DNA of 64,000 nt from Comamonadaceae bacterium. GTDB taxonomy: Bacteria; Pseudomonadota; Gammaproteobacteria; Burkholderiales; Burkholderiaceae_C. The DNA lies in the NCBI GenBank assembly GCA_009996515.1, contig JAACZV010000002.1:1-64000 (forward strand). Direction: 5' to 3'. The translations under genes and the position numbers were made by a program. This document shows positions 1 through 64,000 of this stretch, piece after piece; position 1 is the first letter of the stretch, and each line of letters opens with the position of its first letter. A model generated the notes under the pieces. That model was given only the letters and a program-made list of their open reading frames with translations. It was not told the DNA's origin and did no database searches.

Positions 1-1
1 G

Positions 2-634
2 CGCGCCCCTGAGGCCGGCGCCGGCTGGCGCAGCGACAGCCAGCTGCCGCTGCGCCGCGACCCGCGCGGCCCCGAGGTGCCGCCGGCGCAGCCCGGCGTC
101 CCGGCTGCGCCGCCGCCCCAGCCCCGGCCCGGCGGCTTGGAATCGCCACCGCAGCGGGGGGGCGACAACATGCCCTGGCGGGCTCAGCAGCAGCGTGAAG
201 CGCAGCAACAGCAGCAACAGCAGCAGCAGCGTGAAGCGCAGCAACAGCAGCAACAGCAGCAACATCAGCGCGAGGCCCAACAGCAACGCGAAGCGCAGCA
301 GCGCCGCGACGAGATGCAGCAGCGCGAAGCCCAACAGCAGCGCGAGATGCAGCAGCGCGAAGCCCAACAGCAGCGCGAGATGCAGCAGCGGGAGGCGCAG
401 CAGCAGCGCGAAGCGCAGCAGCGTGACCTGCAGCAACGCCGCGAGGAGGAGCAGCGGCGCCGCATGCCCGAGCCGCAGCGCCAGATGGAGGTGCCGCGGG
501 TGCAGATGCCTCAGCCCCAGCAGGCCCAGCCCCGCGACGAGGGGCCGCAGCGCGGTCGCCAGGACGGCGTGCCGGCGCGCCGTGAGCGGCCGCAGAACGA
601 AGCTCGGCCCAACGAGCGGCAGGCCGAGCGCTGA
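2..634 (+). CDS. C-terminal part of a Gln/Arg-rich protein, 5' end outside the window
   Basis: The reading frame is open from the first bases of the window to a TGA at 632-634, so this is the 3' end of a longer gene. The visible part begins with a Pro/Gly/Arg-rich stretch containing GWRSDSQLPLR. From about base 185 it becomes an almost pure Gln-Arg-Glu-Ala tract built on the unit QQQREAQ, and it ends in a Pro/Arg/Gln-rich tail. The tract would form a long charged helix or a disordered extension. An internal GTG at 77 is unlikely to be the true start because coding character continues upstream. The family cannot be identified from this part. Confidence 0.6.
   Translation, partial: RAPEAGAGWRSDSQLPLRRDPRGPEVPPAQPGVPAAPPPQPRPGGLESPPQRGGDNMPWRAQQQREAQQQQQQQQQREAQQQQQQQQHQREAQQQREAQQRRDEMQQREAQQQREMQQREAQQQREMQQREAQQQREAQQRDLQQRREEEQRRRMPEPQRQMEVPRVQMPQPQQAQPRDEGPQRGRQDGVPARRERPQNEARPNERQAER
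314..379 (+). repeat. Perfect 33-bp tandem duplication in the Gln-rich tract
   Basis: Bases 314-346 and 347-379 are identical 33-mers, each encoding MQQREAQQQRE. A third degenerate unit starts at 380. The repeat sits inside a longer run of CAG/GCG-type codons and keeps the frame, so copy-number change would lengthen or shorten the protein by 11 residues. Confidence 0.9.
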
Positions 635-682
635 GTCGCGGGGCCTGCTCACGCCGCGGCAGCTTGCCGCGTCGTGGTGCCC

Positions 683-1342
683 CTAGCCGAGCAGCGGCCG
701 CAGCGCCGGCCAGACGTTGTCCAGCATGCGCGGATGGGCCTTGGCCAGCGGATGGATGCGGTCGGGCTGGAACCAGTCCATCGCATCGGCGCGGTCGGCC
801 ACGCCCTTCAGCAGAAACGGCACCAGGCCGGCCCGGGTCTGCTTGGCCACGTCGGCGAACAGGCCCTCGAAGTCGCGCGCATAGCTGCTGCCGTAGTTGG
901 GCGGCACCTGCATGCCGACGACGACGACCTTGGCGCCGGCCGCCTGCGCGGCGCGCGCCATGGCCAGCAGGTTGTCGCGCGTGCTGGACAGCGGCAGGCC
1001 GCGCAGCGCGTCGTTGCCGCCCAGCTCCAGGATGACGATGGCCGGCTTGTGCGTGCGCAGCGCCGCCGGCAGCCGGCTGCGGCCGCCCGAGGTCGTGTCG
1101 CCGCTGATGCTGGCGTTGACGACGCGGTGCGGCTGCTTCTGCTGGGCCAGCCGCGCCTGCAACAGCGCCACCCAGCCCGTGCCGGCCGGCAGCCCGTACT
1201 CGGCCGACAGGCTGTCGCCGACGACGAGGATGACCGGCGCCGCGGCGGCCGCATGGGCCGGGCTGGCGGCCCCTGACGTCCAGCCGGCCATCACCCCCAG
1301 GCTAAAGTGCGCCAACAGCCAACGCCGCCGCAGTCCCGACAT
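683..1342 (-). CDS. tesA: Periplasmic GDSL arylesterase/lysophospholipase, TesA type
   Basis: This is an SGNH-hydrolase of 219 aa, the usual TesA size; the family cleaves thioesters, esters and lysophospholipids in the periplasm. Residues 1-31 form a signal peptide (Arg-rich start, hydrophobic core, Ala-rich end). The nucleophile motif GDSL is at residues 42-45. The LGGND block (Asn of the oxyanion hole) and the C-terminal DRIHP (Asp-x-x-His) complete the catalytic set. The start codon shares a CATG with the divergent ybbA start, so there is no spacer between the two genes. The divergent tesA-ybbA pairing is also known from E. coli. Confidence 0.9.
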   Translation of the reverse strand: MSGLRRRWLLAHFSLGVMAGWTSGAASPAHAAAAAPVILVVGDSLSAEYGLPAGTGWVALLQARLAQQKQPHRVVNASISGDTTSGGRSRLPAALRTHKPAIVILELGGNDALRGLPLSSTRDNLLAMARAAQAAGAKVVVVGMQVPPNYGSSYARDFEGLFADVAKQTRAGLVPFLLKGVADRADAMDWFQPDRIHPLAKAHPRMLDNVWPALRPLLG

Positions 1343-2012
1343 GCCCGAAACCCTTGTTCAAGTTGACCAGATCACCAAGCGCGTGCGCGACGCGACCGGA
1401 GAGCTGACGATTCTGCATGACATCAGCTTCACGCTGAGCGCGCGCGAGTCGGTCGCCATCGTCGGCGCCTCGGGCTCGGGCAAGAGCACGCTGCTGGCCA
1501 TCCTCGCGGGCCTGGATACGCCCAGCAGCGGCACCGTGAAGCTGCGCGGCCAGGACTTGTTCACGCTGGACGAGGACCAGCGCGCCGCGGTGCGTGCGCG
1601 CGAGCTGGGCTTCGTGTTCCAGAGCTTCCAGCTGCTGCCCAACCTGACGGCGCTGGAGAACGTCATGCTGCCGCTGGAGCTGCGCGGCGAGCGCGACGCC
1701 CGCGACCAGGCCGCGGCCATGCTGGAGCGCGTGGGCCTGGGCGAGCGCCTCGGGCATTACCCGCGCGTGCTGTCCGGCGGCGAGCAGCAGCGCGTGGCGC
1801 TCGCGCGCGCCTTCGTGCAGCGCCCGGCGCTGCTGCTGGCCGACGAGCCCACCGGCAGCCTGGACTTCGCGACCGGCGCCGCGGTGATGGCGCTGATGTT
1901 CGAGCTCAACCGCGAGGCCGGCACGACGCTGGTGCTGGTCACCCACGACCGCGAGATCGCGGCGCGCTGCGACCGCCAGCTGCGCATCGAGGCCGGCCGC
2001 CTCGCGACATGA
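1341..2012 (+). CDS. ybbA: ABC transporter ATP-binding protein, YbbA/LolD type
   Basis: This is an ABC ATPase of 223 aa. Walker A is GASGSGKST at residues 42-50, the signature is LSGGEQQR, Walker B is LLLADEPTG and the H-loop is VTHD. It belongs to the MacB/LolD/YbbA group that works with FtsX-like permeases. No permease gene follows here: the gene runs into a terminator. I chose the ATG at 1341 because the family N-terminus starts there and the upstream frame is the antisense of tesA. Its start overlaps the tesA start head to head, so its promoter must lie within tesA. Confidence 0.9.
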   Translation: MPETLVQVDQITKRVRDATGELTILHDISFTLSARESVAIVGASGSGKSTLLAILAGLDTPSSGTVKLRGQDLFTLDEDQRAAVRARELGFVFQSFQLLPNLTALENVMLPLELRGERDARDQAAAMLERVGLGERLGHYPRVLSGGEQQRVALARAFVQRPALLLADEPTGSLDFATGAAVMALMFELNREAGTTLVLVTHDREIAARCDRQLRIEAGRLAT

Positions 2013-2015
2013 AAA

Positions 2016-2040
2016 AAGCCCGCCGGAGGGCGGGCTTCTT
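2016..2040. terminator. Bidirectional rho-independent terminator
   Basis: A 9-bp stem AAGCCCGCC/GGCGGGCTT closes a GGAG loop. It has an A-run on the left and TTCTTT on the right, so it can end ybbA on the plus strand and the convergent parvulin gene on the minus strand. Confidence 0.9.
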
Positions 2041-2054
2041 TGCGGCGACAGGGA

Positions 2055-2858
2055 TTACTTGTTGAAGCTGTAATCCGTCTTGGCCTTCTTGATCAGGCCT
2101 TCCTGGAAGTCGATCATCTTCTGCTGCTCGATGCGCTGCTTGATCTGCGCCTTGACGTCATCGAAGGCCGGGAAGCTGGCCGGACGGGTGTCTTCGAGCT
2201 TGATGATGTGCCAGCCGAACTGGCTCTTCACCGGCTCCTGCGTCATCTCGCCCTTCTTCAGCGCGGTCATGGCCTTGCTGAACTCGGGCACGAAGTTGTT
2301 CGGGTTCGCGAAGTCCAGGTCACCGCCGTTCTGGGCCGAGCCGGTGTCCTTGGAGTTGGCCTTGGCCAGTTCCTCGAAGTTGCCACCCGCCTTGATCTTC
2401 TCGATCAAGGCCTTGGCGTCCTCTTCCTTCTCCACCAGGATGTGGCGGGCGCGGTATTCCTCGCCGCTGTTCTGCGCCTTGAACTTGTCGTACTCGGCCT
2501 GGGCTTCGGCGTCGCTGACCGGGTTCTTGGCCTTGGCGTCTTCCATCAGGCCGCGGATCAGCAGCATCTGGCGGGCCAGTTCCATCTGGGCCTTGTAGTC
2601 GGCGCTCTGAGGGATGCCGCGCTTCTCGGCTTCCTGCATGAAGATCTCGCGGCGCACGACCTCGTCCTTGATTTGGGCTTCCAGTTCGGGCGAGCGCTGC
2701 TGCTGGCCGCTCTTGGTGACCTGCTGGATCAGCGTCTCGACGCGCGCCTTGGGAACGGGCTTGCCGTTGACAGTGGCGATGTTCTGCGCCGTTGCGGCAG
2801 CCGGCAGCAGAGCCGTGATGGTGGCCGCAACGACGGCGGCAAGCGCAAACTTCTTCAT
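2055..2858 (-). CDS. Periplasmic peptidyl-prolyl isomerase, parvulin (PpiC/SurA) type
   Basis: This 267-aa protein has a clear signal peptide (residues 1-24, cleavage after AAATA). A SurA-N-like helical part spans about residues 28-125. A parvulin domain follows at about 130-225, with YRARHILV at its start and FGWHIIKLED at its end, both parvulin hallmarks. It should fold outer-membrane or secreted proteins by cis-trans isomerisation of prolyl bonds. It lies 73 bp downstream of bolA in the same orientation and could be the last gene of that operon or have its own promoter. The shared terminator follows the stop. Confidence 0.9.
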   Translation of the reverse strand: MKKFALAAVVAATITALLPAAATAQNIATVNGKPVPKARVETLIQQVTKSGQQQRSPELEAQIKDEVVRREIFMQEAEKRGIPQSADYKAQMELARQMLLIRGLMEDAKAKNPVSDAEAQAEYDKFKAQNSGEEYRARHILVEKEEDAKALIEKIKAGGNFEELAKANSKDTGSAQNGGDLDFANPNNFVPEFSKAMTALKKGEMTQEPVKSQFGWHIIKLEDTRPASFPAFDDVKAQIKQRIEQQKMIDFQEGLIKKAKTDYSFNK

Positions 2859-2931
2859 GAGTGGACTGTGATTCAGGCTAAAAAAATCGCGCCCGGCACG
2901 GGGCGCGCGGTTCGATCACGCTCGACCCGGC

Positions 2932-3192
2932 TCAGCGTTCACCCGGGGCGCGGGCGTCGATGGCCAGCGCATGGATGCCGCGCTGCATCAGGTCGGACAA
3001 ACAATGATAAACGAGGCGATGACGGGCCAGTCGCTGCAGGCCCGTAAAGCGTTCCGACACGACAGCCACATGAAAGTGGCCCCCTTCGCGGGCGCCGGCA
3101 TGGCCGGCGTGCTGGGCGCTGTCGTCGCGGATGCTCAGCTCGGTGGGCGCCAGTTCGGCGCGCAGCCGCGCCTCGATCAGGTCGGCGATCAC
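2932..3192 (-). CDS. bolA: BolA family protein
   Basis: This small BolA-fold protein has 86 aa. The conserved HFHV strand and the FxGLxRLxRHRLVY block are present; the invariant His residues in these blocks bind Fe-S clusters together with monothiol glutaredoxins. The start is a GTG at 3192 whose GTGA overlaps the TGA of yciB, which implies translational coupling. It is the fourth gene of selO-msrB-yciB-bolA. Confidence 0.85.
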   Translation of the reverse strand: MIADLIEARLRAELAPTELSIRDDSAQHAGHAGAREGGHFHVAVVSERFTGLQRLARHRLVYHCLSDLMQRGIHALAIDARAPGER

Positions 3193-3821
3193 GGCTTGCC
3201 CTCCTCGTCCGGCGGCAGGTGCTTGCCGAGGTACAGGCCTTGCGCCAGCGTGAACAGCAGGATCAGGCCGGTGACGCCGAAGACCTTGAAATTGGCCCAG
3301 GCCGAGGTCGTGAAGTGGTAGGCCACGTAGAGGTTGGCCACGCCCATGGCGGCGAAGAACAGCACCCAGGCGCGGTTCAGGCGCAGCCAGACGGCGTCGG
3401 GCAGGCGCAGCTCGGCGCCCAGCATGGCCTGGATCAGGTTCTTGCCGAACCAGGCCTGCGAGATCCACAGCGTCAGCGCCATCGCCCAGTGCAGGCCGGT
3501 GGGCTTCCACTTGATGAAGGTCTCGTTGTGGAACCAGACCGTGGCGCCGCCCAGCACCACGACCAGGGCCAGGCTGATCCACAGCATCAGGTCGATCTTC
3601 TTGCCGCGCAGCTTGAGGATGGCGGCCTGGGCCAGCGTGGCGACCATGACCACGACGGTGGCGAGCAGCACCGGCGCCTCCTGCGGGCCGACCACGCCGC
3701 CCTGCACCAGGAAGCCGAAATGCTGCGTCGCGAATGCGGCCGCGGCATCGGGCTGGCCCTCGGCGCCCTTGAAGACGGCGAAGAACAGGATCAGCGGCAG
3801 AAAGTCGAGCAGTAGCTTCAT
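3189..3821 (-). CDS. yciB: Inner-membrane protein YciB (intracellular septation protein A family)
   Basis: This polytopic membrane protein of 210 aa has about five hydrophobic segments, starting with a segment right after [19 protein letters not shown]. It carries family features such as [21 protein letters not shown] and KPT near mid-protein. YciB proteins affect envelope and division-septum assembly. It overlaps msrB upstream (ATGA) and bolA downstream (GTGA) by 4 bp each, so it is embedded in the operon. Confidence 0.88.
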
Positions 3822-4243
3822 GGCCCGGGATTGTCCCCGACGAAATCGATGGCGGCGGAGTTGATGCAGTAGCGCTCGCCCGTCGGCTCCGGGCCGTCGG
3901 GGAAGACATGGCCCAGATGCGAGCCGCACCGGTTGCAGCGCACCTCGACGCGCACCATGCCGTGGCTGCGGTCCACCACGCGCTCGATGACCTCGCTGTT
4001 GACCGGCGCCCAGTAGCTGGGCCAGCCGCAGCCGGCGTCGAACTTGGTGTCGGCCTCGAACAGCGGCGTGCCGCAGCCTATGCAGTTGTAGTGGCCGGGC
4101 TGGAAATGGTCCCAGTACCTGCCGGTGAAGGCGCGCTCGGTGGCCGCGTGGCGGGCGACCTGGTATTGCATGGGATCGAGCTGCTCGCGCCACTCGGCAT
4201 CGGTCTTCTGGACGGGATAGCTGTGCTGAGGCTTGTCGGTCAT
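3818..4243 (-). CDS. msrB: Peptide-methionine (R)-S-oxide reductase MsrB
   Basis: The 141-aa MsrB domain reduces the R epimer of methionine sulfoxide in proteins. Visible features are the structural zinc ligands C54/C57 (CIGC) and C103/C106 (CNRC), the catalytic Cys126 in RYCIN, and GCGWPSYW with a possible resolving Cys72. There is no signal peptide, so it is cytosolic. It overlaps selO (4 bp) and yciB (4 bp). Being in one operon with selO fits a shared redox-defence role. Confidence 0.95.
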
Positions 4244-5700
4244 GATGAGCAGGAGACTTCCAGGGTGGAGGCCCAGTCGGGCGGCAGGGCGGCGTCGCTG
4301 GGGAGAGCCGGTTCGTCGAACGGGCGGCCCAGAACTTTCAGCAGCCGTTCAATCTCGGTGAAGTCGCCCTGCTGGGCGGCGCGTATGGCGCCCTCGGCCA
4401 GATGGTTGCGCAGCACGACGGCCGGATTGACGGCCAGCATGCGCGCCTGCGCGCCCGGCGTGACGCGGGCCCGCCAGCGCAGCAGCCAGGCGTCCAGCGC
4501 CTCCCGGTCGATGAACAGGTCGCGCAGCGGCTCGGGCTGGGTGAGGGCGCGCGACAGGCGGCGGAAGCTCTGCGTGAAGTCGGCGCGCGAGGCGGCCATC
4601 AGCTTCAGGAAGTCGTCGGCCAGCGCCTGGTCGCCGCCGTCCTCGCCCTCCAGGCCCAGCTTGGCGCGCAGGCGGGCCAGCATCTGGCCGGCGAAGCGGT
4701 CGCGGTAGGCCTCGACCGCCTCCAGCAGCCGCTCGCCGGAGGCCTCCGCGTCCTGGTCGGTGTCGATGGGCAGCAGCGGCAGCAGGGCCTGGGCCAGCGC
4801 GTGCAGGTTCCAGAACGCGACGGCGGGCTGACGCGCATAGGCGTAGCGGCCGCGGTCGTCGCTGTGGTTGCAGACATGGCCCGGGTCGAAGCCGTCCATG
4901 AAGCCGAAGGGGCCGTAGTCCAGCGTCAGGCCCAGCATGGACATGTTGTCGGTGTTCATGACGCCGTGGCAGAAGCCGACGGACTGCCAGTGGGCGACCA
5001 GGTCGGCCGTCTGCAGCGCCACCTTGCGCAGCAGCGCGACCACCGGCTCGGGCGCGTCGGCGCAGTCGGGCGCATGGTGGGCGATGAACCAGTTGGCCAG
5101 GCGACGCAGCGCGTCGAGCTGGTCGTGGTGGGCGAAATGTTCGAAATGGCCGAAGCGGATGAAGCTGGGTGCCACGCGGGTGACGACGGCGGCGGTCTCC
5201 ACGCTCTCGCGGATGACCGGCAGGCGCGAGCCGGTGATGCACAAGGCCCGCGTCGTCGGCACGCCCAGGGCGGCCATGGCCTCGGAGCAGAGGAACTCGC
5301 GGATGGACGAGCGCAGCACCGCGCGGCCATCGCCGCGGCGCGAGTAGGGCGTGCGGCCGGCGCCCTTGAGCTGCAGCTCCAGCGGGCCGGCGGGCGTGTC
5401 GACCTCGCCCAGCCACAGCGCGCGGCCGTCGCCCAGCTGGCCGGCCCAGACGCCGAACTGATGGCCGCTGTAGACGCTGGCCAGCGGCCGCATCGCGGGC
5501 CAGGGGGTGTTGCCCGACATCGCGGCCAGCGCATCGGGCCGCGCGGCCCAGTCGGCCGGCAAACCCAGCAGCTGCGCACAGTCGGGGCTTTGCGCCACCC
5601 AGTGCGGGTCGGGCAGCCCTTGGGCCGGCAATTCGGTGAAGAAGTCGGGCCCCAGATCGGCGAAGCGGTTGGTCCAGGCGAGGCCGCTAGAAGAATCCAT
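4240..5700 (-). CDS. selO: Protein adenylyltransferase SelO (YdiU)
   Basis: This 486-aa pseudokinase-fold protein transfers AMP from ATP to Ser/Thr/Tyr of target proteins, a role documented for SelO. Family blocks seen are [48 protein letters not shown] and DYGPFGFMD, which hold the ATP- and metal-binding residues. The protein ends in SCSS, so the position that is selenocysteine in some SelO homologues is cysteine here. It is the first gene of selO-msrB-yciB-bolA, with 4-bp overlaps throughout; 134 bp separate it from the divergent ligase gene. Confidence 0.95.
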
Positions 5701-5834
5701 GGCGGCAGTTTAGTGAGGGGGTGGTTGGCCTCGCTGGCCTGGGTGTTTCCCCGGGGGGCGAGGGTCGCGGTTGTGACGGCTGGGGGGCGGGCCCGGGGGC
5801 TAGACTGGGCCGATAAGACCGCCAGGAGACACGC

Positions 5835-7481
5835 ATGGCTTTGATGGGTCGAATGATGTCGGAACCGCTGCTGATCTCGTCGCTGCTGAAGCACGCCGAG
5901 CGGCATTCGGGCGAGACCGAGATCGTCAGCAAGCGGGTCGAGGGCGACCTGCATCGCAGCAACTGGCGGGAGGTGGCACGCCGCTCGCGCCAGGCCGCAC
6001 AGGCTTTCGCGCGGCTGGGCTGCCAACCCGGCGACCGGGTCGGCACGCTGGCCTGGAACGGCCACCGCCACCTCGAGATCTATTACGGCAGCTCGGGCTC
6101 GGGGCTGGTCTGCCACACCATCAACCCGCGCCTGTTTCCCGAGCAGATCGTCTGGATCGCCAACGACGCGGCGGACCGCGTGCTGTGTTTCGACGCGACC
6201 TTCCTGCCACTGGTCGAGAAGATCGCGCCGCTGCTGAAGAGCGTGCAGCACTTCGTGCTGATGACCTCGCGGGCCCACATGCCGGCGACCACGGCCATCC
6301 CCAACCTGCTGTGCTTCGACGAGCTGCTGGACGCCGAGGACGGCCGCTACGACTGGCCGCGCTTCGACGAGAACACCGCGTCCAGCATCTGCTACACCTC
6401 CGGTACCACGGGCAACCCCAAGGGCGCCGTCTACAGCCACCGCTCCACCGTCTTGCATGCCTATGCGTCCGCGCTGCCGGACGCGATGGACTGCGGCAGC
6501 CGCGACGTCGTGCTGCCGGTCGTGCCCATGTTCCACGTCAACGCCTGGGGCCTGCCGTACAGCGCGGCGCTGGTGGGCTTCAAGCTGGTGCTGCCCGGGC
6601 CGCACCTGGACGGCAAGAGCCTGTACGAACTGTTCGAGGGCGAGCAGGTGTCGTTCAGCGCCGGCGTGCCCACCGTCTGGCTGGGCCTGCTGAACCATGT
6701 CAAGGCCAACGGCCTGAAGTTCTCCAGCTTCAAGCGCACCGTCATCGGCGGCTCGGCCTGCCCGCCGGCGATGATGAAGTCGCTGCAGGAGGACTACGGC
6801 GTGGAGGTCATCCATGCCTGGGGCATGACGGAGATGTCGCCGCTGGGCACGCTGTCCAAGCTGACGACGCGCCAGCTGGCGCTGCCACGCGAGCAGCAGC
6901 AGCGCCTGCTGGAGAAGCAGGGCCGCGTCATCTACGGCGTGGACATGGCCATCATCGACGACGAGGGCCGCTCGCTGCCCTGGGACGGGCAGGCCTCCGG
7001 CAACCTGGTGGTGCGCGGCCACTGGGTCATCGCCCAGTACTACAACCACGACGAGTCGCCGCTGGTCAGCGTGGATGGCGAGCCGGGCTGGTTCCCCACC
7101 GGCGACGTGGCCACCATCGACGCCGACGGCTTCATGCAGATCACCGACCGCAGCAAGGACGTCATCAAGTCCGGCGGCGAATGGATCTCCTCCATCGACC
7201 TCGAGAACATCGCGATGGCCCATCCGGCCGTGAACGAGGCGGCCGTCATCGCGGCCAAGCATCCCAAGTGGGATGAGCGGCCGCTGCTGGTGGTCGTGAA
7301 GAAGCCCGGCGCGGCGCTGACGCGCGAGGAACTGCTGGCCTTCTATGAGGGCCGCATCGCGAAGTGGCAGATCCCCGACGACGTGGTGTTCGTCGACGAG
7401 ATCCCGCACACGGCCACCGGCAAGGTGCAGAAGCTCAAGCTGCGCGACCAGTTCCTGCACCACAAGCTCCCCACCGCCTGA
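5835..7481 (+). CDS. AMP-forming acyl-CoA ligase (fatty-acyl/methylthiopropionyl-CoA ligase type)
   Basis: This ANL-superfamily enzyme of 548 aa activates a carboxylic acid as acyl-AMP and then as acyl-CoA. Motifs are the P-loop [12 protein letters not shown], the WGMTEMSP adenine-binding motif, [12 protein letters not shown] and the catalytic lysine region [12 protein letters not shown]. The N-terminus ([14 protein letters not shown]) resembles the long-chain ligases annotated as DmdB-like. The true substrate is unknown. It is followed after 91 bp by a LIV-type importer on the same strand, so the importer may deliver its substrate. Confidence 0.88.
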
Positions 7482-7572
7482 GCCAGCCGGCGTCTGGGGA
7501 AAGCCCGGGACTTGCGCGCGGCCCGGCTGCATTAACTTCCGTTCACATTCAAGCCACCACCAGGAGACAAGC

Positions 7573-8835
7573 ATGTTCGACATCACTTCGGCCCGCCTCC
7601 CTTCGCGCGTTGCGCGCACGCTGGCGGCTGCCGCGGCACTGGCGCTGGCCGCCGGCGCGGCCCAGGCGCAGAAGGGCGAGACGGTCAAGCTGGCCTACAT
7701 CGACGCGCTGTCCGGCCTGATGGGGCCGGTGGGGCAGAACCAGGTCAAGACCTTCCAGTTCCTGGCCGAGAAGTTCAACAAGGGCAACCCGGCCGGCGTG
7801 AAGTTCGAGATCGTGCCCTTCGACAACAAGCTCAGCCCCGCCGAGACCCTGAACCTGCTGAAGGCCGCCACCGATCAGGGCATACGCTATGTGATGCAGG
7901 GCAACGGCTCCAGCGTGGCGCTGGCGCTCAGCGATGCGGTCAGCAAGTACAACGATCGCAACCCCGGCAAGGAGGTGGTCTACCTGAACTACTCGGCGGT
8001 GGACCCTGACCTGACGAACAGCAAGTGCAACTACTGGCACTTCCGCTTCGATGCCGACACGTCGATGAAGATGGAGGCGCTGACGACCTTCATGAAGGAC
8101 CAGCCCGACGTCAAGAAGGTCTTCCTGCTGAACCAGAACTATGCCCACGGCCATCAGGTCGCCAAGTACGCCAAGGAGATGCTGGCGCGCAAGCGCCCCG
8201 ACGTCCAGGTCGTCGGCGAGGACCTGCATCCGCTGGCCCAGGTGCGCGACTTCGCACCCTATGTCGCCAAGATCAAGGCCAGCGGCGCTGACACCGTCAT
8301 CACCGGCAACTGGGGCTCCGACCTGGCCCTGCTCGTGAAGGCCGCCAACGAGGCCGGCTACAACGGCAAGTTCTTCACCTACTACACCGGCGTGACCGGC
8401 ACGCCCACGGCGCTGGGCACCGGCGGCGCGGGCCGCGTCTATCAGGTGGCCTACAGCCACTACAACATGGGCGGCGAGGAGCAGAAGCTGGCCAACGAGT
8501 TCAAGGCCAGGTTCAACGACGACATGTACACGCTCAGCGCCGATCACATCCTGCTGATGCTGAGCCAGGCCATGGCCAACGCCAAGTCGACGGACCCGGT
8601 CAAGGTCGCGAAGGCGCTGGAGGGGCTGACCGTCAAGAGCTTCAACGGCGACGTCACGATGCGCAAGACCGACCACCAGCTGCAGCAGGCGCTGTACATC
8701 TCGGTCTGGCAGAAGGCCGACGCCAAGTATCCCTACAGCCCCGAGAACACCGGCATGACGCTGGTGCCGGTGAAGCAGTACGAGAGCTATGTGTCGTCGA
8801 CGCCCACGTCCTGCCAGATGAAGCGTCCGGGTTGA
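7573..8835 (+). CDS. LIV-type ABC transporter periplasmic substrate-binding protein
   Basis: This 420-aa protein has a signal peptide (residues 1-33, ending AAQAQ) and a type I periplasmic-binding fold (Peripla_BP_6). It begins VKLAYIDALSGLMGPVGQNQ, as in amino-acid/amide receptors. The ATG at 7573 has AGGAG nine bases upstream. The four other importer genes follow. The ligand need not be a branched-chain amino acid: an acyl-CoA ligase directly upstream suggests an organic or aromatic acid. The stop codon lies inside the left arm of a large palindrome. Confidence 0.9.
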   Translation: MFDITSARLPSRVARTLAAAAALALAAGAAQAQKGETVKLAYIDALSGLMGPVGQNQVKTFQFLAEKFNKGNPAGVKFEIVPFDNKLSPAETLNLLKAATDQGIRYVMQGNGSSVALALSDAVSKYNDRNPGKEVVYLNYSAVDPDLTNSKCNYWHFRFDADTSMKMEALTTFMKDQPDVKKVFLLNQNYAHGHQVAKYAKEMLARKRPDVQVVGEDLHPLAQVRDFAPYVAKIKASGADTVITGNWGSDLALLVKAANEAGYNGKFFTYYTGVTGTPTALGTGGAGRVYQVAYSHYNMGGEEQKLANEFKARFNDDMYTLSADHILLMLSQAMANAKSTDPVKVAKALEGLTVKSFNGDVTMRKTDHQLQQALYISVWQKADAKYPYSPENTGMTLVPVKQYESYVSSTPTSCQMKRPG

Positions 8836-8950
8836 TTCGTCTGGCTGCTGCGCGAGCCGATCTCGGGCCCGTGGTGCTCGCCGTACGGGAGTACGGCTGC
8901 GCGCCTCGGACTCGACCTCGGCCCGCTCGCGACGCCATCCGAACCAACCC
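8829..8950 (+). repeat. 122-bp imperfect palindrome between the binding-protein and permease genes
   Basis: The two halves are imperfect reverse complements: the ends are GGGTTGATTCG and CGAACCAACCC. The centre is a perfect 7-bp stem GCCGTAC/GTACGGC (8880-8886 and 8891-8897) with a GGGA loop. The TGA stop of the binding-protein gene is inside the left arm. In mRNA it would be a long hairpin between the binding-protein and permease cistrons. Such hairpins often raise the level of the upstream message in LIV-type operons; that role is inferred. Confidence 0.75.
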
Positions 8951-8977
8951 GGCAGATGTTCAAACGAGGGCCGGGCA

Positions 8978-9994
8978 TTGGACCAACTCTTCATCAACCT
9001 GCTGAACGGCCTGTCGTCCGGGCTGCTGCTGTTCATGCTCAGCTCGGGCCTGACGCTGATCTTCAGCATGATGGGCGTGCTGAACTTCGCGCATGCCAGC
9101 TTCTACATGCTGGGTGCCTACGTCGCCTATTCGCTGGTGGGCGTCGTCGGCTTCTGGCCGGCGCTGCTCGCCGCGCCGCTGGCCGTGGGCCTGATGGGGG
9201 CGGGCTTTGAGCGGCTGGCGCTGCGCCGCGTGCACAAGTTCGGCCATGTGCCGGAGCTCTTGATCACGTTCGGCCTGTCCTATGTGATCCTGGAACTGGT
9301 GCAGCTGGTCTGGGGCCGCACGGCCGTGCCCTTCACGCCGCCCGAGCTGCTGCAGGGGTCGGCCTTCACCATCATCTCGTCGCCGGCGCAAGGCCTGTCC
9401 TTCGCGCTTGGCAAGGCGGCGCCGGAGCTGTGCACGGCGGCGCTGTGCTCCACCTTCCCGCTGACGCGGGCCTTCATGATGCTGGTGGCGCTGCTGATGC
9501 TGCTGGGCCTTTGGCTGCTGCTGACGCGCACCCGCGTGGGCCTGGTCATCCAGGCCTCGCTGACCCATCCGGAGATGGTCGAGGCGCTGGGCCACAACGT
9601 GCCGCGCGTGCTGATGCTGGTGTTTGGCAGCGGCTGCGCGCTGGCGGCGCTGGCCGGCGTCATCGGCGGCATCACCTTCGTGACCGAGCCCAACATGGCC
9701 GTCATCGTCGGCTCCATCATCTTCGTGGTGGTGGTGGTGGGCGGCATCGGTTCGCTGGCCGGCGCCTTCGTCGGCTCGCTGGTCATCGGCCTGCTGCAGA
9801 CGCTGCCGCTGACGGTGGATGCGTCGCTGGCCTCGGCGCTGACCGCGCTGGGCCTGACGGTCACGCCCGACACGCCCGGCTACCCGGTGCTGCGCCTGGC
9901 GCTGAAGGACGTGGCCCAGATCCTGCCCTATCTGCTGATGGTGCTGATCCTGATCTTCCGGCCCAAGGGCCTCTTGGGGACCCGGGAGGACTGA
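8978..9994 (+). CDS. livH: LIV-type ABC transporter permease, LivH family
   Basis: This inner-membrane permease of 338 aa has eight or more hydrophobic segments and the LivH opening (QLFINLLNGLSSGLLLFMLS, then GLTLIFSMMGVLNFAHAS). The start is TTG at 8978, preceded by an ACGAGGG ribosome site. No ATG fits the family N-terminus. Its TGA overlaps the next ATG (TGATG), so translation of the second permease is coupled. It pairs with the LivM-like permease to form the channel. Confidence 0.9.
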   Translation: MDQLFINLLNGLSSGLLLFMLSSGLTLIFSMMGVLNFAHASFYMLGAYVAYSLVGVVGFWPALLAAPLAVGLMGAGFERLALRRVHKFGHVPELLITFGLSYVILELVQLVWGRTAVPFTPPELLQGSAFTIISSPAQGLSFALGKAAPELCTAALCSTFPLTRAFMMLVALLMLLGLWLLLTRTRVGLVIQASLTHPEMVEALGHNVPRVLMLVFGSGCALAALAGVIGGITFVTEPNMAVIVGSIIFVVVVVGGIGSLAGAFVGSLVIGLLQTLPLTVDASLASALTALGLTVTPDTPGYPVLRLALKDVAQILPYLLMVLILIFRPKGLLGTRED

Positions 9995-11286
9995 TGAAGG
10001 CCCAGGAATTCCACTTCAAGCCGCTCAACGTCGGGCGCTGGTTCGTCTGGGGCCTGTTCGCGCTGATGCTGCTGGTCGCGCCCCACATCTGGACCAGCGG
10101 CCTGGCCCAGACCATGCTGACGCAGATGGGCATAGGCGTCATCGCCTGCCTGGCCTACAACATCCTGCTGGGCCAGGGCGGCATGCTGAGCTTCGGCCAT
10201 GCCGTCTACAGCGGCATGGGCGCCTTCCTGGCCATCCATGCGCTGAACATGGCCGGCGCGGGCACGCTGGGCCTGCCCGTCAGCCTGGTGCCGCTGGTGG
10301 GCGGCGTCGCCGGCCTGGTGTGCGCGGCGCTGTTGGGCTATGTGTCGACCAAGAAGGCCGGCACGCCGTTCGCGATGATCACGCTGGGCATAGGCGAACT
10401 GGTCTTTGCACTGGCGCTGATGCTGCCCGAGTTCTCGGGCGGCGAGGGCGGCGTGTCCAGCAACCGCGTCATCGGCCAGCCGGTGCTGGGCATCACGTTC
10501 GGGCCGCAGATCCAGGTCTACTATCTGGTGGCCGTCTACTGTTTCATCTGCACGGCGGCCATGTTCGCGCTGACGCGCACGCCGCTGGGCCGCATGCTCA
10601 ACGCGGTGCGCGACAACCCCGAACGCGTCGAATTCGTCGGCTACAACACGCACTGGGTGCGCTTCATGGCGTTCACCATCTCGGGCTTCTTCGCCGGCAT
10701 CGCGGGCGGGCTGGGCGCCATCAACACCGAGATCGTCAACGGCGAGGTGCTGCACGCGTCGCGCTCCGGCGCCTATCTGCTGTTCACCTTCCTGGGCGGC
10801 GCGACCTTCTTCTTCGGGCCCATCATCGGCGCCGTGCTGATGGTCATCTGCGGCGTGCTGCTGTCGGAGCTGACCAAGGCCTGGCTGCTCTACCTGGGCC
10901 TGATCTTCCTCTTCATGGTCATGTATGCGCCGGGCGGTTTTGCCAGCCTGATCCTGATGAATCTGCGCGTCGCGGCCTTCGGCAAGCTGAAGCAGCTGTG
11001 GACCTCCTACCTCGCGCTGGCCGGCACGGCGCTGGCGGCCCTGGTGGGCGCGGCCACCATGATCGAGATGGTCTACCACCGCCAGCTCAACGAGGCGCTG
11101 GGCCCGGAGCTGCGCTTCATGGGCGCGACGCTGAACAGCGCCGGCCTGGACGCCTGGTTCGGCGCGGGCCTGCTGATCGTCGTCGGCGCGGCCCTGTTCG
11201 AGCTGGTGCGTCGCCGCTACGTGCAGGAGTGGGGCGAGATCCAGGAAGACATCGAGAAAGAGATCAAGCGAAGGGAAGCCCTGTGA
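9994..11286 (+). CDS. livM: LIV-type ABC transporter permease, LivM family with C-terminal extension
   Basis: This permease has 430 aa. The LivM core (NILLGQGGMLSFGHAVYSG near residue 50, TRTPLGRMLNAVRDNPERVE in mid-protein) ends near residue 335. About 95 more residues follow, with another hydrophobic segment and a charged helix ending in IEKEIKRREAL. Many LivM proteins stop after the core, so the tail is an extra domain. The start overlaps the livH stop and the end overlaps livG (GTGA). Confidence 0.88.
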   Translation: MKAQEFHFKPLNVGRWFVWGLFALMLLVAPHIWTSGLAQTMLTQMGIGVIACLAYNILLGQGGMLSFGHAVYSGMGAFLAIHALNMAGAGTLGLPVSLVPLVGGVAGLVCAALLGYVSTKKAGTPFAMITLGIGELVFALALMLPEFSGGEGGVSSNRVIGQPVLGITFGPQIQVYYLVAVYCFICTAAMFALTRTPLGRMLNAVRDNPERVEFVGYNTHWVRFMAFTISGFFAGIAGGLGAINTEIVNGEVLHASRSGAYLLFTFLGGATFFFGPIIGAVLMVICGVLLSELTKAWLLYLGLIFLFMVMYAPGGFASLILMNLRVAAFGKLKQLWTSYLALAGTALAALVGAATMIEMVYHRQLNEALGPELRFMGATLNSAGLDAWFGAGLLIVVGAALFELVRRRYVQEWGEIQEDIEKEIKRREAL

Positions 11287-12047
11287 GTTACGCGCTTGAA
11301 CTGCGCGACGTGCGCAAGAGCTTCGGCAAGAGCGAGATCATCCGCGGCGCCCAGCTGGCCGTGCAGGCCGGCGAGCGCGTGGCCATCATCGGGCCCAACG
11401 GCGCGGGCAAGAGCACGCTGTTCAACCTGATCAGCGGCCGCTTCGCGCCCACCTCGGGCGAGATCCTGCTGCATGGCCAGCGCATCGACGGCCGCAAGCC
11501 CTACGAGGTCAACCGGCAGGGCCTGTCGCGCAGCTTCCAGGTCTCCAACCTGTTCACGCGGCTGAGCGTGTTCGAGAACATCCGCTGCGCCGTGCTGTGG
11601 AGCCTGGGCCACCGCTACGCGTTCTGGAAATTCCTCGCCGGGCTGGACGATGCCAACGAGCGCACCGAGCAGATCCTCGAGATGATCAAGCTCGACAAGC
11701 GTCGCGACGTGCTGGCCATGAACCTGACCTATGCCGAGGCGAGGGCGCTGGAGATCGGCATCACCATCGCCGGCGGCTCCAGCGTCATCCTGCTGGACGA
11801 GCCCACGGCCGGCATGAGCAAGAGCGAGACCCAGCGCTTCATCCAGCTGATCCGCGACGTGACCGTGGGCAAGACGCTGCTGACGGTGGAGCACGACATG
11901 GGCGTGGTGTTCGGGCTGGCCGACAAGATCGCGGTGCTGGTCTATGGCGAGGTCATCGCCTTCGACACGCCGGACGCGGTGCGGGCGAATGCGCGGGTGC
12001 AGGAGGCCTATCTGGGGTCGGTCCTTGCGGAGCAACAGGCAGCATGA
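11283..12047 (+). CDS. livG: LIV-type ABC transporter ATPase, LivG family
   Basis: This ABC ATPase of 254 aa has Walker A GPNGAGKST, Walker B VILLDEPTAGMS and H-loop VEHDM. In the signature region the sequence reads LTYAEARALEIG instead of a canonical LSGGQ-type sequence, which is common in LivG proteins (LxYGxQR). The start is a GTG at 11283 inside the stop of livM (GTGA). It works with the LivF partner to energise the importer. Confidence 0.9.
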   Translation: MSYALELRDVRKSFGKSEIIRGAQLAVQAGERVAIIGPNGAGKSTLFNLISGRFAPTSGEILLHGQRIDGRKPYEVNRQGLSRSFQVSNLFTRLSVFENIRCAVLWSLGHRYAFWKFLAGLDDANERTEQILEMIKLDKRRDVLAMNLTYAEARALEIGITIAGGSSVILLDEPTAGMSKSETQRFIQLIRDVTVGKTLLTVEHDMGVVFGLADKIAVLVYGEVIAFDTPDAVRANARVQEAYLGSVLAEQQAA

Positions 12048-12838
12048 CTCAAGCAAGACTGCTCAAGCTGGACAACGTCCACGCCTTCTACGGCAAGAGC
12101 CATGTGCTGCACGGCGTCAGCATGGAGGTCAGGCCCGGCGAGATCGTGAGCCTCTTGGGCCGCAATGGCGCCGGCCGCTCGACGACCGTGAAGGCCATCA
12201 TGGGCCAGGTCGACACCAAGGGCTCGGTGCTGTGGGGCGGGCAGGAACTGGTGGGCCGCAAGGCCTACGAGATCGCCCACCTGGGCCTGGGCTATGTGCC
12301 AGAGAACCGCGACATCTTCCCCAAGCTGACGGTGCACCAGAACCTGATGCTGGGCGAGAAGACGCGGAACTGGGGCGCGCTGGGCCGCTCCCGAGCGCCC
12401 CAAACCCCCTCGGGGAGCGGCTCGGCGCCTCGCGCCGAGACTGGGGGCCAACAGTCCGGGCCGCGCTGGAGCTTCGAGGACATGTACCAGATGTTCCCGC
12501 GCCTCAAGGAGCGCCAGCACACCGAGGCCGGCGTGCTGTCTGGCGGCGAGCAGCAGATGCTGACGCTGTGCCGCACGCTGATGGGCGACCCCGACCTCAT
12601 CATGATCGACGAGCCCACCGAGGGCCTGGCGCCCAAAATCGTCGAGCTGGTGGCCGAATACCTGAAGGCGCTGAAGGAGCGCGGCATCGCCGTGCTGCTG
12701 GTCGAGCAGAAGCTGGCCATCGCGCTGGAGATCTCCGAGCGCTGCTATGTGATGGGCCACGGCCGCATCGTTTTCGAAGGCAGCCCGGCCGAGCTGCGCG
12801 CCAACGCCTACATCCGCAAGGAATGGCTGGAGGTGTGA
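12044..12838 (+). CDS. livF: LIV-type ABC transporter ATPase, LivF family, with in-frame insertion
   Basis: This ABC ATPase of 264 aa has signature LSGGEQQM and Walker B LIMIDEPTEGL. Walker A reads GRNGAGRST, with Arg where most ATPases have the phosphate-binding Lys. Between NLMLGEK and WSFEDMYQMFPRL there is a foreign-looking stretch of about 30 residues rich in Gly, Ser, Pro and Arg, encoded by a palindromic DNA insert. The reading frame is intact, so the protein is probably still made. The insert falls in the helical subdomain. The start overlaps the livG stop (ATGA). Confidence 0.9.
   Translation: MTQARLLKLDNVHAFYGKSHVLHGVSMEVRPGEIVSLLGRNGAGRSTTVKAIMGQVDTKGSVLWGGQELVGRKAYEIAHLGLGYVPENRDIFPKLTVHQNLMLGEKTRNWGALGRSRAPQTPSGSGSAPRAETGGQQSGPRWSFEDMYQMFPRLKERQHTEAGVLSGGEQQMLTLCRTLMGDPDLIMIDEPTEGLAPKIVELVAEYLKALKERGIAVLLVEQKLAIALEISERCYVMGHGRIVFEGSPAELRANAYIRKEWLEV
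12389..12457 (+). repeat. Palindromic insertion inside the livF-like gene
   Basis: The segment has a perfect central hairpin CTCGGCGC-CTC-GCGCCGAG (12421-12439), flanked by C-runs on the left and G-runs on the right. The 7-mer GGGCCGC occurs at both edges (12382-12388 and 12458-12464) and could be a target duplication. It encodes a low-complexity peptide absent from usual LivF proteins. It resembles in behaviour the palindromic elements that enter genes in frame in some bacteria. The exact borders are uncertain. Confidence 0.6.
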
Positions 12839-12850
12839 GCGGCGACCGAA

Positions 12851-12909
12851 GACGGCGCCCGCGCGCCGTCTGACGCGCCGCGAACGACGCCCGGCATGCA
12901 GGCCGGGCG
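12851..12909 (+). terminator. Two hairpins after the importer operon
   Basis: GACGGCGC-CCGC-GCGCCGTC (12851-12870) and CGCCCGGC/GCCGGGCG with a 6-nt loop (12888-12909) follow the livF stop. Neither has a U-tract, so they may be factor-dependent terminators or 3'-end stabilisers. The convergent gene ends at 12927. Confidence 0.5.
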
Positions 12910-12926
12910 GCATGAGGCAGGTCCGT

Positions 12927-13436
12927 TCAAGCCTCCCGCGGCATCGCCAGGCTGCGCTGCGCGGCCTCGATCAAATCGTTGCCCGTGGTGCCGGACTCCG
13001 GGAACACGGCCTCGCCCGTGGCCACGGCCAGGTGGGTCAGCCGGCCTTCCAGCTCGTAGGCACCCTGGAGCGTCTGCCTGAGCCGCAGCGCCACGATGCC
13101 GGCTGCCTGGCCGTCCGCGCCGGGCAGCAGCACCGCGAAGCCCTGCCGCCCCACCTGGACCACCTCGTCGGTGCTGCGCACCCGGTTGCGCGCGCGCAGG
13201 CTGGCCGTGCGCATCAGCTCTTCCGTCACGCCCGGCTCCTCGGAGGTGGTCGAGGGCATGGGGTCGAGCTCTATCCACAGCATGGCCAGCTGTTCGCCGG
13301 CGCGCCGGCACAGCACCAGGCGGCGCGACAGGTGGGAGGCCAGCTCGGCCAGCGACGCCAGCCGCGGCGGCCCGGGCGTGTAGGCGTCACGGCCTGTGGG
13401 GAGGGGCTTGTGCGGAACGAGGTAGGTGACGGACAT
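12927..13436 (-). CDS. Degenerate GGDEF-like protein
   Basis: This 169-aa protein has the pattern of a GGDEF domain (ARNRVRSTDEVVQVGRQGFAVLLPG corresponds in layout to the R-D-x-x-R-x-GGDEF-x-x-L-P block). The active-site motif is reduced to GRQGF, so cyclase activity is not expected. It may sense or bind nucleotide or act as a scaffold. There is no membrane segment or other domain. I chose the ATG at 13436 (MSVTYLVPH). It lies alone between the importer and the sigma/kinase operon. Confidence 0.55.
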   Translation of the reverse strand: MSVTYLVPHKPLPTGRDAYTPGPPRLASLAELASHLSRRLVLCRRAGEQLAMLWIELDPMPSTTSEEPGVTEELMRTASLRARNRVRSTDEVVQVGRQGFAVLLPGADGQAAGIVALRLRQTLQGAYELEGRLTHLAVATGEAVFPESGTTGNDLIEAAQRSLAMPREA

Positions 13437-13621
13437 GGGGGTCAGGATGGTTCCAAGCGCGGCGGCCTGCTGGCGCCGCTGGCGCAATGCGAGCCTTCAC
13501 AAGCTGAAACGCGGCCGCGCCCGCCAACCCGACATCGGCGCGAAAAAAAAGTTTCCCGCCGGGCGCAAGCCTGTGTTTGCCATGCCCCGCCCCGGCTGCC
13601 GTGGCCGTTAGAGTGCGGCCG

Positions 13622-14176
13622 GTGCAAGAGATCACCCTATTGCTGAGAGCGGCCCAGGCCGGTGACCGTGCGGCGGCGGACCGGGTCACGGCCGGGCTGT
13701 ATGCCGAGCTGCGGCGGCTGGCGCGCAGCCACCTGCGTCGCTCGGGCGAGCTCACGCTGCTGGACACCCAGGCCCTGGTGCACGAGGCCTGGCTGCGCCT
13801 GGAGCGCGCGCCGGGGGCGGAGTTCCCGGACCGCCACCACTTCCTGGCCTATGTCGCGCGCGCCATGCGCAGCGTGGTCATCGACCTGGTGCGGGCGCGG
13901 CGGGCCGAGCGGCGCGGCGGCGGCGCGCAGGTCCTGACCCTGAGCACCGCCGTTGCCGAGCTGGCGCCACAGGACGAGGAGCATGTGCTGCGCGTGCACG
14001 AGGCGCTGGACGAGCTGGCAGCGCTGGAGCCGCGGCTGGCCCAGGTCGTGGAGATGCGCTACTTCGGCGGCCTGCTGGAGCAGGAGATTGCCCAGGCGCT
14101 GGGCGTGACCGAGCGCACCGTGCAGCGCGACTGGCAGAAGGCCAGGCTGTTCCTCTCGATGAGCCTCAAGACATGA
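13622..14176 (+). CDS. ECF sigma factor linked to a Ser/Thr kinase
   Basis: This 184-aa protein has sigma region 2 (LVHEAWLRLER with the upstream LLRAAQAGDRAAADR) and region 4 (VVEMRYFGGLLEQEIAQALGVTERTVQRDWQKAR). It belongs to the TIGR02999-like ECF group, which is often encoded beside protein kinases. No anti-sigma gene is present. The GTG at 13622 gives the family N-terminus VQEITLLLRAAQAG. The next gene, a kinase, overlaps by ATGA. Regulation by phosphorylation, as shown for ECF43-type systems, is a fair inference. Confidence 0.85.
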   Translation: MQEITLLLRAAQAGDRAAADRVTAGLYAELRRLARSHLRRSGELTLLDTQALVHEAWLRLERAPGAEFPDRHHFLAYVARAMRSVVIDLVRARRAERRGGGAQVLTLSTAVAELAPQDEEHVLRVHEALDELAALEPRLAQVVEMRYFGGLLEQEIAQALGVTERTVQRDWQKARLFLSMSLKT

Positions 14177-16845
14177 CCGCATCGACCAAGGAACGCTGGC
14201 TGGCGCTGAGCCCGCTGCTGGACGACCTGCTGGACCTGGACGAGGCCGAGCGCGCGCTGCACCTGGACGCGCTGGCGGCGCAGGACCCGGCACTGGCCGA
14301 CGAGCTGCGCGCGCTGCTGGCGCAGGAGCAGGCGCTGAACGACGCGGGCTTTCTGGATCGCCCGGTGGCCGAGGCCTTGCATCTCGACGACGCCGCCATC
14401 ACCGCAGGCATGGCCATAGGCCCCTACCGGCTGGAGCGCGAGCTGGGCCAGGGGGGCATGGGCAGCGTCTGGACGGCGCAGCGCGCGGACGGTCGTTTCG
14501 AGGGGCGCGTGGCCGTGAAGTTCCTGCGCGCCGGGCTGTTCGCCGCGGGCGACGCCGGCCGCTTCGCGCGCGAGGGCCAGATCCTGGCGCGCCTGTCCCA
14601 TCCGCATATCGCCCGGCTGCTGGATGCCGGTGTCCAGCAGGGCCAGCCCTATCTGGTGCTGGAGTATGTGGACGGCCAGCCCATCGATGCCTACTGCCGC
14701 GAGCAGGGCCTGGACGTCGAGGCCCGGGTGCGCCTCTTCCTCGACGTGCTGGCCGCCGTGGGCCATGCCCATGCCCGGCTCATCCTGCATCGCGACCTCA
14801 AGCCCAGCAACATCCTCGTCACCCGCGACGGCGAGGTGAAGCTGCTGGACTTCGGCATCGCCAAGCTGCTGGACGATGCCGGCCAGGGTCAGGCCCGCAC
14901 CGAGCTCACGCAGCTGGCCGGCCATGCCTACACGCCGCAGTACGCGGCGCCGGAACAGGTGCAGCAGACCGAGGTGACGACGGCGACGGACGTCTATGCG
15001 CTGGGCGTGCTGCTCTACCAGCTGCTGGGCGGCGGCCATCCGACGGCCGCCGACACGGCGATGCGGCTGGACCTGCTCAAGGCCGTCGTCGAGCAGGTGC
15101 CGCGCCGGCTGTCGGACGCGGCGCGGCAGGGCGGTGATGCGCTGTCGGCGCGCCAGGCCCGCCAGCTGCGCGGCGACCTGGACACCATCGTCGCCAAGGC
15201 GCTGAAGAAGCAGCCGGCCGAGCGCTACGTCAATGCCGAGGCCATGGCGGGCGACCTGCGGCGCTGGCTGGCCCATGAGCCCATTGGGGCTCGACCGGAC
15301 AGCCGGCTCTATGTGCTGGGTCGCTTCGTGCGCCGCCACCGGCTCGCCGTGGCGGCCGGATCGACCGCGGTGCTGCTGCTGCTGGCGTCCACCGCCACCA
15401 GCCTGTTGCAGGCCCGTCGCGCCGAGGCCGCCGAGCACCAGGCCCAGGCGCGGCGCCAGCAGGCCGAAGACCTGTTGGGTTATATGCTGGGCGAGCTCGC
15501 CGATAAGCTTCGGCCGATCGGCCGGCTGGAGTTGCTGGACGGAGTGGGCAGCAAGGCACAGGCGCTGCTGGAGCGGCAACCCGATGCCGATGCTCATACG
15601 AGGCTGCAGCGCGCAAGGGCGCTTGCCGTGATCGCCGAGGTCCGCGTGGCCAAGTCCGAGTTTGACGACGCTTTGCAGGCTTTGCTTGCGGCGCAAAAGC
15701 TGGTGCAAGACGAACCGTCGGACGAGGCGTTGGTGGTCAGCTGGTACCGCACTCGTGGAGCCATTGCTTTCTGGCAGGGCGAGGTGGCGCGGTTGCAGCG
15801 CCGCCTCGATGCCCAGGAGGATGCTTGGCTGTCCTATCGAGATTTTGCTGAGCGTTGGCGTCAGCGGAGTCCTGCTGACTCGGACGCCCTGCTGGAGGTG
15901 TCTTATGCCCAGACCAACCTTGGCTCACTGGCATTGCTCCGCGGTAGGTTGGGGGAGGCGGAGAAGCTGTTTCGCTCTTCGCTCGAGGCAAAGACAGCGG
16001 CGCTTGTGCAGAAGCCCGATCGCACCGACCTGCAGGGCGATGTCGCCAACACGATCAGTTGGCTGGGGAACGTGTTGACGCAGTCTGGCCAGTTGCGCAG
16101 CGCGCGAGCGTCGTATCTGCAGGGGCTGGAGAAGATCGAAGCGGTCCGTGCAGCTCGCCCGGATGACCTTGCCTGGCTGAAGAAGCAGGCCGACATGCAA
16201 CTCAGGCTGGCCGAGTTGGAACTGGACATGGGATTGTTGCCCGCGGCATTTGATCACCTGCAGGCCGCGCGTGCGGGTGCACGGCGTCTGGTCCAGGCTG
16301 ATCCGAGCAACCAGACCTGGCTGCTGGGGCAGTTGTACACGGAGGCGTTGGCCCTGTTTCACGATGAGCAGCCCGTCCACGTGAGGTCCAGACGCACGCT
16401 GGAACTGCTGGCCCAACTGGCGGCGCTGCGTGGCGGCAAGGGGGCGCCGGAGTCTTTTCTTGTACGGCAGGCCGGGTTGCTTCAGATGGCTACCGCCAGT
16501 GGCTGTACGGCCGGCTCCTGCGCTGAGCTCGCGGAGCACCTGGCGAAGGCCGCGTCCGCCATTCAATCAGCTCGAACGCGCAGTCCGCACGATTTGCAGC
16601 TGCTCGACGCTGCCGTGCGTCTGGCTTTGAGCGGGCCCGCGCTTAGAGTTTCTGGCGAGCGTGAGGCAATGCAAGGGTGCGCGCGAGCGGCGGAGTTGCT
16701 GGGCAGCCGAGACGGTTGGCGGCAGGTTCATGCCGGGCTGACGCGCAGCTGGCTGACGGTGCAGAACTGCATTCGCGCCGATGCAGCGCCCACGCCGGAC
16801 ATGGTGGCAGCCCAGGCATGGCTGTCCGCACAGCGCGGGCGTTGA
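14173..16845 (+). CDS. Membrane Ser/Thr protein kinase with TPR-like C-terminus
   Basis: This protein has 890 aa. The Hanks-type kinase domain covers about residues 85-365: Gly-loop LGQGGMGSVW (91-100), Lys116 in VAVKFL, HRDLKPSN (206-213), DFG (226-228) and a YAAPEQ activation segment. One transmembrane helix lies at about 392-412. The rest is an extracytoplasmic, TPR-like helical sensor of ~475 aa. It overlaps the sigma gene by 4 bp, so sensing outside could be passed to the sigma factor by phosphorylation. From about base 15500 on, third positions carry clearly more A/T than in the kinase half. Confidence 0.9.
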   Translation: MTASTKERWLALSPLLDDLLDLDEAERALHLDALAAQDPALADELRALLAQEQALNDAGFLDRPVAEALHLDDAAITAGMAIGPYRLERELGQGGMGSVWTAQRADGRFEGRVAVKFLRAGLFAAGDAGRFAREGQILARLSHPHIARLLDAGVQQGQPYLVLEYVDGQPIDAYCREQGLDVEARVRLFLDVLAAVGHAHARLILHRDLKPSNILVTRDGEVKLLDFGIAKLLDDAGQGQARTELTQLAGHAYTPQYAAPEQVQQTEVTTATDVYALGVLLYQLLGGGHPTAADTAMRLDLLKAVVEQVPRRLSDAARQGGDALSARQARQLRGDLDTIVAKALKKQPAERYVNAEAMAGDLRRWLAHEPIGARPDSRLYVLGRFVRRHRLAVAAGSTAVLLLLASTATSLLQARRAEAAEHQAQARRQQAEDLLGYMLGELADKLRPIGRLELLDGVGSKAQALLERQPDADAHTRLQRARALAVIAEVRVAKSEFDDALQALLAAQKLVQDEPSDEALVVSWYRTRGAIAFWQGEVARLQRRLDAQEDAWLSYRDFAERWRQRSPADSDALLEVSYAQTNLGSLALLRGRLGEAEKLFRSSLEAKTAALVQKPDRTDLQGDVANTISWLGNVLTQSGQLRSARASYLQGLEKIEAVRAARPDDLAWLKKQADMQLRLAELELDMGLLPAAFDHLQAARAGARRLVQADPSNQTWLLGQLYTEALALFHDEQPVHVRSRRTLELLAQLAALRGGKGAPESFLVRQAGLLQMATASGCTAGSCAELAEHLAKAASAIQSARTRSPHDLQLLDAAVRLALSGPALRVSGEREAMQGCARAAELLGSRDGWRQVHAGLTRSWLTVQNCIRADAAPTPDMVAAQAWLSAQRGR

Positions 16846-16892
16846 GCGCATGCTCGCGTTGAAGATGTGGTGGCGCCAATGAAAGACTATTG

Positions 16893-17333
16893 ATGATGGC
16901 TACTTATATCCCTCCGTACACCGTGACTGTGAGCAGTACCGCGAATGGATTTGCTGCTTGCGCGTATACCGACGGCAACGGCGTGGCAGTGCCTGAAGAC
17001 ACGGTACTTACTACGACGACCGCCGCCGGCAAGGCGGGGAACCTTGAGTTCCGATTCACGGAGGTTCCCGTGTCTGGTGTGGCGCTGCGCTTGGTCGGGG
17101 CCACTGTGAAGACGCTGGGGCATGATCCGGCGCTGGCCCCGTACAACAATCTCTATGCCAAGCGCGAGGAGACCGCCGACGGCTATGTGGACACGTTGTC
17201 CGTGAGTTGGGCCCCCGACGCATACACCACTCGCGGCGTGGTGTTGTTGTTCGCACAGGTCGACGCCAAAGGGGGCATGCTCAACCTCGTGCCCAGCACT
17301 GACCCGGAAGTGCAAAACGGGCCAGACTCCTGA
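16893..17333 (+). CDS. Hypothetical protein downstream of the kinase
   Basis: This protein has 146 aa and no family I recognise. The start is one of the ATGs at 16893/16896; a TTG directly precedes them. The sequence is beta-rich (TVTVSSTAN, LEFRFTEVP, LRLVGATVKT) with no signal peptide or membrane segment. Its base composition is less GC-rich than the flanks and matches the 3' half of the kinase gene. It may be a target or partner of the sigma/kinase system; that is inference from position only. Confidence 0.55.
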   Translation: MMATYIPPYTVTVSSTANGFAACAYTDGNGVAVPEDTVLTTTTAAGKAGNLEFRFTEVPVSGVALRLVGATVKTLGHDPALAPYNNLYAKREETADGYVDTLSVSWAPDAYTTRGVVLLFAQVDAKGGMLNLVPSTDPEVQNGPDS

Positions 17334-17372
17334 AGCCGGCCCGGTTCATCAGGGCTGCCCGGCCCCATGACG

Positions 17373-17455
17373 CGCTGGTGCCGCTTGTGCGGGAAGTCTG
17401 CTACCAGGCCCGCTTGGACGCCTGTGCGTTCGCCGATGTAGAGCAGTGGCGGGGG
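17373..17455 (-). pseudogene. Diverged duplicate of the 3' end of the J-domain gene
   Basis: Read on the minus strand this segment encodes LYIGERTGVQAGLVADFPHK, in clear alignment with the C-terminus of the neighbouring J-domain protein (LYIGERVGGDAGLAADFLRK). It has no start codon or upstream domain and sits ~135 bp beyond the parent copy, so it is a remnant of a tandem duplication or partial deletion. Confidence 0.7.
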
Positions 17456-17500
17456 ACGAAGTCACCAACGGCGAGCAGTGAGGCCGGGCCTGCGCGGCGC

Positions 17501-18337
17501 TCAAGCCAGCCGCTGGTGGTGCTTGCGCAGGAAGTCCGCCGCCAGGCCGGCGTCGCCGCCCACGCGCTCGCCGATGTAGAGCTCCTGGCGGCGCTCGGCG
17601 ATCTGGGCGCGCAGCCGTGCCGCCATGATGTCCAGCGGCCTCATGCCGCCCGCCTCGGCGCGCTCGATGGCGATGCGCAGCTCATGCATCTGCTGGGCCT
17701 GCAGCAGCGCCATTTGCGCCTGCACGATGCGGATGCGGCCCTGCACCAGATGCTCGCACAGGCCCAGCCAGGCGCGCACCGCGTCGGCCGGGCCGCCAAT
17801 CACTCTTTCGGGCAGTTCGCCGGCCGCCAGCAGCAGCGTCTCCAGCCGGTGGCGGTCGCCGCTGGCGTAGGCCTCGTTGACCACCATCATGCGCTGCTCG
17901 CACACCTCGCGCTCGGGGCCCGAGGGCGCCAGGTCGGGGTGAAAGCGCATGGCCGCGCGCCGGTACAGCGTCTTCAGGCTGGGCGGCGGCAGGTCGGTCA
18001 GCGGGCCGGTGGGCTCGGGCGGCAGCGGCGTCGCGTCCGGCAGGGCCGGGATGTCGGGCCAGGCCTTGGCGCGCGGCGACGCCGGCACCGGCACCTCCAC
18101 GCCCTGGCGCCGCAGCGCCTCGGACAGCAGCGCCGTGGCCCGGTGCAGCTGGGCCTCCAGCTCGTCGAGCTCGCGCATCAGCGGGCCCAGCGTTTCCAGG
18201 TAGCGCTGGCGAAAACCCAGCAGCTTGGCGCGGGCGCCGTCGTGGTCGGCCTCCAGCTCCGCGAGATAGCGCTGCAGCACCTGCAGTTGTTCGCGCCTTC
18301 GCGTCAGCTCGTGCCTCGTGATCGCCATGCTCGCCAT
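17501..18337 (-). CDS. J-domain (DnaJ-like) protein
   Basis: This 278-aa protein has a coiled-coil-like N-terminus (about residues 8-75), a Pro-rich linker and a J domain at about 118-170. The J domain is marked by SLKTLYRRAAMRFHPDLAPSGPER and carries the HPD motif that stimulates DnaK ATPase. A helical C-terminal part follows. It lacks the Gly/Phe and zinc regions of DnaJ, so it is a class III co-chaperone of unknown client. The start is the first ATG; the second Met at residue 4 is also possible. A degenerate copy of its last codons lies downstream. Confidence 0.8.
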   Translation of the reverse strand: MASMAITRHELTRRREQLQVLQRYLAELEADHDGARAKLLGFRQRYLETLGPLMRELDELEAQLHRATALLSEALRRQGVEVPVPASPRAKAWPDIPALPDATPLPPEPTGPLTDLPPPSLKTLYRRAAMRFHPDLAPSGPEREVCEQRMMVVNEAYASGDRHRLETLLLAAGELPERVIGGPADAVRAWLGLCEHLVQGRIRIVQAQMALLQAQQMHELRIAIERAEAGGMRPLDIMAARLRAQIAERRQELYIGERVGGDAGLAADFLRKHHQRLA

Positions 18338-18365
18338 GGGCGGTCATTCTGCCCGCGCCAGATGC

Positions 18366-18404
18366 GGGAACGGCCCGGAAATGCGGATTTCTCGGGCCGT
18401 TCCG
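18366..18404 (-). terminator. Strong hairpin downstream of hppA
   Basis: GGAACGGCCCG pairs with CGGGCCGTTCC and continues as GAAAT/ATTTC around a GCGG loop, with one bulged base. It lies between the hppA stop and the J-domain gene start, without a U-tract on the minus strand. It could end hppA transcription or protect its 3' end. Confidence 0.6.
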
Positions 18405-18423
18405 TACCGGATTTACCCGGCTG

Positions 18424-20598
18424 TTACTGCGATGCGGTCGAGGCCGGCGTCTCGCTCAGGCTGGCCGCCGGTGCGGCCGGCGCCACCGCGGTGGCGCTGG
18501 CCTGCGCCGGCTGCGGCGCATGGCTGCCGGCCGTCATCGGCAGCAGCGGCACGATGAGCAGGGCCACGATGTTGATGATCTTGATCAGCGGGTTCACGGC
18601 CGGGCCGGCGGTGTCCTTGTAGGGGTCGCCCACGGTGTCGCCGGTGACGGCGGCCTTGTGTGCCTCCGAGCCCTTCTTGTGGACCACACCCTTGTCGTCC
18701 TTGAAGCCTTCCTCGATCAGCTTCTTGGCGTTGTCCCAGGCGCCGCCGCCGGTGCACATGGAGATGCCGACGAACAGGCCGGTCACGATGGTGCCCATCA
18801 GCAGGCCGCCCAGCGCGGCCGGGCCCAGCACCAGGCCCACGATGATGGGCGCGGCCACCGGCAGCAGCGAGGGCAGGATCATTTCCTTGATGGCGGCGGT
18901 GGTCAGCATGTCCACCGCGGCGCTGTAGTCCGGCTTGCGCTGCCCGGCCATGATGGCGCCGTCGGCGAACTGCTTGCGCACCTCCACGACGACGGCGCCG
19001 GCTGCACGGCCCACGGCCTCCATGGCCATCGCGCCGAACAGATAGGGAATCAGGCCGCCGATGAACAGGCCCAGGATGACCTTGTGGTCGGACAGGCTGA
19101 AGTCCACATGCATGCCGCGCGACTCCAGCGCATGCGTGTAGTCGGCGAACAGCACCAGCGCGGCCAGGCCGGCCGAGCCGATGGCATAGCCCTTGGTGAC
19201 GGCCTTGGTGGTGTTGCCCACGGCGTCCAGCGGGTCGGTGACGTCGCGCACGCTGTCGGGCAGTTCGCTCATCTCGGCGATGCCGCCGGCGTTGTCGGTG
19301 ATGGGGCCGTAGGCGTCCAGCGCGACGATGATGCCGGCCATGCTGAGCATGGACGTCGCCGCGACGGCGATGCCGTACAGGCCGGCCAGCATGTAGGCCG
19401 AGTAGATGGCCGCGCAGACGAACAGCACCGGCCAGGCGGTGGACTTCATCGACACGCCCAGGCCGGCGATGACGTTGGTGCCATGGCCGGTGGTGGAGGC
19501 CTGCGCCACATGCTGCACCGGGTGGTACTGCGTGCCGGTGTAGTACTCGGTGATCCAGACCATGGCGGCCGTCAGCACCAGGCCCACGGCGCAGGCGCCG
19601 AACAGCGCCATGGCGTTGGTCGTCGCGCCGCCGGCGAGCTGCACCTCGCCCGGGAACATGGCCCGCGTGACGAAGAAGAAGGCGACCAGGCTCAGCAGGC
19701 CGGCCACGATCAGCCCCTTGTACAGCGCCGGCATCACGTTCTTCATGCCGGGGCTGGCCTTGACGAACAGGCAGCCGATGATGGAGGCGATGATGGACAC
19801 GCCGCCCAGCGCCAGCGGGTAGACCACGCCGGCCAGCGAGCTGCTGCCGGTCACCATCAGCGCGCCCAGGGCCATCGCGGCGATCAGCGTGACGGCATAG
19901 GTCTCGAACAGGTCGGCCGCCATGCCGGCGCAGTCGCCGACGTTGTCGCCCACGTTGTCGGCGATGACGGCCGGGTTGCGCGGGTCGTCCTCGGGAATGC
20001 CGGCCTCGACCTTGCCGACCAGGTCGGCACCGACGTCGGCGCCCTTGGTGAAGATGCCGCCGCCCAGGCGGGCGAAGATGGAAATCAGGGACGAGCCGAA
20101 GGCCAGGCCCAGCATGGGCTTGAGCGCGGTGCTGTCATGCCCGCCGCCTATGGCCAGGTAGAAGCCGCCCACGCCCAGCAGGCCCAGGCCCACCACCAGC
20201 ATGCCGGTGATGGCGCCGCCCTTGAAAGCCACGTCCAGCGCCGGGCCTATGCCCTTGGACGCGGCCTGCGCGGTGCGCACGTTGGCACGCACCGAGATGT
20301 TCATGCCGATGAAGCCGCAGATGCCCGACAGCACCGCGCCGACGACGAAGCCGATGGCCGTCGTCGTGCCCAGCCCCGACACCGCGATGGCGACGGCCAG
20401 CACGACCCCCACCATGGCGATGGTGCGGTATTGCCGCCCCAGGTAGGCCGCCGCACCCTGCTGGATCGCCGCGGCGATCTCCTGCATGCGGGCATTGCCC
20501 GCGTCCTGGCTCAGGATCCAGCTTCGTTGAATGAAGCCATAAAGAACGGCCGCGAGGCCGCAGGCCAGCGCGAAATACAGCGCCATCTCCGTCGACAT
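18424..20598 (-). CDS. hppA: Membrane-bound proton-translocating pyrophosphatase
   Basis: This polytopic enzyme of 724 aa hydrolyses PPi and pumps H+ (or Na+) across the inner membrane. Family signatures are [11 protein letters not shown] and [19 protein letters not shown], with the Mg-PPi-binding Asp residues. The segment [10 protein letters not shown] has Lys where K+-dependent enzymes have Ala, so this is the K+-independent class. About 15-16 hydrophobic segments are visible. The C-terminal ~25 residues are Ala-rich and variable. It is transcribed away from ppa, with a 415-bp gap that holds a structured element. Confidence 0.95.
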
Positions 20599-20708
20599 GA
20601 AAAAGTCTCCTCAGGTGCGTGTGATCTAGGGCCCCGAGCGGGCTGCCGGGGCCTGCGCGGCGGAGCTTAAGGGCGGCCCCCGGGCTGTAAGGGGAGCGTT
20701 TACCCATG

Positions 20709-20975
20709 GGAGCCTCCTGGGCTTGGGGACGGGTCCGCGTTGCCCCTGAAAGCAGGCTCAGCCTAGGCGCAAAGCGGAGCGATACCGGGGGTATCGCGAG
20801 CATTTGCAACGACGGATCAGCCTGCTTTCAGGGGCAACCCGGAGGGCCGGGGCGATTTGCCGGGCGATCCGGCGTTGCACGCTCGTCGCGTGCCACCGGC
20901 ACGCGCCTCGCCTGCGCCTTGTCTCGCCCGGCAACTCGCCCCGGCGCGGGCCCGTCCCCAAGCCCAGCAGGCTCC
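20709..20975 (+). repeat. Structured four-stem element, copy 1 (upstream of ppa)
   Basis: Nested inverted repeats: stem 1 20709-20739 with 20945-20975 (31 nt, one mismatch and one G-U); stem 2 20740-20758 with 20819-20837 (19 perfect pairs, directly stacked on stem 1); stem 3 20847-20867 with 20924-20944; small hairpins at 20779-20797 and 20887-20905. Unpaired islands shared with copy 2 are AGGCGCAAAGCGGAG (20765), GCGAGCATTTGCAACGACGG (20796), CCCGGAGGGC (20838), GGCGTTGC (20871) and GCGCCTTG (20914). It ends 38 nt before the ppa ATG and just before a TAGAAT that resembles a -10 box. The rest of the hppA-ppa gap shows nothing else. Confidence 0.85.
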
Positions 20976-21013
20976 GTAGAATGCGGGTTTTCCTTGACCC
21001 CAGAACGACGACC

Positions 21014-21544
21014 ATGAGCCTGCACAACGTGACCCCCGGCGCCAAGGCGCCCGACGAGTTCAACGTCATCATCGAGATTCCGATGAACGCCGACCCGATC
21101 AAGTACGAGGTCGACAAGGAGTCCGGGGCGCTGTTCGTCGACCGTTTCCTGACCACGCCGATGTACTACCCCTGCAACTACGGCTACATCCCCAGGACGC
21201 TGGCGGATGACGGGGATCCGGTGGACGTGCTGGTCATCACCCCGTTCGCGCTGACGCCCGGCGTCGTCGTGACCTGCCGCCCGCTGGGCGTGCTGATGAT
21301 GGACGACGAGGCCGGTGGCGACGCCAAGCTGCTGGCCGTTCCCACCAACAAGATCCTGCCCATGTACAACCACTGGGAGAAGATCGAGGACGTGAACCCG
21401 ATGCGCCTGAAGGCCATCCAGCATTTCTTCGAGCACTACAAGGACCTGGAGCCCAACAAGTGGGTCAAGGTCAAGGGCTGGGAAGGCCCCGAAGCCGCCA
21501 AGAAGGAAATCACCGACGGCATGGCGAACTACGCCAAGGCCTGA
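21014..21544 (+). CDS. ppa: Soluble inorganic pyrophosphatase
   Basis: This family I enzyme has 176 aa and hydrolyses PPi in the cytosol. Motifs seen are [26 protein letters not shown] and the metal-binding [10 protein letters not shown]. It faces hppA, so both pyrophosphatases of the cell (energy-conserving and soluble) share one upstream region. The ATG at 21014 fits the family N-terminus. Confidence 0.95.
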
Positions 21545-21562
21545 GCCCGGTTTCCACGCCCT

Positions 21563-22753
21563 TCAGAACGCCGCATCCGCGGCGTTTTGTTTTTTGAACG
21601 GCGCGTGCTCTTGCAGCTCGTCCAGGTAGCCGCTCATCGCGGTGCCCTCTTGGGCGAGGAAGTCCTGCACCGCATCCGCAAACGCCGGGTGGGCCAGCCA
21701 GTGGCTGGACGCGGTGGGCGTGGGCATCAGGCCGCGCGCCATCTTGTGCTCGCCCTGGGCACCACCCTCGAAGCGCTGGTAGCCGTTGGCGATGCACCAG
21801 GCCAGCGGCTGGTAGTAGCAGGCGTCGAAGTGCAGGCAGGGGATGGGCCGGACCGCGCCCCAGTAGCGGCCGAAGGCGGCGCGGCGGGCCGGGTCCAGCG
21901 CGATCAGCGACGTCGCGACGCGCTCATCCCCTTGCCGCGCCGTGAGCATCAGCCAGTGCTCGGGCATGTCGCCGGCCATGCGGGCGAAGAAGTCCCGGCT
22001 CAGGTACGGCGTGCTGCGATGCTCGCGGTAAGTCTGCTGGTAGCAGCGGTAGAAGAAGTCCCAGTCCTCGGTCCTGATGTCGCGGCCCTCGCGGGCTTCG
22101 AAGACGACGCCGGCCTCGCGCACGCGGCGCTGCTCCTGCTGGATCTTCTTGCGCTTGTCGCGCTGCAGCCGGGCCAGGAAGGCGCCGAAGTCCGCATCGC
22201 CCTGGGCCGTCCAGTGGAACTGCACGCCGCTGCGGGCCATGCAGCCGGCGGCCGCCAGCGCGGCCTGGTCGGCGTCGTCGCCGAACAGCACATGCAGCGA
22301 CGAAGCTCCGGTCTCCCTCGCCAGCGCCCGCAGCGCCTGGGCCAGCAGCCGCCGCGCCGCGTCGTCCACGGCCAGCAGCCGGCTGCCCGGCACTGGCGTG
22401 AACGGCACGGCCACCAGCAGCTTGGGGTAGTAGCTCAGCCCGTGGCGGCGGTAGGCGTCGGCCCAAGCCCAGTCGAACACGTACTCGCCGTAGCTGTGCG
22501 ACTTCAGGTAAGCCGGGCAGGCCGCCAGCAGCCTGTCGTCGCGCCACAGCGACACGAACTGCGGCTGCCAGCCCGTGGCCGCCACGGCGCTGCCGCTGGC
22601 GTGCAGCGCGCGCAGATAGGCCAGGCGCATGAAGGGCGTGGGCCGCGCCTGGGCCGCGAGCAGCGCGTCCCAATGGTTTTCGGGCAGTGCCTGCGGTGAG
22701 TCGTCGACCCGAATGACAATGCCGGTCTCGTGTTCTGAACTGCTGTCGCCCAT
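21563..22753 (-). CDS. GNAT/FemAB-like acyltransferase family protein (COG3146 type)
   Basis: This 396-aa protein belongs to the peptidogalycan-like GNAT family long known as DUF482. Conserved blocks are WDAL near the start, PTPFMRLAYLRALHASG, YVFDWAWADAYRRHGLSYYPKL, KRKKIQQEQRRV and CLHFDACYYQPLAWCIANG. The biochemical role is not settled. The start shares a CATG with nadE. The last codons form the antisense of no other gene, and the stop lies 18 bp from the ppa stop. Confidence 0.8.
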   Translation of the reverse strand: MGDSSSEHETGIVIRVDDSPQALPENHWDALLAAQARPTPFMRLAYLRALHASGSAVAATGWQPQFVSLWRDDRLLAACPAYLKSHSYGEYVFDWAWADAYRRHGLSYYPKLLVAVPFTPVPGSRLLAVDDAARRLLAQALRALARETGASSLHVLFGDDADQAALAAAGCMARSGVQFHWTAQGDADFGAFLARLQRDKRKKIQQEQRRVREAGVVFEAREGRDIRTEDWDFFYRCYQQTYREHRSTPYLSRDFFARMAGDMPEHWLMLTARQGDERVATSLIALDPARRAAFGRYWGAVRPIPCLHFDACYYQPLAWCIANGYQRFEGGAQGEHKMARGLMPTPTASSHWLAHPAFADAVQDFLAQEGTAMSGYLDELQEHAPFKKQNAADAAF

Positions 22754-24416
22754 GTCCTCGCCCTTGAAGATTGCCCTGGCCCAGATCAACGTCGTCGTCG
22801 GCGATCTGGTGGGCAACGCGGACCGCATCATTGCCCAAGCGCGCGCGGCGCATGCGGCCGGGGTTGATCTGCTGGTCACGCCGGAGCTGTCGCTGTGCGG
22901 CTATCCGCCCGAGGATCTGCTGCTGCGCCCGGCCTTCCTGGCCGGCTGCGAGCAGCAGCTGCAGCGCATCGCGGCCGAGCTGGCGGGCTGCGCGGGCCTG
23001 CATGTCGTCGTGGGCCACCCGCAGGCACGCGAGGGTGGCGTGGCGCGTGAGCGCAGCTGGTCGCTGCCGCCCTGCCTGAACATGGCCTCGGTGCTGGCCG
23101 GCGGCCGCGTCGTCGCCCGCTATGCCAAGCGCGAGCTGCCCAACTACCAGGTCTTCGACGAGCGCCGCTACTTCGACTCGGGCCGCGATGCCGGCCTGGA
23201 GGCCGTCGTCGTCGACGTGAAGGGCACCCGGGTCGGCCTGCTGATCTGCGAGGACGCCTGGTTCGACGAGCCCGCCGCCGCCGCCTGCGCCGCCGGCGCC
23301 GAGCTGCTGTGCGTCATCAATGCCTCGCCCTTCCACATCGGCAAGGTCGAGGAGCGCGAAGCCCACATGGCCCAGCGCGCCCGCGCCGTGGGCCTGCCGC
23401 TGCTCTACGCCCACCTGGTGGGCGGGCAGGACGAGATGGTGTTCGACGGCGCCTCGTTTGCCGTGCAGGCCGATGGCAGCCTGGCCGCCCGCGCGCCCAT
23501 GTTCCAGGAGGCACTGGCCCTGCTGACGCTGCAGGGCGGACGCCTGGCGGGCGACATCGCGCCGCTGCCCGAGTACGAGGCCCAGGTCTGGCAGGCGCTG
23601 GTCACCGGCGTGCGTGACTACCTGGGCAAGAACGGCTTCCCCGGCGCCCTCATCGGCCTGTCGGGCGGCATTGACTCGGCGCTGGTGCTGGCCATCGCGG
23701 TGGACGCGCTGGGCGCCGACAAGGTGCGCTGCGTCATGATGCCTTCGCCCTACACGGCCGACATCTCCTGGATAGACGCCCGCGACATGGCCCGGCGCCT
23801 GGGCGTGCGCTACGACGAGATGTCCATCGTGCCCATGTTCGACGCCTTCAACGCCACGCTGGCCCGGGAGTTCCAGGGCCTGGCGCCGGATGCGACCGAG
23901 GAGAACATCCAGGCGCGCATCCGCGGCACGCTGCTGATGGCCCTGTCCAACAAGTTCGGCAGCATCGTGCTGACGACCGGCAACAAGAGCGAGATGGCCA
24001 CCGGCTACTGCACGCTGTACGGCGACATGGCGGGCGGCTTCGCCGTCATCAAGGACGTGGCCAAGACGCTGGTGTTCCGGCTGGCGCGCTGGCGCAATGC
24101 GCAGGGCCCCGAGATCATTCCCGAGCGCATCATCACCCGCCCGCCGTCGGCCGAGCTGCGCCCCGACCAGAAGGACGAGGACAGCCTGCCGCCCTATGAG
24201 GTGCTGGATGCCATCCTGGCCCGTTACATGGAGCAGGACCAGTCCATCGCCGAAATTGTTGCGGCCGGTTTCAAGCCCGAGGACGTCGAGCGTGTCACGC
24301 GGCTGATCAAGATCAATGAATACAAGCGCCGCCAGGCGCCGGTGGGCATACGCATCACCCACCGCGGCTTCGGCAGGGACTGGCGCTATCCCATCACGTC
24401 CAGGTTCCGTGCGTAA
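22752..24416 (+). CDS. nadE: Glutamine-dependent NAD+ synthetase
   Basis: This 554-aa enzyme converts deamido-NAD to NAD+ using glutamine. The N-terminal nitrilase-type glutaminase (about residues 4-260) has the Glu in TPELSLCGYPPED, the Lys in KRELPNYQVFDE and the Cys in LLICEDAW. The C-terminal synthetase has the PP-loop GLSGGIDSALVL. The ATG at 22752 overlaps the divergent start (CATG). PII follows 27 bp later, which matters because PII proteins are known to bind and regulate NadE in some proteobacteria. Confidence 0.95.
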   Translation: MSSPLKIALAQINVVVGDLVGNADRIIAQARAAHAAGVDLLVTPELSLCGYPPEDLLLRPAFLAGCEQQLQRIAAELAGCAGLHVVVGHPQAREGGVARERSWSLPPCLNMASVLAGGRVVARYAKRELPNYQVFDERRYFDSGRDAGLEAVVVDVKGTRVGLLICEDAWFDEPAAAACAAGAELLCVINASPFHIGKVEEREAHMAQRARAVGLPLLYAHLVGGQDEMVFDGASFAVQADGSLAARAPMFQEALALLTLQGGRLAGDIAPLPEYEAQVWQALVTGVRDYLGKNGFPGALIGLSGGIDSALVLAIAVDALGADKVRCVMMPSPYTADISWIDARDMARRLGVRYDEMSIVPMFDAFNATLAREFQGLAPDATEENIQARIRGTLLMALSNKFGSIVLTTGNKSEMATGYCTLYGDMAGGFAVIKDVAKTLVFRLARWRNAQGPEIIPERIITRPPSAELRPDQKDEDSLPPYEVLDAILARYMEQDQSIAEIVAAGFKPEDVERVTRLIKINEYKRRQAPVGIRITHRGFGRDWRYPITSRFRA

Positions 24417-25399
<983 letters not shown>

Positions 25400-25462
25400 G
25401 CAGGCGCTCCTTGAGGTGCGCCCATGCTGAGGCGCCCGCGCGGGCCCGTCTTGAACGGAATT

Positions 25463-26245
25463 TCAGCGCCGCGCGCAGGCGCCGGGCGTGAGGCCGTAGC
25501 TGCGCACGAAGCAGCGCGTCATGTGGCTCTGGTCCGCGAAGCCGCTGGCCGCGGCGGCTTCGGCCAGCGGCAGGCCGGCGCGCACCAGCCGGCGGGCGCG
25601 CTGCAGGCGGCGCTGCAGCCGGTAGGCATGCGGCGGCAGGCCGGTCAGGCGCGTGAACGCGCGCAGGAACTGGTAGCGGCTCAGGCCCGCGCCGGCGGCC
25701 ATCGCGGCCAGCGTCGCGTCGGCGGCCGGGTCGTCGTCCATGCGTTCGCGCGCCACCGCCACGCCCGCGTTGGCCGCCACGCGCGAGGTGGCGGGCCTCA
25801 GCAGCCCGGCCGCCAGGGCCAGCAGGCCGGTTTCGGTGCGCAGAGCCTCCTCGCCGACCGTGGCCGCGTCGAACAGCGCCCGAAAGCGCGCGGCCAGCGC
25901 GCCGTCCCGCAGCACGGGCGCCGTGAACTCGAAGGCCGCGCCGGGTGCGATGTCGTCGGCCGCGTCCAGCAGCAGCGCCGGGGCGACGTACAGCATGCGC
26001 CAGCGTCGACCGTCGGCGGCCAGCGGCTTGCCATCGTGCACTTCGCCGGGGTTGACGGTGATGACGTCGCCCGCGGCCGCCTCCACCACGCCACGCCCGC
26101 TGGCCGATTTCTGCGCGCCGCGTTCGATGAGGCCGATGCCGAACTCGTCATGAATGTGCCGGCCGAAGGCCAGGGCCGAGTCGGCCGCGACGGCCTGGAT
26201 GCCGGCGAACCGGCAGGGGATCAGCGTGAAACCACGGGGCAGCAT
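25463..26245 (-). CDS. AraC family transcriptional regulator
   Basis: This 260-aa protein has an N-terminal cupin-like sensing domain (HIHDEFGIGLIERG, NPGEVHDGKP) and a C-terminal double HTH at about 165-257 (LSRYQFLRAFTRLTGLPPHA, FADQSHMTRCFVRSYGLTPG). It lies upstream of the LysE-type exporter, so it probably controls that gene in response to its substrate. Confidence 0.88.
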   Translation of the reverse strand: MLPRGFTLIPCRFAGIQAVAADSALAFGRHIHDEFGIGLIERGAQKSASGRGVVEAAAGDVITVNPGEVHDGKPLAADGRRWRMLYVAPALLLDAADDIAPGAAFEFTAPVLRDGALAARFRALFDAATVGEEALRTETGLLALAAGLLRPATSRVAANAGVAVARERMDDDPAADATLAAMAAGAGLSRYQFLRAFTRLTGLPPHAYRLQRRLQRARRLVRAGLPLAEAAAASGFADQSHMTRCFVRSYGLTPGACARR

Positions 26246-26264
26246 GGGCCCCGACTGTCGCAGC

Positions 26265-26642
26265 TCAGCGCAGGTGCTGCCAGGCCGCGGCGCCCCAGAT
26301 GCCGGCGGCCAGCAGCAGCGCCATCAGCACGGCGGCGCTGGCGATGTCCTTGGCGCGCTTGGACAGCTCGTGCCGCTCGAAGGACACGCGGTCCACGACG
26401 GCCTCGACGGCCGAGTTCAGCAGCTCGACGATGAGCACCAGCAGCAGCGACCCCAGCAGCAGCGCGGCCTGCTCCCAGGTCTTGGCCAGCCAGAACGTCA
26501 GCGGCGCGGCCACGACGCACAGCCAGGTCTCCTGCCGGAAGGCGCTCTCGCCGGTGTAGGCGGCCTTCAGGCCGGCCCAGGAATAGCCGGCGGCATGGAT
26601 GATGCGATCCAGGCCGGTGCGGCCCTTGTGGGGGTTGCTCAT
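26265..26642 (-). CDS. dgkA: Diacylglycerol kinase
   Basis: This small membrane kinase of 125 aa phosphorylates diacylglycerol to phosphatidate. Features are GLKAAYTGESAFRQE at the N-terminus and the catalytic block ELLNSAVEAVVDR, with three membrane helices. Its ATG overlaps the TGA of the RDD-protein gene (ATGA), which links it to the rpoE-DUF3619-DUF3106-RDD operon. Confidence 0.93.
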   Translation of the reverse strand: MSNPHKGRTGLDRIIHAAGYSWAGLKAAYTGESAFRQETWLCVVAAPLTFWLAKTWEQAALLLGSLLLVLIVELLNSAVEAVVDRVSFERHELSKRAKDIASAAVLMALLLAAGIWGAAAWQHLR

Positions 26643-27151
26643 GAGCGCTGCGGTAGCTGGGTGATGACGCGCGAGCCACAGATCGCGTCGTGCAGGAACT
26701 GTCGCTGCGGATGCAGTCGCGCGATCAGCACATAGGCGGCGATGCCGGCGATCAGGCTGGTGGCGATGGCGCCACCGCCGTGCAGACCCAGCGCCCAGAC
26801 GCTGAGCAGCGCCGGCAGGAACCACAGCCAGCTGAACAGGTAGCGCAGCAGCGCGCGCCGCCAGCCCAGCGGCCGGCCCTGGAGGTCGACGACGCGCAGA
26901 TGCCAGGTCTTCATCGCCAGCGTCTGGCCCGAACGGGTCCAGAAGCCGATGAAGTACAGGCCGATCACGGTGAACAGGGCCAGGCCCATGCCGGCGCGGC
27001 CCTCCAGCGCATGCTGCTGGCGGGTCAGCACCGAGTACAGAAAGCCGGTGAAGAAGACCACGCCGAAGAGCAGCACGCCTTCGTAGAAGAAGGCCGCGAG
27101 GCGCCTGGCCAGGCCCGGGGGCGCGGCCTCGATCTGCAGCGGCGCCGTCAT
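26639..27151 (-). CDS. RDD family membrane protein
   Basis: This 170-aa protein has an RDD domain: the opening GLARRLAAFFYEGVLLFGVV with the Arg pair, and LAMKTWHLRVVD plus the last-helix motif FLHDAICGSRV. Three to four membrane segments are visible. The function is unknown; RDD proteins have been linked to ion exchange. It overlaps the DUF3106 gene upstream and dgkA downstream by 4 bp each. Confidence 0.85.
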   Translation of the reverse strand: MTAPLQIEAAPPGLARRLAAFFYEGVLLFGVVFFTGFLYSVLTRQQHALEGRAGMGLALFTVIGLYFIGFWTRSGQTLAMKTWHLRVVDLQGRPLGWRRALLRYLFSWLWFLPALLSVWALGLHGGGAIATSLIAGIAAYVLIARLHPQRQFLHDAICGSRVITQLPQRS

Positions 27152-27999
27152 GGCCGCGGTGCGGACGCTGGCAGCGCCTTCTGCAGGGGCAGCAGCGTGT
27201 GGGGGTCCAGCAACTTGGGGTCGGACAACCTGACGGGAGCGCTGGCCTGGCCCCGAGCCTGGGCGAGTTCCCGGGTGATGAGCACCGTGGTGGCGCCGGG
27301 CTTGGCCTGCACCAGGGTGCTGGTCACCAGGGCAGGCGGCATCAGCCGGGGCGGCACCGGGGCGACGCGGGACTTGGGCTGATTGGCCGGCGGCGTGGCC
27401 GCCCGGGCAGGCGCCACGGCCAGGGCCTGGCGACGGGCCATGGCCTTCTCCGCCAGCGCCTTGCGCTCCTCGGCGGGAAGGGCCTGGTAGGCCTCCCAGC
27501 GGGCCTGCCTTTGCTCGGCGGTCAGTTGCCTGGAGACCTGGAAGCTGATGCGGGCGTTCAAGCGCTCGGACCCGCTCAGGAAGGTCCAGTCGCGGATGCG
27601 GTCGTGCACGCGCTTGATTTCCTCGCCGGACATGGTGGCCAGCGTCGGGGTGGCGCTCAGCCACTTGCTGCGCTGCGTGTCGGAGATCTCCGACCAGTCG
27701 CGCTCCAGCGGCGCCAGCAGCGCCTGCTGCTTGGGCGTGAGCTCGCTCCAGTTGGCCGGCGGCACGCTGAGCGCCGAAGGCGTCACCGGCTTGGAGCGCT
27801 GGCGCGGCTTGGAGGCGGGCTGGGCCGGCGGCGGCGGTGCGACGGCGCTGACGGCGGGCTCGGGGGCGGAGGCCGGCTCGCCCTCCTGCGCAAAAGCAGA
27901 AAACCCCGCTGCGACTAGCAGCAGGGCCATCGAAAGGCGGAGTACAGCGGGCAGCGTCGACGCGGCTCGGATCATGTGCATGCGGTCATTCTTCCGCAT
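27148..27999 (-). CDS. DUF3106 protein, secreted
   Basis: This 283-aa protein has an N-terminal signal sequence (hydrophobic run LRLSMALLLVAAGFSAFAQ), a Pro/Ala/Ser-rich linker and a DUF3106 region of repeated W-x-x-L-xx-Q-type segments (NWSELTPKQQALLAPLERDW). It resembles periplasmic Spy-like repeats. It ends with a Pro-rich tail. Two Met codons precede the signal; the first (27999) overlaps DUF3619 by 14 bp. Its position suggests a periplasmic component controlled by the upstream sigma factor. Confidence 0.8.
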   Translation of the reverse strand: MRKNDRMHMIRAASTLPAVLRLSMALLLVAAGFSAFAQEGEPASAPEPAVSAVAPPPPAQPASKPRQRSKPVTPSALSVPPANWSELTPKQQALLAPLERDWSEISDTQRSKWLSATPTLATMSGEEIKRVHDRIRDWTFLSGSERLNARISFQVSRQLTAEQRQARWEAYQALPAEERKALAEKAMARRQALAVAPARAATPPANQPKSRVAPVPPRLMPPALVTSTLVQAKPGATTVLITRELAQARGQASAPVRLSDPKLLDPHTLLPLQKALPASAPRP

Positions 28000-28489
28000 C
28001 TCGCAAGTATTCCGAGAAGCCCGGGTCGGTGAACGCGGCGGGGGGCAGGCTGTCGCTCAACAGCGCGGTGTCCACCTCGGCGGCCGCGGCAATCTGCTCG
28101 TTCTCCTGGCCCTGCTGCATCAGCAGCAGGCCGGCCACCAGCAGCAGCATGGGCAGGGCAGAGATCAGCATGGCCCAGAGGCCGCGGCTGCCACCGGTGG
28201 TGCCGAAAGGCCCGCCGCCCAAGGCCAGGCTGGCGCCGTTCTGCACCACGACGGGGCTGGCGACCAGCTGGGGCCTGGCCTTCGCGGTGGCGCTGGCGGC
28301 GGCGCGCGCCTGGGCGGCGCGGGCAAGCGCCTGCTCGCGGGCGAAGCGCAGGCGTTCGGTCACATCGTGGGACAGCGCGTCGCTGCGCTCGGTCAGGCCG
28401 GCGGCGACACGCAGGCCGAAGCGCTTGATGCTGGCATCAAGGCGTGCGTCCAACTCGGCGGACCTGACAGAAAAATACGGCGACTTCAT
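27986..28489 (-). CDS. DUF3619 protein, probable anti-sigma-like membrane protein
   Basis: This 167-aa protein has a cytoplasmic N-terminal part (~115 aa, LDARLDASIKRFGLRVAAGL) and a single transmembrane helix near residues 118-137 (LWAMLISALPMLLLVAGLLL). A short acidic periplasmic tail follows. Topology and position right after an ECF sigma gene fit an anti-sigma factor, but the family function is not established. It overlaps the sigma gene by ATGA. Confidence 0.8.
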   Translation of the reverse strand: MKSPYFSVRSAELDARLDASIKRFGLRVAAGLTERSDALSHDVTERLRFAREQALARAAQARAAASATAKARPQLVASPVVVQNGASLALGGGPFGTTGGSRGLWAMLISALPMLLLVAGLLLMQQGQENEQIAAAAEVDTALLSDSLPPAAFTDPGFSEYLRDAEE

Positions 28490-29052
28490 AGCGTGATCCC
28501 CTTGGCCTTGAGCGCTTTCGCCAATGCATGCACCGCTCGGGAGCAATGCGTCTTGACGCTGCCCTCCGAGCAGCCCATCACGGAAGCGGTCTCGGCTACA
28601 TCCAGTTCCTCCCAGTAACGCAACAGGAAGGCTTCGCGTTGACGCGTCGGCAGTTGTTCGACCTCCACCTCGATGCGTTGCAAGATTTGCGCCCGGCTGA
28701 CCTCGTCGGCCGCGCTGGCGGCGCCCAGGGCGCCGTCCCGGGATTCCAGAATCTCCAGCAGGTCGAAATCGCCGTCGCCATCGCCGCCCTCGAAGTCCGA
28801 CAAATTGGTCATGACGGCGTTGCGCGTCTTCTGGCGACGGAAATGATCCATCGTCGCGTTCGATAGGATGCGCTGGAACAGCAGCGGAAGCTCGGCCGCT
28901 GGGCGGTCGAAGTAATTCTCGGCCAGCTTGATCATGGCATCCTGCACGATGTCCAGGGCGGCATCGTCGTCTCGAACCAGGTAGGCCGTGCGCTTGAAGG
29001 CGCGGCGGTCCACGGTGCGCAGGAATTCGTTGAGTTCTTTGTCTGTGGCCAA
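28486..29052 (-). CDS. rpoE: ECF sigma factor, RpoE type
   Basis: This 188-aa protein has region 2 (AALDIVQDAMIKLAENYFDRP, FRRQKTRNA) and region 4 (LPTRQREAFLLRYWEELDVAETASVMGCSEGSVKTHCSRA). It heads the operon rpoE-DUF3619-DUF3106-RDD-dgkA, a block seen in many Burkholderiales, and is divergent from ilvB. The linker between regions 2 and 4 is long and acidic (Asp/Gly-rich). Confidence 0.88.
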   Translation of the reverse strand: MATDKELNEFLRTVDRRAFKRTAYLVRDDDAALDIVQDAMIKLAENYFDRPAAELPLLFQRILSNATMDHFRRQKTRNAVMTNLSDFEGGDGDGDFDLLEILESRDGALGAASAADEVSRAQILQRIEVEVEQLPTRQREAFLLRYWEELDVAETASVMGCSEGSVKTHCSRAVHALAKALKAKGITL

Positions 29053-29283
29053 GGCTTGAGCAGCGGGTCCAGGCGGCAGCGCGGATTATGGCATTCGTCT
29101 GATACGAAGGCTCGGCCGATTTCCCTCGGCATAATGGCTGTTCGCACAAAGAGTCAAAGCTCTCACCGTGGCCGCCCGACCGGGGCCCCATCGGTAGATC
29201 GCGCAGGTTCCGAATCCGCCTCACGAGGGCGAGAAGAGGGGCACCAATGGTTTTTCGTTAGAGAAATTCACAGAGGTTCGAAA

Positions 29284-31071
29284 ATGGACATGTCTGCCGC
29301 GGAAACGAAGCGCGCGCCCCAGGCGCAGTCGCCTTCCTCCTCCCCTAATACCCCCGCCGCGGAGCTCAATGGCTCCGAGATCCTCGTTCGCTGCCTGCAG
29401 GCCGAAGGGGTGCGCCATCTCTGGGGTTACCCCGGTGGCGCGGTGCTCTACATCTACGACGCGCTGTACAAGCAGGACAGCATCCAGCATGTGCTGGTGC
29501 GCCACGAGCAGGCCGCCGTCCATGCCGCCGACGGCTTCGCCCGCGCGACCGGCGAGGTGGGCGTGGCGCTGGTCACGTCGGGCCCCGGCGTCACGAATGC
29601 CATCACCGGCATCGCGACGGCCTATATGGACTCGATCCCGATGGTCATCATCACGGGTCAGGTGCCGACGCCCGCGATCGGCCTGGACGCCTTCCAGGAA
29701 TGCGACACGGTGGGCATCACCCGTCCCATCGTCAAGCACAACTTCCTCGTCAAGGACGTGCGCGACCTGGCCGTCACGCTGAAGAAGGCCTTCCACATCG
29801 CCCGCACCGGCCGCCCCGGCCCGGTGGTGGTGGACATCCCCAAGGACGTGTCGCTGGCCAAGACCGCGTTCAGCTATCCGGAGCGCATCGAGATGCGCTC
29901 CTACAACCCGGTGCGCAAAGGCCACAGCGGCCAGATCCGCAAGGCCGTGCAGCTGCTGCTGCAGGCCAAGCGACCCTACATCTACACCGGCGGCGGCGTC
30001 ATCCTCGGCGAGGCCTCGGCGGAGCTGCGTCAGCTGGTGGATCTGCTGGGCTTCCCCTGCACCAACACGCTGATGGGCCTGGGCGCCATGCCCGGCACCG
30101 ACCCGCGCTTCCTGGGCATGCTGGGTATGCACGGCACCTACGAGGCCAACATGACCATGCAGCACTGCGACGTGCTGCTGGCCGTGGGGGCGCGCTTCGA
30201 CGACCGCGTCATCGGCAACCCCAAGCACTTCGGCTCGGTGGAGCGCAAGATCATCCATGTGGACATCGACCCCTCGTCGATCTCCAAGCGGGTGCGGGTG
30301 GACATTCCCATCGTCGGCGACGTCAAGGACGTGCTGCAGGAGCTGATCGCCCAGATCAAGGAGGCCCAGGCCAGGCCGGATGCGAACGCGATCAATGCCT
30401 GGTGGAGCCAGATCAACGACTGGCGCCGCCGCGACTGCCTGGTCTACAAGGACTCCAGCGAAGTCATCAAGCCGCAGATGGTCGTCGACACGCTGTGGAA
30501 GCTGACCCGCGATCGCGACACCTACATCACGTCGGACGTGGGCCAGCACCAGATGTGGGCCGCGCAGTACTACAAGTTCGACGAGCCGCGCCGCTGGATC
30601 AACTCCGGCGGCCTGGGCACCATGGGCGTGGGCCTGCCCTATGCGATGGGCATCAAGCTCGCGAAGCCGGAGTCGGACGTGTTCTGCATCACCGGCGAAG
30701 GCAGCATCCAGATGTGCATCCAGGAGCTGTCCACCTGCTTCCAGTACAAGACGCCGGTCAAGATCGTCTCGCTGAACAACCGCTACCTGGGCATGGTGCG
30801 GCAGTGGCAGCAGCTCGACTACGAGGGCCGCTACTCGCACAGCTACATGGACGCGCTGCCCAACTTCGTGAAGCTGGCCGAGGCCTATGGCCACGTCGGC
30901 ATCCTGGTCGAGAAGCCCGGTGACGTGGAAGGCGCGCTGAAGGAGGCGATGCGGCTCACGGACCGCACCGTGTTCCTGGACATCCGCACCGATCCGACCG
31001 AGAACGTCTGGCCCATGGTCAAGGCGGGCAAGGGCATCTCGGAAATGCTGCTGGGGTCGGAAGACCTGTGA
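29284..31071 (+). CDS. ilvB: Acetolactate synthase large subunit
   Basis: This ThDP-dependent enzyme of 595 aa is the first common step of Val/Leu/Ile synthesis. Motifs are the ThDP glutamate in VRHEQAAVHAADGFARATG, the FAD-domain GARFDDR and the ThDP/Mg motif GEGSIQM...NNRYLGM. The N-terminal ~30 residues are a Ser/Pro/Ala-rich leader. I chose the ATG at 29284, which follows an AGAGGTTCG ribosome-site region. The 231-bp gap to rpoE is not coding; a CATAAT at ~29130 could be a -10 box but no regulatory peptide like that of leuA is seen. Confidence 0.95.
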   Translation: MDMSAAETKRAPQAQSPSSSPNTPAAELNGSEILVRCLQAEGVRHLWGYPGGAVLYIYDALYKQDSIQHVLVRHEQAAVHAADGFARATGEVGVALVTSGPGVTNAITGIATAYMDSIPMVIITGQVPTPAIGLDAFQECDTVGITRPIVKHNFLVKDVRDLAVTLKKAFHIARTGRPGPVVVDIPKDVSLAKTAFSYPERIEMRSYNPVRKGHSGQIRKAVQLLLQAKRPYIYTGGGVILGEASAELRQLVDLLGFPCTNTLMGLGAMPGTDPRFLGMLGMHGTYEANMTMQHCDVLLAVGARFDDRVIGNPKHFGSVERKIIHVDIDPSSISKRVRVDIPIVGDVKDVLQELIAQIKEAQARPDANAINAWWSQINDWRRRDCLVYKDSSEVIKPQMVVDTLWKLTRDRDTYITSDVGQHQMWAAQYYKFDEPRRWINSGGLGTMGVGLPYAMGIKLAKPESDVFCITGEGSIQMCIQELSTCFQYKTPVKIVSLNNRYLGMVRQWQQLDYEGRYSHSYMDALPNFVKLAEAYGHVGILVEKPGDVEGALKEAMRLTDRTVFLDIRTDPTENVWPMVKAGKGISEMLLGSEDL

Positions 31072-32794
<1,723 letters not shown>

Positions 32795-32818
32795 TCAAGC
32801 GCCTGGCGCAGCGATCCT

Positions 32819-32856
32819 GAGAAGGCCGGTGCCGCGAGGAGCCGGCCTTTTCTCAT
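32819..32856 (+). terminator. Rho-independent terminator after ilvC
   Basis: GAGAAGGCCGG (32819-32829) pairs with CCGGCCTTTTCTC (32842-32854). The U-run is part of the right arm. The gene on the other strand ends at 32857, so it serves both. Confidence 0.85.
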
Positions 32857-33342
32857 TCAGACGTCGGCGCGTATGAAGCGCATGCGCCAGTTGGTTTCCC
32901 AGCTGTCACCGCCGTCGGCCGAGAAGGCCTGCTCCCAGCGCGGCTGCCCACCGTCGGCCACGTGCCAGGTGAAGCGCACGCGGATGGGCCGGCCGTCGAG
33001 TTCATCGTCGGCGTAGAAAAGGCCCACGCCTTCGGTGAAGCGGCCGCGCACCGGCACGTCCAGCTGATGCGGCGCGCGCCCGTCCAGCCACCAGATGGCC
33101 CATTCGCCGCGCTCCGGGTCGAACGACCTCAGCGCCGCGGCGCGGTAGGGGCCGGCGGGCAACTGCAGCAGGTTGTCCTCGACGTTGCCCCAGCCGCCCA
33201 GGATCTTGTGCGTCGTGCTGCGGCCGTCGAAGCGCGTCCAGCTCGTGCAGCCGCTCAGGCGCGCGTCGAGCCGCTCGTGCTGCACCCGCCAGTCGCCGAT
33301 GATGAAGTCGAAGTCGGTGGGCGCGGAGTCGTTGCGGGTCAT
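32857..33342 (-). CDS. DUF1579-like hypothetical protein
   Basis: This 161-aa protein opens DFDFIIGDWRVQHERL and carries WTRFDGRS, DPERGEWAIWWLDGR and a terminal WETNWRMRFIR. The pattern of an IGxW start and alternating beta-strands matches the DUF1579/lipocalin-like proteins. There is no signal peptide. It is transcribed convergently with ilvC and divergently from pssA. Confidence 0.7.
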   Translation of the reverse strand: MTRNDSAPTDFDFIIGDWRVQHERLDARLSGCTSWTRFDGRSTTHKILGGWGNVEDNLLQLPAGPYRAAALRSFDPERGEWAIWWLDGRAPHQLDVPVRGRFTEGVGLFYADDELDGRPIRVRFTWHVADGGQPRWEQAFSADGGDSWETNWRMRFIRADV

Positions 33343-33431
33343 GGTCTTGGGCCTGGTGTTGGGGGCGGTGGAATGCTAGACAGGAGCCGGGCAGGGCTTG
33401 TCAGCAGGGTGGCTGCGCTATCCTGCGGCCC

Positions 33432-34256
33432 ATGACCCCTGATCCCTCCGAGGACGACGAGCCCAGCCTCGCCGTCCGCCCCCGCCGCAAGGGCATTTAC
33501 GCGCTGCCCAATGCCATCACGCTGGGCGCGCTCTTCAGCGCCTTCTACGCCATCGTCATGGCCATGAACGGCCGCTTCGAGGTGGCCTGCGTGGCCATCT
33601 TTGCCGCGGCCATCCTGGACAGCCTGGACGGCCGCGTCGCGCGCATGACCAACACCCAGTCCGCCTTCGGCGAGCAGATGGACAGCCTGTCCGACATGGT
33701 GGCCTTCGGCGCCGCGCCGGCGCTGATCGTCTACATGTGGGCGCTGAAGGACATGGGCAAGCCGGGCTGGATCCCGGCCTTCGTCTACATCGCCGGCGCC
33801 GCGCTGCGCCTGGCGCGCTTCAACGTCAACATCGGCGTCGTCGACAAGCGCTTCTTCCAGGGCCTGCCCAGCCCGGCAGCGGCGGCGCTGGTCATCGGCT
33901 TCATCTGGGCCGTCGTGGACCAGGCCAGCTACACCGGCGTGCAGCCCGGCAGCTGGGTGGCCTGGGCGGCCTATGGCGTGACGCTGTTCGCCGGCCTTTC
34001 GATGGTGACGAATGCTCCGTTCTACAGCTTCAAAGTCTTCGACAGAAGGCGCTCCGTGCCCTTCGTCGTGCTGGTCGTCATCATGCTGGGCATAGGCCTG
34101 GCGGCGCTGGACCCATCGCGCGTTCTCTTCGGTGCCTTCTGCGTTTACGGCCTGTCGGGCTATGTCATCTATGCCTGGCGCAAGGCCAAGGGCAAGCCGG
34201 TTTCCGTGATCTCCACCAGCACCGACGAGCCCGACGAGCGCGGCTTGCATCAATAG
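33432..34256 (+). CDS. pssA: CDP-diacylglycerol-serine O-phosphatidyltransferase
   Basis: This membrane enzyme of 274 aa makes phosphatidylserine from CDP-DAG and serine. The CDP-alcohol phosphotransferase motif is complete: DSLDGRVAR, then GEQMDSLSD (D-G-x2-A-R-x8-G-x3-D-x3-D). Seven to eight membrane segments follow. Its position between ilvC and leuA is conserved in Burkholderiales, and 205 bp of leader sequence for leuA follows. Confidence 0.93.
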   Translation: MTPDPSEDDEPSLAVRPRRKGIYALPNAITLGALFSAFYAIVMAMNGRFEVACVAIFAAAILDSLDGRVARMTNTQSAFGEQMDSLSDMVAFGAAPALIVYMWALKDMGKPGWIPAFVYIAGAALRLARFNVNIGVVDKRFFQGLPSPAAAALVIGFIWAVVDQASYTGVQPGSWVAWAAYGVTLFAGLSMVTNAPFYSFKVFDRRRSVPFVVLVVIMLGIGLAALDPSRVLFGAFCVYGLSGYVIYAWRKAKGKPVSVISTSTDEPDERGLHQ

Positions 34257-34280
34257 GCTTTCGTGCTAGATTCCTGACCC

Positions 34281-34340
34281 ATGAGCCGCGCCACGCGAAT
34301 TAGCCTGCTACTAGCCCTAGAGGAACCACGGGTTCGCTAG
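34281..34340 (+). CDS. leuL: Leucine leader peptide of the leuA attenuator
   Basis: This 19-codon frame (MSRATRISLLLALEEPRVR) starts at ATG 34281 and stops at TAG 34338. Four of five consecutive codons are Leu: CTG CTA CTA GCC CTA. CTA is a very rare leucine codon in such GC-rich DNA, so ribosome stalling here would report low Leu-tRNA. A U-rich terminator follows 41 nt after the stop and leuA after that. This is the layout of a classical transcription attenuator. Confidence 0.8.
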   Translation: MSRATRISLLLALEEPRVR

Positions 34341-34380
34341 TCAGCCGCGCCTATACGCTACATAAGCCCACACTGACACC

Positions 34381-34420
34381 AACGGCCCGTTTGCAACCGC
34401 AGCGGGCCGTTCTTGTTTTT
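34381..34420 (+). terminator. Attenuator (rho-independent) before leuA
   Basis: AACGGCCCG (34381-34389) pairs with CGGGCCGTT (34403-34411), followed by TTCTTGTTTTT. It lies between the leucine leader peptide and leuA, so it should stop transcription when leucine is plentiful. It also sits far enough from pssA to act as its terminator. Confidence 0.85.
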
Positions 34421-34461
34421 CGATGCTGCGGGTTGCGCCCACCCCCTCGGATGGACCCACC

Positions 34462-36171
34462 ATGATGTTGAAGCAACCGCAGCTCAAGTACCGCCAATTC
34501 CCGCGCGTGGCGCCCGCCGCACTGCCGGACCGCACCTGGCCCGACGCCGTGCTGACCCGCGCACCGATCTGGCTGAGCACGGACCTGCGCGACGGCAACC
34601 AGGCCCTCATCGAACCCATGGACGTGCCGCGCAAGCTGCGCATGTTCCAGCAGCTCGTGAAGATCGGCTTCAAGGAGATCGAGGTCGGCTTCCCGTCGGC
34701 GTCGCAGACCGAGTTCGACTTCATCCGTCTGCTGATCGAGGGCGGTCACATCCCCGACGATGTCAGCATCCAGGTGCTGACGCAGGCGCGCTCCCACCTC
34801 ATCGAGCGCACCTTCGAGGCGCTGGACGGCGCCAGGCGCGTCATCGTGCACGTCTACAACGCCGTGGCGCCCATCATGCGCCGCGTCGTGCTGGGGCAGG
34901 ACGAGGACGGCATCGTGGATCTGGCCGCCTCGCATGCCCGCCAGATCAAGGACCTCGCCGCGGCGCGGCCGGGCACGGACTGGCGCTTCGAGTATTCGCC
35001 CGAGATGTTCTCCGGCACCGAGCTGGCCTTCAGCAAGCGGGTGGTGGACGCGGTGACGGCCGTGTGGGAGCCCAGCCCCGAGCGCAAGTGCATCATCAAC
35101 CTGCCGTCCACGGTGGAGCACAGCACGCCCAACATCTTCGCGGACATGATCGAGTGGATGCACCGCAACCTGGCGCGCCGCGACAGCATCGTGCTGTCGG
35201 TCCATCCGCACAACGACCGCGGCACCGGCACGGCGGCCGGCGAGCTGGCGCTGATGGCCGGCGCCGACCGCATCGAGGGCTGCCTGTTCGGCAACGGCGA
35301 GCGCACCGGCAACGTGGACCTCGTCAACATCGCCCTCAACCTCTACACCCAAGGGGTGGACCCGCAGCTGGACTTCTCGGACATCGACGAGGTGCGCCGC
35401 TGCGTGGAGCATTGCACACAGATCCCCGTGCATCCGCGCCACCCCTATGTGGGCGATCTCGTCTACACGTCCTTCTCCGGCTCCCACCAGGACGCCATCA
35501 AGAAGGCCTTCGCGGCCCGCCAGGAGGGGGAGATTTGGGACATGCCCTACCTCCCCATCGACCCCAAGGATCTGGGCCGCAGCTATGACGCCGTCATCCG
35601 CGTGAACAGCCAGTCGGGCAAGGGTGGCATCGCCTATCTGCTGGAGACCGAGTACGGCCTGGAGCTGCCGCGCCGGCTGCAGATCGAGTTCAGCCAGGTG
35701 GTGCAGCGCGTCATGGACGACGCCGGCAAGGAGCTGACGGCCGCCGACATCTATGCCATCTTCGAGCGCGAATACGGCATCGGCGATGCCGGCGCCGCCG
35801 TCGTGCAGCCGCAGATGACCGAGCTGGCGGGCGGTGCGATGCGGCTGTCCACCGAGGTCGTGCTGGGCGGCTGGATGGGCCATGTGCAGGGCGAGGGCAA
35901 CGGGCCCATCGACGCCTTCGTCAACGCGCTGTCGACCCGCCTGGGCCAGCCGGTGCGCGTGCTGGACTACCACGAGCACGCCATCGGCAGCGGCGCCGAT
36001 GCCCGCGCCGTGGCCTATCTGGAGCTGCGCATCGGCGACGTGACCCGCTACGGCGTGGGCATGGATGGCAGCATCGTGCGAGCATCCATGCAGGCCATCC
36101 TGTCCGGCCTGTCGCGGGCGCCAGTGGCGCTGCCCCCGATTCAGTCTCTTCAAGAGGAAAACCTGCGATGA
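34462..36171 (+). CDS. leuA: 2-isopropylmalate synthase, long (type 2) form
   Basis: This 569-aa enzyme condenses acetyl-CoA with 2-oxoisovalerate, the first step of leucine synthesis. The TIM-barrel opens with [17 protein letters not shown]. The metal-binding HPHNDRGTG and [16 protein letters not shown] follow, and a C-terminal LeuA allosteric domain begins near residue 430. The length and LRDGNQAL motif mark the long actinobacterial/E. coli-unlike form. ATG 34462 ([11 protein letters not shown]) is the family start. It overlaps the next gene by ATGA. Confidence 0.93.
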
Positions 36172-37709
36172 CCGACAAGCTCATCATCTTCGACACCACG
36201 CTGCGCGACGGCGAACAATCGCCCGGCGCGTCCATGACGCGCGAAGAGAAGCTGCGCATCGCGCGCCAGCTCGAACGCATGAAGGTGGACGTCATCGAGG
36301 CCGGTTTCGCGGCCTCCAGCAACGGCGATTTCGAGGCCGTCCGGTCGATTGCCGCGGCGGTCAAGGACAGCACCGTCTGCTCGCTGGCTCGCGCCAACGA
36401 CCGCGACATCTCGCGCGCCGCCGAGGCGCTGGCCGGTGCGAACCGCGCGCGCATCCACACCTTCATCGCCACCAGCGAGCTCCACATGGAGAAGAAGCTG
36501 CGCATGACGCGCGAGCAGGTGCTGGAGCAGGCCCGGCTCGCGGTGCGCTTCGCGCGCAATCTGTGCGGTGACATCGAGTTCTCGCCCGAGGACGGCTACC
36601 GCTCCGACATCGACTTCCTGGCCCGCGTCTGCGAGGCCGTCATCCGCGAGGGCGCCGGGACCATCAACATCCCCGACACGGTGGGCTATGCCATCCCCGA
36701 GCTGTACGGCGACTTCATCCGCCGGCTGCGCGAGAAAGTGCCCAACAGCGACCAGGCGATCTGGAGCGTGCACTGCCACAACGACCTGGGCATGGCGGTG
36801 GCCAACTCGCTGGCCGGCGTGAAGATGGGCGGCGCGCGACAGGTCGAATGCACCATCAACGGCTTGGGCGAGCGGGCGGGCAACTGCTCGCTGGAGGAGG
36901 TCGTCATGGCCGTCAAGACGCGGCGCGACTACTTCGGCCTGGACGTGGGCATCGACACCTCGCAGATCGTGCCGGCCTCCAAGCTGGTGTCGCAGACCAC
37001 CGGCTTCGTCGTGCAGCCCAACAAGGCCGTGGTCGGCGCCAACGCCTTCGCCCATGCCTCGGGCATCCACCAGGACGGCGTGCTGAAGGCGCGCGACACC
37101 TACGAGATCATGCGTGCCGAGGACGTGGGCTGGGCCGCCAACAAGATCGTGCTGGGCAAGCTGTCGGGCCGCAACGCCTTCAAGCAGCGCCTGCAGGAGC
37201 TGGGCATACAGCTGGAGAGCGAGGCCGAGGTCAACGCGGCCTTCCAGCGCTTCAAGGACCTGGCCGACCGCAAGAACGAGATCTTCGACGAGGACATCGT
37301 CGCCCTCGTGATGGACGAGTCCGTCGTCAACGATGCCGAGCATTACCGGCTGCTGTCGCTGGCCCAGCGCAGCGAGACCGGCGAGCGGCCGCATGCGGCC
37401 ATCGTGTTCGCCGTGGGCCAGCAGGAGCATCGCGCCGAGAGCGACGGCAACGGGCCGGTGGACGCCACGCTGCAGGCCATCGAGTCCATCGTGCAGTCCG
37501 GTGCCGAGATGCTGATGTATTCCGTCAACGCCATCACCGGCGGCAGCACCGAGTCCCAGGGCGAGGTGACGGTGCGGCTGCAGCATGCCGGCCGCGTCGT
37601 CAACGGCGTGGGGGCCGACCCGGACATCGTGGTGGCCTCGGCCAAGGCCTATCTCAGCGCGCTGAACAAGCTGCAGAGCAAGACGGAGCGGGTGGCCGCG
37701 CAGGGCTAG
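36168..37709 (+). CDS. leuA: 2-isopropylmalate synthase, short (type 1) form
   Basis: This 513-aa enzyme is of the E. coli LeuA type: [17 protein letters not shown] at the N-terminus, [18 protein letters not shown] and [20 protein letters not shown] for metal and substrate binding, and a C-terminal allosteric domain (from ~ residue 395). It is not a close duplicate of the gene before it: motifs differ (LRDGEQSP against LRDGNQAL). Translation is coupled to the long form through a 4-bp overlap. Both would be governed by the leucine attenuator. A citramalate-type role for one of them is possible. Confidence 0.93.
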
Positions 37710-38077
37710 GGCGGCCACGGCGGCGACCCAGGTTTCCGGCCGGATGAGAAATCTGGCGCGGAAAGCCCCCGTTGCTCCGGTGCGGCAACCCCCGTTGCAG
37801 CCTCAGAATCACCGTCCATGGAGCTCCGTCCGCCCAGGGCGGAGTGGCCTGGCGGCAATTCTTGGCATCCGGGGCCGACCCGATGGCCTTGGGCTGTCAG
37901 CCAAGGCCTACTTCCATGCGTTGGGATCGCGCTGCAAGGCCTTGCCGCCGGTGGCGAACCTGGAGTGCCCGGCCCGCTGAACAGGACCGGAATTCACTTG
38001 AGGTATCTCTCTTAAGTTCTTATCTTGTCAGCAGTTTTAGCTTCATTTACACTGCCGGCCAGCCGTTGGGGACTCCG
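37710..38077. other. Non-coding spacer upstream of the endopeptidase gene
   Basis: No gene is supported here. Visible features are a direct repeat CCCCCGTTGC (near 37767 and 37788), a hairpin GGCCTTGG/CCAAGGCC (37885-37908) and, from 37985 on, an AT-richer stretch with a good promoter (listed separately). Confidence 0.5.
38025..38053 (+). promoter_or_regulatory. Sigma-70-type promoter of the endopeptidase gene
   Basis: TTGTCA (38025-38030, five of six consensus bases) and TACACT (38048-38053, four of six) are spaced by 17 nt in an AT-rich island. Transcription would start near 38060, about 18 nt before the TTG start codon. Confidence 0.6.
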
Positions 38078-39046
38078 TTGAAGACTTTTGCCGCCGCCTT
38101 TCTAAGCCTTGCCCTGCTGTCCTCGGGTGTTGCCGAGGCTGCTGCTGCCAGCAAATCCAAGACCAAGGCCACGCCGACGCAGACCCGCAAGGCCAAGTCC
38201 GTCGTCGTGCGCAAGGCCGCGCCCGTGGTGGCCGCAGTGCCTACCTTCGGCCAAGTGGCCGGTCTGCATGACGTGGACGATCCGCTGTCGCTGAAGTCCA
38301 GCGTGGCCTACGTGCTGGACCAGGACACCAACGAGGTGCTGTTCTCCAAGAACCCCCAGGCCGTGCTGCCCATCGCGTCCATCACCAAGCTGATGACGGC
38401 GCTGGTGGTCGTGGAGGCGGGCCTGTCGCTGGACGAGAAGATCACGGTCACCACCGAAGATATCGACACCGAGAAGAACACCCGTTCGCGCCTGGCCGTC
38501 GGCACCACGCTGACGCGCGGCGACATGCTGCATCTGGCCCTGATGGCCAGCGAGAACCGCGCCGCCCACGCGCTGGGCCGCAACTATCCGGGCGGTTTGC
38601 AGGCCTTCGTCGCTGCCATGAACGCCAAGGCCCAGAGCCTGGGCATGGCCGACACGCACTACGTCGAGCCCACCGGCCTGTCCAGCCGCAACCAGAGCAG
38701 CGCGGCCGACCTGGCCAAGCTCGTCAACACCACCAGCCAGGTGCCGCTGCTGCGCGACCTGTCCACGTCGCGCGAAGCCCGCGTGGCGCTGGGCAAGCGC
38801 CTGGTGCAGTTCCGCTCCACCAACGGCCTGCTGTCCAACCCGCTGTGGGACATCGGCCTGCAGAAGACCGGCTTCATCAATGAGGCCGGCAAATGCCTGG
38901 TCATGCAGGCCAGCATGGCCGGCCGCAAGCTCATCATGGTGTTCCTGGATTCCAGCGGCAAGGCCTCGCGGATCGCCGACGCCGAGCGCATGCGCAAATG
39001 GCTGGCCAGCCAGGGCGACGGCGCGACGGTGTCCACCAAGCTCTGA
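38078..39046 (+). CDS. pbpG: D-alanyl-D-alanine endopeptidase, PBP7 type
   Basis: This periplasmic serine peptidase of 322 aa cleaves peptidoglycan cross-links. The start is TTG at 38078, giving a signal peptide (KTFAAAFLSLALLSSGVAEA). A Lys/Ala-rich linker follows. The catalytic motifs are SITK (SxxK), SEN (SxN) and KTG (in QKTGFINEAGKC). It lacks the C-terminal membrane anchor of PBP5-type enzymes, so it is PBP7-like. A sigma-70-like promoter lies just upstream and a strong terminator downstream. Confidence 0.9.
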   Translation: MKTFAAAFLSLALLSSGVAEAAAASKSKTKATPTQTRKAKSVVVRKAAPVVAAVPTFGQVAGLHDVDDPLSLKSSVAYVLDQDTNEVLFSKNPQAVLPIASITKLMTALVVVEAGLSLDEKITVTTEDIDTEKNTRSRLAVGTTLTRGDMLHLALMASENRAAHALGRNYPGGLQAFVAAMNAKAQSLGMADTHYVEPTGLSSRNQSSAADLAKLVNTTSQVPLLRDLSTSREARVALGKRLVQFRSTNGLLSNPLWDIGLQKTGFINEAGKCLVMQASMAGRKLIMVFLDSSGKASRIADAERMRKWLASQGDGATVSTKL

Positions 39047-39067
39047 GAGCTGATCCGTCCCTGAAAG

Positions 39068-39093
39068 CGGCGCCTCACGGCGCCGTTTTTGTT
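39068..39093 (+). terminator. Rho-independent terminator after pbpG
   Basis: CGGCGCC-TCAC-GGCGCCG (39068-39085) is followed by TTTTTGTTT. It is a canonical terminator for the plus strand. Confidence 0.9.
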
Positions 39094-39131
39094 TGTGGAT
39101 CGCGGGGCGAGCTGGGCGAGGGGCCCCTGTT

Positions 39132-39902
39132 TCAGGCCCGGTAGCCCAGTGCCGCCGAGATCTGCGCGGCCGTCTCCTTCAGCCGCACCACCCAGCTTTC
39201 CTCCAGCCGGTCGGCCGGCGCCGAGATGGACAGGCCGGCCACCAGCTTGGACTGGTCGTCGTAGATGCCCGCGGCCATGCAGCGCACGCCCAGCTCCAGC
39301 TCCTCGTCGTCCCGCGCGATGCCGCGCTGGCGCACCATGGCCAGCTCGCGCTCCAGCGCGGCGATGTCGGTCAGGCTGTTGCGCGTGTGGCCGGACAGGC
39401 CGGTGCGCGTCGCATAGGCGCGCACGCGCGGGCTGTCGTCGCTGGCCAGGAACAGCTTGCCCACCGACGTGAGGTGCAGTGGCGCGCGCCCGCCCACCGC
39501 GCGCACGACCTGCATGCCCGAGCGCTCGGAGTAGGTGCGCTCGATGTAGACGATCTCGTCGCCCTGGCGCACCGACAGGTTGACCGGCTGGTGGGTGAAC
39601 TTGTGCAGTTCGCGCATGGCGGGCAGCGCCGCGTCGCGCACGTCCAGCCGCGCCTTCACGAGGTTGCCCAGCTCCAGCATGCGCATGCCCAGCCGATAGC
39701 TGCCGGCCTCCGGCCGGTCGACGAAGCGGCCCAGCGTCAGGTCATTGAGAATCCGGTGCGCCGTGGAGGGGTGCAGCCCGGTGGCCTCGGACAAGGCCTT
39801 CAGCGACACCGGGTCCTGATGGCTGGCCAACACGTCCAGCAGCGCAAACATGCGCTCCAGCACCTGGATGGCCGGGGTCTGCTGGGCGTCTTTGGATTTC
39901 AT
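39132..39902 (-). CDS. IclR family transcriptional regulator
   Basis: This 256-aa protein has an N-terminal winged helix (about residues 10-75: VSLKALSEATGLHPSTAHRILNDL) and a C-terminal IclR effector domain (LHLTSVGKLFLA, then GIYDDQSKLVAGLSISAP). IclR proteins bind small organic acids. The target is unknown. The divergent TIGR03790-type gene is the nearest candidate; an ATG on the plus strand at 39901 shares its CATG start. Confidence 0.9.
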   Translation of the reverse strand: MKSKDAQQTPAIQVLERMFALLDVLASHQDPVSLKALSEATGLHPSTAHRILNDLTLGRFVDRPEAGSYRLGMRMLELGNLVKARLDVRDAALPAMRELHKFTHQPVNLSVRQGDEIVYIERTYSERSGMQVVRAVGGRAPLHLTSVGKLFLASDDSPRVRAYATRTGLSGHTRNSLTDIAALERELAMVRQRGIARDDEELELGVRCMAAGIYDDQSKLVAGLSISAPADRLEESWVVRLKETAAQISAALGYRA

Positions 39903-39936
39903 GGCCCGATTGTGGGGGAGATTGCGGGTGTTTTGT

Positions 39937-41067
39937 ATGGCGAAAGCGCGCTTCAGAAGATGGCAAGCCTTGACCTGGCTGCTGCTGGCCTGCCTGCCCG
40001 CGGCCCAGGCGGCCGAACGCCCGCCCGTGGCCGGTGGCGCGGTCGAGGCCCGCTGGCTGCGGGCGCCGCGGCTTTACGGCCGCATCACGGCCCAGGAGCT
40101 GGGGCTGGTCATCAACACGGCCGATCCCTATTCGGTCGCCGTGGGGGCCTATTACGCCAGGCGGCGCGGCATCCCGGCCGGGCAGATCCTGCGCGTGCAG
40201 CTGCCCCTCAGGGCCAGCCTCACGCGCGCCGAGTTCGAGGCGCTGGACCAGGCGTTGCGCAGCCAGATGCCGGAGCATGTCAACGGTCTGGCCCTGGCCT
40301 GGGTGCAGCCCTATGCGGTGGACTGCAATTCGCTGACCAGCGCCCTGGGCCAGGGCCTGCAGCCCGAGCTCTGCGCTAACAGCTGCGCGGCCGGTCGTCC
40401 CAGTCCCTACGCAAGCTATTTCGGTGCCCGGCCTTGGCTGGTCATCGGCCTGCGGCCGACCATGCAGCTGGCGGCGCGCTCGGTACCGGCGGCCCTGGCC
40501 ATGATCGAGCGTGGCATCGCCGCCGACCACCGGCTGGCCGGCGGCTCGGCCGAGCCTGCCATGGCCTATCTGGCGGCCACGCCCGACGCCGCCCGCAATG
40601 TCCGCGAGCGCCTGTTTCCGCCGGCCGGCCCGGTGCCGGGCGTGGCCGGCTTCGAGGTCGCACGCGTCAGGAGCGATGCGCTGCCGCCGCTGCGCCGCAC
40701 CCTGATCTACCAGACCGGCCTGGCCCGCGTGCCCGCGCCGCTGGGCGGTGAATGGCTGCCCGGCGCGCTGGCCGACCATTTCACGTCGTTCGGCGGGCTG
40801 CTGGACAAGCCGCCGGGCGAGGGTCAGATGAATCTGCTGGACTGGATAGACGCCGGCGCGACGGCCAGCTACGGCACCGTCAGCGAGCCCTGCAACCACC
40901 TGCAGAAGTTCCCGCATCCGCAGCTGCTGATCCAGGCCTACGCCCAGGGCGTCAGCGCGCTGGAGGCCTATTGGCACAGCGTGGCCTGGCCGGCTCAGGG
41001 CGTGTTCGTCGGCGAGCCGCTGGCGGCGCCGTTCGCTCCCGTCCCGGCGCCCGCGCCCACGCCCTGA
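39937..41067 (+). CDS. TIGR03790 family protein, secreted
   Basis: This 376-aa protein has a signal peptide (WQALTWLLLACLPAAQAAE). The mature part starts with ELGLVINTADPYSVAVGAYY and carries RRRGIPAGQILRVQLP, WVQPYAVDCNSLTSALG and CNHLQKFPHPQ, as in the uncharacterised TIGR03790 family. The function is unknown. I prefer ATG 39937 (MAKARFRRW) over ATG 39901 because it gives a cleaner signal peptide. The 3' end overlaps the convergent hpnE by 73 bp, which codes the Pro/Ala-rich tail. Confidence 0.8.
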   Translation: MAKARFRRWQALTWLLLACLPAAQAAERPPVAGGAVEARWLRAPRLYGRITAQELGLVINTADPYSVAVGAYYARRRGIPAGQILRVQLPLRASLTRAEFEALDQALRSQMPEHVNGLALAWVQPYAVDCNSLTSALGQGLQPELCANSCAAGRPSPYASYFGARPWLVIGLRPTMQLAARSVPAALAMIERGIAADHRLAGGSAEPAMAYLAATPDAARNVRERLFPPAGPVPGVAGFEVARVRSDALPPLRRTLIYQTGLARVPAPLGGEWLPGALADHFTSFGGLLDKPPGEGQMNLLDWIDAGATASYGTVSEPCNHLQKFPHPQLLIQAYAQGVSALEAYWHSVAWPAQGVFVGEPLAAPFAPVPAPAPTP

Positions 41068-42293
41068 GCGGCCGCGAGGCCGCTGCGCACGGCGCCCTCC
41101 AGCGTGGCGGGGTAGGGGCCTTGCACATAGTCGCCGGCCGCGCACAGCCCCGGCGCGATGCGGCCCGGCGGGCGCACCAGCCCCGGCGTGCAGACGAAGG
41201 TGGCGCGCTTCTCGGTCAGCAACCTGTCGATGACGAGCGGCGTGGCCCAGTCGAGCTCGCGCTGCGCCTGGGCCAGCACGGCCTCGGCGCAGCCGCCACT
41301 CGCCACCCAGGGGGCGGCGCCGCTGACGACGCAGGCAAAACGGCCCGGCGCGCCGCCCAGCTGGCCGTGGTCGAAGATGAACTGGGCCGGTGCGTCCGGC
41401 CCGTCGCGCAGCGCCAGCATGGGCGCGGGCAGGCGGCTGCCGGGGCTGTTCAGGTAGACGGTGATGATGGGCTCGAAATCCAGCCCGCCGGCCAGGGCCG
41501 ACCAGCCCGGCGCGAGGCCTGCGGTCAGCCGGGCGGCCTCGACGCTGCTGCAGGCGAGCACGACGCCGTCGAAGGCCTCGCCGTCAACCCGCCAGCCGGG
41601 CTCCAACTTCTGCACGCGGCGGCCCAGGCGCAGCCGCGGCCCCAGCCAAGCCGCGGCCGGCGCGGCCAGCAGCTCGGACAGCGGCCGGCGCGGCAGCAGC
41701 AGGTCGGCCCCGCCGGCGCCGCCGAAGAGGGCGTCCTGCAGTACGCGCAGAAAGACCTGGGCGCTGGCCCGGGGCGCGACCGTGTTCAGCGCGGCGATGC
41801 ACAGTGGCTCAACCAGGTCGCGCTGCACGGCGGGCGCCAGGCCGGCGCACAGCTGGGCGACGCTCAGGCCCGCCTCGCAGCGAAAGCCGCGCGCCAGCCA
41901 GCCGGCGGCGGCCGCCAGCAGGCCCAGCCGGGCCGACAGCGGCCAGCCGCGGTGCGCGAGCACGCCGCGCGCGAAGCCGAGCAGCGGCGGCCCAGGCGGC
42001 AGGCGCAGACCCGGCTCGCCGGGGTAGGGCAGGGCCAGCGGCAGGCGGGCCAGCACCCGGTCGGGGTCGACGCCCAGGCGGCGCATCAGCGCCAGGCTGT
42101 CGCGGTAGGCGCCGATGAGGATGTGCTGGCCGTTGTCATGCGGCCAGGCCGGATCGGCGCCCGCCACGCTGCGCGCGCGGCCGCCCAGCTGTGGCGCCAT
42201 CTCGAAGACGCAGATGTCGTGGCCGGCATCGGCCAGCGCGACGGCCGCGGCGATGCCGGCCCAGCCGCCGCCGACGATGGCGATGCGGCTCAC
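40995..42293 (-). CDS. hpnE: Hydroxysqualene dehydroxylase HpnE
   Basis: This FAD-dependent amine-oxidase-type protein of 432 aa makes squalene from hydroxysqualene. The dinucleotide motif GGGWAGIAAAVALADAG opens the protein, GGRARS follows, and the FAD-binding C-terminal motif is CAAGDYVQGPYPATLEGAVRSG. The start is GTG 42293 in a GTGA overlap with hpnD. The last ~20 residues are a Gly/Ala/Ser tail that overlaps the convergent TIGR03790-type gene. Confidence 0.9.
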   Translation of the reverse strand: MSRIAIVGGGWAGIAAAVALADAGHDICVFEMAPQLGGRARSVAGADPAWPHDNGQHILIGAYRDSLALMRRLGVDPDRVLARLPLALPYPGEPGLRLPPGPPLLGFARGVLAHRGWPLSARLGLLAAAAGWLARGFRCEAGLSVAQLCAGLAPAVQRDLVEPLCIAALNTVAPRASAQVFLRVLQDALFGGAGGADLLLPRRPLSELLAAPAAAWLGPRLRLGRRVQKLEPGWRVDGEAFDGVVLACSSVEAARLTAGLAPGWSALAGGLDFEPIITVYLNSPGSRLPAPMLALRDGPDAPAQFIFDHGQLGGAPGRFACVVSGAAPWVASGGCAEAVLAQAQRELDWATPLVIDRLLTEKRATFVCTPGLVRPPGRIAPGLCAAGDYVQGPYPATLEGAVRSGLAAAQGVGAGAGTGANGAASGSPTNTP

Positions 42294-43138
42294 CGGCCGC
42301 GCCAGTTGGTTTTCATCGCGATCCACAGCTTGCGCAGCGGCGTCAGCGCGATGCGCTGGTGCAGCACCTGGAAGCCCTCGTGCTCGATCTCGAGCAGCAG
42401 CGCGCGGTAGATGTTGGCCATCATCAGCCCCGGCTTCTGCGCGGCGCGGTCGGCCTCGGGCAGCAGTGCCTGGGCCTCGTCGTAGAGCCGGTGCGCGCGC
42501 TGGGCCTGGAACTGCATCAGCGCCGTGAAGCGTTCGCTGTAGCCCCAGGGCTTGCTGCGCAGCAGGATCTCGTTGGCCTTGACGCCGAACTGCTGCAGCT
42601 CGTTCACCGGTAGGTAGATGCGGCCGCGTCGCGCGTCGTCGCCGACGTCGCGGATGATGTTGGTCAGCTGCATGGCCAGGCCCAGCTTGTGCGCGTACGT
42701 CACCGTCTGCGGCTGCGTGCGGCCGAAGATGCCGCTGGCCACCTCGCCGACGACGCCGGCCACCAGATGGCAGTAGCGCTCCAGCCCGGGGAAGTCCAGA
42801 TAGCGCGTCTGCTGCAAGTCCATCTCGCAGCCCTCGATGACGGCGTGCAGATGCTCGATGCGGATGTCGAAGGCCTGCACATGGGGCATCAGCGCCCGCA
42901 TGACCGGGTGGCTGGGCTGGCCGGCGAAGGCGCTGGCCACCTCCTTGCGCCACCAGGCCAGCTTGGTCGCGGCGACGCCGGCGTCCTGGGTCTCGTCCAC
43001 GACATCGTCCACCTCGCGGCAGAAGGCGTAGAAGGCCGTGATCGCCGCGCGCCGGGGCGGCGGCAGAAACAGGAAGGCGTAGTAGAAGCTGGAGCCGCTG
43101 GCGGCGGCCTTGTCCTGGACGTATTGCTCTGGGTTCAT
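42290..43138 (-). CDS. hpnD: Presqualene diphosphate synthase HpnD
   Basis: This 282-aa trans-isoprenyl diphosphate synthase (squalene/phytoene synthase fold) joins two farnesyl diphosphates. The first Asp-rich motif is EVDDVVDE, the second is NIIRDVGDDARRGRIYLP. It overlaps hpnC upstream (ATGA) and hpnE downstream (GTGA). The order hpnC-hpnD-hpnE is the standard bacterial squalene operon. Confidence 0.93.
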   Translation of the reverse strand: MNPEQYVQDKAAASGSSFYYAFLFLPPPRRAAITAFYAFCREVDDVVDETQDAGVAATKLAWWRKEVASAFAGQPSHPVMRALMPHVQAFDIRIEHLHAVIEGCEMDLQQTRYLDFPGLERYCHLVAGVVGEVASGIFGRTQPQTVTYAHKLGLAMQLTNIIRDVGDDARRGRIYLPVNELQQFGVKANEILLRSKPWGYSERFTALMQFQAQRAHRLYDEAQALLPEADRAAQKPGLMMANIYRALLLEIEHEGFQVLHQRIALTPLRKLWIAMKTNWRGR

Positions 43139-43971
43139 GTTGCGGCCCGCATTGTCAGCGCGCGCCAGAAGAGGCGAGGGGCATCCCAAACCCTGAGGGC
43201 GGGGCGGTGCAGCAGGCTGTCGTGGCCGCGGGCCGCGATCTTGTCGAGGATGAGCAGCCCGCCCTGCACCACCAGGCGCAGTTCCCAGCCGACGCGGCCC
43301 GGCAGCGTCAGCGCCAGCGGGGCGCCCTCCAGCATCAGCTGGCGGGCCCAGGCGCAGAGGTCCTGGATCAGCGCGCGGGCAGCCGGGCCGTCGCGGCAGG
43401 CCAGCACGGCCTCGGCGCTGACGCCGTGGCGGTCCAGATCCGCCTGCGGCACGTAGAGCCGGCCGTTGGGGCCGTCGCGGCTGAAGTCCTGCCAGAAGTT
43501 GATCAGCTGCAGCGCCGAGCAGATCGCGTCCGAGCGGCGCAGCGAGGCCGGGTCGTCGACGCCGTACAGGCCCAGCAGCAGCCGTCCCACCGGGTTGGCC
43601 GAGCGGCGGCAGTAGTCCAGCAGCTGGGCGCGGTCGCGGTAGCGCGGCGGCGCCAGGTCTTGCTCGAAGGCGTCCAGCAGATCGTGCAGCAGCGGCGGCT
43701 GCAACCGGTGCAGCTCGCGCGCCAGCGGCGTGTAGACCTGGGCCCAGCGCGCCGAGGGGGGCTGGCCGGCAACCGTGGCGACCAGGTCGGCGCGGTAGTC
43801 CCGCAACGCCCGGGCGCGCTCTGCGGTGCCGGCGTCGCCCTCGTCGGCCAGGTCGTCGGCCGTGCGCGCGAAGTGGTAGATCGCGACGACCGCCGGCCGC
43901 AGCGCGGGCGGGCATAGCAGGGATGCGACGGGAAAGTTCTCGTAATGGTCGACGCTCAAGTTTTTTCTCAA
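43135..43971 (-). CDS. hpnC: Hydroxysqualene synthase HpnC
   Basis: This 278-aa protein opens with VDHYENFPVAS, typical of HpnC. The Asp-rich motifs are ARTADDLADEGD and NFWQDFSRDGPNGRLYVP. It converts presqualene diphosphate to hydroxysqualene. It is the first gene of hpnCDE; its upstream region is shared with the divergent efflux operon. No squalene-hopene cyclase gene lies in the window, so hopanoid synthesis is likely but not shown. Confidence 0.93.
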   Translation of the reverse strand: MRKNLSVDHYENFPVASLLCPPALRPAVVAIYHFARTADDLADEGDAGTAERARALRDYRADLVATVAGQPPSARWAQVYTPLARELHRLQPPLLHDLLDAFEQDLAPPRYRDRAQLLDYCRRSANPVGRLLLGLYGVDDPASLRRSDAICSALQLINFWQDFSRDGPNGRLYVPQADLDRHGVSAEAVLACRDGPAARALIQDLCAWARQLMLEGAPLALTLPGRVGWELRLVVQGGLLILDKIAARGHDSLLHRPALRVWDAPRLFWRALTMRAAT

Positions 43972-44016
43972 GTTCTTCTTGTAAGGCCCCGATGTTTCAG
44001 CGAAATTCAGCGAGGT

Positions 44017-44067
44017 TTGACAGTTGTCACGGGCTCTGAATACATTACTGACCCGCCGGTCATTAAA
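44017..44067 (+). promoter_or_regulatory. Promoter and two palindromic operators of the efflux operon
   Basis: A consensus -35 TTGACA (44017-44022) is followed after 17-18 nt by ATACAT/TACATT as -10. The -35 lies in a perfect palindrome TGACA-GT-TGTCA (44018-44029). A second palindrome, ATTACTGACC with GGTCATTAAA around CGCC (44044-44067, 8 of 10 pairs), overlaps the -10. The second has the form of a TetR-family operator, but no TetR gene is adjacent. Confidence 0.55.
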
Positions 44068-44102
44068 GTCTTCCCCCGGTCGCCACCCCTGCTGAGGTCT
44101 GC

Positions 44103-45236
44103 ATGCCCCATCTTCTGCGTCTCGTGTCGCCCCTGCTGCTGGCGACCCTGCTTTCGGTCTCGGGGTGCGGCAAGCAGTCCGCCGCCCCCGAGCCGGAGCG
44201 GGCGGTGCGCACCCAGCTCGTCAGCGCCGGCACGGCCAGCGCCAGCCATGAGTATGCGGCCGAGGTGAAGCCGCGCATCGAGTCGCGGCTGTCCTTCCGC
44301 GTCGGCGGCAAGTTGCTGAACCGGGCGGTCAACCTGGGAGACAAGGTCAAGGCGGGACAGGTGCTGGCCCGCATCGACGCGCAGGACCTGAGGCTGGCCC
44401 AGGCCGCCGCCGCAGCGGGCGTGGCCGCCGCGCGCACCAACCGCGACCAGGCCGGCGCCGACTACAAGCGCTTCGTGGACCTGCAGCGCCAGGGCTTCAT
44501 CAGCGCGGCCGAGCTGGAGCGGCGCGACTCGGCCTTCAAGGCCGCCCAGGCCCAGCTGGAACAGGCCAAGGCCCAGGCCGACGTGCAGGGCAACCAGGCC
44601 GGCTACGCCCAGCTGCTGGCCGACGGCGCGGGGGTGGTCACCGGCATCAATGCCGAACCGGGCCAGGTGCTGGCCGCCGGCATGCCGGTGGTGACGGTGG
44701 CGCTGGACGGCCCGCGCGACATCGTCTTCTCGGTGCCCGAGGACCAGATCGCCCGCGTGAAGGCCGCCGCCAGCCGGCCCGGTGCGCTGAGGGTGAGGCT
44801 GTGGGGCGGTGACCAGACCTGGCCGCTGACGCTGCGCGAGGTGGCCGCCGCGGCCGACCCGGTCACGCGCACCTTCCTCATCAAGGCCGATGCCGGCAGG
44901 CTGGACGTGCGGCTGGGCCAGTCGGCCACCGTCTTGCTGGACCTGCCGCAGCAGGCCGGCGTCATCAAGCTGCCGCTGGCCGCGGTGCTGGAGCAGGGGG
45001 GCAAGACCTCGGTCTGGCTGCTGGACGGCACGTCCATGACGGTCAAGCCCGTGCCGGTGCAGGTCGGCGGGGCCGAGGGCAACGAGGTCGTCATCGCCGG
45101 CGGGCTGAGCCCCGGCCAGGAGGTGGTGGTGGCCGGCGTGCACGTGCTCAATCCCGGGCAGAAGGTCAAGCGCTACGTGCCGCCCCGCAGCACGGGCGAG
45201 GCGGCGGCCCCCGCGGCGTCTGCGGCTTCTCGCTGA
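44103..45236 (+). CDS. RND efflux periplasmic adaptor (membrane fusion protein)
   Basis: This 377-aa lipoprotein has a lipobox (LLSVSGCGK, Cys at about residue 22). It has the MFP order: beta-barrel, lipoyl half (GDKVKAGQVLARIDAQD), alpha-hairpin rich in Ala/Gln, second lipoyl half (DGAGVVTGINAEPGQVLAAG) and membrane-proximal domain. It connects the RND pump that follows after 15 bp to an outer-membrane channel, which is not encoded here. The C-terminus is Ala/Ser-rich. Confidence 0.92.
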   Translation: MPHLLRLVSPLLLATLLSVSGCGKQSAAPEPERAVRTQLVSAGTASASHEYAAEVKPRIESRLSFRVGGKLLNRAVNLGDKVKAGQVLARIDAQDLRLAQAAAAAGVAAARTNRDQAGADYKRFVDLQRQGFISAAELERRDSAFKAAQAQLEQAKAQADVQGNQAGYAQLLADGAGVVTGINAEPGQVLAAGMPVVTVALDGPRDIVFSVPEDQIARVKAAASRPGALRVRLWGGDQTWPLTLREVAAAADPVTRTFLIKADAGRLDVRLGQSATVLLDLPQQAGVIKLPLAAVLEQGGKTSVWLLDGTSMTVKPVPVQVGGAEGNEVVIAGGLSPGQEVVVAGVHVLNPGQKVKRYVPPRSTGEAAAPAASAASR

Positions 45237-45251
45237 GCCGGGGCGCGCGCA

Positions 45252-48200
45252 ATGAGCAGCTCACCCACCCCCAAGCAAGTCCACATCGGCGGCTTCAACG
45301 CCTCGCGCTGGGCGCTGGAGCACCCGGCCCTGACGCGCTACCTGATGGTGGTGCTGATGCTGATGGGCTTTTTCGCCTATTTCCAGCTGGGCCAGGACGA
45401 GGACCCGCCGTTCACCTTCCGCGTCATGGTCATCCAGGCCTTCTGGCCGGGCGCCACGGCGCAGCAGATGGCCGACCAGGTCACCGACAAGATCGAGAAG
45501 ACGCTGCAGGAGGTGAACTACGCGGACAAGATCCGCTCGTCCACCAAGCCCGGCGAGTCCATCACCATCTTCCAGCTCAAGGACAGCACGCCGCCCAAGG
45601 AGGTGGCCGAGGTCTGGTACCAGGTGCGCAAGAAGGTCGGCGACATGCGCGCCACGCTGCCGCAGGGCGTGCTGGGCCCGCTGTTCAACGACGAGTTCGG
45701 CGATGTCTACGGCTCCATCTACGCGCTCTCCAGCGACGGCTTCAGCCGCGAGGAGTTGCGCGAGCATGCCGACCGCGTGCGCCAGGCGCTGCTGCAGGTC
45801 AAGGACGTGGCCAAGGTGGAGATCATGGGCATACAGCCCGAGAAGCTCTTCATCGAGGTGTCGCAGAAGCGGCTGGCCCAGCTGGGCCTGGACTTCGGCC
45901 AGGTCATCAACCAGATCGGCGCGCAGAACGCGGTCGAGGGCGCCGGCGTGCTGAATGCCGGCAGCGCCAACTTCCAGATCCGCGTGCAGGGGCAGTTCAC
46001 GTCCACCCAGGCGCTGGCCGAGCTGCCCATACGCGCCGTCAACCCGCAGACCGGCGTGGCCAGCCAGCTGCGCCTGGGCGACATCGCCGAGATCAAGCGC
46101 GCCTACGTCGACCCGCCCACCACCATGGTGCGCCACCAGGGCAAGGAAGTGCTGGCGCTGGGGGTCTCTATGGCCAAGGGCGGCGACATCATCGCGATGG
46201 GCAAGGCCTTGAACGCTGCTTTCAAGGGCATAGAGCGCGACCTGCCCGCCGGCATCCACCTGGAGCAGATCCAGGACCAGCCCAAGGCCGTCACGACCTC
46301 GGTCGGCGAGTTCGTGCATGTGCTGATCGAGGCCGTCGTCATTGTGCTGGCGGTCAGCTTCATCTCGCTGGGCCTGCACACCCGGCCGCTGCGCATCGAC
46401 ATCTGGCCCGGCCTGGTCGTCGCCATCACCATCCCGCTGGTGCTGGCCATCACCTTCGTCGCGATGTTCTATTGGGGCGTGGGCCTGCACAAGATCTCGC
46501 TGGGCTCGCTGATCATCGCGCTGGGTCTCTTGGTGGACGACGCCATCATTGCCGTCGAGATGATGGTGCGCAAGCTCGAAGAGGGCTACGACAAGATGCA
46601 CGCCGCCACCTATGCCTACGACGTGACGGCCATGCCCATGCTGACCGGCACGCTGATCACGGCGGTGGGCTTTCTGCCGATCGGCCTGGCGAAGTCGACG
46701 ACCGGCGAGTACACCTTCGCGATCTTTGCCGTGACGGCGGCGGCGCTGGTGATCTCCTGGGTGGCCTCGGTCTATTTCGTGCCCTATCTGGGCGCGCTGC
46801 TGCTGAAGAGCCGGCCGGCGGCGCAGGGCGAGGTGCATGAGCTGTTCGACACGCCCTTCTACAACCGCTTCCGCCATCTGGTGCGCTGGTGCGTGGAGAA
46901 CCGCTGGAAGACCATAGGCCTGACGCTGCTGGTGTTCGTGTTGGGCGTGGCCGGCATGGGCCGGGTGCAGCAGCAGTTCTTCCCCGATTCCAGCCGGCCC
47001 GAGGTGCTGGTGGACCTGACGCTGCCCGAGGGCTCCACCATTCAGGAGACCCAGGCGCTGGCCAAGCGCTTCGAGGCCCGCATGCTGAAGGAGCCCGGCA
47101 TCGCCACGGTGACGAGCTGGGTGGGCTCCGGCGTGCCGCGCTTCTACCTGCCGCTGGACACCATCTTCCCGGCGTCCAACGTGACGCAGTCCATCCTGCT
47201 GCCCAAGGGCCTGGCCGAGCGCGAGGAGTTGCGCAAGCGCCTGCCGGCGGTGCTGGCCGAGGAATTCCCCGAGGCGCGTGGCCGCGTCAAGCTGCTGCCC
47301 AACGGGCCGCCGGTGCAATATCCGGTGCAGTTCCGCGTCACCGGCGCCGATCCCAAGGTGGTGCGCGACTGGGCCGACAAGGCCAAGGACATCCTGCGCG
47401 CCAGCCCCAATATGCGCGGCGTCAACGACAACTGGAACGAGAACGTCAAGACGCTGCGCCTGAACGTGGACCAGGACAAGGCGCGTGCGCTGGGCGTCAC
47501 CAGCCAGGGTCTGGCGCAGTCGGCGCGCACGCTGCTGTCCGGTACCGTCATCGGCCAGTACCGCGAGGCCGACAAGCTCATCGACATCGTGCTGCGCCAG
47601 CCCGAGGACGAGCGGGCCGTCATCACCGACATCGGCAACGCCTACGTGCCCACCAGCACGGGCCGCGCCATCCCGCTGACGCAGATCGCCCGTGTCGAGT
47701 TCGCCTGGGAGCCGGGCGTGATGTGGCGCGAGGGCCGCAACTACGCGGTCACGGTGCAGGGCGACGTCGCTGAAGGCCTGCAGGGCGCGACGGTCACCAA
47801 GGAGGTCTGGCCCCAACTGGACGAGCTGCAAAAGCGCATGCCCACCGGCTATCACATCGAGATCGCCGGCGCGGTGGAGGAGAGCAGCAAGGGCCAGGGC
47901 TCCATCGCGGCCGGCGTGCCGGTGATGCTGTTCATCACCTTCACGCTGCTGATGTTGCAGCTGCAGAGCTTCAGCCGCGCGATGCTGGTGTTCCTGACCG
48001 GGCCGCTGGGCATTGCCGGCGTGGCCATGGCGCTGTTGCTGCTGAACCGGCCGTTCGGCTTCGTCGCGCTGCTGGGCGTCATCGCACTGATGGGCATGAT
48101 CATGCGCAACTCGGTGATTCTGATCGACCAGATCGAGCAGGACCGCGCCCGCGGCGTGCCGGACTGGTCGGCCATCGTCGAGTCGGCCGTGCGGCGCTTC

Positions 48201-48431
48201 CGGCCCATCGTGCTGACCGCGGCCGCGGCGGTGCTGGCCATGATCCCGCTGTCGCGCAGCGTGTTCTGGGGCCCGATGGCCGTGGCCATCATGGGCGGCC
48301 TCATCGTCGCCACCGTGCTGACGCTGCTGGCCCTGCCGGCCATGTATGCGGCCTGGTTCCGTGTCGAGCGGCCCGAGGAGCACAGTCGCCTGCACAGCCA
48401 GCCGAGCGAGGAGGCCGGCGGCCCCACCTGA
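45252..48431 (+). CDS. RND efflux pump inner-membrane transporter
   Basis: This 1059-aa transporter of the AcrB/AcrD/AcrF superfamily shows twelve membrane segments in the usual 1+5+1+5 order, with large periplasmic loops. The proton-relay region in TM4 contains LGLLVDDAIIAVEMMVRKLE with the Asp pair. The N-terminus includes a short extension before WALEHPALTRYLMVVL. The substrate is not predictable from this. It forms an operon with the adaptor gene; a tRNA-Leu gene follows after 143 bp with no clear terminator. Confidence 0.93.
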   Translation: MSSSPTPKQVHIGGFNASRWALEHPALTRYLMVVLMLMGFFAYFQLGQDEDPPFTFRVMVIQAFWPGATAQQMADQVTDKIEKTLQEVNYADKIRSSTKPGESITIFQLKDSTPPKEVAEVWYQVRKKVGDMRATLPQGVLGPLFNDEFGDVYGSIYALSSDGFSREELREHADRVRQALLQVKDVAKVEIMGIQPEKLFIEVSQKRLAQLGLDFGQVINQIGAQNAVEGAGVLNAGSANFQIRVQGQFTSTQALAELPIRAVNPQTGVASQLRLGDIAEIKRAYVDPPTTMVRHQGKEVLALGVSMAKGGDIIAMGKALNAAFKGIERDLPAGIHLEQIQDQPKAVTTSVGEFVHVLIEAVVIVLAVSFISLGLHTRPLRIDIWPGLVVAITIPLVLAITFVAMFYWGVGLHKISLGSLIIALGLLVDDAIIAVEMMVRKLEEGYDKMHAATYAYDVTAMPMLTGTLITAVGFLPIGLAKSTTGEYTFAIFAVTAAALVISWVASVYFVPYLGALLLKSRPAAQGEVHELFDTPFYNRFRHLVRWCVENRWKTIGLTLLVFVLGVAGMGRVQQQFFPDSSRPEVLVDLTLPEGSTIQETQALAKRFEARMLKEPGIATVTSWVGSGVPRFYLPLDTIFPASNVTQSILLPKGLAEREELRKRLPAVLAEEFPEARGRVKLLPNGPPVQYPVQFRVTGADPKVVRDWADKAKDILRASPNMRGVNDNWNENVKTLRLNVDQDKARALGVTSQGLAQSARTLLSGTVIGQYREADKLIDIVLRQPEDERAVITDIGNAYVPTSTGRAIPLTQIARVEFAWEPGVMWREGRNYAVTVQGDVAEGLQGATVTKEVWPQLDELQKRMPTGYHIEIAGAVEESSKGQGSIAAGVPVMLFITFTLLMLQLQSFSRAMLVFLTGPLGIAGVAMALLLLNRPFGFVALLGVIALMGMIMRNSVILIDQIEQDRARGVPDWSAIVESAVRRFRPIVLTAAAAVLAMIPLSRSVFWGPMAVAIMGGLIVATVLTLLALPAMYAAWFRVERPEEHSRLHSQPSEEAGGPT

Positions 48432-48574
48432 CGCCAATCGTCAGGGTTTTGCCGTCCCGCGGACCGGGGCGTCGGGCAAACCGCGCGAGATCGCTACAAT
48501 CGCCGGTTTGCCGAATCGCCTACGGGGTTGCTGCGTCGCGTCAAGAGCAGCGCGCAGCAGCCCAAGCAAGACCC

Positions 48575-48661
48575 GCGCGGGTGGCGAAATTGGTAGACGC
48601 ACCAGGTTTAGGTCCTGACGCCTTCACGGGCGTGCCGGTTCGAGTCCGGCCCCGCGCACCA
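48575..48661 (+). tRNA. tRNA-Leu, anticodon TAG
   Basis: This is a class II tRNA. Acceptor stem GCGCGGG pairs with CCCGCGC, the anticodon loop is TTTAGGT with anticodon TAG, it has a long variable arm, a GGTTCGAGTCC T-arm and an encoded CCA. It reads CUA (and other CUN) codons, the codon used by the leucine leader peptide of leuA. A TACAAT box lies at 48495-48500. Confidence 0.95.
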
Positions 48662-48692
48662 CCACTGTCCTTCAACTGTTCCCGAGTCCATC

Positions 48693-50006
48693 ATGGCCGT
48701 CACCGTCGAAACCCTCGAAAAGCTGGAACGCCGCATCACCCTGCACGTCGCTGCCGCCGACATCAACAGCGAAGTCGAAGCCCGCCTGAAGAAGCTGGCC
48801 CGCACCGTCAAGGCCGACGGCTTCCGCCCCGGCAAGGTGCCGATGAACGTCGTCGCCCAGCGCTACGGCTACTCGGTGCAGTACGAAGTCGTCAACGACA
48901 AGCTCGGCGCCGCCTTCAACAGCGCCGCCAACGAAGCCCAGCTGCGCGTTGCCGGCATGCCGCGCATCGAGCAGAAGAACGAGGCCCCCGAGGGCCAGAT
49001 GGCCTTCGACGCCACCTTCGAGGTCTACCCCGAGGTCAAGATCGGCGACCTGGCCGCCGCTGAAGTCGAGCGCATCAGCAGCGACGTGACCGACGAGGCC
49101 ATCGACAAGACGGTCGAGATCCTGCGCAAGCAGCGCCGCAGCTTCGCCCAGCGCGCCGCCGCCGACGTGGCCCAGGCCGGTGACCGCGTCACCATCGACT
49201 TCGAAGGCAAGATCGACGGCGAACCGTTCGCCGGCGGCAAGGCCGAGGGCTTCCAGTTCCTGATCGGCGAAGGCCAGATGCTGGAGCAGTTCGACGCCGC
49301 CGTGCGCGGCATGAAGTCCGGCGAAAGCAAGACCTTCCCGCTGCAGTTCCCGGAGGACTACCACGGCAAGGACGTGGCCGGCAAGGAAGCCGACTTCCTC
49401 GTCACGGTCAAGAAGATCGAGGCTCAGCACCTGCCGGAAGTGAACGAGGCCTTCGCCAAGTCGCTGGGCATCAAGGACGCGTCCGTCGAGGCCCTGCGCG
49501 CCGACATCAAGAAGAACCTCGAGCGCGAGGTCAAGTTCCGCGTGCTGGCCCGCAACAAGGGTGCCGTCATGGACGCGCTGGTGGCCGTCTCCGAGCTGGA
49601 CGTGCCCAACGCGCTGGTGCAGGCCGAGGCCGAGCGCATGGTGGCCGCAGCCCGTGAGGACCTGAAGAAGCGCGGCGTCAAGGATGCCGACAAGGCCGAG
49701 ATCCCCGCCGACCTGTTCAAGCCGCAGGCCGAGCGCCGCGTGCGCCTGGGTCTGGTCGTGGCCGAGCTGGTGCGCGCCAACAACCTGCAGGCCAAGCCGG
49801 CCCAGCTGCAGGCGCACATCGAAGAGCTGTCGCAAAGCTACGAGAAGCCCGCCGAAGTCATGCGCTGGTACCTGAGCGACCGCGAGCGCATGGCCGAGGT
49901 CGAGGCCGTCGTGGTCGAGAACAATGTCACGGAATTCGTGCTGGCCACGGCCAAGGTGACCGACAAGGCCCTGCCTTTCGACGAACTGATGGCCCAGGGC
50001 GGCTGA
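48693..50006 (+). CDS. tig: Trigger factor
   Basis: This ribosome-associated chaperone of 437 aa has an N-terminal ribosome-binding domain with GFRPGKVP, a central FKBP-type isomerase domain ([20 protein letters not shown], about residues 165-240) and a helical C-terminal substrate cradle. It lies 32 bp after tRNA-Leu, possibly co-transcribed, and heads the tig-clpP-clpX-lon proteostasis block. Confidence 0.97.
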
Positions 50007-50023
50007 TAGCCCTACGCCTCGCG

Positions 50024-50056
50024 AAGGCGCCGCGCCGCAAGGCCGGCGCCTTTTTT
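50024..50056 (+). terminator. Rho-independent terminator after tig
   Basis: AAGGCGCCG (50024-50032) pairs with CGGCGCCTT (50044-50052), followed by a run of six T. It separates tig from the structured element and clpP. Confidence 0.9.
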
Positions 50057-50069
50057 ACTTGCGTGGCAT

Positions 50070-50330
50070 GAGGTTGCTAGGCTCTCCCATGTGCCCGCGC
50101 AAGCCACAAAAAGGCTCCAACCGAGGCGTAAAGCGAAGACGGGCTCTTGCCCGGCGAGCATTTGCAACGACGGGTGGGGCCTTTTTGTGGCTTGCCCGGA
50201 GGGCTGGGCAGCCCAGGGCGCTGCGCGGCGTTGCCCCTCTTGCCCGGACGCGAGTCCGGGCGGCGAAGGGCGCCTTGCTCAGCGCCCTTGGCTATTCCAG
50301 CGCGGGCGCATGGGAGGGCCTAGCAACCTC
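50070..50330 (+). repeat. Structured four-stem element, copy 2 (upstream of clpP)
   Basis: Same plan as the copy before ppa. Stem 1 is 50070-50100 with 50300-50330 (31 nt, two G-U pairs). Stem 2 is 50101-50117 with 50177-50193, again with no spacer after stem 1. Stem 3 is 50203-50223 with 50280-50301. Hairpins are at 50140-50153 and 50242-50261. Shared islands are AGGCGTAAAGCGAAG (50124), GCGAGCATTTGCAACGACGG (50154), CCCGGAGGGC (50195), GGCGTTGC (50227) and GCGCCTTG (50270). It ends 49 nt before the clpP ATG, right at a CATAAT that resembles a -10 box. Confidence 0.85.
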
Positions 50331-50379
50331 ATAATCCGCCCCCATAAGTAAACAGACGCAATTGCTTCCAAGGATTTGA

Positions 50380-50988
50380 ATGAGCGCTCTCGACACCAGC
50401 AATCTCGGGCTCGTGCCCATGGTCATCGAACAGTCCGGCCGTGGCGAGCGCGCCTACGACATCTACTCGCGCCTGCTGCGCGAGCGCATCGTCTTCCTGG
50501 TCGGCCCGGTCAACGATGCGGTGGCCAACCTGGTCGTTGCCCAGCTGCTGTTCCTGGAGAGTGAGAACCCCGACAAGGACATCTCGCTCTACATCAACAG
50601 CCCCGGCGGCAGCGTGTCGGCCGGCATGTCCATCTTCGACACCATGCAGTTCATCAAGCCCCAGGTTTCGACGCTGTGCATGGGCATGGCGGCCAGCATG
50701 GGCGCCTTCCTGCTGGCGGCGGGCGCCAAGGGCAAGCGCTTCTCGCTGCCCAACGCCAAGGTCATGATCCACCAGCCGCTGGGCGGCGCGCAGGGCCAGG
50801 CCACCGACATTGAAATCCATGCGCGTGAAATCCTGAAGACTCGCGAGACCCTGAACCGCATCCTGGCCGAGCGCAGTGGCCAGACGCTGGAGAAAATCCA
50901 GTCGGATACCGAGCGCGACTACTTCATGTCCGCGGCCGAGGCCCAGGCCTACGGCCTGATCGACCAGGTGCTGGAGCACCGGCCCTGA
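50380..50988 (+). CDS. clpP: ATP-dependent Clp protease proteolytic subunit
   Basis: This 202-aa serine protease has its catalytic Ser in GMAASMGA, His in VMIHQPLGG and an Asp in the C-terminal third. It assembles as a 14-mer and degrades proteins unfolded by ClpX. AAGGA lies about 8 nt upstream of the ATG. clpX follows after 126 bp, a spacer with competing hairpins. Confidence 0.97.
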
Positions 50989-50996
50989 GTCGTTGA

Positions 50997-51058
50997 GGGG
51001 CCCGCGCCGGCCCCGGATTCGTCGCGAAACCGGGGCCCTTAGCCCTACAAGGGCCCCG
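50997..51058 (+). promoter_or_regulatory. Mutually exclusive hairpins between clpP and clpX
   Basis: CGGGGCCCTT (51031-51040) pairs perfectly with AAGGGCCCCG (51049-51058). The same left arm can instead pair upstream: CCGGGGCC (51030-51037) with GGCCCCGG (51009-51016). A further GGGGCCC lies at 50997-51003. There is no U-tract. The layout of four mutually complementary segments resembles attenuator-type switching, or simply a 3'-end hairpin of clpP. Confidence 0.5.
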
Positions 51059-51114
51059 AGATCGTTTGGACTATCATCATTCGAGGCATCCCCGCCTCCA
51101 CATCGAGCAGTTTC

Positions 51115-52386
<1,272 letters not shown>

Positions 52387-52420
52387 GCCACAAGCCTTCC
52401 CACCCGCTTGCAATCGCCCC

Positions 52421-52443
52421 CTCAGGCCCGATATCGGCCTGAG
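52421..52443 (+). promoter_or_regulatory. Hairpin just upstream of lon
   Basis: CTCAGGCC (52421-52428) pairs with GGCCTGAG (52436-52443) around CGATATC. It ends 14 nt before the lon ATG, immediately 5' of the AGAGAGG ribosome site. It could end clpX transcription (no U-tract) or affect lon translation. Confidence 0.45.
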
Positions 52444-52457
52444 AAAGAGAGGTCTTC

Positions 52458-54872
<2,415 letters not shown>

Positions 54873-54966
54873 TTGCACAAGGTTCTTGTCATCCAGCCAA
54901 AAACTGGATTACAATGCCAGCTTCGCTAGACAGACAACGCAAGCGTTGATTGCCTAGCGGAACAAA

Positions 54967-55042
54967 GCGGGATTAGCTCAGTTGGTAGAGCGATACCTTG
55001 CCAAGGTATAGGTCGAGAGTTCGAGCCTCTTATCCCGCTCCA
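54967..55042 (+). tRNA. tRNA-Gly, anticodon GCC
   Basis: Acceptor GCGGGAT pairs with ATCCCGC. The anticodon arm ATACC-TTGCCAA-GGTAT has anticodon GCC. The T-arm and an encoded CCA are present. A tRNA-Cys 5' half follows after ~70 bp, as expected for the common Gly-Cys tRNA cluster. Confidence 0.95.
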
Positions 55043-55050
55043 TGTATTCA

Positions 55051-55076
55051 GAAGGGAAGCCCCGGCTTCCCTTTTT
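55051..55076 (+). terminator. Terminator-like hairpin after tRNA-Gly
   Basis: GGGAAGC-CCCG-GCTTCCC (55054-55071) is followed by TTTTT. It lies between tRNA-Gly and the tRNA-Cys fragment, so the two tRNAs may not be one transcript, or the hairpin is a processing site. Confidence 0.75.
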
Positions 55077-55112
55077 CGTCAAAGTCGCACCAACGGCTTT
55101 GATTGGGTTTAC

Positions 55113-55160
55113 GGCGGCGCGATAGCAAAGCGGTTATGCCCCGGATTGCAAATCCTTCGT
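55113..55160 (+). pseudogene. 5' half of tRNA-Cys at the left prophage border (attL)
   Basis: The sequence opens GGCGGCG and contains AAAGCGGTTATG and the anticodon arm GGA-TTGCAAA-TCC with anticodon GCA, as in tRNA-Cys. After TTCGTAC it leaves tRNA sequence: no variable arm, T-arm or acceptor 3' strand follows. A tyrosine integrase gene begins to the right. This is the signature of an attachment site in the anticodon arm. The 3' half should lie at the far prophage end, outside the window. Confidence 0.8.
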
Positions 55161-55168
55161 ACTGAAAA

Positions 55169-55474
55169 TCAAACAGTACGACTATTCAAACAGTCCGAGA
55201 GGCGAGACTCATAGACTGGCCGGTCCTCGGGAGGGGACCGGAACTCCTGCCAGGTGGCCCTGCGCTTGGGGGCGTGGACCCCCTCAGCTTCCCAGGACCA
55301 CGTTTCCTTCGGCGTCCCAACGGCAATGAATTGGAACCCGTAGGGGTCCTCCGCGATGTCTATGTTGTCGAACAGGGCGTACTCCGCCTGCTCCAGGCTG
55401 TCCGCCGAGACCTCAAAGAAGACAGCGCCGCGCTCCAGGCCCGACTTGCGGACCCCAATCCAGCGGAACTTCAT
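55169..55474 (-). CDS. Prophage hypothetical protein next to attL
   Basis: This 101-aa protein starts MKFRWIGVRKSGLERGAVFFEV and contains EYALFDNIDIAEDPYGFQFIAVG. No family is recognised. It overlaps the integrase stop by 4 bp and ends 9 bp from the tRNA-Cys fragment, so it is the last gene before the border. The position would suit an excision or integration accessory protein, but nothing in the sequence shows it. Confidence 0.6.
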   Translation of the reverse strand: MKFRWIGVRKSGLERGAVFFEVSADSLEQAEYALFDNIDIAEDPYGFQFIAVGTPKETWSWEAEGVHAPKRRATWQEFRSPPEDRPVYESRLSDCLNSRTV

Positions 55475-56559
55475 TGCACGGCCCCCGTCGTCATAGAGTT
55501 GAGCAGGGCCCGCTGGGCCACAGCCTCCTGGGCCTCCCGCATCGCCTCCTCGCTGGCCGTCACGTAGATTTGCGTCGTCGTGATGTTGCTGTGACCGGCG
55601 ATGGCCTGGATCGTGAAGGCCCCCACCTTGGCATCGGCCAGGCGCGAGATGGCCTCATGGCGCAGCGTGTGGAAGACGAACTCGTGGTCCTCCTTGAGGC
55701 CCAGGGCCTCCCGACCCTCGGCCCACAGGGTCTTGAGTTGGCTGGCCGTCAGCTCGGCGAACGGGCCGCCCTCCAGGCCGATGCGTCGCTCCAGAATCTT
55801 CACGGACGCTGGCGGCAGCGGGACGGTCCTGGTCTCCCCGTTCTTGGTGTCCCGGTAGGTCACGCGGGCCCCTTCGAGGTCGATGTCGCCGGCCGCCAGG
55901 GACAGCATCTCGTCCTCGCGGGCCGCGGTCTCCAGGGCCACGGTGATGAGGTCCACCAGTGCCAGGGCGCCCGTCCTCTTCGCGTTGGCGCACAGCCAGG
56001 CCTGCATGGCGTCAATCTCGCGCTGGGCCATGCGGCGGGTGCGGCGGGTGCCCTTCACGCTCAGGTGCTTGACCCCATGGGGCGGCAGGTCGCACGCCTC
56101 CAGCAGCACGGACAGCATGGACAGCCGCGAGTTCACGGCCGACGCGCTGAGGGTGGTCCCCTTGCGCTTTCCGGGCTCGGCCAGCCACTTGACGCGGAGG
56201 TCGCGCACGAAGTCCCGCGTGATGGTGACCATCGGGGTGTCCTCGGGCACCCGCAGGTTCCCGAAGGTGTAGGCCAGCGTCTCCTTGTCCTTGGACTGAA
56301 TCCACTGCTCCCGGGTCTTCATGGCGATGTCGTAGGCGTCCTTCAGGGTAGGACCACGCGGCGCGGCACCTCGGACGGTTTGATCCTTCGGACTCTTGGG
56401 CACGGAAGAAGACCCCAGGACCTGGGCGACTATCCCCGGTGCGCGGAGTTCTGCCTCGGCGCGGTCAGAGGTCCCCGTGGACTTGCGCTCCCGGGCGATG
56501 CCTGCCCCGCGGATGTCCAGCCACCACTTGCCGTTCTTCTCGAAAAAGCGGACGTTCAC
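55471..56559 (-). CDS. int: Prophage tyrosine integrase
   Basis: This tyrosine recombinase has 362 aa. The N-terminal arm-binding and core-binding parts span about residues 1-170. The catalytic domain shows Arg in ETAARED, HTLRHE (H-x-x-R) and GHSNITTTQIYV with the nucleophile Tyr. I chose GTG 56559 because AAGGAG lies 8 nt upstream and the protein begins VNVRFFEKNGKWWLDIRG, typical of phage integrases. It lies next to the split tRNA-Cys, its presumed target. It overlaps both neighbours by 4 bp. Confidence 0.92.
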   Translation of the reverse strand: MNVRFFEKNGKWWLDIRGAGIARERKSTGTSDRAEAELRAPGIVAQVLGSSSVPKSPKDQTVRGAAPRGPTLKDAYDIAMKTREQWIQSKDKETLAYTFGNLRVPEDTPMVTITRDFVRDLRVKWLAEPGKRKGTTLSASAVNSRLSMLSVLLEACDLPPHGVKHLSVKGTRRTRRMAQREIDAMQAWLCANAKRTGALALVDLITVALETAAREDEMLSLAAGDIDLEGARVTYRDTKNGETRTVPLPPASVKILERRIGLEGGPFAELTASQLKTLWAEGREALGLKEDHEFVFHTLRHEAISRLADAKVGAFTIQAIAGHSNITTTQIYVTASEEAMREAQEAVAQRALLNSMTTGAVQ

Positions 56560-56753
56560 TTTGCACTCTCCTTGTGGGTGGAAAAAGGCCGCGGTAGGGC
56601 GGCCAGTAATCGGGGGAAGAAGGTCTCGTCGTAATCGACCTCCAGGGTCTTGTCGCCCCACTCGATGAACAGCCAGCCGGGCTTCCGGTGGTAGAGGGCG
56701 CGGTGTCCTGGGGGGCGGGTGCCGTAGAGGCCTTCGGAATACACAAACTTCAT
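56556..56753 (-). CDS. Small prophage protein before the integrase
   Basis: This 65-aa protein (MKFVYSEGLYGTRPPGHRAL...) contains WLFIEWGDKTLEVDYDETFFPRL in two stretches of aromatic and acidic residues. No family is recognised. It ends in a 4-bp overlap with the integrase start (GTGA), so its translation is coupled to int. An excisionase (Xis) is conceivable by position, but no HTH is evident. Confidence 0.6.
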   Translation of the reverse strand: MKFVYSEGLYGTRPPGHRALYHRKPGWLFIEWGDKTLEVDYDETFFPRLLAALPRPFSTHKESAK

Positions 56754-56761
56754 GAACGTAG

Positions 56762-57130
56762 CTATGACAATGAGGCGGCGGCCTTCGCCAGCGCGGTCTC
56801 CATCACGGCCTTCCCGCGGGCTGTGAGGCGGACAACTAGCTGGCGCCCGTCGTGGAAGTCACGGTCCTGCTCCACGAGACCCAGGCCCTGGACCTTGGCA
56901 TTGCCACGGCCCAGCGCGATGAGCGCGGTGCTGGTTGCGGACTTCTCGACTCCGGCCACCTTCTCCAGGTTTTGTTGAAAGATTTCCCCGTGGGCGTACA
57001 GGTGCAGCAGCACGCGGACTTTGCTTGTGGATAGCGAGGAGCCGCCAGTCGCCTGGTTCAGCTCCTCTAGGACAAGCAAGGTCAACATGGCGGCACGCCG
57101 GCCACTCACGGTTGTGTTAGGTCCTGACAT
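56762..57130 (-). CDS. Prophage winged-helix (MarR-like) regulator
   Basis: This 122-aa protein has helices followed by STSKVRVLLHLYAHGEIFQQNLEKVAGVEKSATSTALIALGR, a winged-helix layout close to MarR proteins, and the wing LVEQDRDFHDGRQLVVRLTARGK. It probably controls lysogeny genes or int. The operator would lie in the 263-bp space upstream (57131-57392), where no gene is supported. Confidence 0.7.
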   Translation of the reverse strand: MSGPNTTVSGRRAAMLTLLVLEELNQATGGSSLSTSKVRVLLHLYAHGEIFQQNLEKVAGVEKSATSTALIALGRGNAKVQGLGLVEQDRDFHDGRQLVVRLTARGKAVMETALAKAAASLS

Positions 57131-57392
57131 ATGGAAAAGCCCTCCAGTTGCTTCCTATGGTCAAACGCGCAGTCTACCCTCCGCCTCTTCGGACGAATGG
57201 TGCGCCCCCAGCACTCACGGCAGCCGGGGCTCGCCGCCTATGACATGCACGCAGGCCATAGGACAAGACGCAAATTGCAAGGGGGATGCAAGACTTTAGA
57301 CGGCTTTCCCCCTAGAAAAAGGGATGGTCCCCCAGGGCGCGGGGGTGTATGTCGTCTTTGGAGCCTCCTTTCCGTTTGTGGGAGATGCCGTA
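57131..57392. other. Non-coding space upstream of the prophage regulator
   Basis: This is 262 bp with no supported gene. A TTGACC on the minus strand near 57160 could be a -35 box for the regulator gene. A short G/C-run hairpin region lies near 57305-57345. Nothing else is distinct. Confidence 0.4.
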
Positions 57393-57515
57393 TCACTGGG
57401 ACGTTATGAGGACCGAGAGGGGCAGGACGATGAGCCACAGGGCCAGCGCGACGGCGGCCATGTAGGTGCCGGCCTGGGCACGCTCGGGGGTGAAGTTCTG
57501 GCGGTAGGAGGTCAT
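57393..57515 (-). CDS. Small prophage membrane protein
   Basis: This is a 40-aa frame, MTSYRQNFTPERAQAGTYMA followed by one hydrophobic helix (AVALALWLIVLPLSVLI). Its ATG overlaps the TGA of the upstream gene (ATGA). It is too short to classify, but the coupled start and membrane helix favour a real gene. Confidence 0.55.
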   Translation of the reverse strand: MTSYRQNFTPERAQAGTYMAAVALALWLIVLPLSVLITSQ

Positions 57516-57691
57516 TCCTGCGCCCCAGCGCGAAGGGCTTCGATGAGGCGCTGGGCCTCCACCTTGACGGCGGGGGAAAGGATGGCCCGGCCAGGCTGGG
57601 ATGCCTGCTCGGCCTTGATCCAGCTAAAGAATGCTTCGAGGCAGTCGGCGGCCTTGCCGAGGTCTTCGGGGGATGCTGGGTGGATGCACAT
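57512..57691 (-). CDS. Small prophage protein
   Basis: This 59-aa, mostly helical protein starts MCIHPASPEDLGKAADCLEA and contains FFSWIKAEQASQPG and VEAQRLIEALRAG. No family is recognised. It lies between a GC-rich hairpin repeat (57721-57759) downstream of the ParB-like gene and the small membrane protein, with a 4-bp overlap to the latter. Confidence 0.6.
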   Translation of the reverse strand: MCIHPASPEDLGKAADCLEAFFSWIKAEQASQPGRAILSPAVKVEAQRLIEALRAGAQE

Positions 57692-57720
57692 GGGTTCAGC
57701 TCGGTTGACGGTGGAAGGCC

Positions 57721-57759
57721 CACCCGAAGGGCCCCCGCAGGGGCCTATCGGCTAGACCC
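57721..57759 (-). repeat. Prophage intergenic hairpin repeat, copy A
   Basis: Minus strand: AGCCGATAGGCCCC-TGC-GGGGGCC then CTTCGGGTG. It is a GC hairpin directly after the ParB-like gene stop (57766). It is nearly the same as copy B (58779) and related to copy C (59652). It may be a phage terminator or processing signal. Confidence 0.65.
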
Positions 57760-57765
57760 GCCGCG

Positions 57766-58746
57766 TCACGGGTTGAGGACAGCCAGGACGGCCTGCTGGG
57801 CCTTGTCGGAGAGCTTGGAGAAGGCCGGGTCGTCGAACACGGCGCGGAGGGCCTTCAGGGGGTCCCCCGCGGTGCCCTTCTTGGACTTCGGGGCTGGCGC
57901 GGCCGGGTTCTCGGGGAGCTGGTTGGCCGGGTTGGCGCCCGCGGACTTCGCGGCAGCGGCCAGGGCCTTCTGCGCCTTCGACTGCCCGATGTCGGAGGGG
58001 TTGACCTTGCCGCCCTTCTTCGCGTTCGCCGCGCTGGCCTGCTGGATGACCTCGGCGGCCTTCGACGGGCCCATGCTCTTCACGGCCTTGACTGCGGTGT
58101 CCGTCGAGACCTTGCCGGCCTCCACCAGGGCAACCAGGGCCTTGGGCGCGGACAGTAGGCCCAGCAGCTCGTCCACGTAGGCCGGGGTGTAGTCCAGGCG
58201 CTCGGCGATGCGCTTGGAGTCCCAGCCCCAGCCGGCCAGGCGCTTCATGACCACGGCCACCTCGATGGGGCGCAGCGGGCGGCCCTCGTTGGACTTGACA
58301 AGGCCGATGGTGAAGTCCTCCAGCGTGCTGCCCTTGGGGGCCGTGACACAGGGGAGGGTCGGGAGTTGGGCGCCCAGCTCGATGGCCCGGCGGGCGGCGC
58401 GCAGTCGGGTATGGCCGTCCCGGACGTAGACCTTCCCGTCCTCGCCGACGAAGACGGCCAGGGCCTTGTCGGGGTAGAAGCCCTCGGCCAGGATGGAGCG
58501 GGCGATGCGCTCGATGTGGGCGGCATACTCGGCCGTCTCGCCGCGGACGTTCAGGCCGGGCATCGCGTGAATCTCGGCGACCGGGACGCGCCAGAGGTCC
58601 CCCGAGGTGGCCCCGGATGCGCTCATGACCTTTTTGACGTTGCCCTGGCCGACCTCGTGGGCGAACTCCAGGGGGATGGATGCGAGGCCTTCGGCGGCCA
58701 GGTCTACGGACGGCGCGGCGGCCGGGGCGTTGTTCTCGGTGCTCAT
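57766..58746 (-). CDS. ParB-like nuclease/partition domain protein
   Basis: This 326-aa protein has a ParB N-terminal domain at about residues 55-160: VAEIHAMPGLNVRG, then VYVRDGHTRLRAARRA. The latter corresponds to the G-E-R-R-x-R-A nucleotide-binding block in altered form (GHTRLRA). An HTH-like region follows (WDSKRIAERLDYTPAYVDELL), then an Ala/Lys-rich tail. In phages such proteins are found in early regions; plasmid-like partition would need ParA, which is not seen. It is flanked by GC hairpin repeats. Confidence 0.8.
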   Translation of the reverse strand: MSTENNAPAAAPSVDLAAEGLASIPLEFAHEVGQGNVKKVMSASGATSGDLWRVPVAEIHAMPGLNVRGETAEYAAHIERIARSILAEGFYPDKALAVFVGEDGKVYVRDGHTRLRAARRAIELGAQLPTLPCVTAPKGSTLEDFTIGLVKSNEGRPLRPIEVAVVMKRLAGWGWDSKRIAERLDYTPAYVDELLGLLSAPKALVALVEAGKVSTDTAVKAVKSMGPSKAAEVIQQASAANAKKGGKVNPSDIGQSKAQKALAAAAKSAGANPANQLPENPAAPAPKSKKGTAGDPLKALRAVFDDPAFSKLSDKAQQAVLAVLNP

Positions 58747-58778
58747 GCGTGATGACTCATGGGTTACGGTGCGGAATG

Positions 58779-58814
58779 CACCCGAAGGGCCCCAGGCGGG
58801 GCCTATCGGCTGGA
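58779..58814 (-). repeat. Prophage intergenic hairpin repeat, copy B
   Basis: Minus strand: AGCCGATAGGCCCC-GCC-TGGGGCCC then TTCGGGTG. It lies 33 bp upstream of the ParB-like start. The first 14 and last 13 bases match copy A while the loop differs. Confidence 0.65.
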
Positions 58815-58819
58815 CTCGT

Positions 58820-58885
58820 TCACTGGGCCGGCGGCCTGGGTCTTCTCGCCAGGTCGGCGGACAGCAGGGCCAGGGCGGCGCTCAT
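58820..58885 (-). CDS. Possible 21-codon prophage gene
   Basis: This short frame (MSAALALLSADLARRPRPPA, one more residue) starts in a 4-bp ATGA overlap with the gene above it and ends just before hairpin repeat B. Only the coupling and position support it. Confidence 0.3.
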   Translation of the reverse strand: MSAALALLSADLARRPRPPAQ

Positions 58886-58989
58886 TCGGTCACCTCCAGG
58901 GCCTCGCGCAGGGCATCGGCGGCGTCCTCCAGGCCCTCCAGGGCCAGGCGGTCGGCAGCCACATGGGCGGGGGTCAGGTCGTCGCTCAC
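58882..58989 (-). CDS. Small acidic prophage protein
   Basis: This 35-aa frame has a GTG start at 58989 that overlaps the TGA of the upstream gene (GTGA): MSDDLTPAHVAADRLALEGL and then EDAADALREALEVTE. It is an amphipathic acidic helix. The gene chain with 4-bp overlaps supports it; the function is unknown. Confidence 0.45.
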   Translation of the reverse strand: MSDDLTPAHVAADRLALEGLEDAADALREALEVTE

Positions 58990-59612
58990 TTCGCACCTCC
59001 CAGCAGCGGCAGCAGGTCGGCCAGCAGGTCAACCCGGCGGATTTCCACCCGGTCCAGGGTCACGGCGCCCTGGGCGTTGAACTCCCCGCGGATGTAGTGG
59101 GGCTCGGGGGCCCAGCAGCGGCCGGAGTAGTAGGAGGAGGAGAGCTCCACGCGCCAGCCGGCGGCCCTCAGTTCCCGGGCCTGCGCCTCCAGGCGGACGC
59201 GGCTGTCCGTGCGCTTCGCGGCCTCCTCGCGGATGGCCTGGGCGTAGGGTTTGCCGGCCTCCAGCAGGCGGCGCTTGATGGCACGGAGGAGGGCCAGCGA
59301 GTCCTGCCCGGCCCCGAAGGAGGGGGATGTGAACTCAACCCCGGGGATGCGGCGGACATCGGCCATGCCCACATGCGCGGCACCAGTCCAGGGAAGGGCC
59401 AGCGTGTCCAGGCCCCCGTAGATGCGGCCGTCGTCCTCGGCGCGGAGGGTGTAGGCGTTCCCCTCGGGGTCCTTCAGGTAGGCCCAGGCCGCCCAGTTGC
59501 CGATGTCAGCGCGCAGGCTGGTGACAGTCCACAGGCCCGCGGCCTGGCCCTTCTCGGTGAGCTCGCGGAGGCGCTCGTTGCGGCCCTCGCGGCGTGCTTT
59601 GGTGTCGGTCAT
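58986..59612 (-). CDS. Prophage hypothetical protein
   Basis: This 208-aa protein begins MTDTKARREGRNERLRELTE, a charged helix. It contains WAAWAYLKDPEGNAYTLRAEDDGRIYGG as two strands and a C-terminal EIRRVDLLADLLPLL helix. No family is recognised. I chose ATG 59612; an upstream Met would add an unlikely Arg/His-rich lead. Hairpin repeat C lies upstream. Confidence 0.65.
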   Translation of the reverse strand: MTDTKARREGRNERLRELTEKGQAAGLWTVTSLRADIGNWAAWAYLKDPEGNAYTLRAEDDGRIYGGLDTLALPWTGAAHVGMADVRRIPGVEFTSPSFGAGQDSLALLRAIKRRLLEAGKPYAQAIREEAAKRTDSRVRLEAQARELRAAGWRVELSSSYYSGRCWAPEPHYIRGEFNAQGAVTLDRVEIRRVDLLADLLPLLGGAK

Positions 59613-59651
59613 TTCGTGTCGCGGCCTGTGGCCGGGTAGTCGGTGCCAGTC

Positions 59652-59690
59652 GCACCCCATAGGACCCCCCGCAGGGGCCCTAGGCGGGTG
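59652..59690 (-). repeat. Prophage intergenic hairpin repeat, copy C
   Basis: Minus strand: CCTAGGGCCCC-TGC-GGGGGGTCCTATGGGGTGCG. It shares the GGCCCCTGCGGGGG core with copy A. The CCCCATAGGA part recurs near 60600 in the region thought to hold the joined phage ends. Confidence 0.55.
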
Positions 59691-59723
59691 AAACCGTCCG
59701 GGGTGTCGGACGATTGGGCGGAG

Positions 59724-60308
59724 TTAGGCCGCCTGGTCCACTGCGGTGACCTCCTGGGGGGCGAAGCTCAGACCGACGAAGGGGGCCGCCAGGGCCACGG
59801 CCTGCCGCATCGTTGCCCCCTGGGACAGGTGAAGGGCGACATGCAGGACAAACCGGGCTTGATCCTCGGGGAACGCCCCATAGGCATCATTGAAGGTTGA
59901 TTGGCCCTCGGTGTCGGCCCGGTAGACCAGGAGCTCTAGCGAGTCCTTCCCGAATGCCTGGGCGACCTGGGCGGCCTGGATGCGGGCCAGCTCCACCTCA
60001 TGGGCATAGGAGAACGTCAGGCCGTGGATGTAGTGGCCCAGGTCATGCAAGTAGCGGAAGGCGTAATTGGCCTCAGCGGACCCGTAGACGGTGGAGTCGC
60101 TGCCACCGGACCAGACGCGCATCGCCCGGCGGGTCTTCAGGCAGTCGGCAATCTCGGCCATCAGGGCCGGGTAGGTCCCCGGGGCATCGTCAGCCGGCCA
60201 GTAGCCAAACCCGATGTCTTTGGCGGCGCGGGCGGCCCGGGTGATGAAGAAGCGGCCCAGGTGGCGGCCGGCGGTGGCGATGGTGTGGGCGTTGATTGCG
60301 GTTTGCAT
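59724..60308 (-). CDS. Prophage hypothetical protein
   Basis: This 194-aa protein opens MQTAINAHTIATAGRHLGRF and contains FRYLHDLGHYIHGLTFSYAHE (in two parts) with several His/Asp and HDLGHYIH. The spacing is reminiscent of HD or zinc-binding proteins, but no full motif is seen. It follows the 27-codon membrane peptide gene by 38 bp. The function is unknown. Confidence 0.65.
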   Translation of the reverse strand: MQTAINAHTIATAGRHLGRFFITRAARAAKDIGFGYWPADDAPGTYPALMAEIADCLKTRRAMRVWSGGSDSTVYGSAEANYAFRYLHDLGHYIHGLTFSYAHEVELARIQAAQVAQAFGKDSLELLVYRADTEGQSTFNDAYGAFPEDQARFVLHVALHLSQGATMRQAVALAAPFVGLSFAPQEVTAVDQAA

Positions 60309-60346
60309 GGGTCTTAATCCTTCGGACGGTTTGAGAAAACGGAGCA

Positions 60347-60430
60347 TTAGGCGGACTTAGGGCGGGCCCAGGCATACACCAGCAGCGCGAGCTCTATGGT
60401 GATGGTCAGGGCAATCATCTTGTGATCCAT
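60347..60430 (-). CDS. 27-aa prophage membrane peptide
   Basis: MDHKMIALTITIELALLVYA then WARPKSA: one membrane helix with a short basic tail. GAGGGACC lies about 8 nt upstream of the ATG as ribosome site. It is the first likely gene left of the 0.8-kb non-coding region, an early-gene position in a T7-like map. Confidence 0.5.
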   Translation of the reverse strand: MDHKMIALTITIELALLVYAWARPKSA

Positions 60431-60781
60431 CGGTGGTCCCTCGTTGTGTTGCACCGGGATTGGTGCGACGGATCGAACTGTCCCACAAATCGTACGAACT
60501 GTCAACCCCCAGCGGCCTAGGAGGCTTCCGAGGGGTGGACGTGTAGGGTAGGGCCAGCCTGGGGCTAAAAGGGGCCTGGACGGGCCGCTAGGGGCCTTCC
60601 TGGGCATCCTATGGGGCGCACCTAGGGGCAAAAAAGCAAGTGCCCTTAGGGAAGGACACGAAACATAGCGACACGGCCCCCAGGAGGCAGCCCCCGGGCC
60701 CCTAGGCGTGCCCCGGCCAGGCCCCTAGAAGCTCCCCCGGGGGCGGCCCATGGATATGCAATCCATGGCAATCCTATACGA

Positions 60782-60833
60782 ATCAACGACTTAGCGGAGT
60801 TTGGTGCCCTGCTGGTGCCCTGCTGGTGCCTGG
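60782..60833 (+). repeat. Inverted-repeat arm and tandem 11-mers in the prophage gap
   Basis: ATCAACGACTTAGCG (60782-60796) has an exact reverse complement at 61190-61204, 31 bp... just downstream of the terminase stop on the minus strand. Directly after the first arm come GGTGCCCTGCT (60803-60813), GGTGCCCTGCT (60814-60824) and GGTGCCTGG. The set looks like protein-binding or promoter sites. Confidence 0.65.
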
Positions 60834-60869
60834 TGAGGCTGGCGCTGTGCGCTGCGCGGGTCTCCGCTG

Positions 60870-61055
60870 TCAGGAACCGAGGGGGCCACGGGGGGAAGCT
60901 GGGCCGTTCTGCTCATCCGATGCCCTCTGACATTTTTCTGCCAGATAGTCCCGACCCCTGCGAGGGGGCCCGAAGAGCCTCTCCAGGCCTCGCCAGGCTG
61001 CGAACAGGATGGCAGCCCCGAGGGCAGCCTTGAGGATGACCAGGGCTTCGTACAT
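60870..61055 (-). CDS. Possible small prophage membrane protein
   Basis: This 61-aa frame opens MYEALVILKAALGAAILFAA (one membrane helix) followed by a basic, Pro-rich tail (RLFGPPRRGRDYLAEK). The ribosome site is weak. It is the only gene-like frame in the 60.4-61.2 kb gap. Confidence 0.4.
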   Translation of the reverse strand: MYEALVILKAALGAAILFAAWRGLERLFGPPRRGRDYLAEKCQRASDEQNGPASPRGPLGS

Positions 61056-61220
61056 CGTCTGGAGTGTAGGTCTGTGGGCTGTCCAGACAGGAGGAAGCCG
61101 CAGGCTCACCTTAAGGTAACTAGAAGGGGAGAGGGAGGGGGCTGCCGGCGAAGGTCGGGGTATGGGAGCCGTGTAGGCCCCCATCCCGTCGCTAAGTCGT
61201 TGATGCTGCTGGCGATGTCG

Positions 61221-62972
61221 CTAGTGCATCAGCCCGAACTCCGCCGCGATGAGGGAGGGCCGCTGGGCATCACCGCCGGCCAGCTCGATGAAGCGGTCAA
61301 TCTCCGCCTGGCGCAGGGCCTCGCGGTGGTCTTCCTCGATCTGCTGGGTGTCACGGTCCATGACTTCGACCCAGTAGGCCACGGCCATAGCCAGGGCGTC
61401 CAGGCGGTCGTCCTTCGCCAGCGCACCCTTCTCGCGGGTGATGCGTGTGAGCTGGTAGAAGAGCTGGTAGCGGGCCTTCAGCTCCTCGCTGTAGCCGTTG
61501 TAGTTCTCGAAGTCGTCCGAGATGACCTTCGAGTCCACGATGAGCCTGTGCTGGTTCATCACGGGCTCCAGCGTGTCGATGATCCGGCGCTCCTTCTGGA
61601 CGGAGCTGTGAATCTCCTCGATGGCGCACGGGTGGGTGCGCAGCAGGAACGGGGACAGGAGCTTGGTGAACATGCCGTCGCCGAAGTTGGACTCAACGAT
61701 GATCTGGTTGACCCCGTACCGCTTGGCCTCGTCGGCGAGCTTCTGGAGGTTCTCGTCCGAGTAGCCGCCCTTCAGTCCCTTGGCACGCATGACGAACAGG
61801 TAGCCGTTGAGCATGGCAACGATGGCATAGCCCAGCTCGTCGCTGCCGCGGCCGGCCGGGTCAATCGCCATGACCACCCCCGTGTATGGGACGTAGTTCT
61901 CCTTCGAGAGCCACATCGGCCGGTGCAGGCGGTCGCCGGCCAGGCCGACAGTCGGGAGGTCATTGCGCACCAGCTCGGGGCTTGAGGCCCACACGGCCTT
62001 GATGGGGCCCATCTTCAGGTCGCAGTCCAGGACCATGAGGTCGGACAGCTTGAGCGGGAACTTGTCCGCGTCGCTGAAGCTCGGGTCCAGCATGAACTGC
62101 ATGGCGAAGCCGCTGCGCCCGTAGGACGCCTCGCGCTCCACGAGGTCCAGGTCGTCGAACCGCTTGGGGTCCGAGGGGGCTCCCCGGCCGGAGCAGGCTG
62201 TTCCCAGCGAGGGGTCGCCGGCCAGCATCTCCAAGATCATCGGAGCCAGTCGCTCACCGTAGCGGGCGGCCTGGGTCGGGCCTGGATACCTGGCGGGCCA
62301 CACGCGCATGATGTAGCCGCGCTGCTCCAGGGCGGAGTAGAGCGTCATCTCCGTTTGGGGCGTGCCCAGGTAGACGATACGGCTGGTTGGGAGCGGCTTC
62401 AGGATGGCGTCGAACTCCTGGACCAGGGAGGCCAGGCGGTCGCGCATCAACTGCGTCATGGAGTTGCCCACCACCTCCACGTCGTCGGGGATGATGATGT
62501 CGGCACGCGAACCCGTGAGCTGGCCGGTGATGCCCACCGACTTCACGGATGGTGAGTGGTCGGGGCGGGCAGGGCCTACGTCGAAGGACAGGCTGGAGTC
62601 GCGCTGGCCTGGGCGGGCCTTGAGGTGGGCGCACATAGGCAGCTCGTGGATGAGCCGCTTCACGAAGGTGCTGAAGGCGTCCGCCCGGTCCTTCGAGGCG
62701 GAGACCACCATGATCTTCAGGTTGGGGTCCCGGAGGAGGTGCCACACCACGAAGGCGGAGGTGATCCAGCTCTTCCCCACGCCCCGGAAGGCTTCGATGA
62801 TGGCCCGCTTGGGGCCGTGCTGGAGGAAGTGCGCGATGTCGTACTGAACGGGGGTGGGGTCAGGCAGTCCCAGGTGCTTCCACACCACATACATGAAGTT
62901 GCGGAAGTCGCCCAGGACCGGATCGACCGCGAGCTTTGAGGCGTGCGCGGTCGGGGTCAGGTTGGTGTTCAG
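61221..62972 (-). CDS. T7 gp19-type terminase large subunit (DNA maturase B)
   Basis: This packaging ATPase has 583 aa if started at CTG 62972, or 557 from ATG 62894. Walker A is in AFRGVGKSW, then ASKDRADAFSTF, RPGQRDSSLSFDVGPA, SVGITGQLTGSRADIIIPDD and the nuclease-domain Asp in VMAIDPAGRGSDE and DDRLDALAMAV. All are T7 gp19 hallmarks. Upstream of the first ATG the frame reads KLAVDPVLGDFRNF, which belongs to the family N-terminus (GDFxxFL before the Trp). I therefore favour the CTG, which overlaps the small-subunit TGA as CTGA. T7 gp19 has nearly the same length. Confidence 0.9.
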   Translation of the reverse strand: MNTNLTPTAHASKLAVDPVLGDFRNFMYVVWKHLGLPDPTPVQYDIAHFLQHGPKRAIIEAFRGVGKSWITSAFVVWHLLRDPNLKIMVVSASKDRADAFSTFVKRLIHELPMCAHLKARPGQRDSSLSFDVGPARPDHSPSVKSVGITGQLTGSRADIIIPDDVEVVGNSMTQLMRDRLASLVQEFDAILKPLPTSRIVYLGTPQTEMTLYSALEQRGYIMRVWPARYPGPTQAARYGERLAPMILEMLAGDPSLGTACSGRGAPSDPKRFDDLDLVEREASYGRSGFAMQFMLDPSFSDADKFPLKLSDLMVLDCDLKMGPIKAVWASSPELVRNDLPTVGLAGDRLHRPMWLSKENYVPYTGVVMAIDPAGRGSDELGYAIVAMLNGYLFVMRAKGLKGGYSDENLQKLADEAKRYGVNQIIVESNFGDGMFTKLLSPFLLRTHPCAIEEIHSSVQKERRIIDTLEPVMNQHRLIVDSKVISDDFENYNGYSEELKARYQLFYQLTRITREKGALAKDDRLDALAMAVAYWVEVMDRDTQQIEEDHREALRQAEIDRFIELAGGDAQRPSLIAAEFGLMH

Positions 62973-63190
62973 TGGTTGATGCCTTGGGCGGCGAAGGGCA
63001 GGGAATCGGTCAGGGCCTTCATCGGCGTGTCAGGGACGCCGGGCAGGGCTTCGACGTTGTTGTCCTTGAGGAACTGGCGGATGACACTGAGGTCGGCAGC
63101 GGTGGCCGTGCCGTCCTTGATGCGCTTGGCCAGCTCAAGAGCGAACGCGCCGTGCAGGGCGTTGAGGGCCTCCTTGGTGGCTTGGCTCAT
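62969..63190 (-). CDS. T7 gp18-like terminase small subunit
   Basis: This 73-aa protein opens MSQATKEALNALHGAFALEL and carries DLSVIRQFLKDNNVEALPG, the short recognition-subunit pattern found next to gp19-type terminases. It recognises phage DNA for packaging. It overlaps the holin-like gene by 4 bp upstream and the large subunit by CTGA downstream. It is slightly shorter than T7 gp18. Confidence 0.8.
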   Translation of the reverse strand: MSQATKEALNALHGAFALELAKRIKDGTATAADLSVIRQFLKDNNVEALPGVPDTPMKALTDSLPFAAQGINH

Positions 63191-63471
63191 TGGCCGCCTC
63201 CCAGGCGCTTGGACAGGACGCTCTCCAGCGCGCTGGTGCCCAGGGAGGCCAGGCCGGCGGCCACGCCATACATGACCAGGGGGTCAGCGGAGGGGAACAG
63301 GAGGGCCGTGGCGCCCGCAGCAGCGCCGATGCCGGCACTCACCAGGGCGCGGCCGAAGGTAACGCGGAGGGTCAGCGGCTCGGCGCCGGCCAGCAGCTTC
63401 CCGATGCCGATTGCGGCACCGATGAAGGCCAGCACGCCGAGGAACCGCTCGGGGTGTTCTTGGGGGTTCAT
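63187..63471 (-). CDS. Holin-like prophage membrane protein
   Basis: This 94-aa protein has two to three hydrophobic segments (FLGVLAFIGAAIGIGKLLAG, ALVSAGIGAAAGATALLF, VMYGVAAGLASLGTSAL) and a basic C-terminus (SKRLGG). Size, topology and place directly before the terminase genes match the lysis holin position of T7-like phages. No endolysin gene is seen in the window. Confidence 0.65.
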   Translation of the reverse strand: MNPQEHPERFLGVLAFIGAAIGIGKLLAGAEPLTLRVTFGRALVSAGIGAAAGATALLFPSADPLVMYGVAAGLASLGTSALESVLSKRLGGGQ

Positions 63472-63668
63472 GCCTTGGGTTGTCGATAGGTCAGGAGCCA
63501 GTGGGCGAAGTCGGGGTTGTCGCGAAGGGCCAGGGACAGGCCGGCCGCCAGGGCACGCAGGTAGGTCTCCTCGGTGTCGCAGCCGTACTCACGGCCTTTG
63601 GAGTGGAGGATTGCGTGGAAGGTTTCGTGGAGCAGGGGGTACACGGTCTCAGGGGACAGGAGCCTCAT
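63468..63668 (-). CDS. Small prophage protein with an HExxH motif
   Basis: This 66-aa protein (MRLLSPETVYPLLHETFHAI...) carries HETFH, the H-E-x-x-H zinc pattern of metalloproteases, followed by GREYGCDTEETYLRAL with a possible third acidic ligand. It is too short for a known protease family. It overlaps the holin-like gene by 4 bp and the gene above by 20 bp. Confidence 0.6.
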   Translation of the reverse strand: MRLLSPETVYPLLHETFHAILHSKGREYGCDTEETYLRALAAGLSLALRDNPDFAHWLLTYRQPKA

Positions 63669-63951
63669 CGGTTCCTTGGGTGTCCCCCGCTGCGCCGAGC
63701 AGGTAACCCTCCCGGTAGCCGGCCGCGAACGGGTAGAGGCGGAGGCGCGGGTCCTCGTCGAGGTCCTCCAGGGGGACGGCCAGGTACTCGTGCCACAGGG
63801 GCTGCTTGCCGTCTCGGCGGGCCTCCTCATCCACGTAGACCTGGAAGACCAGCGTGGATGTCCCGGCGGCGAAGTCATGCTCAACGCGGAGCAGCCGGTG
63901 GTAACGGGCGGGGGCCCCGTGCGGGGTGGTGAAGTCGGAGAGGAGTGCCAT
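63649..63951 (-). CDS. Prophage hypothetical protein
   Basis: This 100-aa protein opens MALLSDFTTPHGAPARYHRL and contains FAAGTSTLVFQVYVDEEARR and LWHEYLAVPLEDLDEDPRL, a strand-rich pattern. No family is recognised. It overlaps the HExxH gene by 20 bp and starts 3 bp after the stop of the gene cut by the window end. Confidence 0.6.
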   Translation of the reverse strand: MALLSDFTTPHGAPARYHRLLRVEHDFAAGTSTLVFQVYVDEEARRDGKQPLWHEYLAVPLEDLDEDPRLRLYPFAAGYREGYLLGAAGDTQGTDEAPVP

Positions 63952-63954
63952 GGG

Positions 63955-64000
63955 TTAGTCGTAGATGGAAGCGTCGAGCATGCAAATGCCGCCATTCGAG
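63955..64000 (-). CDS. C-terminal end of a prophage gene cut by the window
   Basis: The last 15 codons before a TAA at 63955-63957 read SNGGICMLDASIYD on the minus strand. Its stop is 3 bp from the next ATG, as expected in this tight gene chain. In a T7-like order a tail-fibre or other virion gene would be expected here; the visible part is too short to tell. Confidence 0.4.
   Translation of the reverse strand, partial: SNGGICMLDASIYD

Follow-up and report, generated by a model that had tools for sequence, protein, structure and literature searches.

The window analysed here, a stretch of 64,000 nucleotides from a Comamonadaceae bacterium, carries an element of 267 bases before ppa (copy 1) and a second element before clpP (copy 2). 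In both copies, a pair of outer arms and two inner hairpins can be delimited; the scores given for the hairpins are those of a covariance model, and their strand is that of the core on which the model matches.

20709 to 20739, no strand assigned: left outer arm of copy 1, its left terminal inverted repeat (inverted-repeat search and end comparison)
20734 to 20843, plus strand (core strand): first inner hairpin of copy 1, containing the islands AGGCGCAAAGCGGAG and GCGAGCATTTGCAACGACGG (model match 20749-20829, 79.1 bits)
20846 to 20945, minus strand (core strand): second inner hairpin of copy 1 (model match 20855-20935, 65.9 bits)
20945 to 20975, no strand assigned: right outer arm of copy 1, its right terminal inverted repeat (inverted-repeat search)
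50068 to 50100, no strand assigned: left terminal inverted repeat of copy 2 (inverted-repeat search)
50095 to 50199, plus strand: first inner hairpin of copy 2 (model match 50108-50185, 78.4 bits)
50210 to 50293, minus strand: second inner hairpin of copy 2 (model match 50213-50291, 65.1 bits)
50300 to 50332, no strand assigned: right terminal inverted repeat of copy 2 (inverted-repeat search)

The outer arms measure 31 nt in copy 1 and 33 nt in copy 2 and are 94% complementary in both. The inner arms pair 20734-20763 with 20814-20843 and 20846-20867 with 20924-20945 in copy 1, and 50095-50123 with 50171-50199 and 50210-50226 with 50277-50293 in copy 2. The inverted-repeat search thus agrees with the first-pass annotation, which had read one plan of self-pairing outer and inner stems in both copies. 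Its figure of 56 nt inside the third stem is correct for copy 1, whereas the arm limits set by the tool leave 50 nt in copy 2, where the choice of the arm ends decides the count. The minimum free energies are -204.9 kcal/mol for copy 1 and -201.9 kcal/mol for copy 2 (z -14.1 and -14.8), and none of 200 dinucleotide shuffles was as stable for either copy. Mechanically called open frames of at least 30 amino acids overlap both copies and mostly extend into the flanks; the paired layout of the elements argues against coding. The reading frame of ppa stays open back to 20804, inside copy 1.

Between the two copies, the islands agree at 20/20 (GCGAGCATTTGCAACGACGG), 13/15 (AGGCGYAAAGCGRAG), 10/10 (CCCGGAGGGC), 8/8 (GGCGTTGC) and 8/8 (GCGCCTTG) positions, so that the counts reported earlier are borne out on re-reading both sequences. 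The 20-base island GCGAGCATTTGCAACGACGG occurs exactly at two places in the genome, namely the two window copies, and at seven places if up to three mismatches are allowed (reversed control: none); its exact form was absent from the viral contigs searched.

Are the two copies part of a larger family? The genome itself holds further two-hairpin elements with the same plan but other stems (C11, C22 and C24) as well as single hairpins (C6, C3 and C16). Ten hairpin cores align well, with a double change in 15 of 19 predicted pairs, and a covariance model of the inner hairpin, R1, recovers 13 hairpins from this genome (E up to 1). Beyond it, R1 matches 39 of 60 genomes of the order (own genome included), with hairpins per genome ranging from 0 to at least 76 (highest in G012) when up to 77 candidates per genome were scored, and, at E up to 1e-5, 54 of 274 genomes of the class (own genome included; 48 of 222 genera) in a scan that scored at most 16 candidates per genome. 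An element whose islands are conserved and whose stems change in compensation, as proposed from two copies, is therefore found again by the model in this genome and many others. Rfam returned nothing on the whole window at the gathering score but two tRNAs elsewhere in it; no existing family reaches this score on the element, in line with the earlier reading, which knew no name for it. When the Rfam scan was relaxed for copy 1 and four further loci, nothing but microRNA and snoRNA models below threshold came up, and a plasmid collection queried with the C22 element gave no match. A strict core pattern was found in 93 stretches of named genomes; among the 80 listed, nearly all are labelled Burkholderiales or genera of that order, among them Pelomonas/Roseateles, Rubrivivax, Thiomonas, Lautropia, Hydrogenophaga and relatives of Acidovorax. 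From the fetched loci, which are mainly the best-scoring ones listed and not a random sample, we assembled 132 elements, counting near-identical and a few orthologous copies (e.g. L031 and L187): 80 with two hairpins in plus-minus order, 47 with a single hairpin and 5 with other layouts. Two-hairpin elements measure 264-276 bp as a rule and single-hairpin elements about 161 bp.

The hairpin core is the conserved part. Across 59 hairpins from 37 sources, 91.6% of the cells are paired (61.9% after shuffling) and the covariation is 0.704, compared with 0.186 after shuffling and at most 0.113 in slid controls, in an alignment (A3) that had been fitted to the structure of the model. Almost no variation is seen in CAAGGCG (5' side) and GCAACG (3' side), while stems and loops vary. 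Among 30 hand-chosen, hence not random, elements, 387 of 435 pairs have ends whose similarity lies in the random range, and in 139 of those the cores exceed the highest shuffled value; the coupling between ends and core is weak (r 0.2). The elements of G271 and G143, for example, are 86% identical in their cores and 46% in their ends (shuffled mean 54%). Judged by these sequence comparisons, the hairpin core is conserved across unrelated end types. MITEs (non-autonomous transposons) are usually grouped by their ends. A conserved inside with varying ends, spread over these 54 genomes and 48 genera, would imply a function inside a MITE; our literature search found no description of such a function, or of a core conserved across end types.

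How did the elements come to lie before ppa and clpP? Copy 1 (region 20697-20985) separates GCGTTTACCCAT from a TAGAAT upstream of ppa, where the relatives show just a few bases. Nineteen relatives had a ppa match; in all 13 compared, the site is without the element and the TAGAAT, to which copy 1 lies directly upstream, is present. The clpP site is likewise without the element in all 18 relatives compared (G016 gave no orthologous match). Here, copy 2 (region 50058-50345) splits a conserved block, CTTGCGTGGCCATAATCCGCCCCCATAAC in many relatives, which reads CTTGCGTGGCCATAATC..CCCCATAA in many of them and contains ATAAT in 18/18, and which we take to resemble a heat-shock (sigma-32) promoter. 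Compared with the relatives, about five bases of the target are missing at copy 1 and one C at copy 2, and neither window copy shows a clean target duplication. The right arm of copy 2 (CTAGCAA) may substitute for the lost upstream half of the promoter-like block; a simple consensus scan of the ppa and clpP regions found no sigma-70-type promoter. Both window copies were thus inserted at sites that are empty in relatives, as is typical of MITEs, and these mobile insertions sit within the apparent promoter regions of both genes.

Mobility is also evident from copies elsewhere. Genome G009 contains five copies that are 97.9-100% identical over about 270 bp and have different flanks, and such dispersed near-identical copies, a hallmark of MITEs, identify a mobile, MITE-like element. 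Since near-identical copies at different sites carry the same arms, the arms travel with the element. The alternative origin of the stems that had first been offered, an inverted arm copied from the flank, is contradicted by this and also by the absence of the 31-33 bp arm sequence from the flanks of the empty sites. What had been described as an outer stem is the terminal inverted repeat of a mobile element, which the earlier note overlooked. For individual insertions in G009, the insert of L058 is absent in 7/7 orthologues checked, although the intergenic stretch is too diverged to define an exact target duplication; at L059 only the left flank was recovered in 5/5 orthologues, and at L057 only the right flank in 3/4, with a doubtful left match in the fourth.

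Several loci show partial or unusual forms. L068 and L069 (G032) share 139 identical bases, comprising one hairpin and one end, and differ in the rest, L068 being a single-hairpin element; judging by this pair, loss or exchange of hairpin modules seems to occur. At L164:363-436, L165:378-430 and L166-L168, type A ends (see below) form short palindromes in which the inside is mostly or wholly missing, and three of these lie in the window's own genome; such palindromes resemble what a deletion would leave of the element. At L415:1391-1703, a tRNA-Leu gene (1619-1703, minus strand) has its 3' end just a few bases away from the end of an element.

Which transposase could move these elements? The type A end, AGGGCCTGTTMACNCTACG, occurs in six genomes as inverted pairs, mostly about 249 bp apart, and also bounds an element of about 0.8 kb with two overlapping ORFs, which match DUF4096, DDE_Tnp_1 and the NCBIfam IS5 model. 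For type A ends, terminal repeats common to the MITE-like and the autonomous element are therefore observed. G002 and G004 carry the ends of the IS5-type element as well, and G014 and G023 have less exact versions of them. The ends of copy 1 resemble the end of L252 in genome G012 (AGGAGGCTGTCGGGCTTGGGG); searches with NF033580 in 40 genomes and PF01609 in 12 found no autonomous partner for the ends of the window copies. The IS5 model NF033580 has no match in the window's own genome and none in 19 of the 40 genomes, 11 of which carry hairpins (G000, G007 and G008 among them), and DDE_Tnp_1 has none in 5 of another 12 genomes that contain copies, one of the five being G328, a single contig. Within the transposase elements at 11 loci scanned, no hairpin core was found below E 0.02, the best match at these loci (15.7 bits, L353:47-121) lying outside the element. 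At L163:365-526, close to a contig end, the full IS5-type element is preceded by a second copy of its left end, with an N between the two, possibly an assembly join.

Subgroups of IS5 insert at YTAR, TA or TNA targets. The ends were analysed in 20 of the 47 single-hairpin elements and in 46 two-hairpin elements, namely those whose ends fitted the patterns. Single-hairpin elements are flanked by TNA on 17/20 left and 16/20 right sides, and the TNA is identical on both sides in 10/20 (permuted mean 4.8, P 0.001). Type A elements have YTAG on 27/46 left ends; identical flanks, in 12/46 versus 10.4 permuted, are not above permutation. Single-hairpin elements (L036, L039, L041, L207, L215, L250 and others) often begin in or right after the apparent stop codon of an upstream gene; these stop codons (TGA, TAA or TAG) overlap the TNA target, and the elements are antisense to the upstream gene.

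How do the stems keep pairing while their sequence differs? Among 78 distinct two-hairpin elements, 42 two-sided changes were counted between elements of 93-97% identity, where 4.5 were expected, and 552 between those of 88-93% identity (76.5 expected). Because such all-pair counts are not independent, a nearest-neighbour comparison was used, which drew on 57 of the 78 elements and gave 250 two-sided changes against 28.8 expected. Changes from one Watson-Crick pair to another number 226, of which 133 are of the transition type and 93 are not; the latter therefore cannot pass through one G.U step. Individual events can be followed: L057 and L061 have one paired difference, for which L060 is intermediate, and the interior of L061 is identical to those of L058 and L059. 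Paired changes of this kind fit a correction from arm to arm, with or without selection, and the family constitutes a natural data set, intermediates included, for palindrome arms that change together.

Could mutation suffice? Arms made complementary purely by mutation, through quasi-palindrome correction or flank copying and without structural selection, would account for the paired changes within near-identical copies (L057 and L061, with L060 between them) and for the 93 of 226 changes that are not of the transition type. Such a process should, however, erase mismatched islands, yet CAAGGCG and GCAACG are kept class-wide; moreover, the flanks of the empty sites are without the arm sequence, and the cores have a strand-specific excess of wobble pairs. 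We therefore regard a purely mutational origin as unlikely.

This wobble excess bears on the form in which the core acts. Equal numbers of G.U and A.C pairs are expected if only double-stranded DNA matters. Read on the core strand, the core pairs instead show G.U to A.C ratios of 14:2 in the family and order set and 27:1 class-wide, although the model-fitted alignment may favour G.U; the stems of single-hairpin elements, aligned without the model, show 136:8 (44 hairpins). There is little asymmetry in the stems of two-hairpin elements at 9 bp or more from the core (29:27 and 26:16), and no strand preference in the outer stem (50:47, summed from per-pair rows); the figures for single-hairpin stems and for two-hairpin stems away from the core leave out the three-hairpin elements (G.U 0, A.C 2). 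The core strand also folds better in 44 of 47 single-hairpin elements and in 23 of 31 class-wide hairpins, and it seems that every core is read in the form of a folded single strand.

The wobble pairs make RNA the first guess for the core. Within one element, however, the cores are usually found on opposite strands, and together with the neutral outer stem this means that a single RNA does not explain the pattern. The selection on RNA structure suggested by the first-pass annotation is hence supported only in part: the wobble asymmetry around the hairpin cores fits it, the element read as one transcript does not. Where both neighbours run in one direction, single-hairpin elements lie antisense to them 27 times out of 30, according to a crude frame caller applied to 45 of the 47 such elements (42 with both flanks called); this orientation argues against a role in the transcripts of those neighbours. 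It is quite improbable that we are dealing with a structured non-coding RNA gene or a cis-regulatory RNA of ppa and clpP that is conserved for an RNA function there: the strong folding, the covariation, the G.U excess on the core strand and the position of both copies just upstream of these genes would all suit it, but the sites are empty in the 13 and 18 relatives examined, near-identical copies are dispersed among different flanks, and the outer stem (50 G.U, 47 A.C) is without strand preference.

Least probable of all is a REPIN-like element that depends on a RAYT (Y1 tyrosine transposase) for its movement, with the two inverted hairpins acting as single-stranded DNA, a link that we rejected since, for all the paired inverted hairpins, their strand-specific fold and the presence of Y1 genes in 49 of 60 genomes, the hairpins do not flank Y1 genes (30 loci scanned, none with a hairpin at E below 0.1), Y1 genes are also present where no hairpin matched (genomes G011, G021 and G031), and TNA ends and long terminal repeats fit a DDE element. 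A RAYT-like Y1 gene is present at the same place in three genomes of the genus (L136, L144 and L147), between two genes that we take, by sequence, to be dGTPase-like and glutamate-synthase-like.

We consider it probable, at roughly three chances in four, that the window elements are MITEs of one superfamily with a structure-selected core. As non-autonomous transposons they would be moved by a transposase supplied in trans, which we infer to be most likely of the IS5 family and which would recognise the terminal repeats that form the outer stem and use TA-type targets (YTAR or TNA) for insertion. Within the element, two hairpins in inverted orientation, one per strand, would each present a conserved asymmetric internal loop of CAAGGCG opposite GCAACG, and the core would be selected, through whatever reads it, as a folded single strand, probably RNA and less likely single-stranded DNA. 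A transcript that crosses the element from either side would then carry one correctly oriented hairpin. The stems could keep pairing while their sequence turns over through arm-to-arm templated correction together with selection on the fold.

We also venture a more far-reaching reading, which we hold to be possible but would not rely on: the double hairpin may be an independent module that parasitises transposons, having acquired the ends of different IS5-type elements time and again. It would then act across the class as a folded signal specific to one strand, either RNA or single-stranded DNA, and correction of one arm from the other would keep rewriting its stems. If true, fold and loops would be inherited here, and not sequence. 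Returning to MITEs with a structure-selected core as the preferred reading, the group is apparently undescribed, and an internal module conserved across the class would apparently be a new aspect of MITEs.

How does the group compare with known systems? For the QMITE elements of Coxiella, which are MITEs, transcripts with stable folds are predicted (review PMC10969869), and the present elements resemble them as MITEs with a predicted stable fold; they differ in a conserved internal loop common to several end types, of which the excerpt of that review makes no mention for QMITE. With the type II MITEs of the IS5 family, they share small size, TA-type targets, dispersed near-identical copies and, for type A, terminal repeats common to an IS5 element. 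Unlike those, they have an interior that does not stem from the IS loci tested and that is conserved across unrelated end types and genomes, whereas the ends are normally the main constrained part of a MITE. Like REPINs or BIMEs with their RAYT, they combine two inverted imperfect hairpins in one larger structure and occur in many copies, but they have long terminal repeats and TNA or YTAR ends, and no hairpins lie beside the Y1 genes scanned. In integron attC sites, variable complementary stems surround conserved unpaired bases and the fold is strand-specific; the hairpin cores described here share all three traits, a resemblance in principle only.
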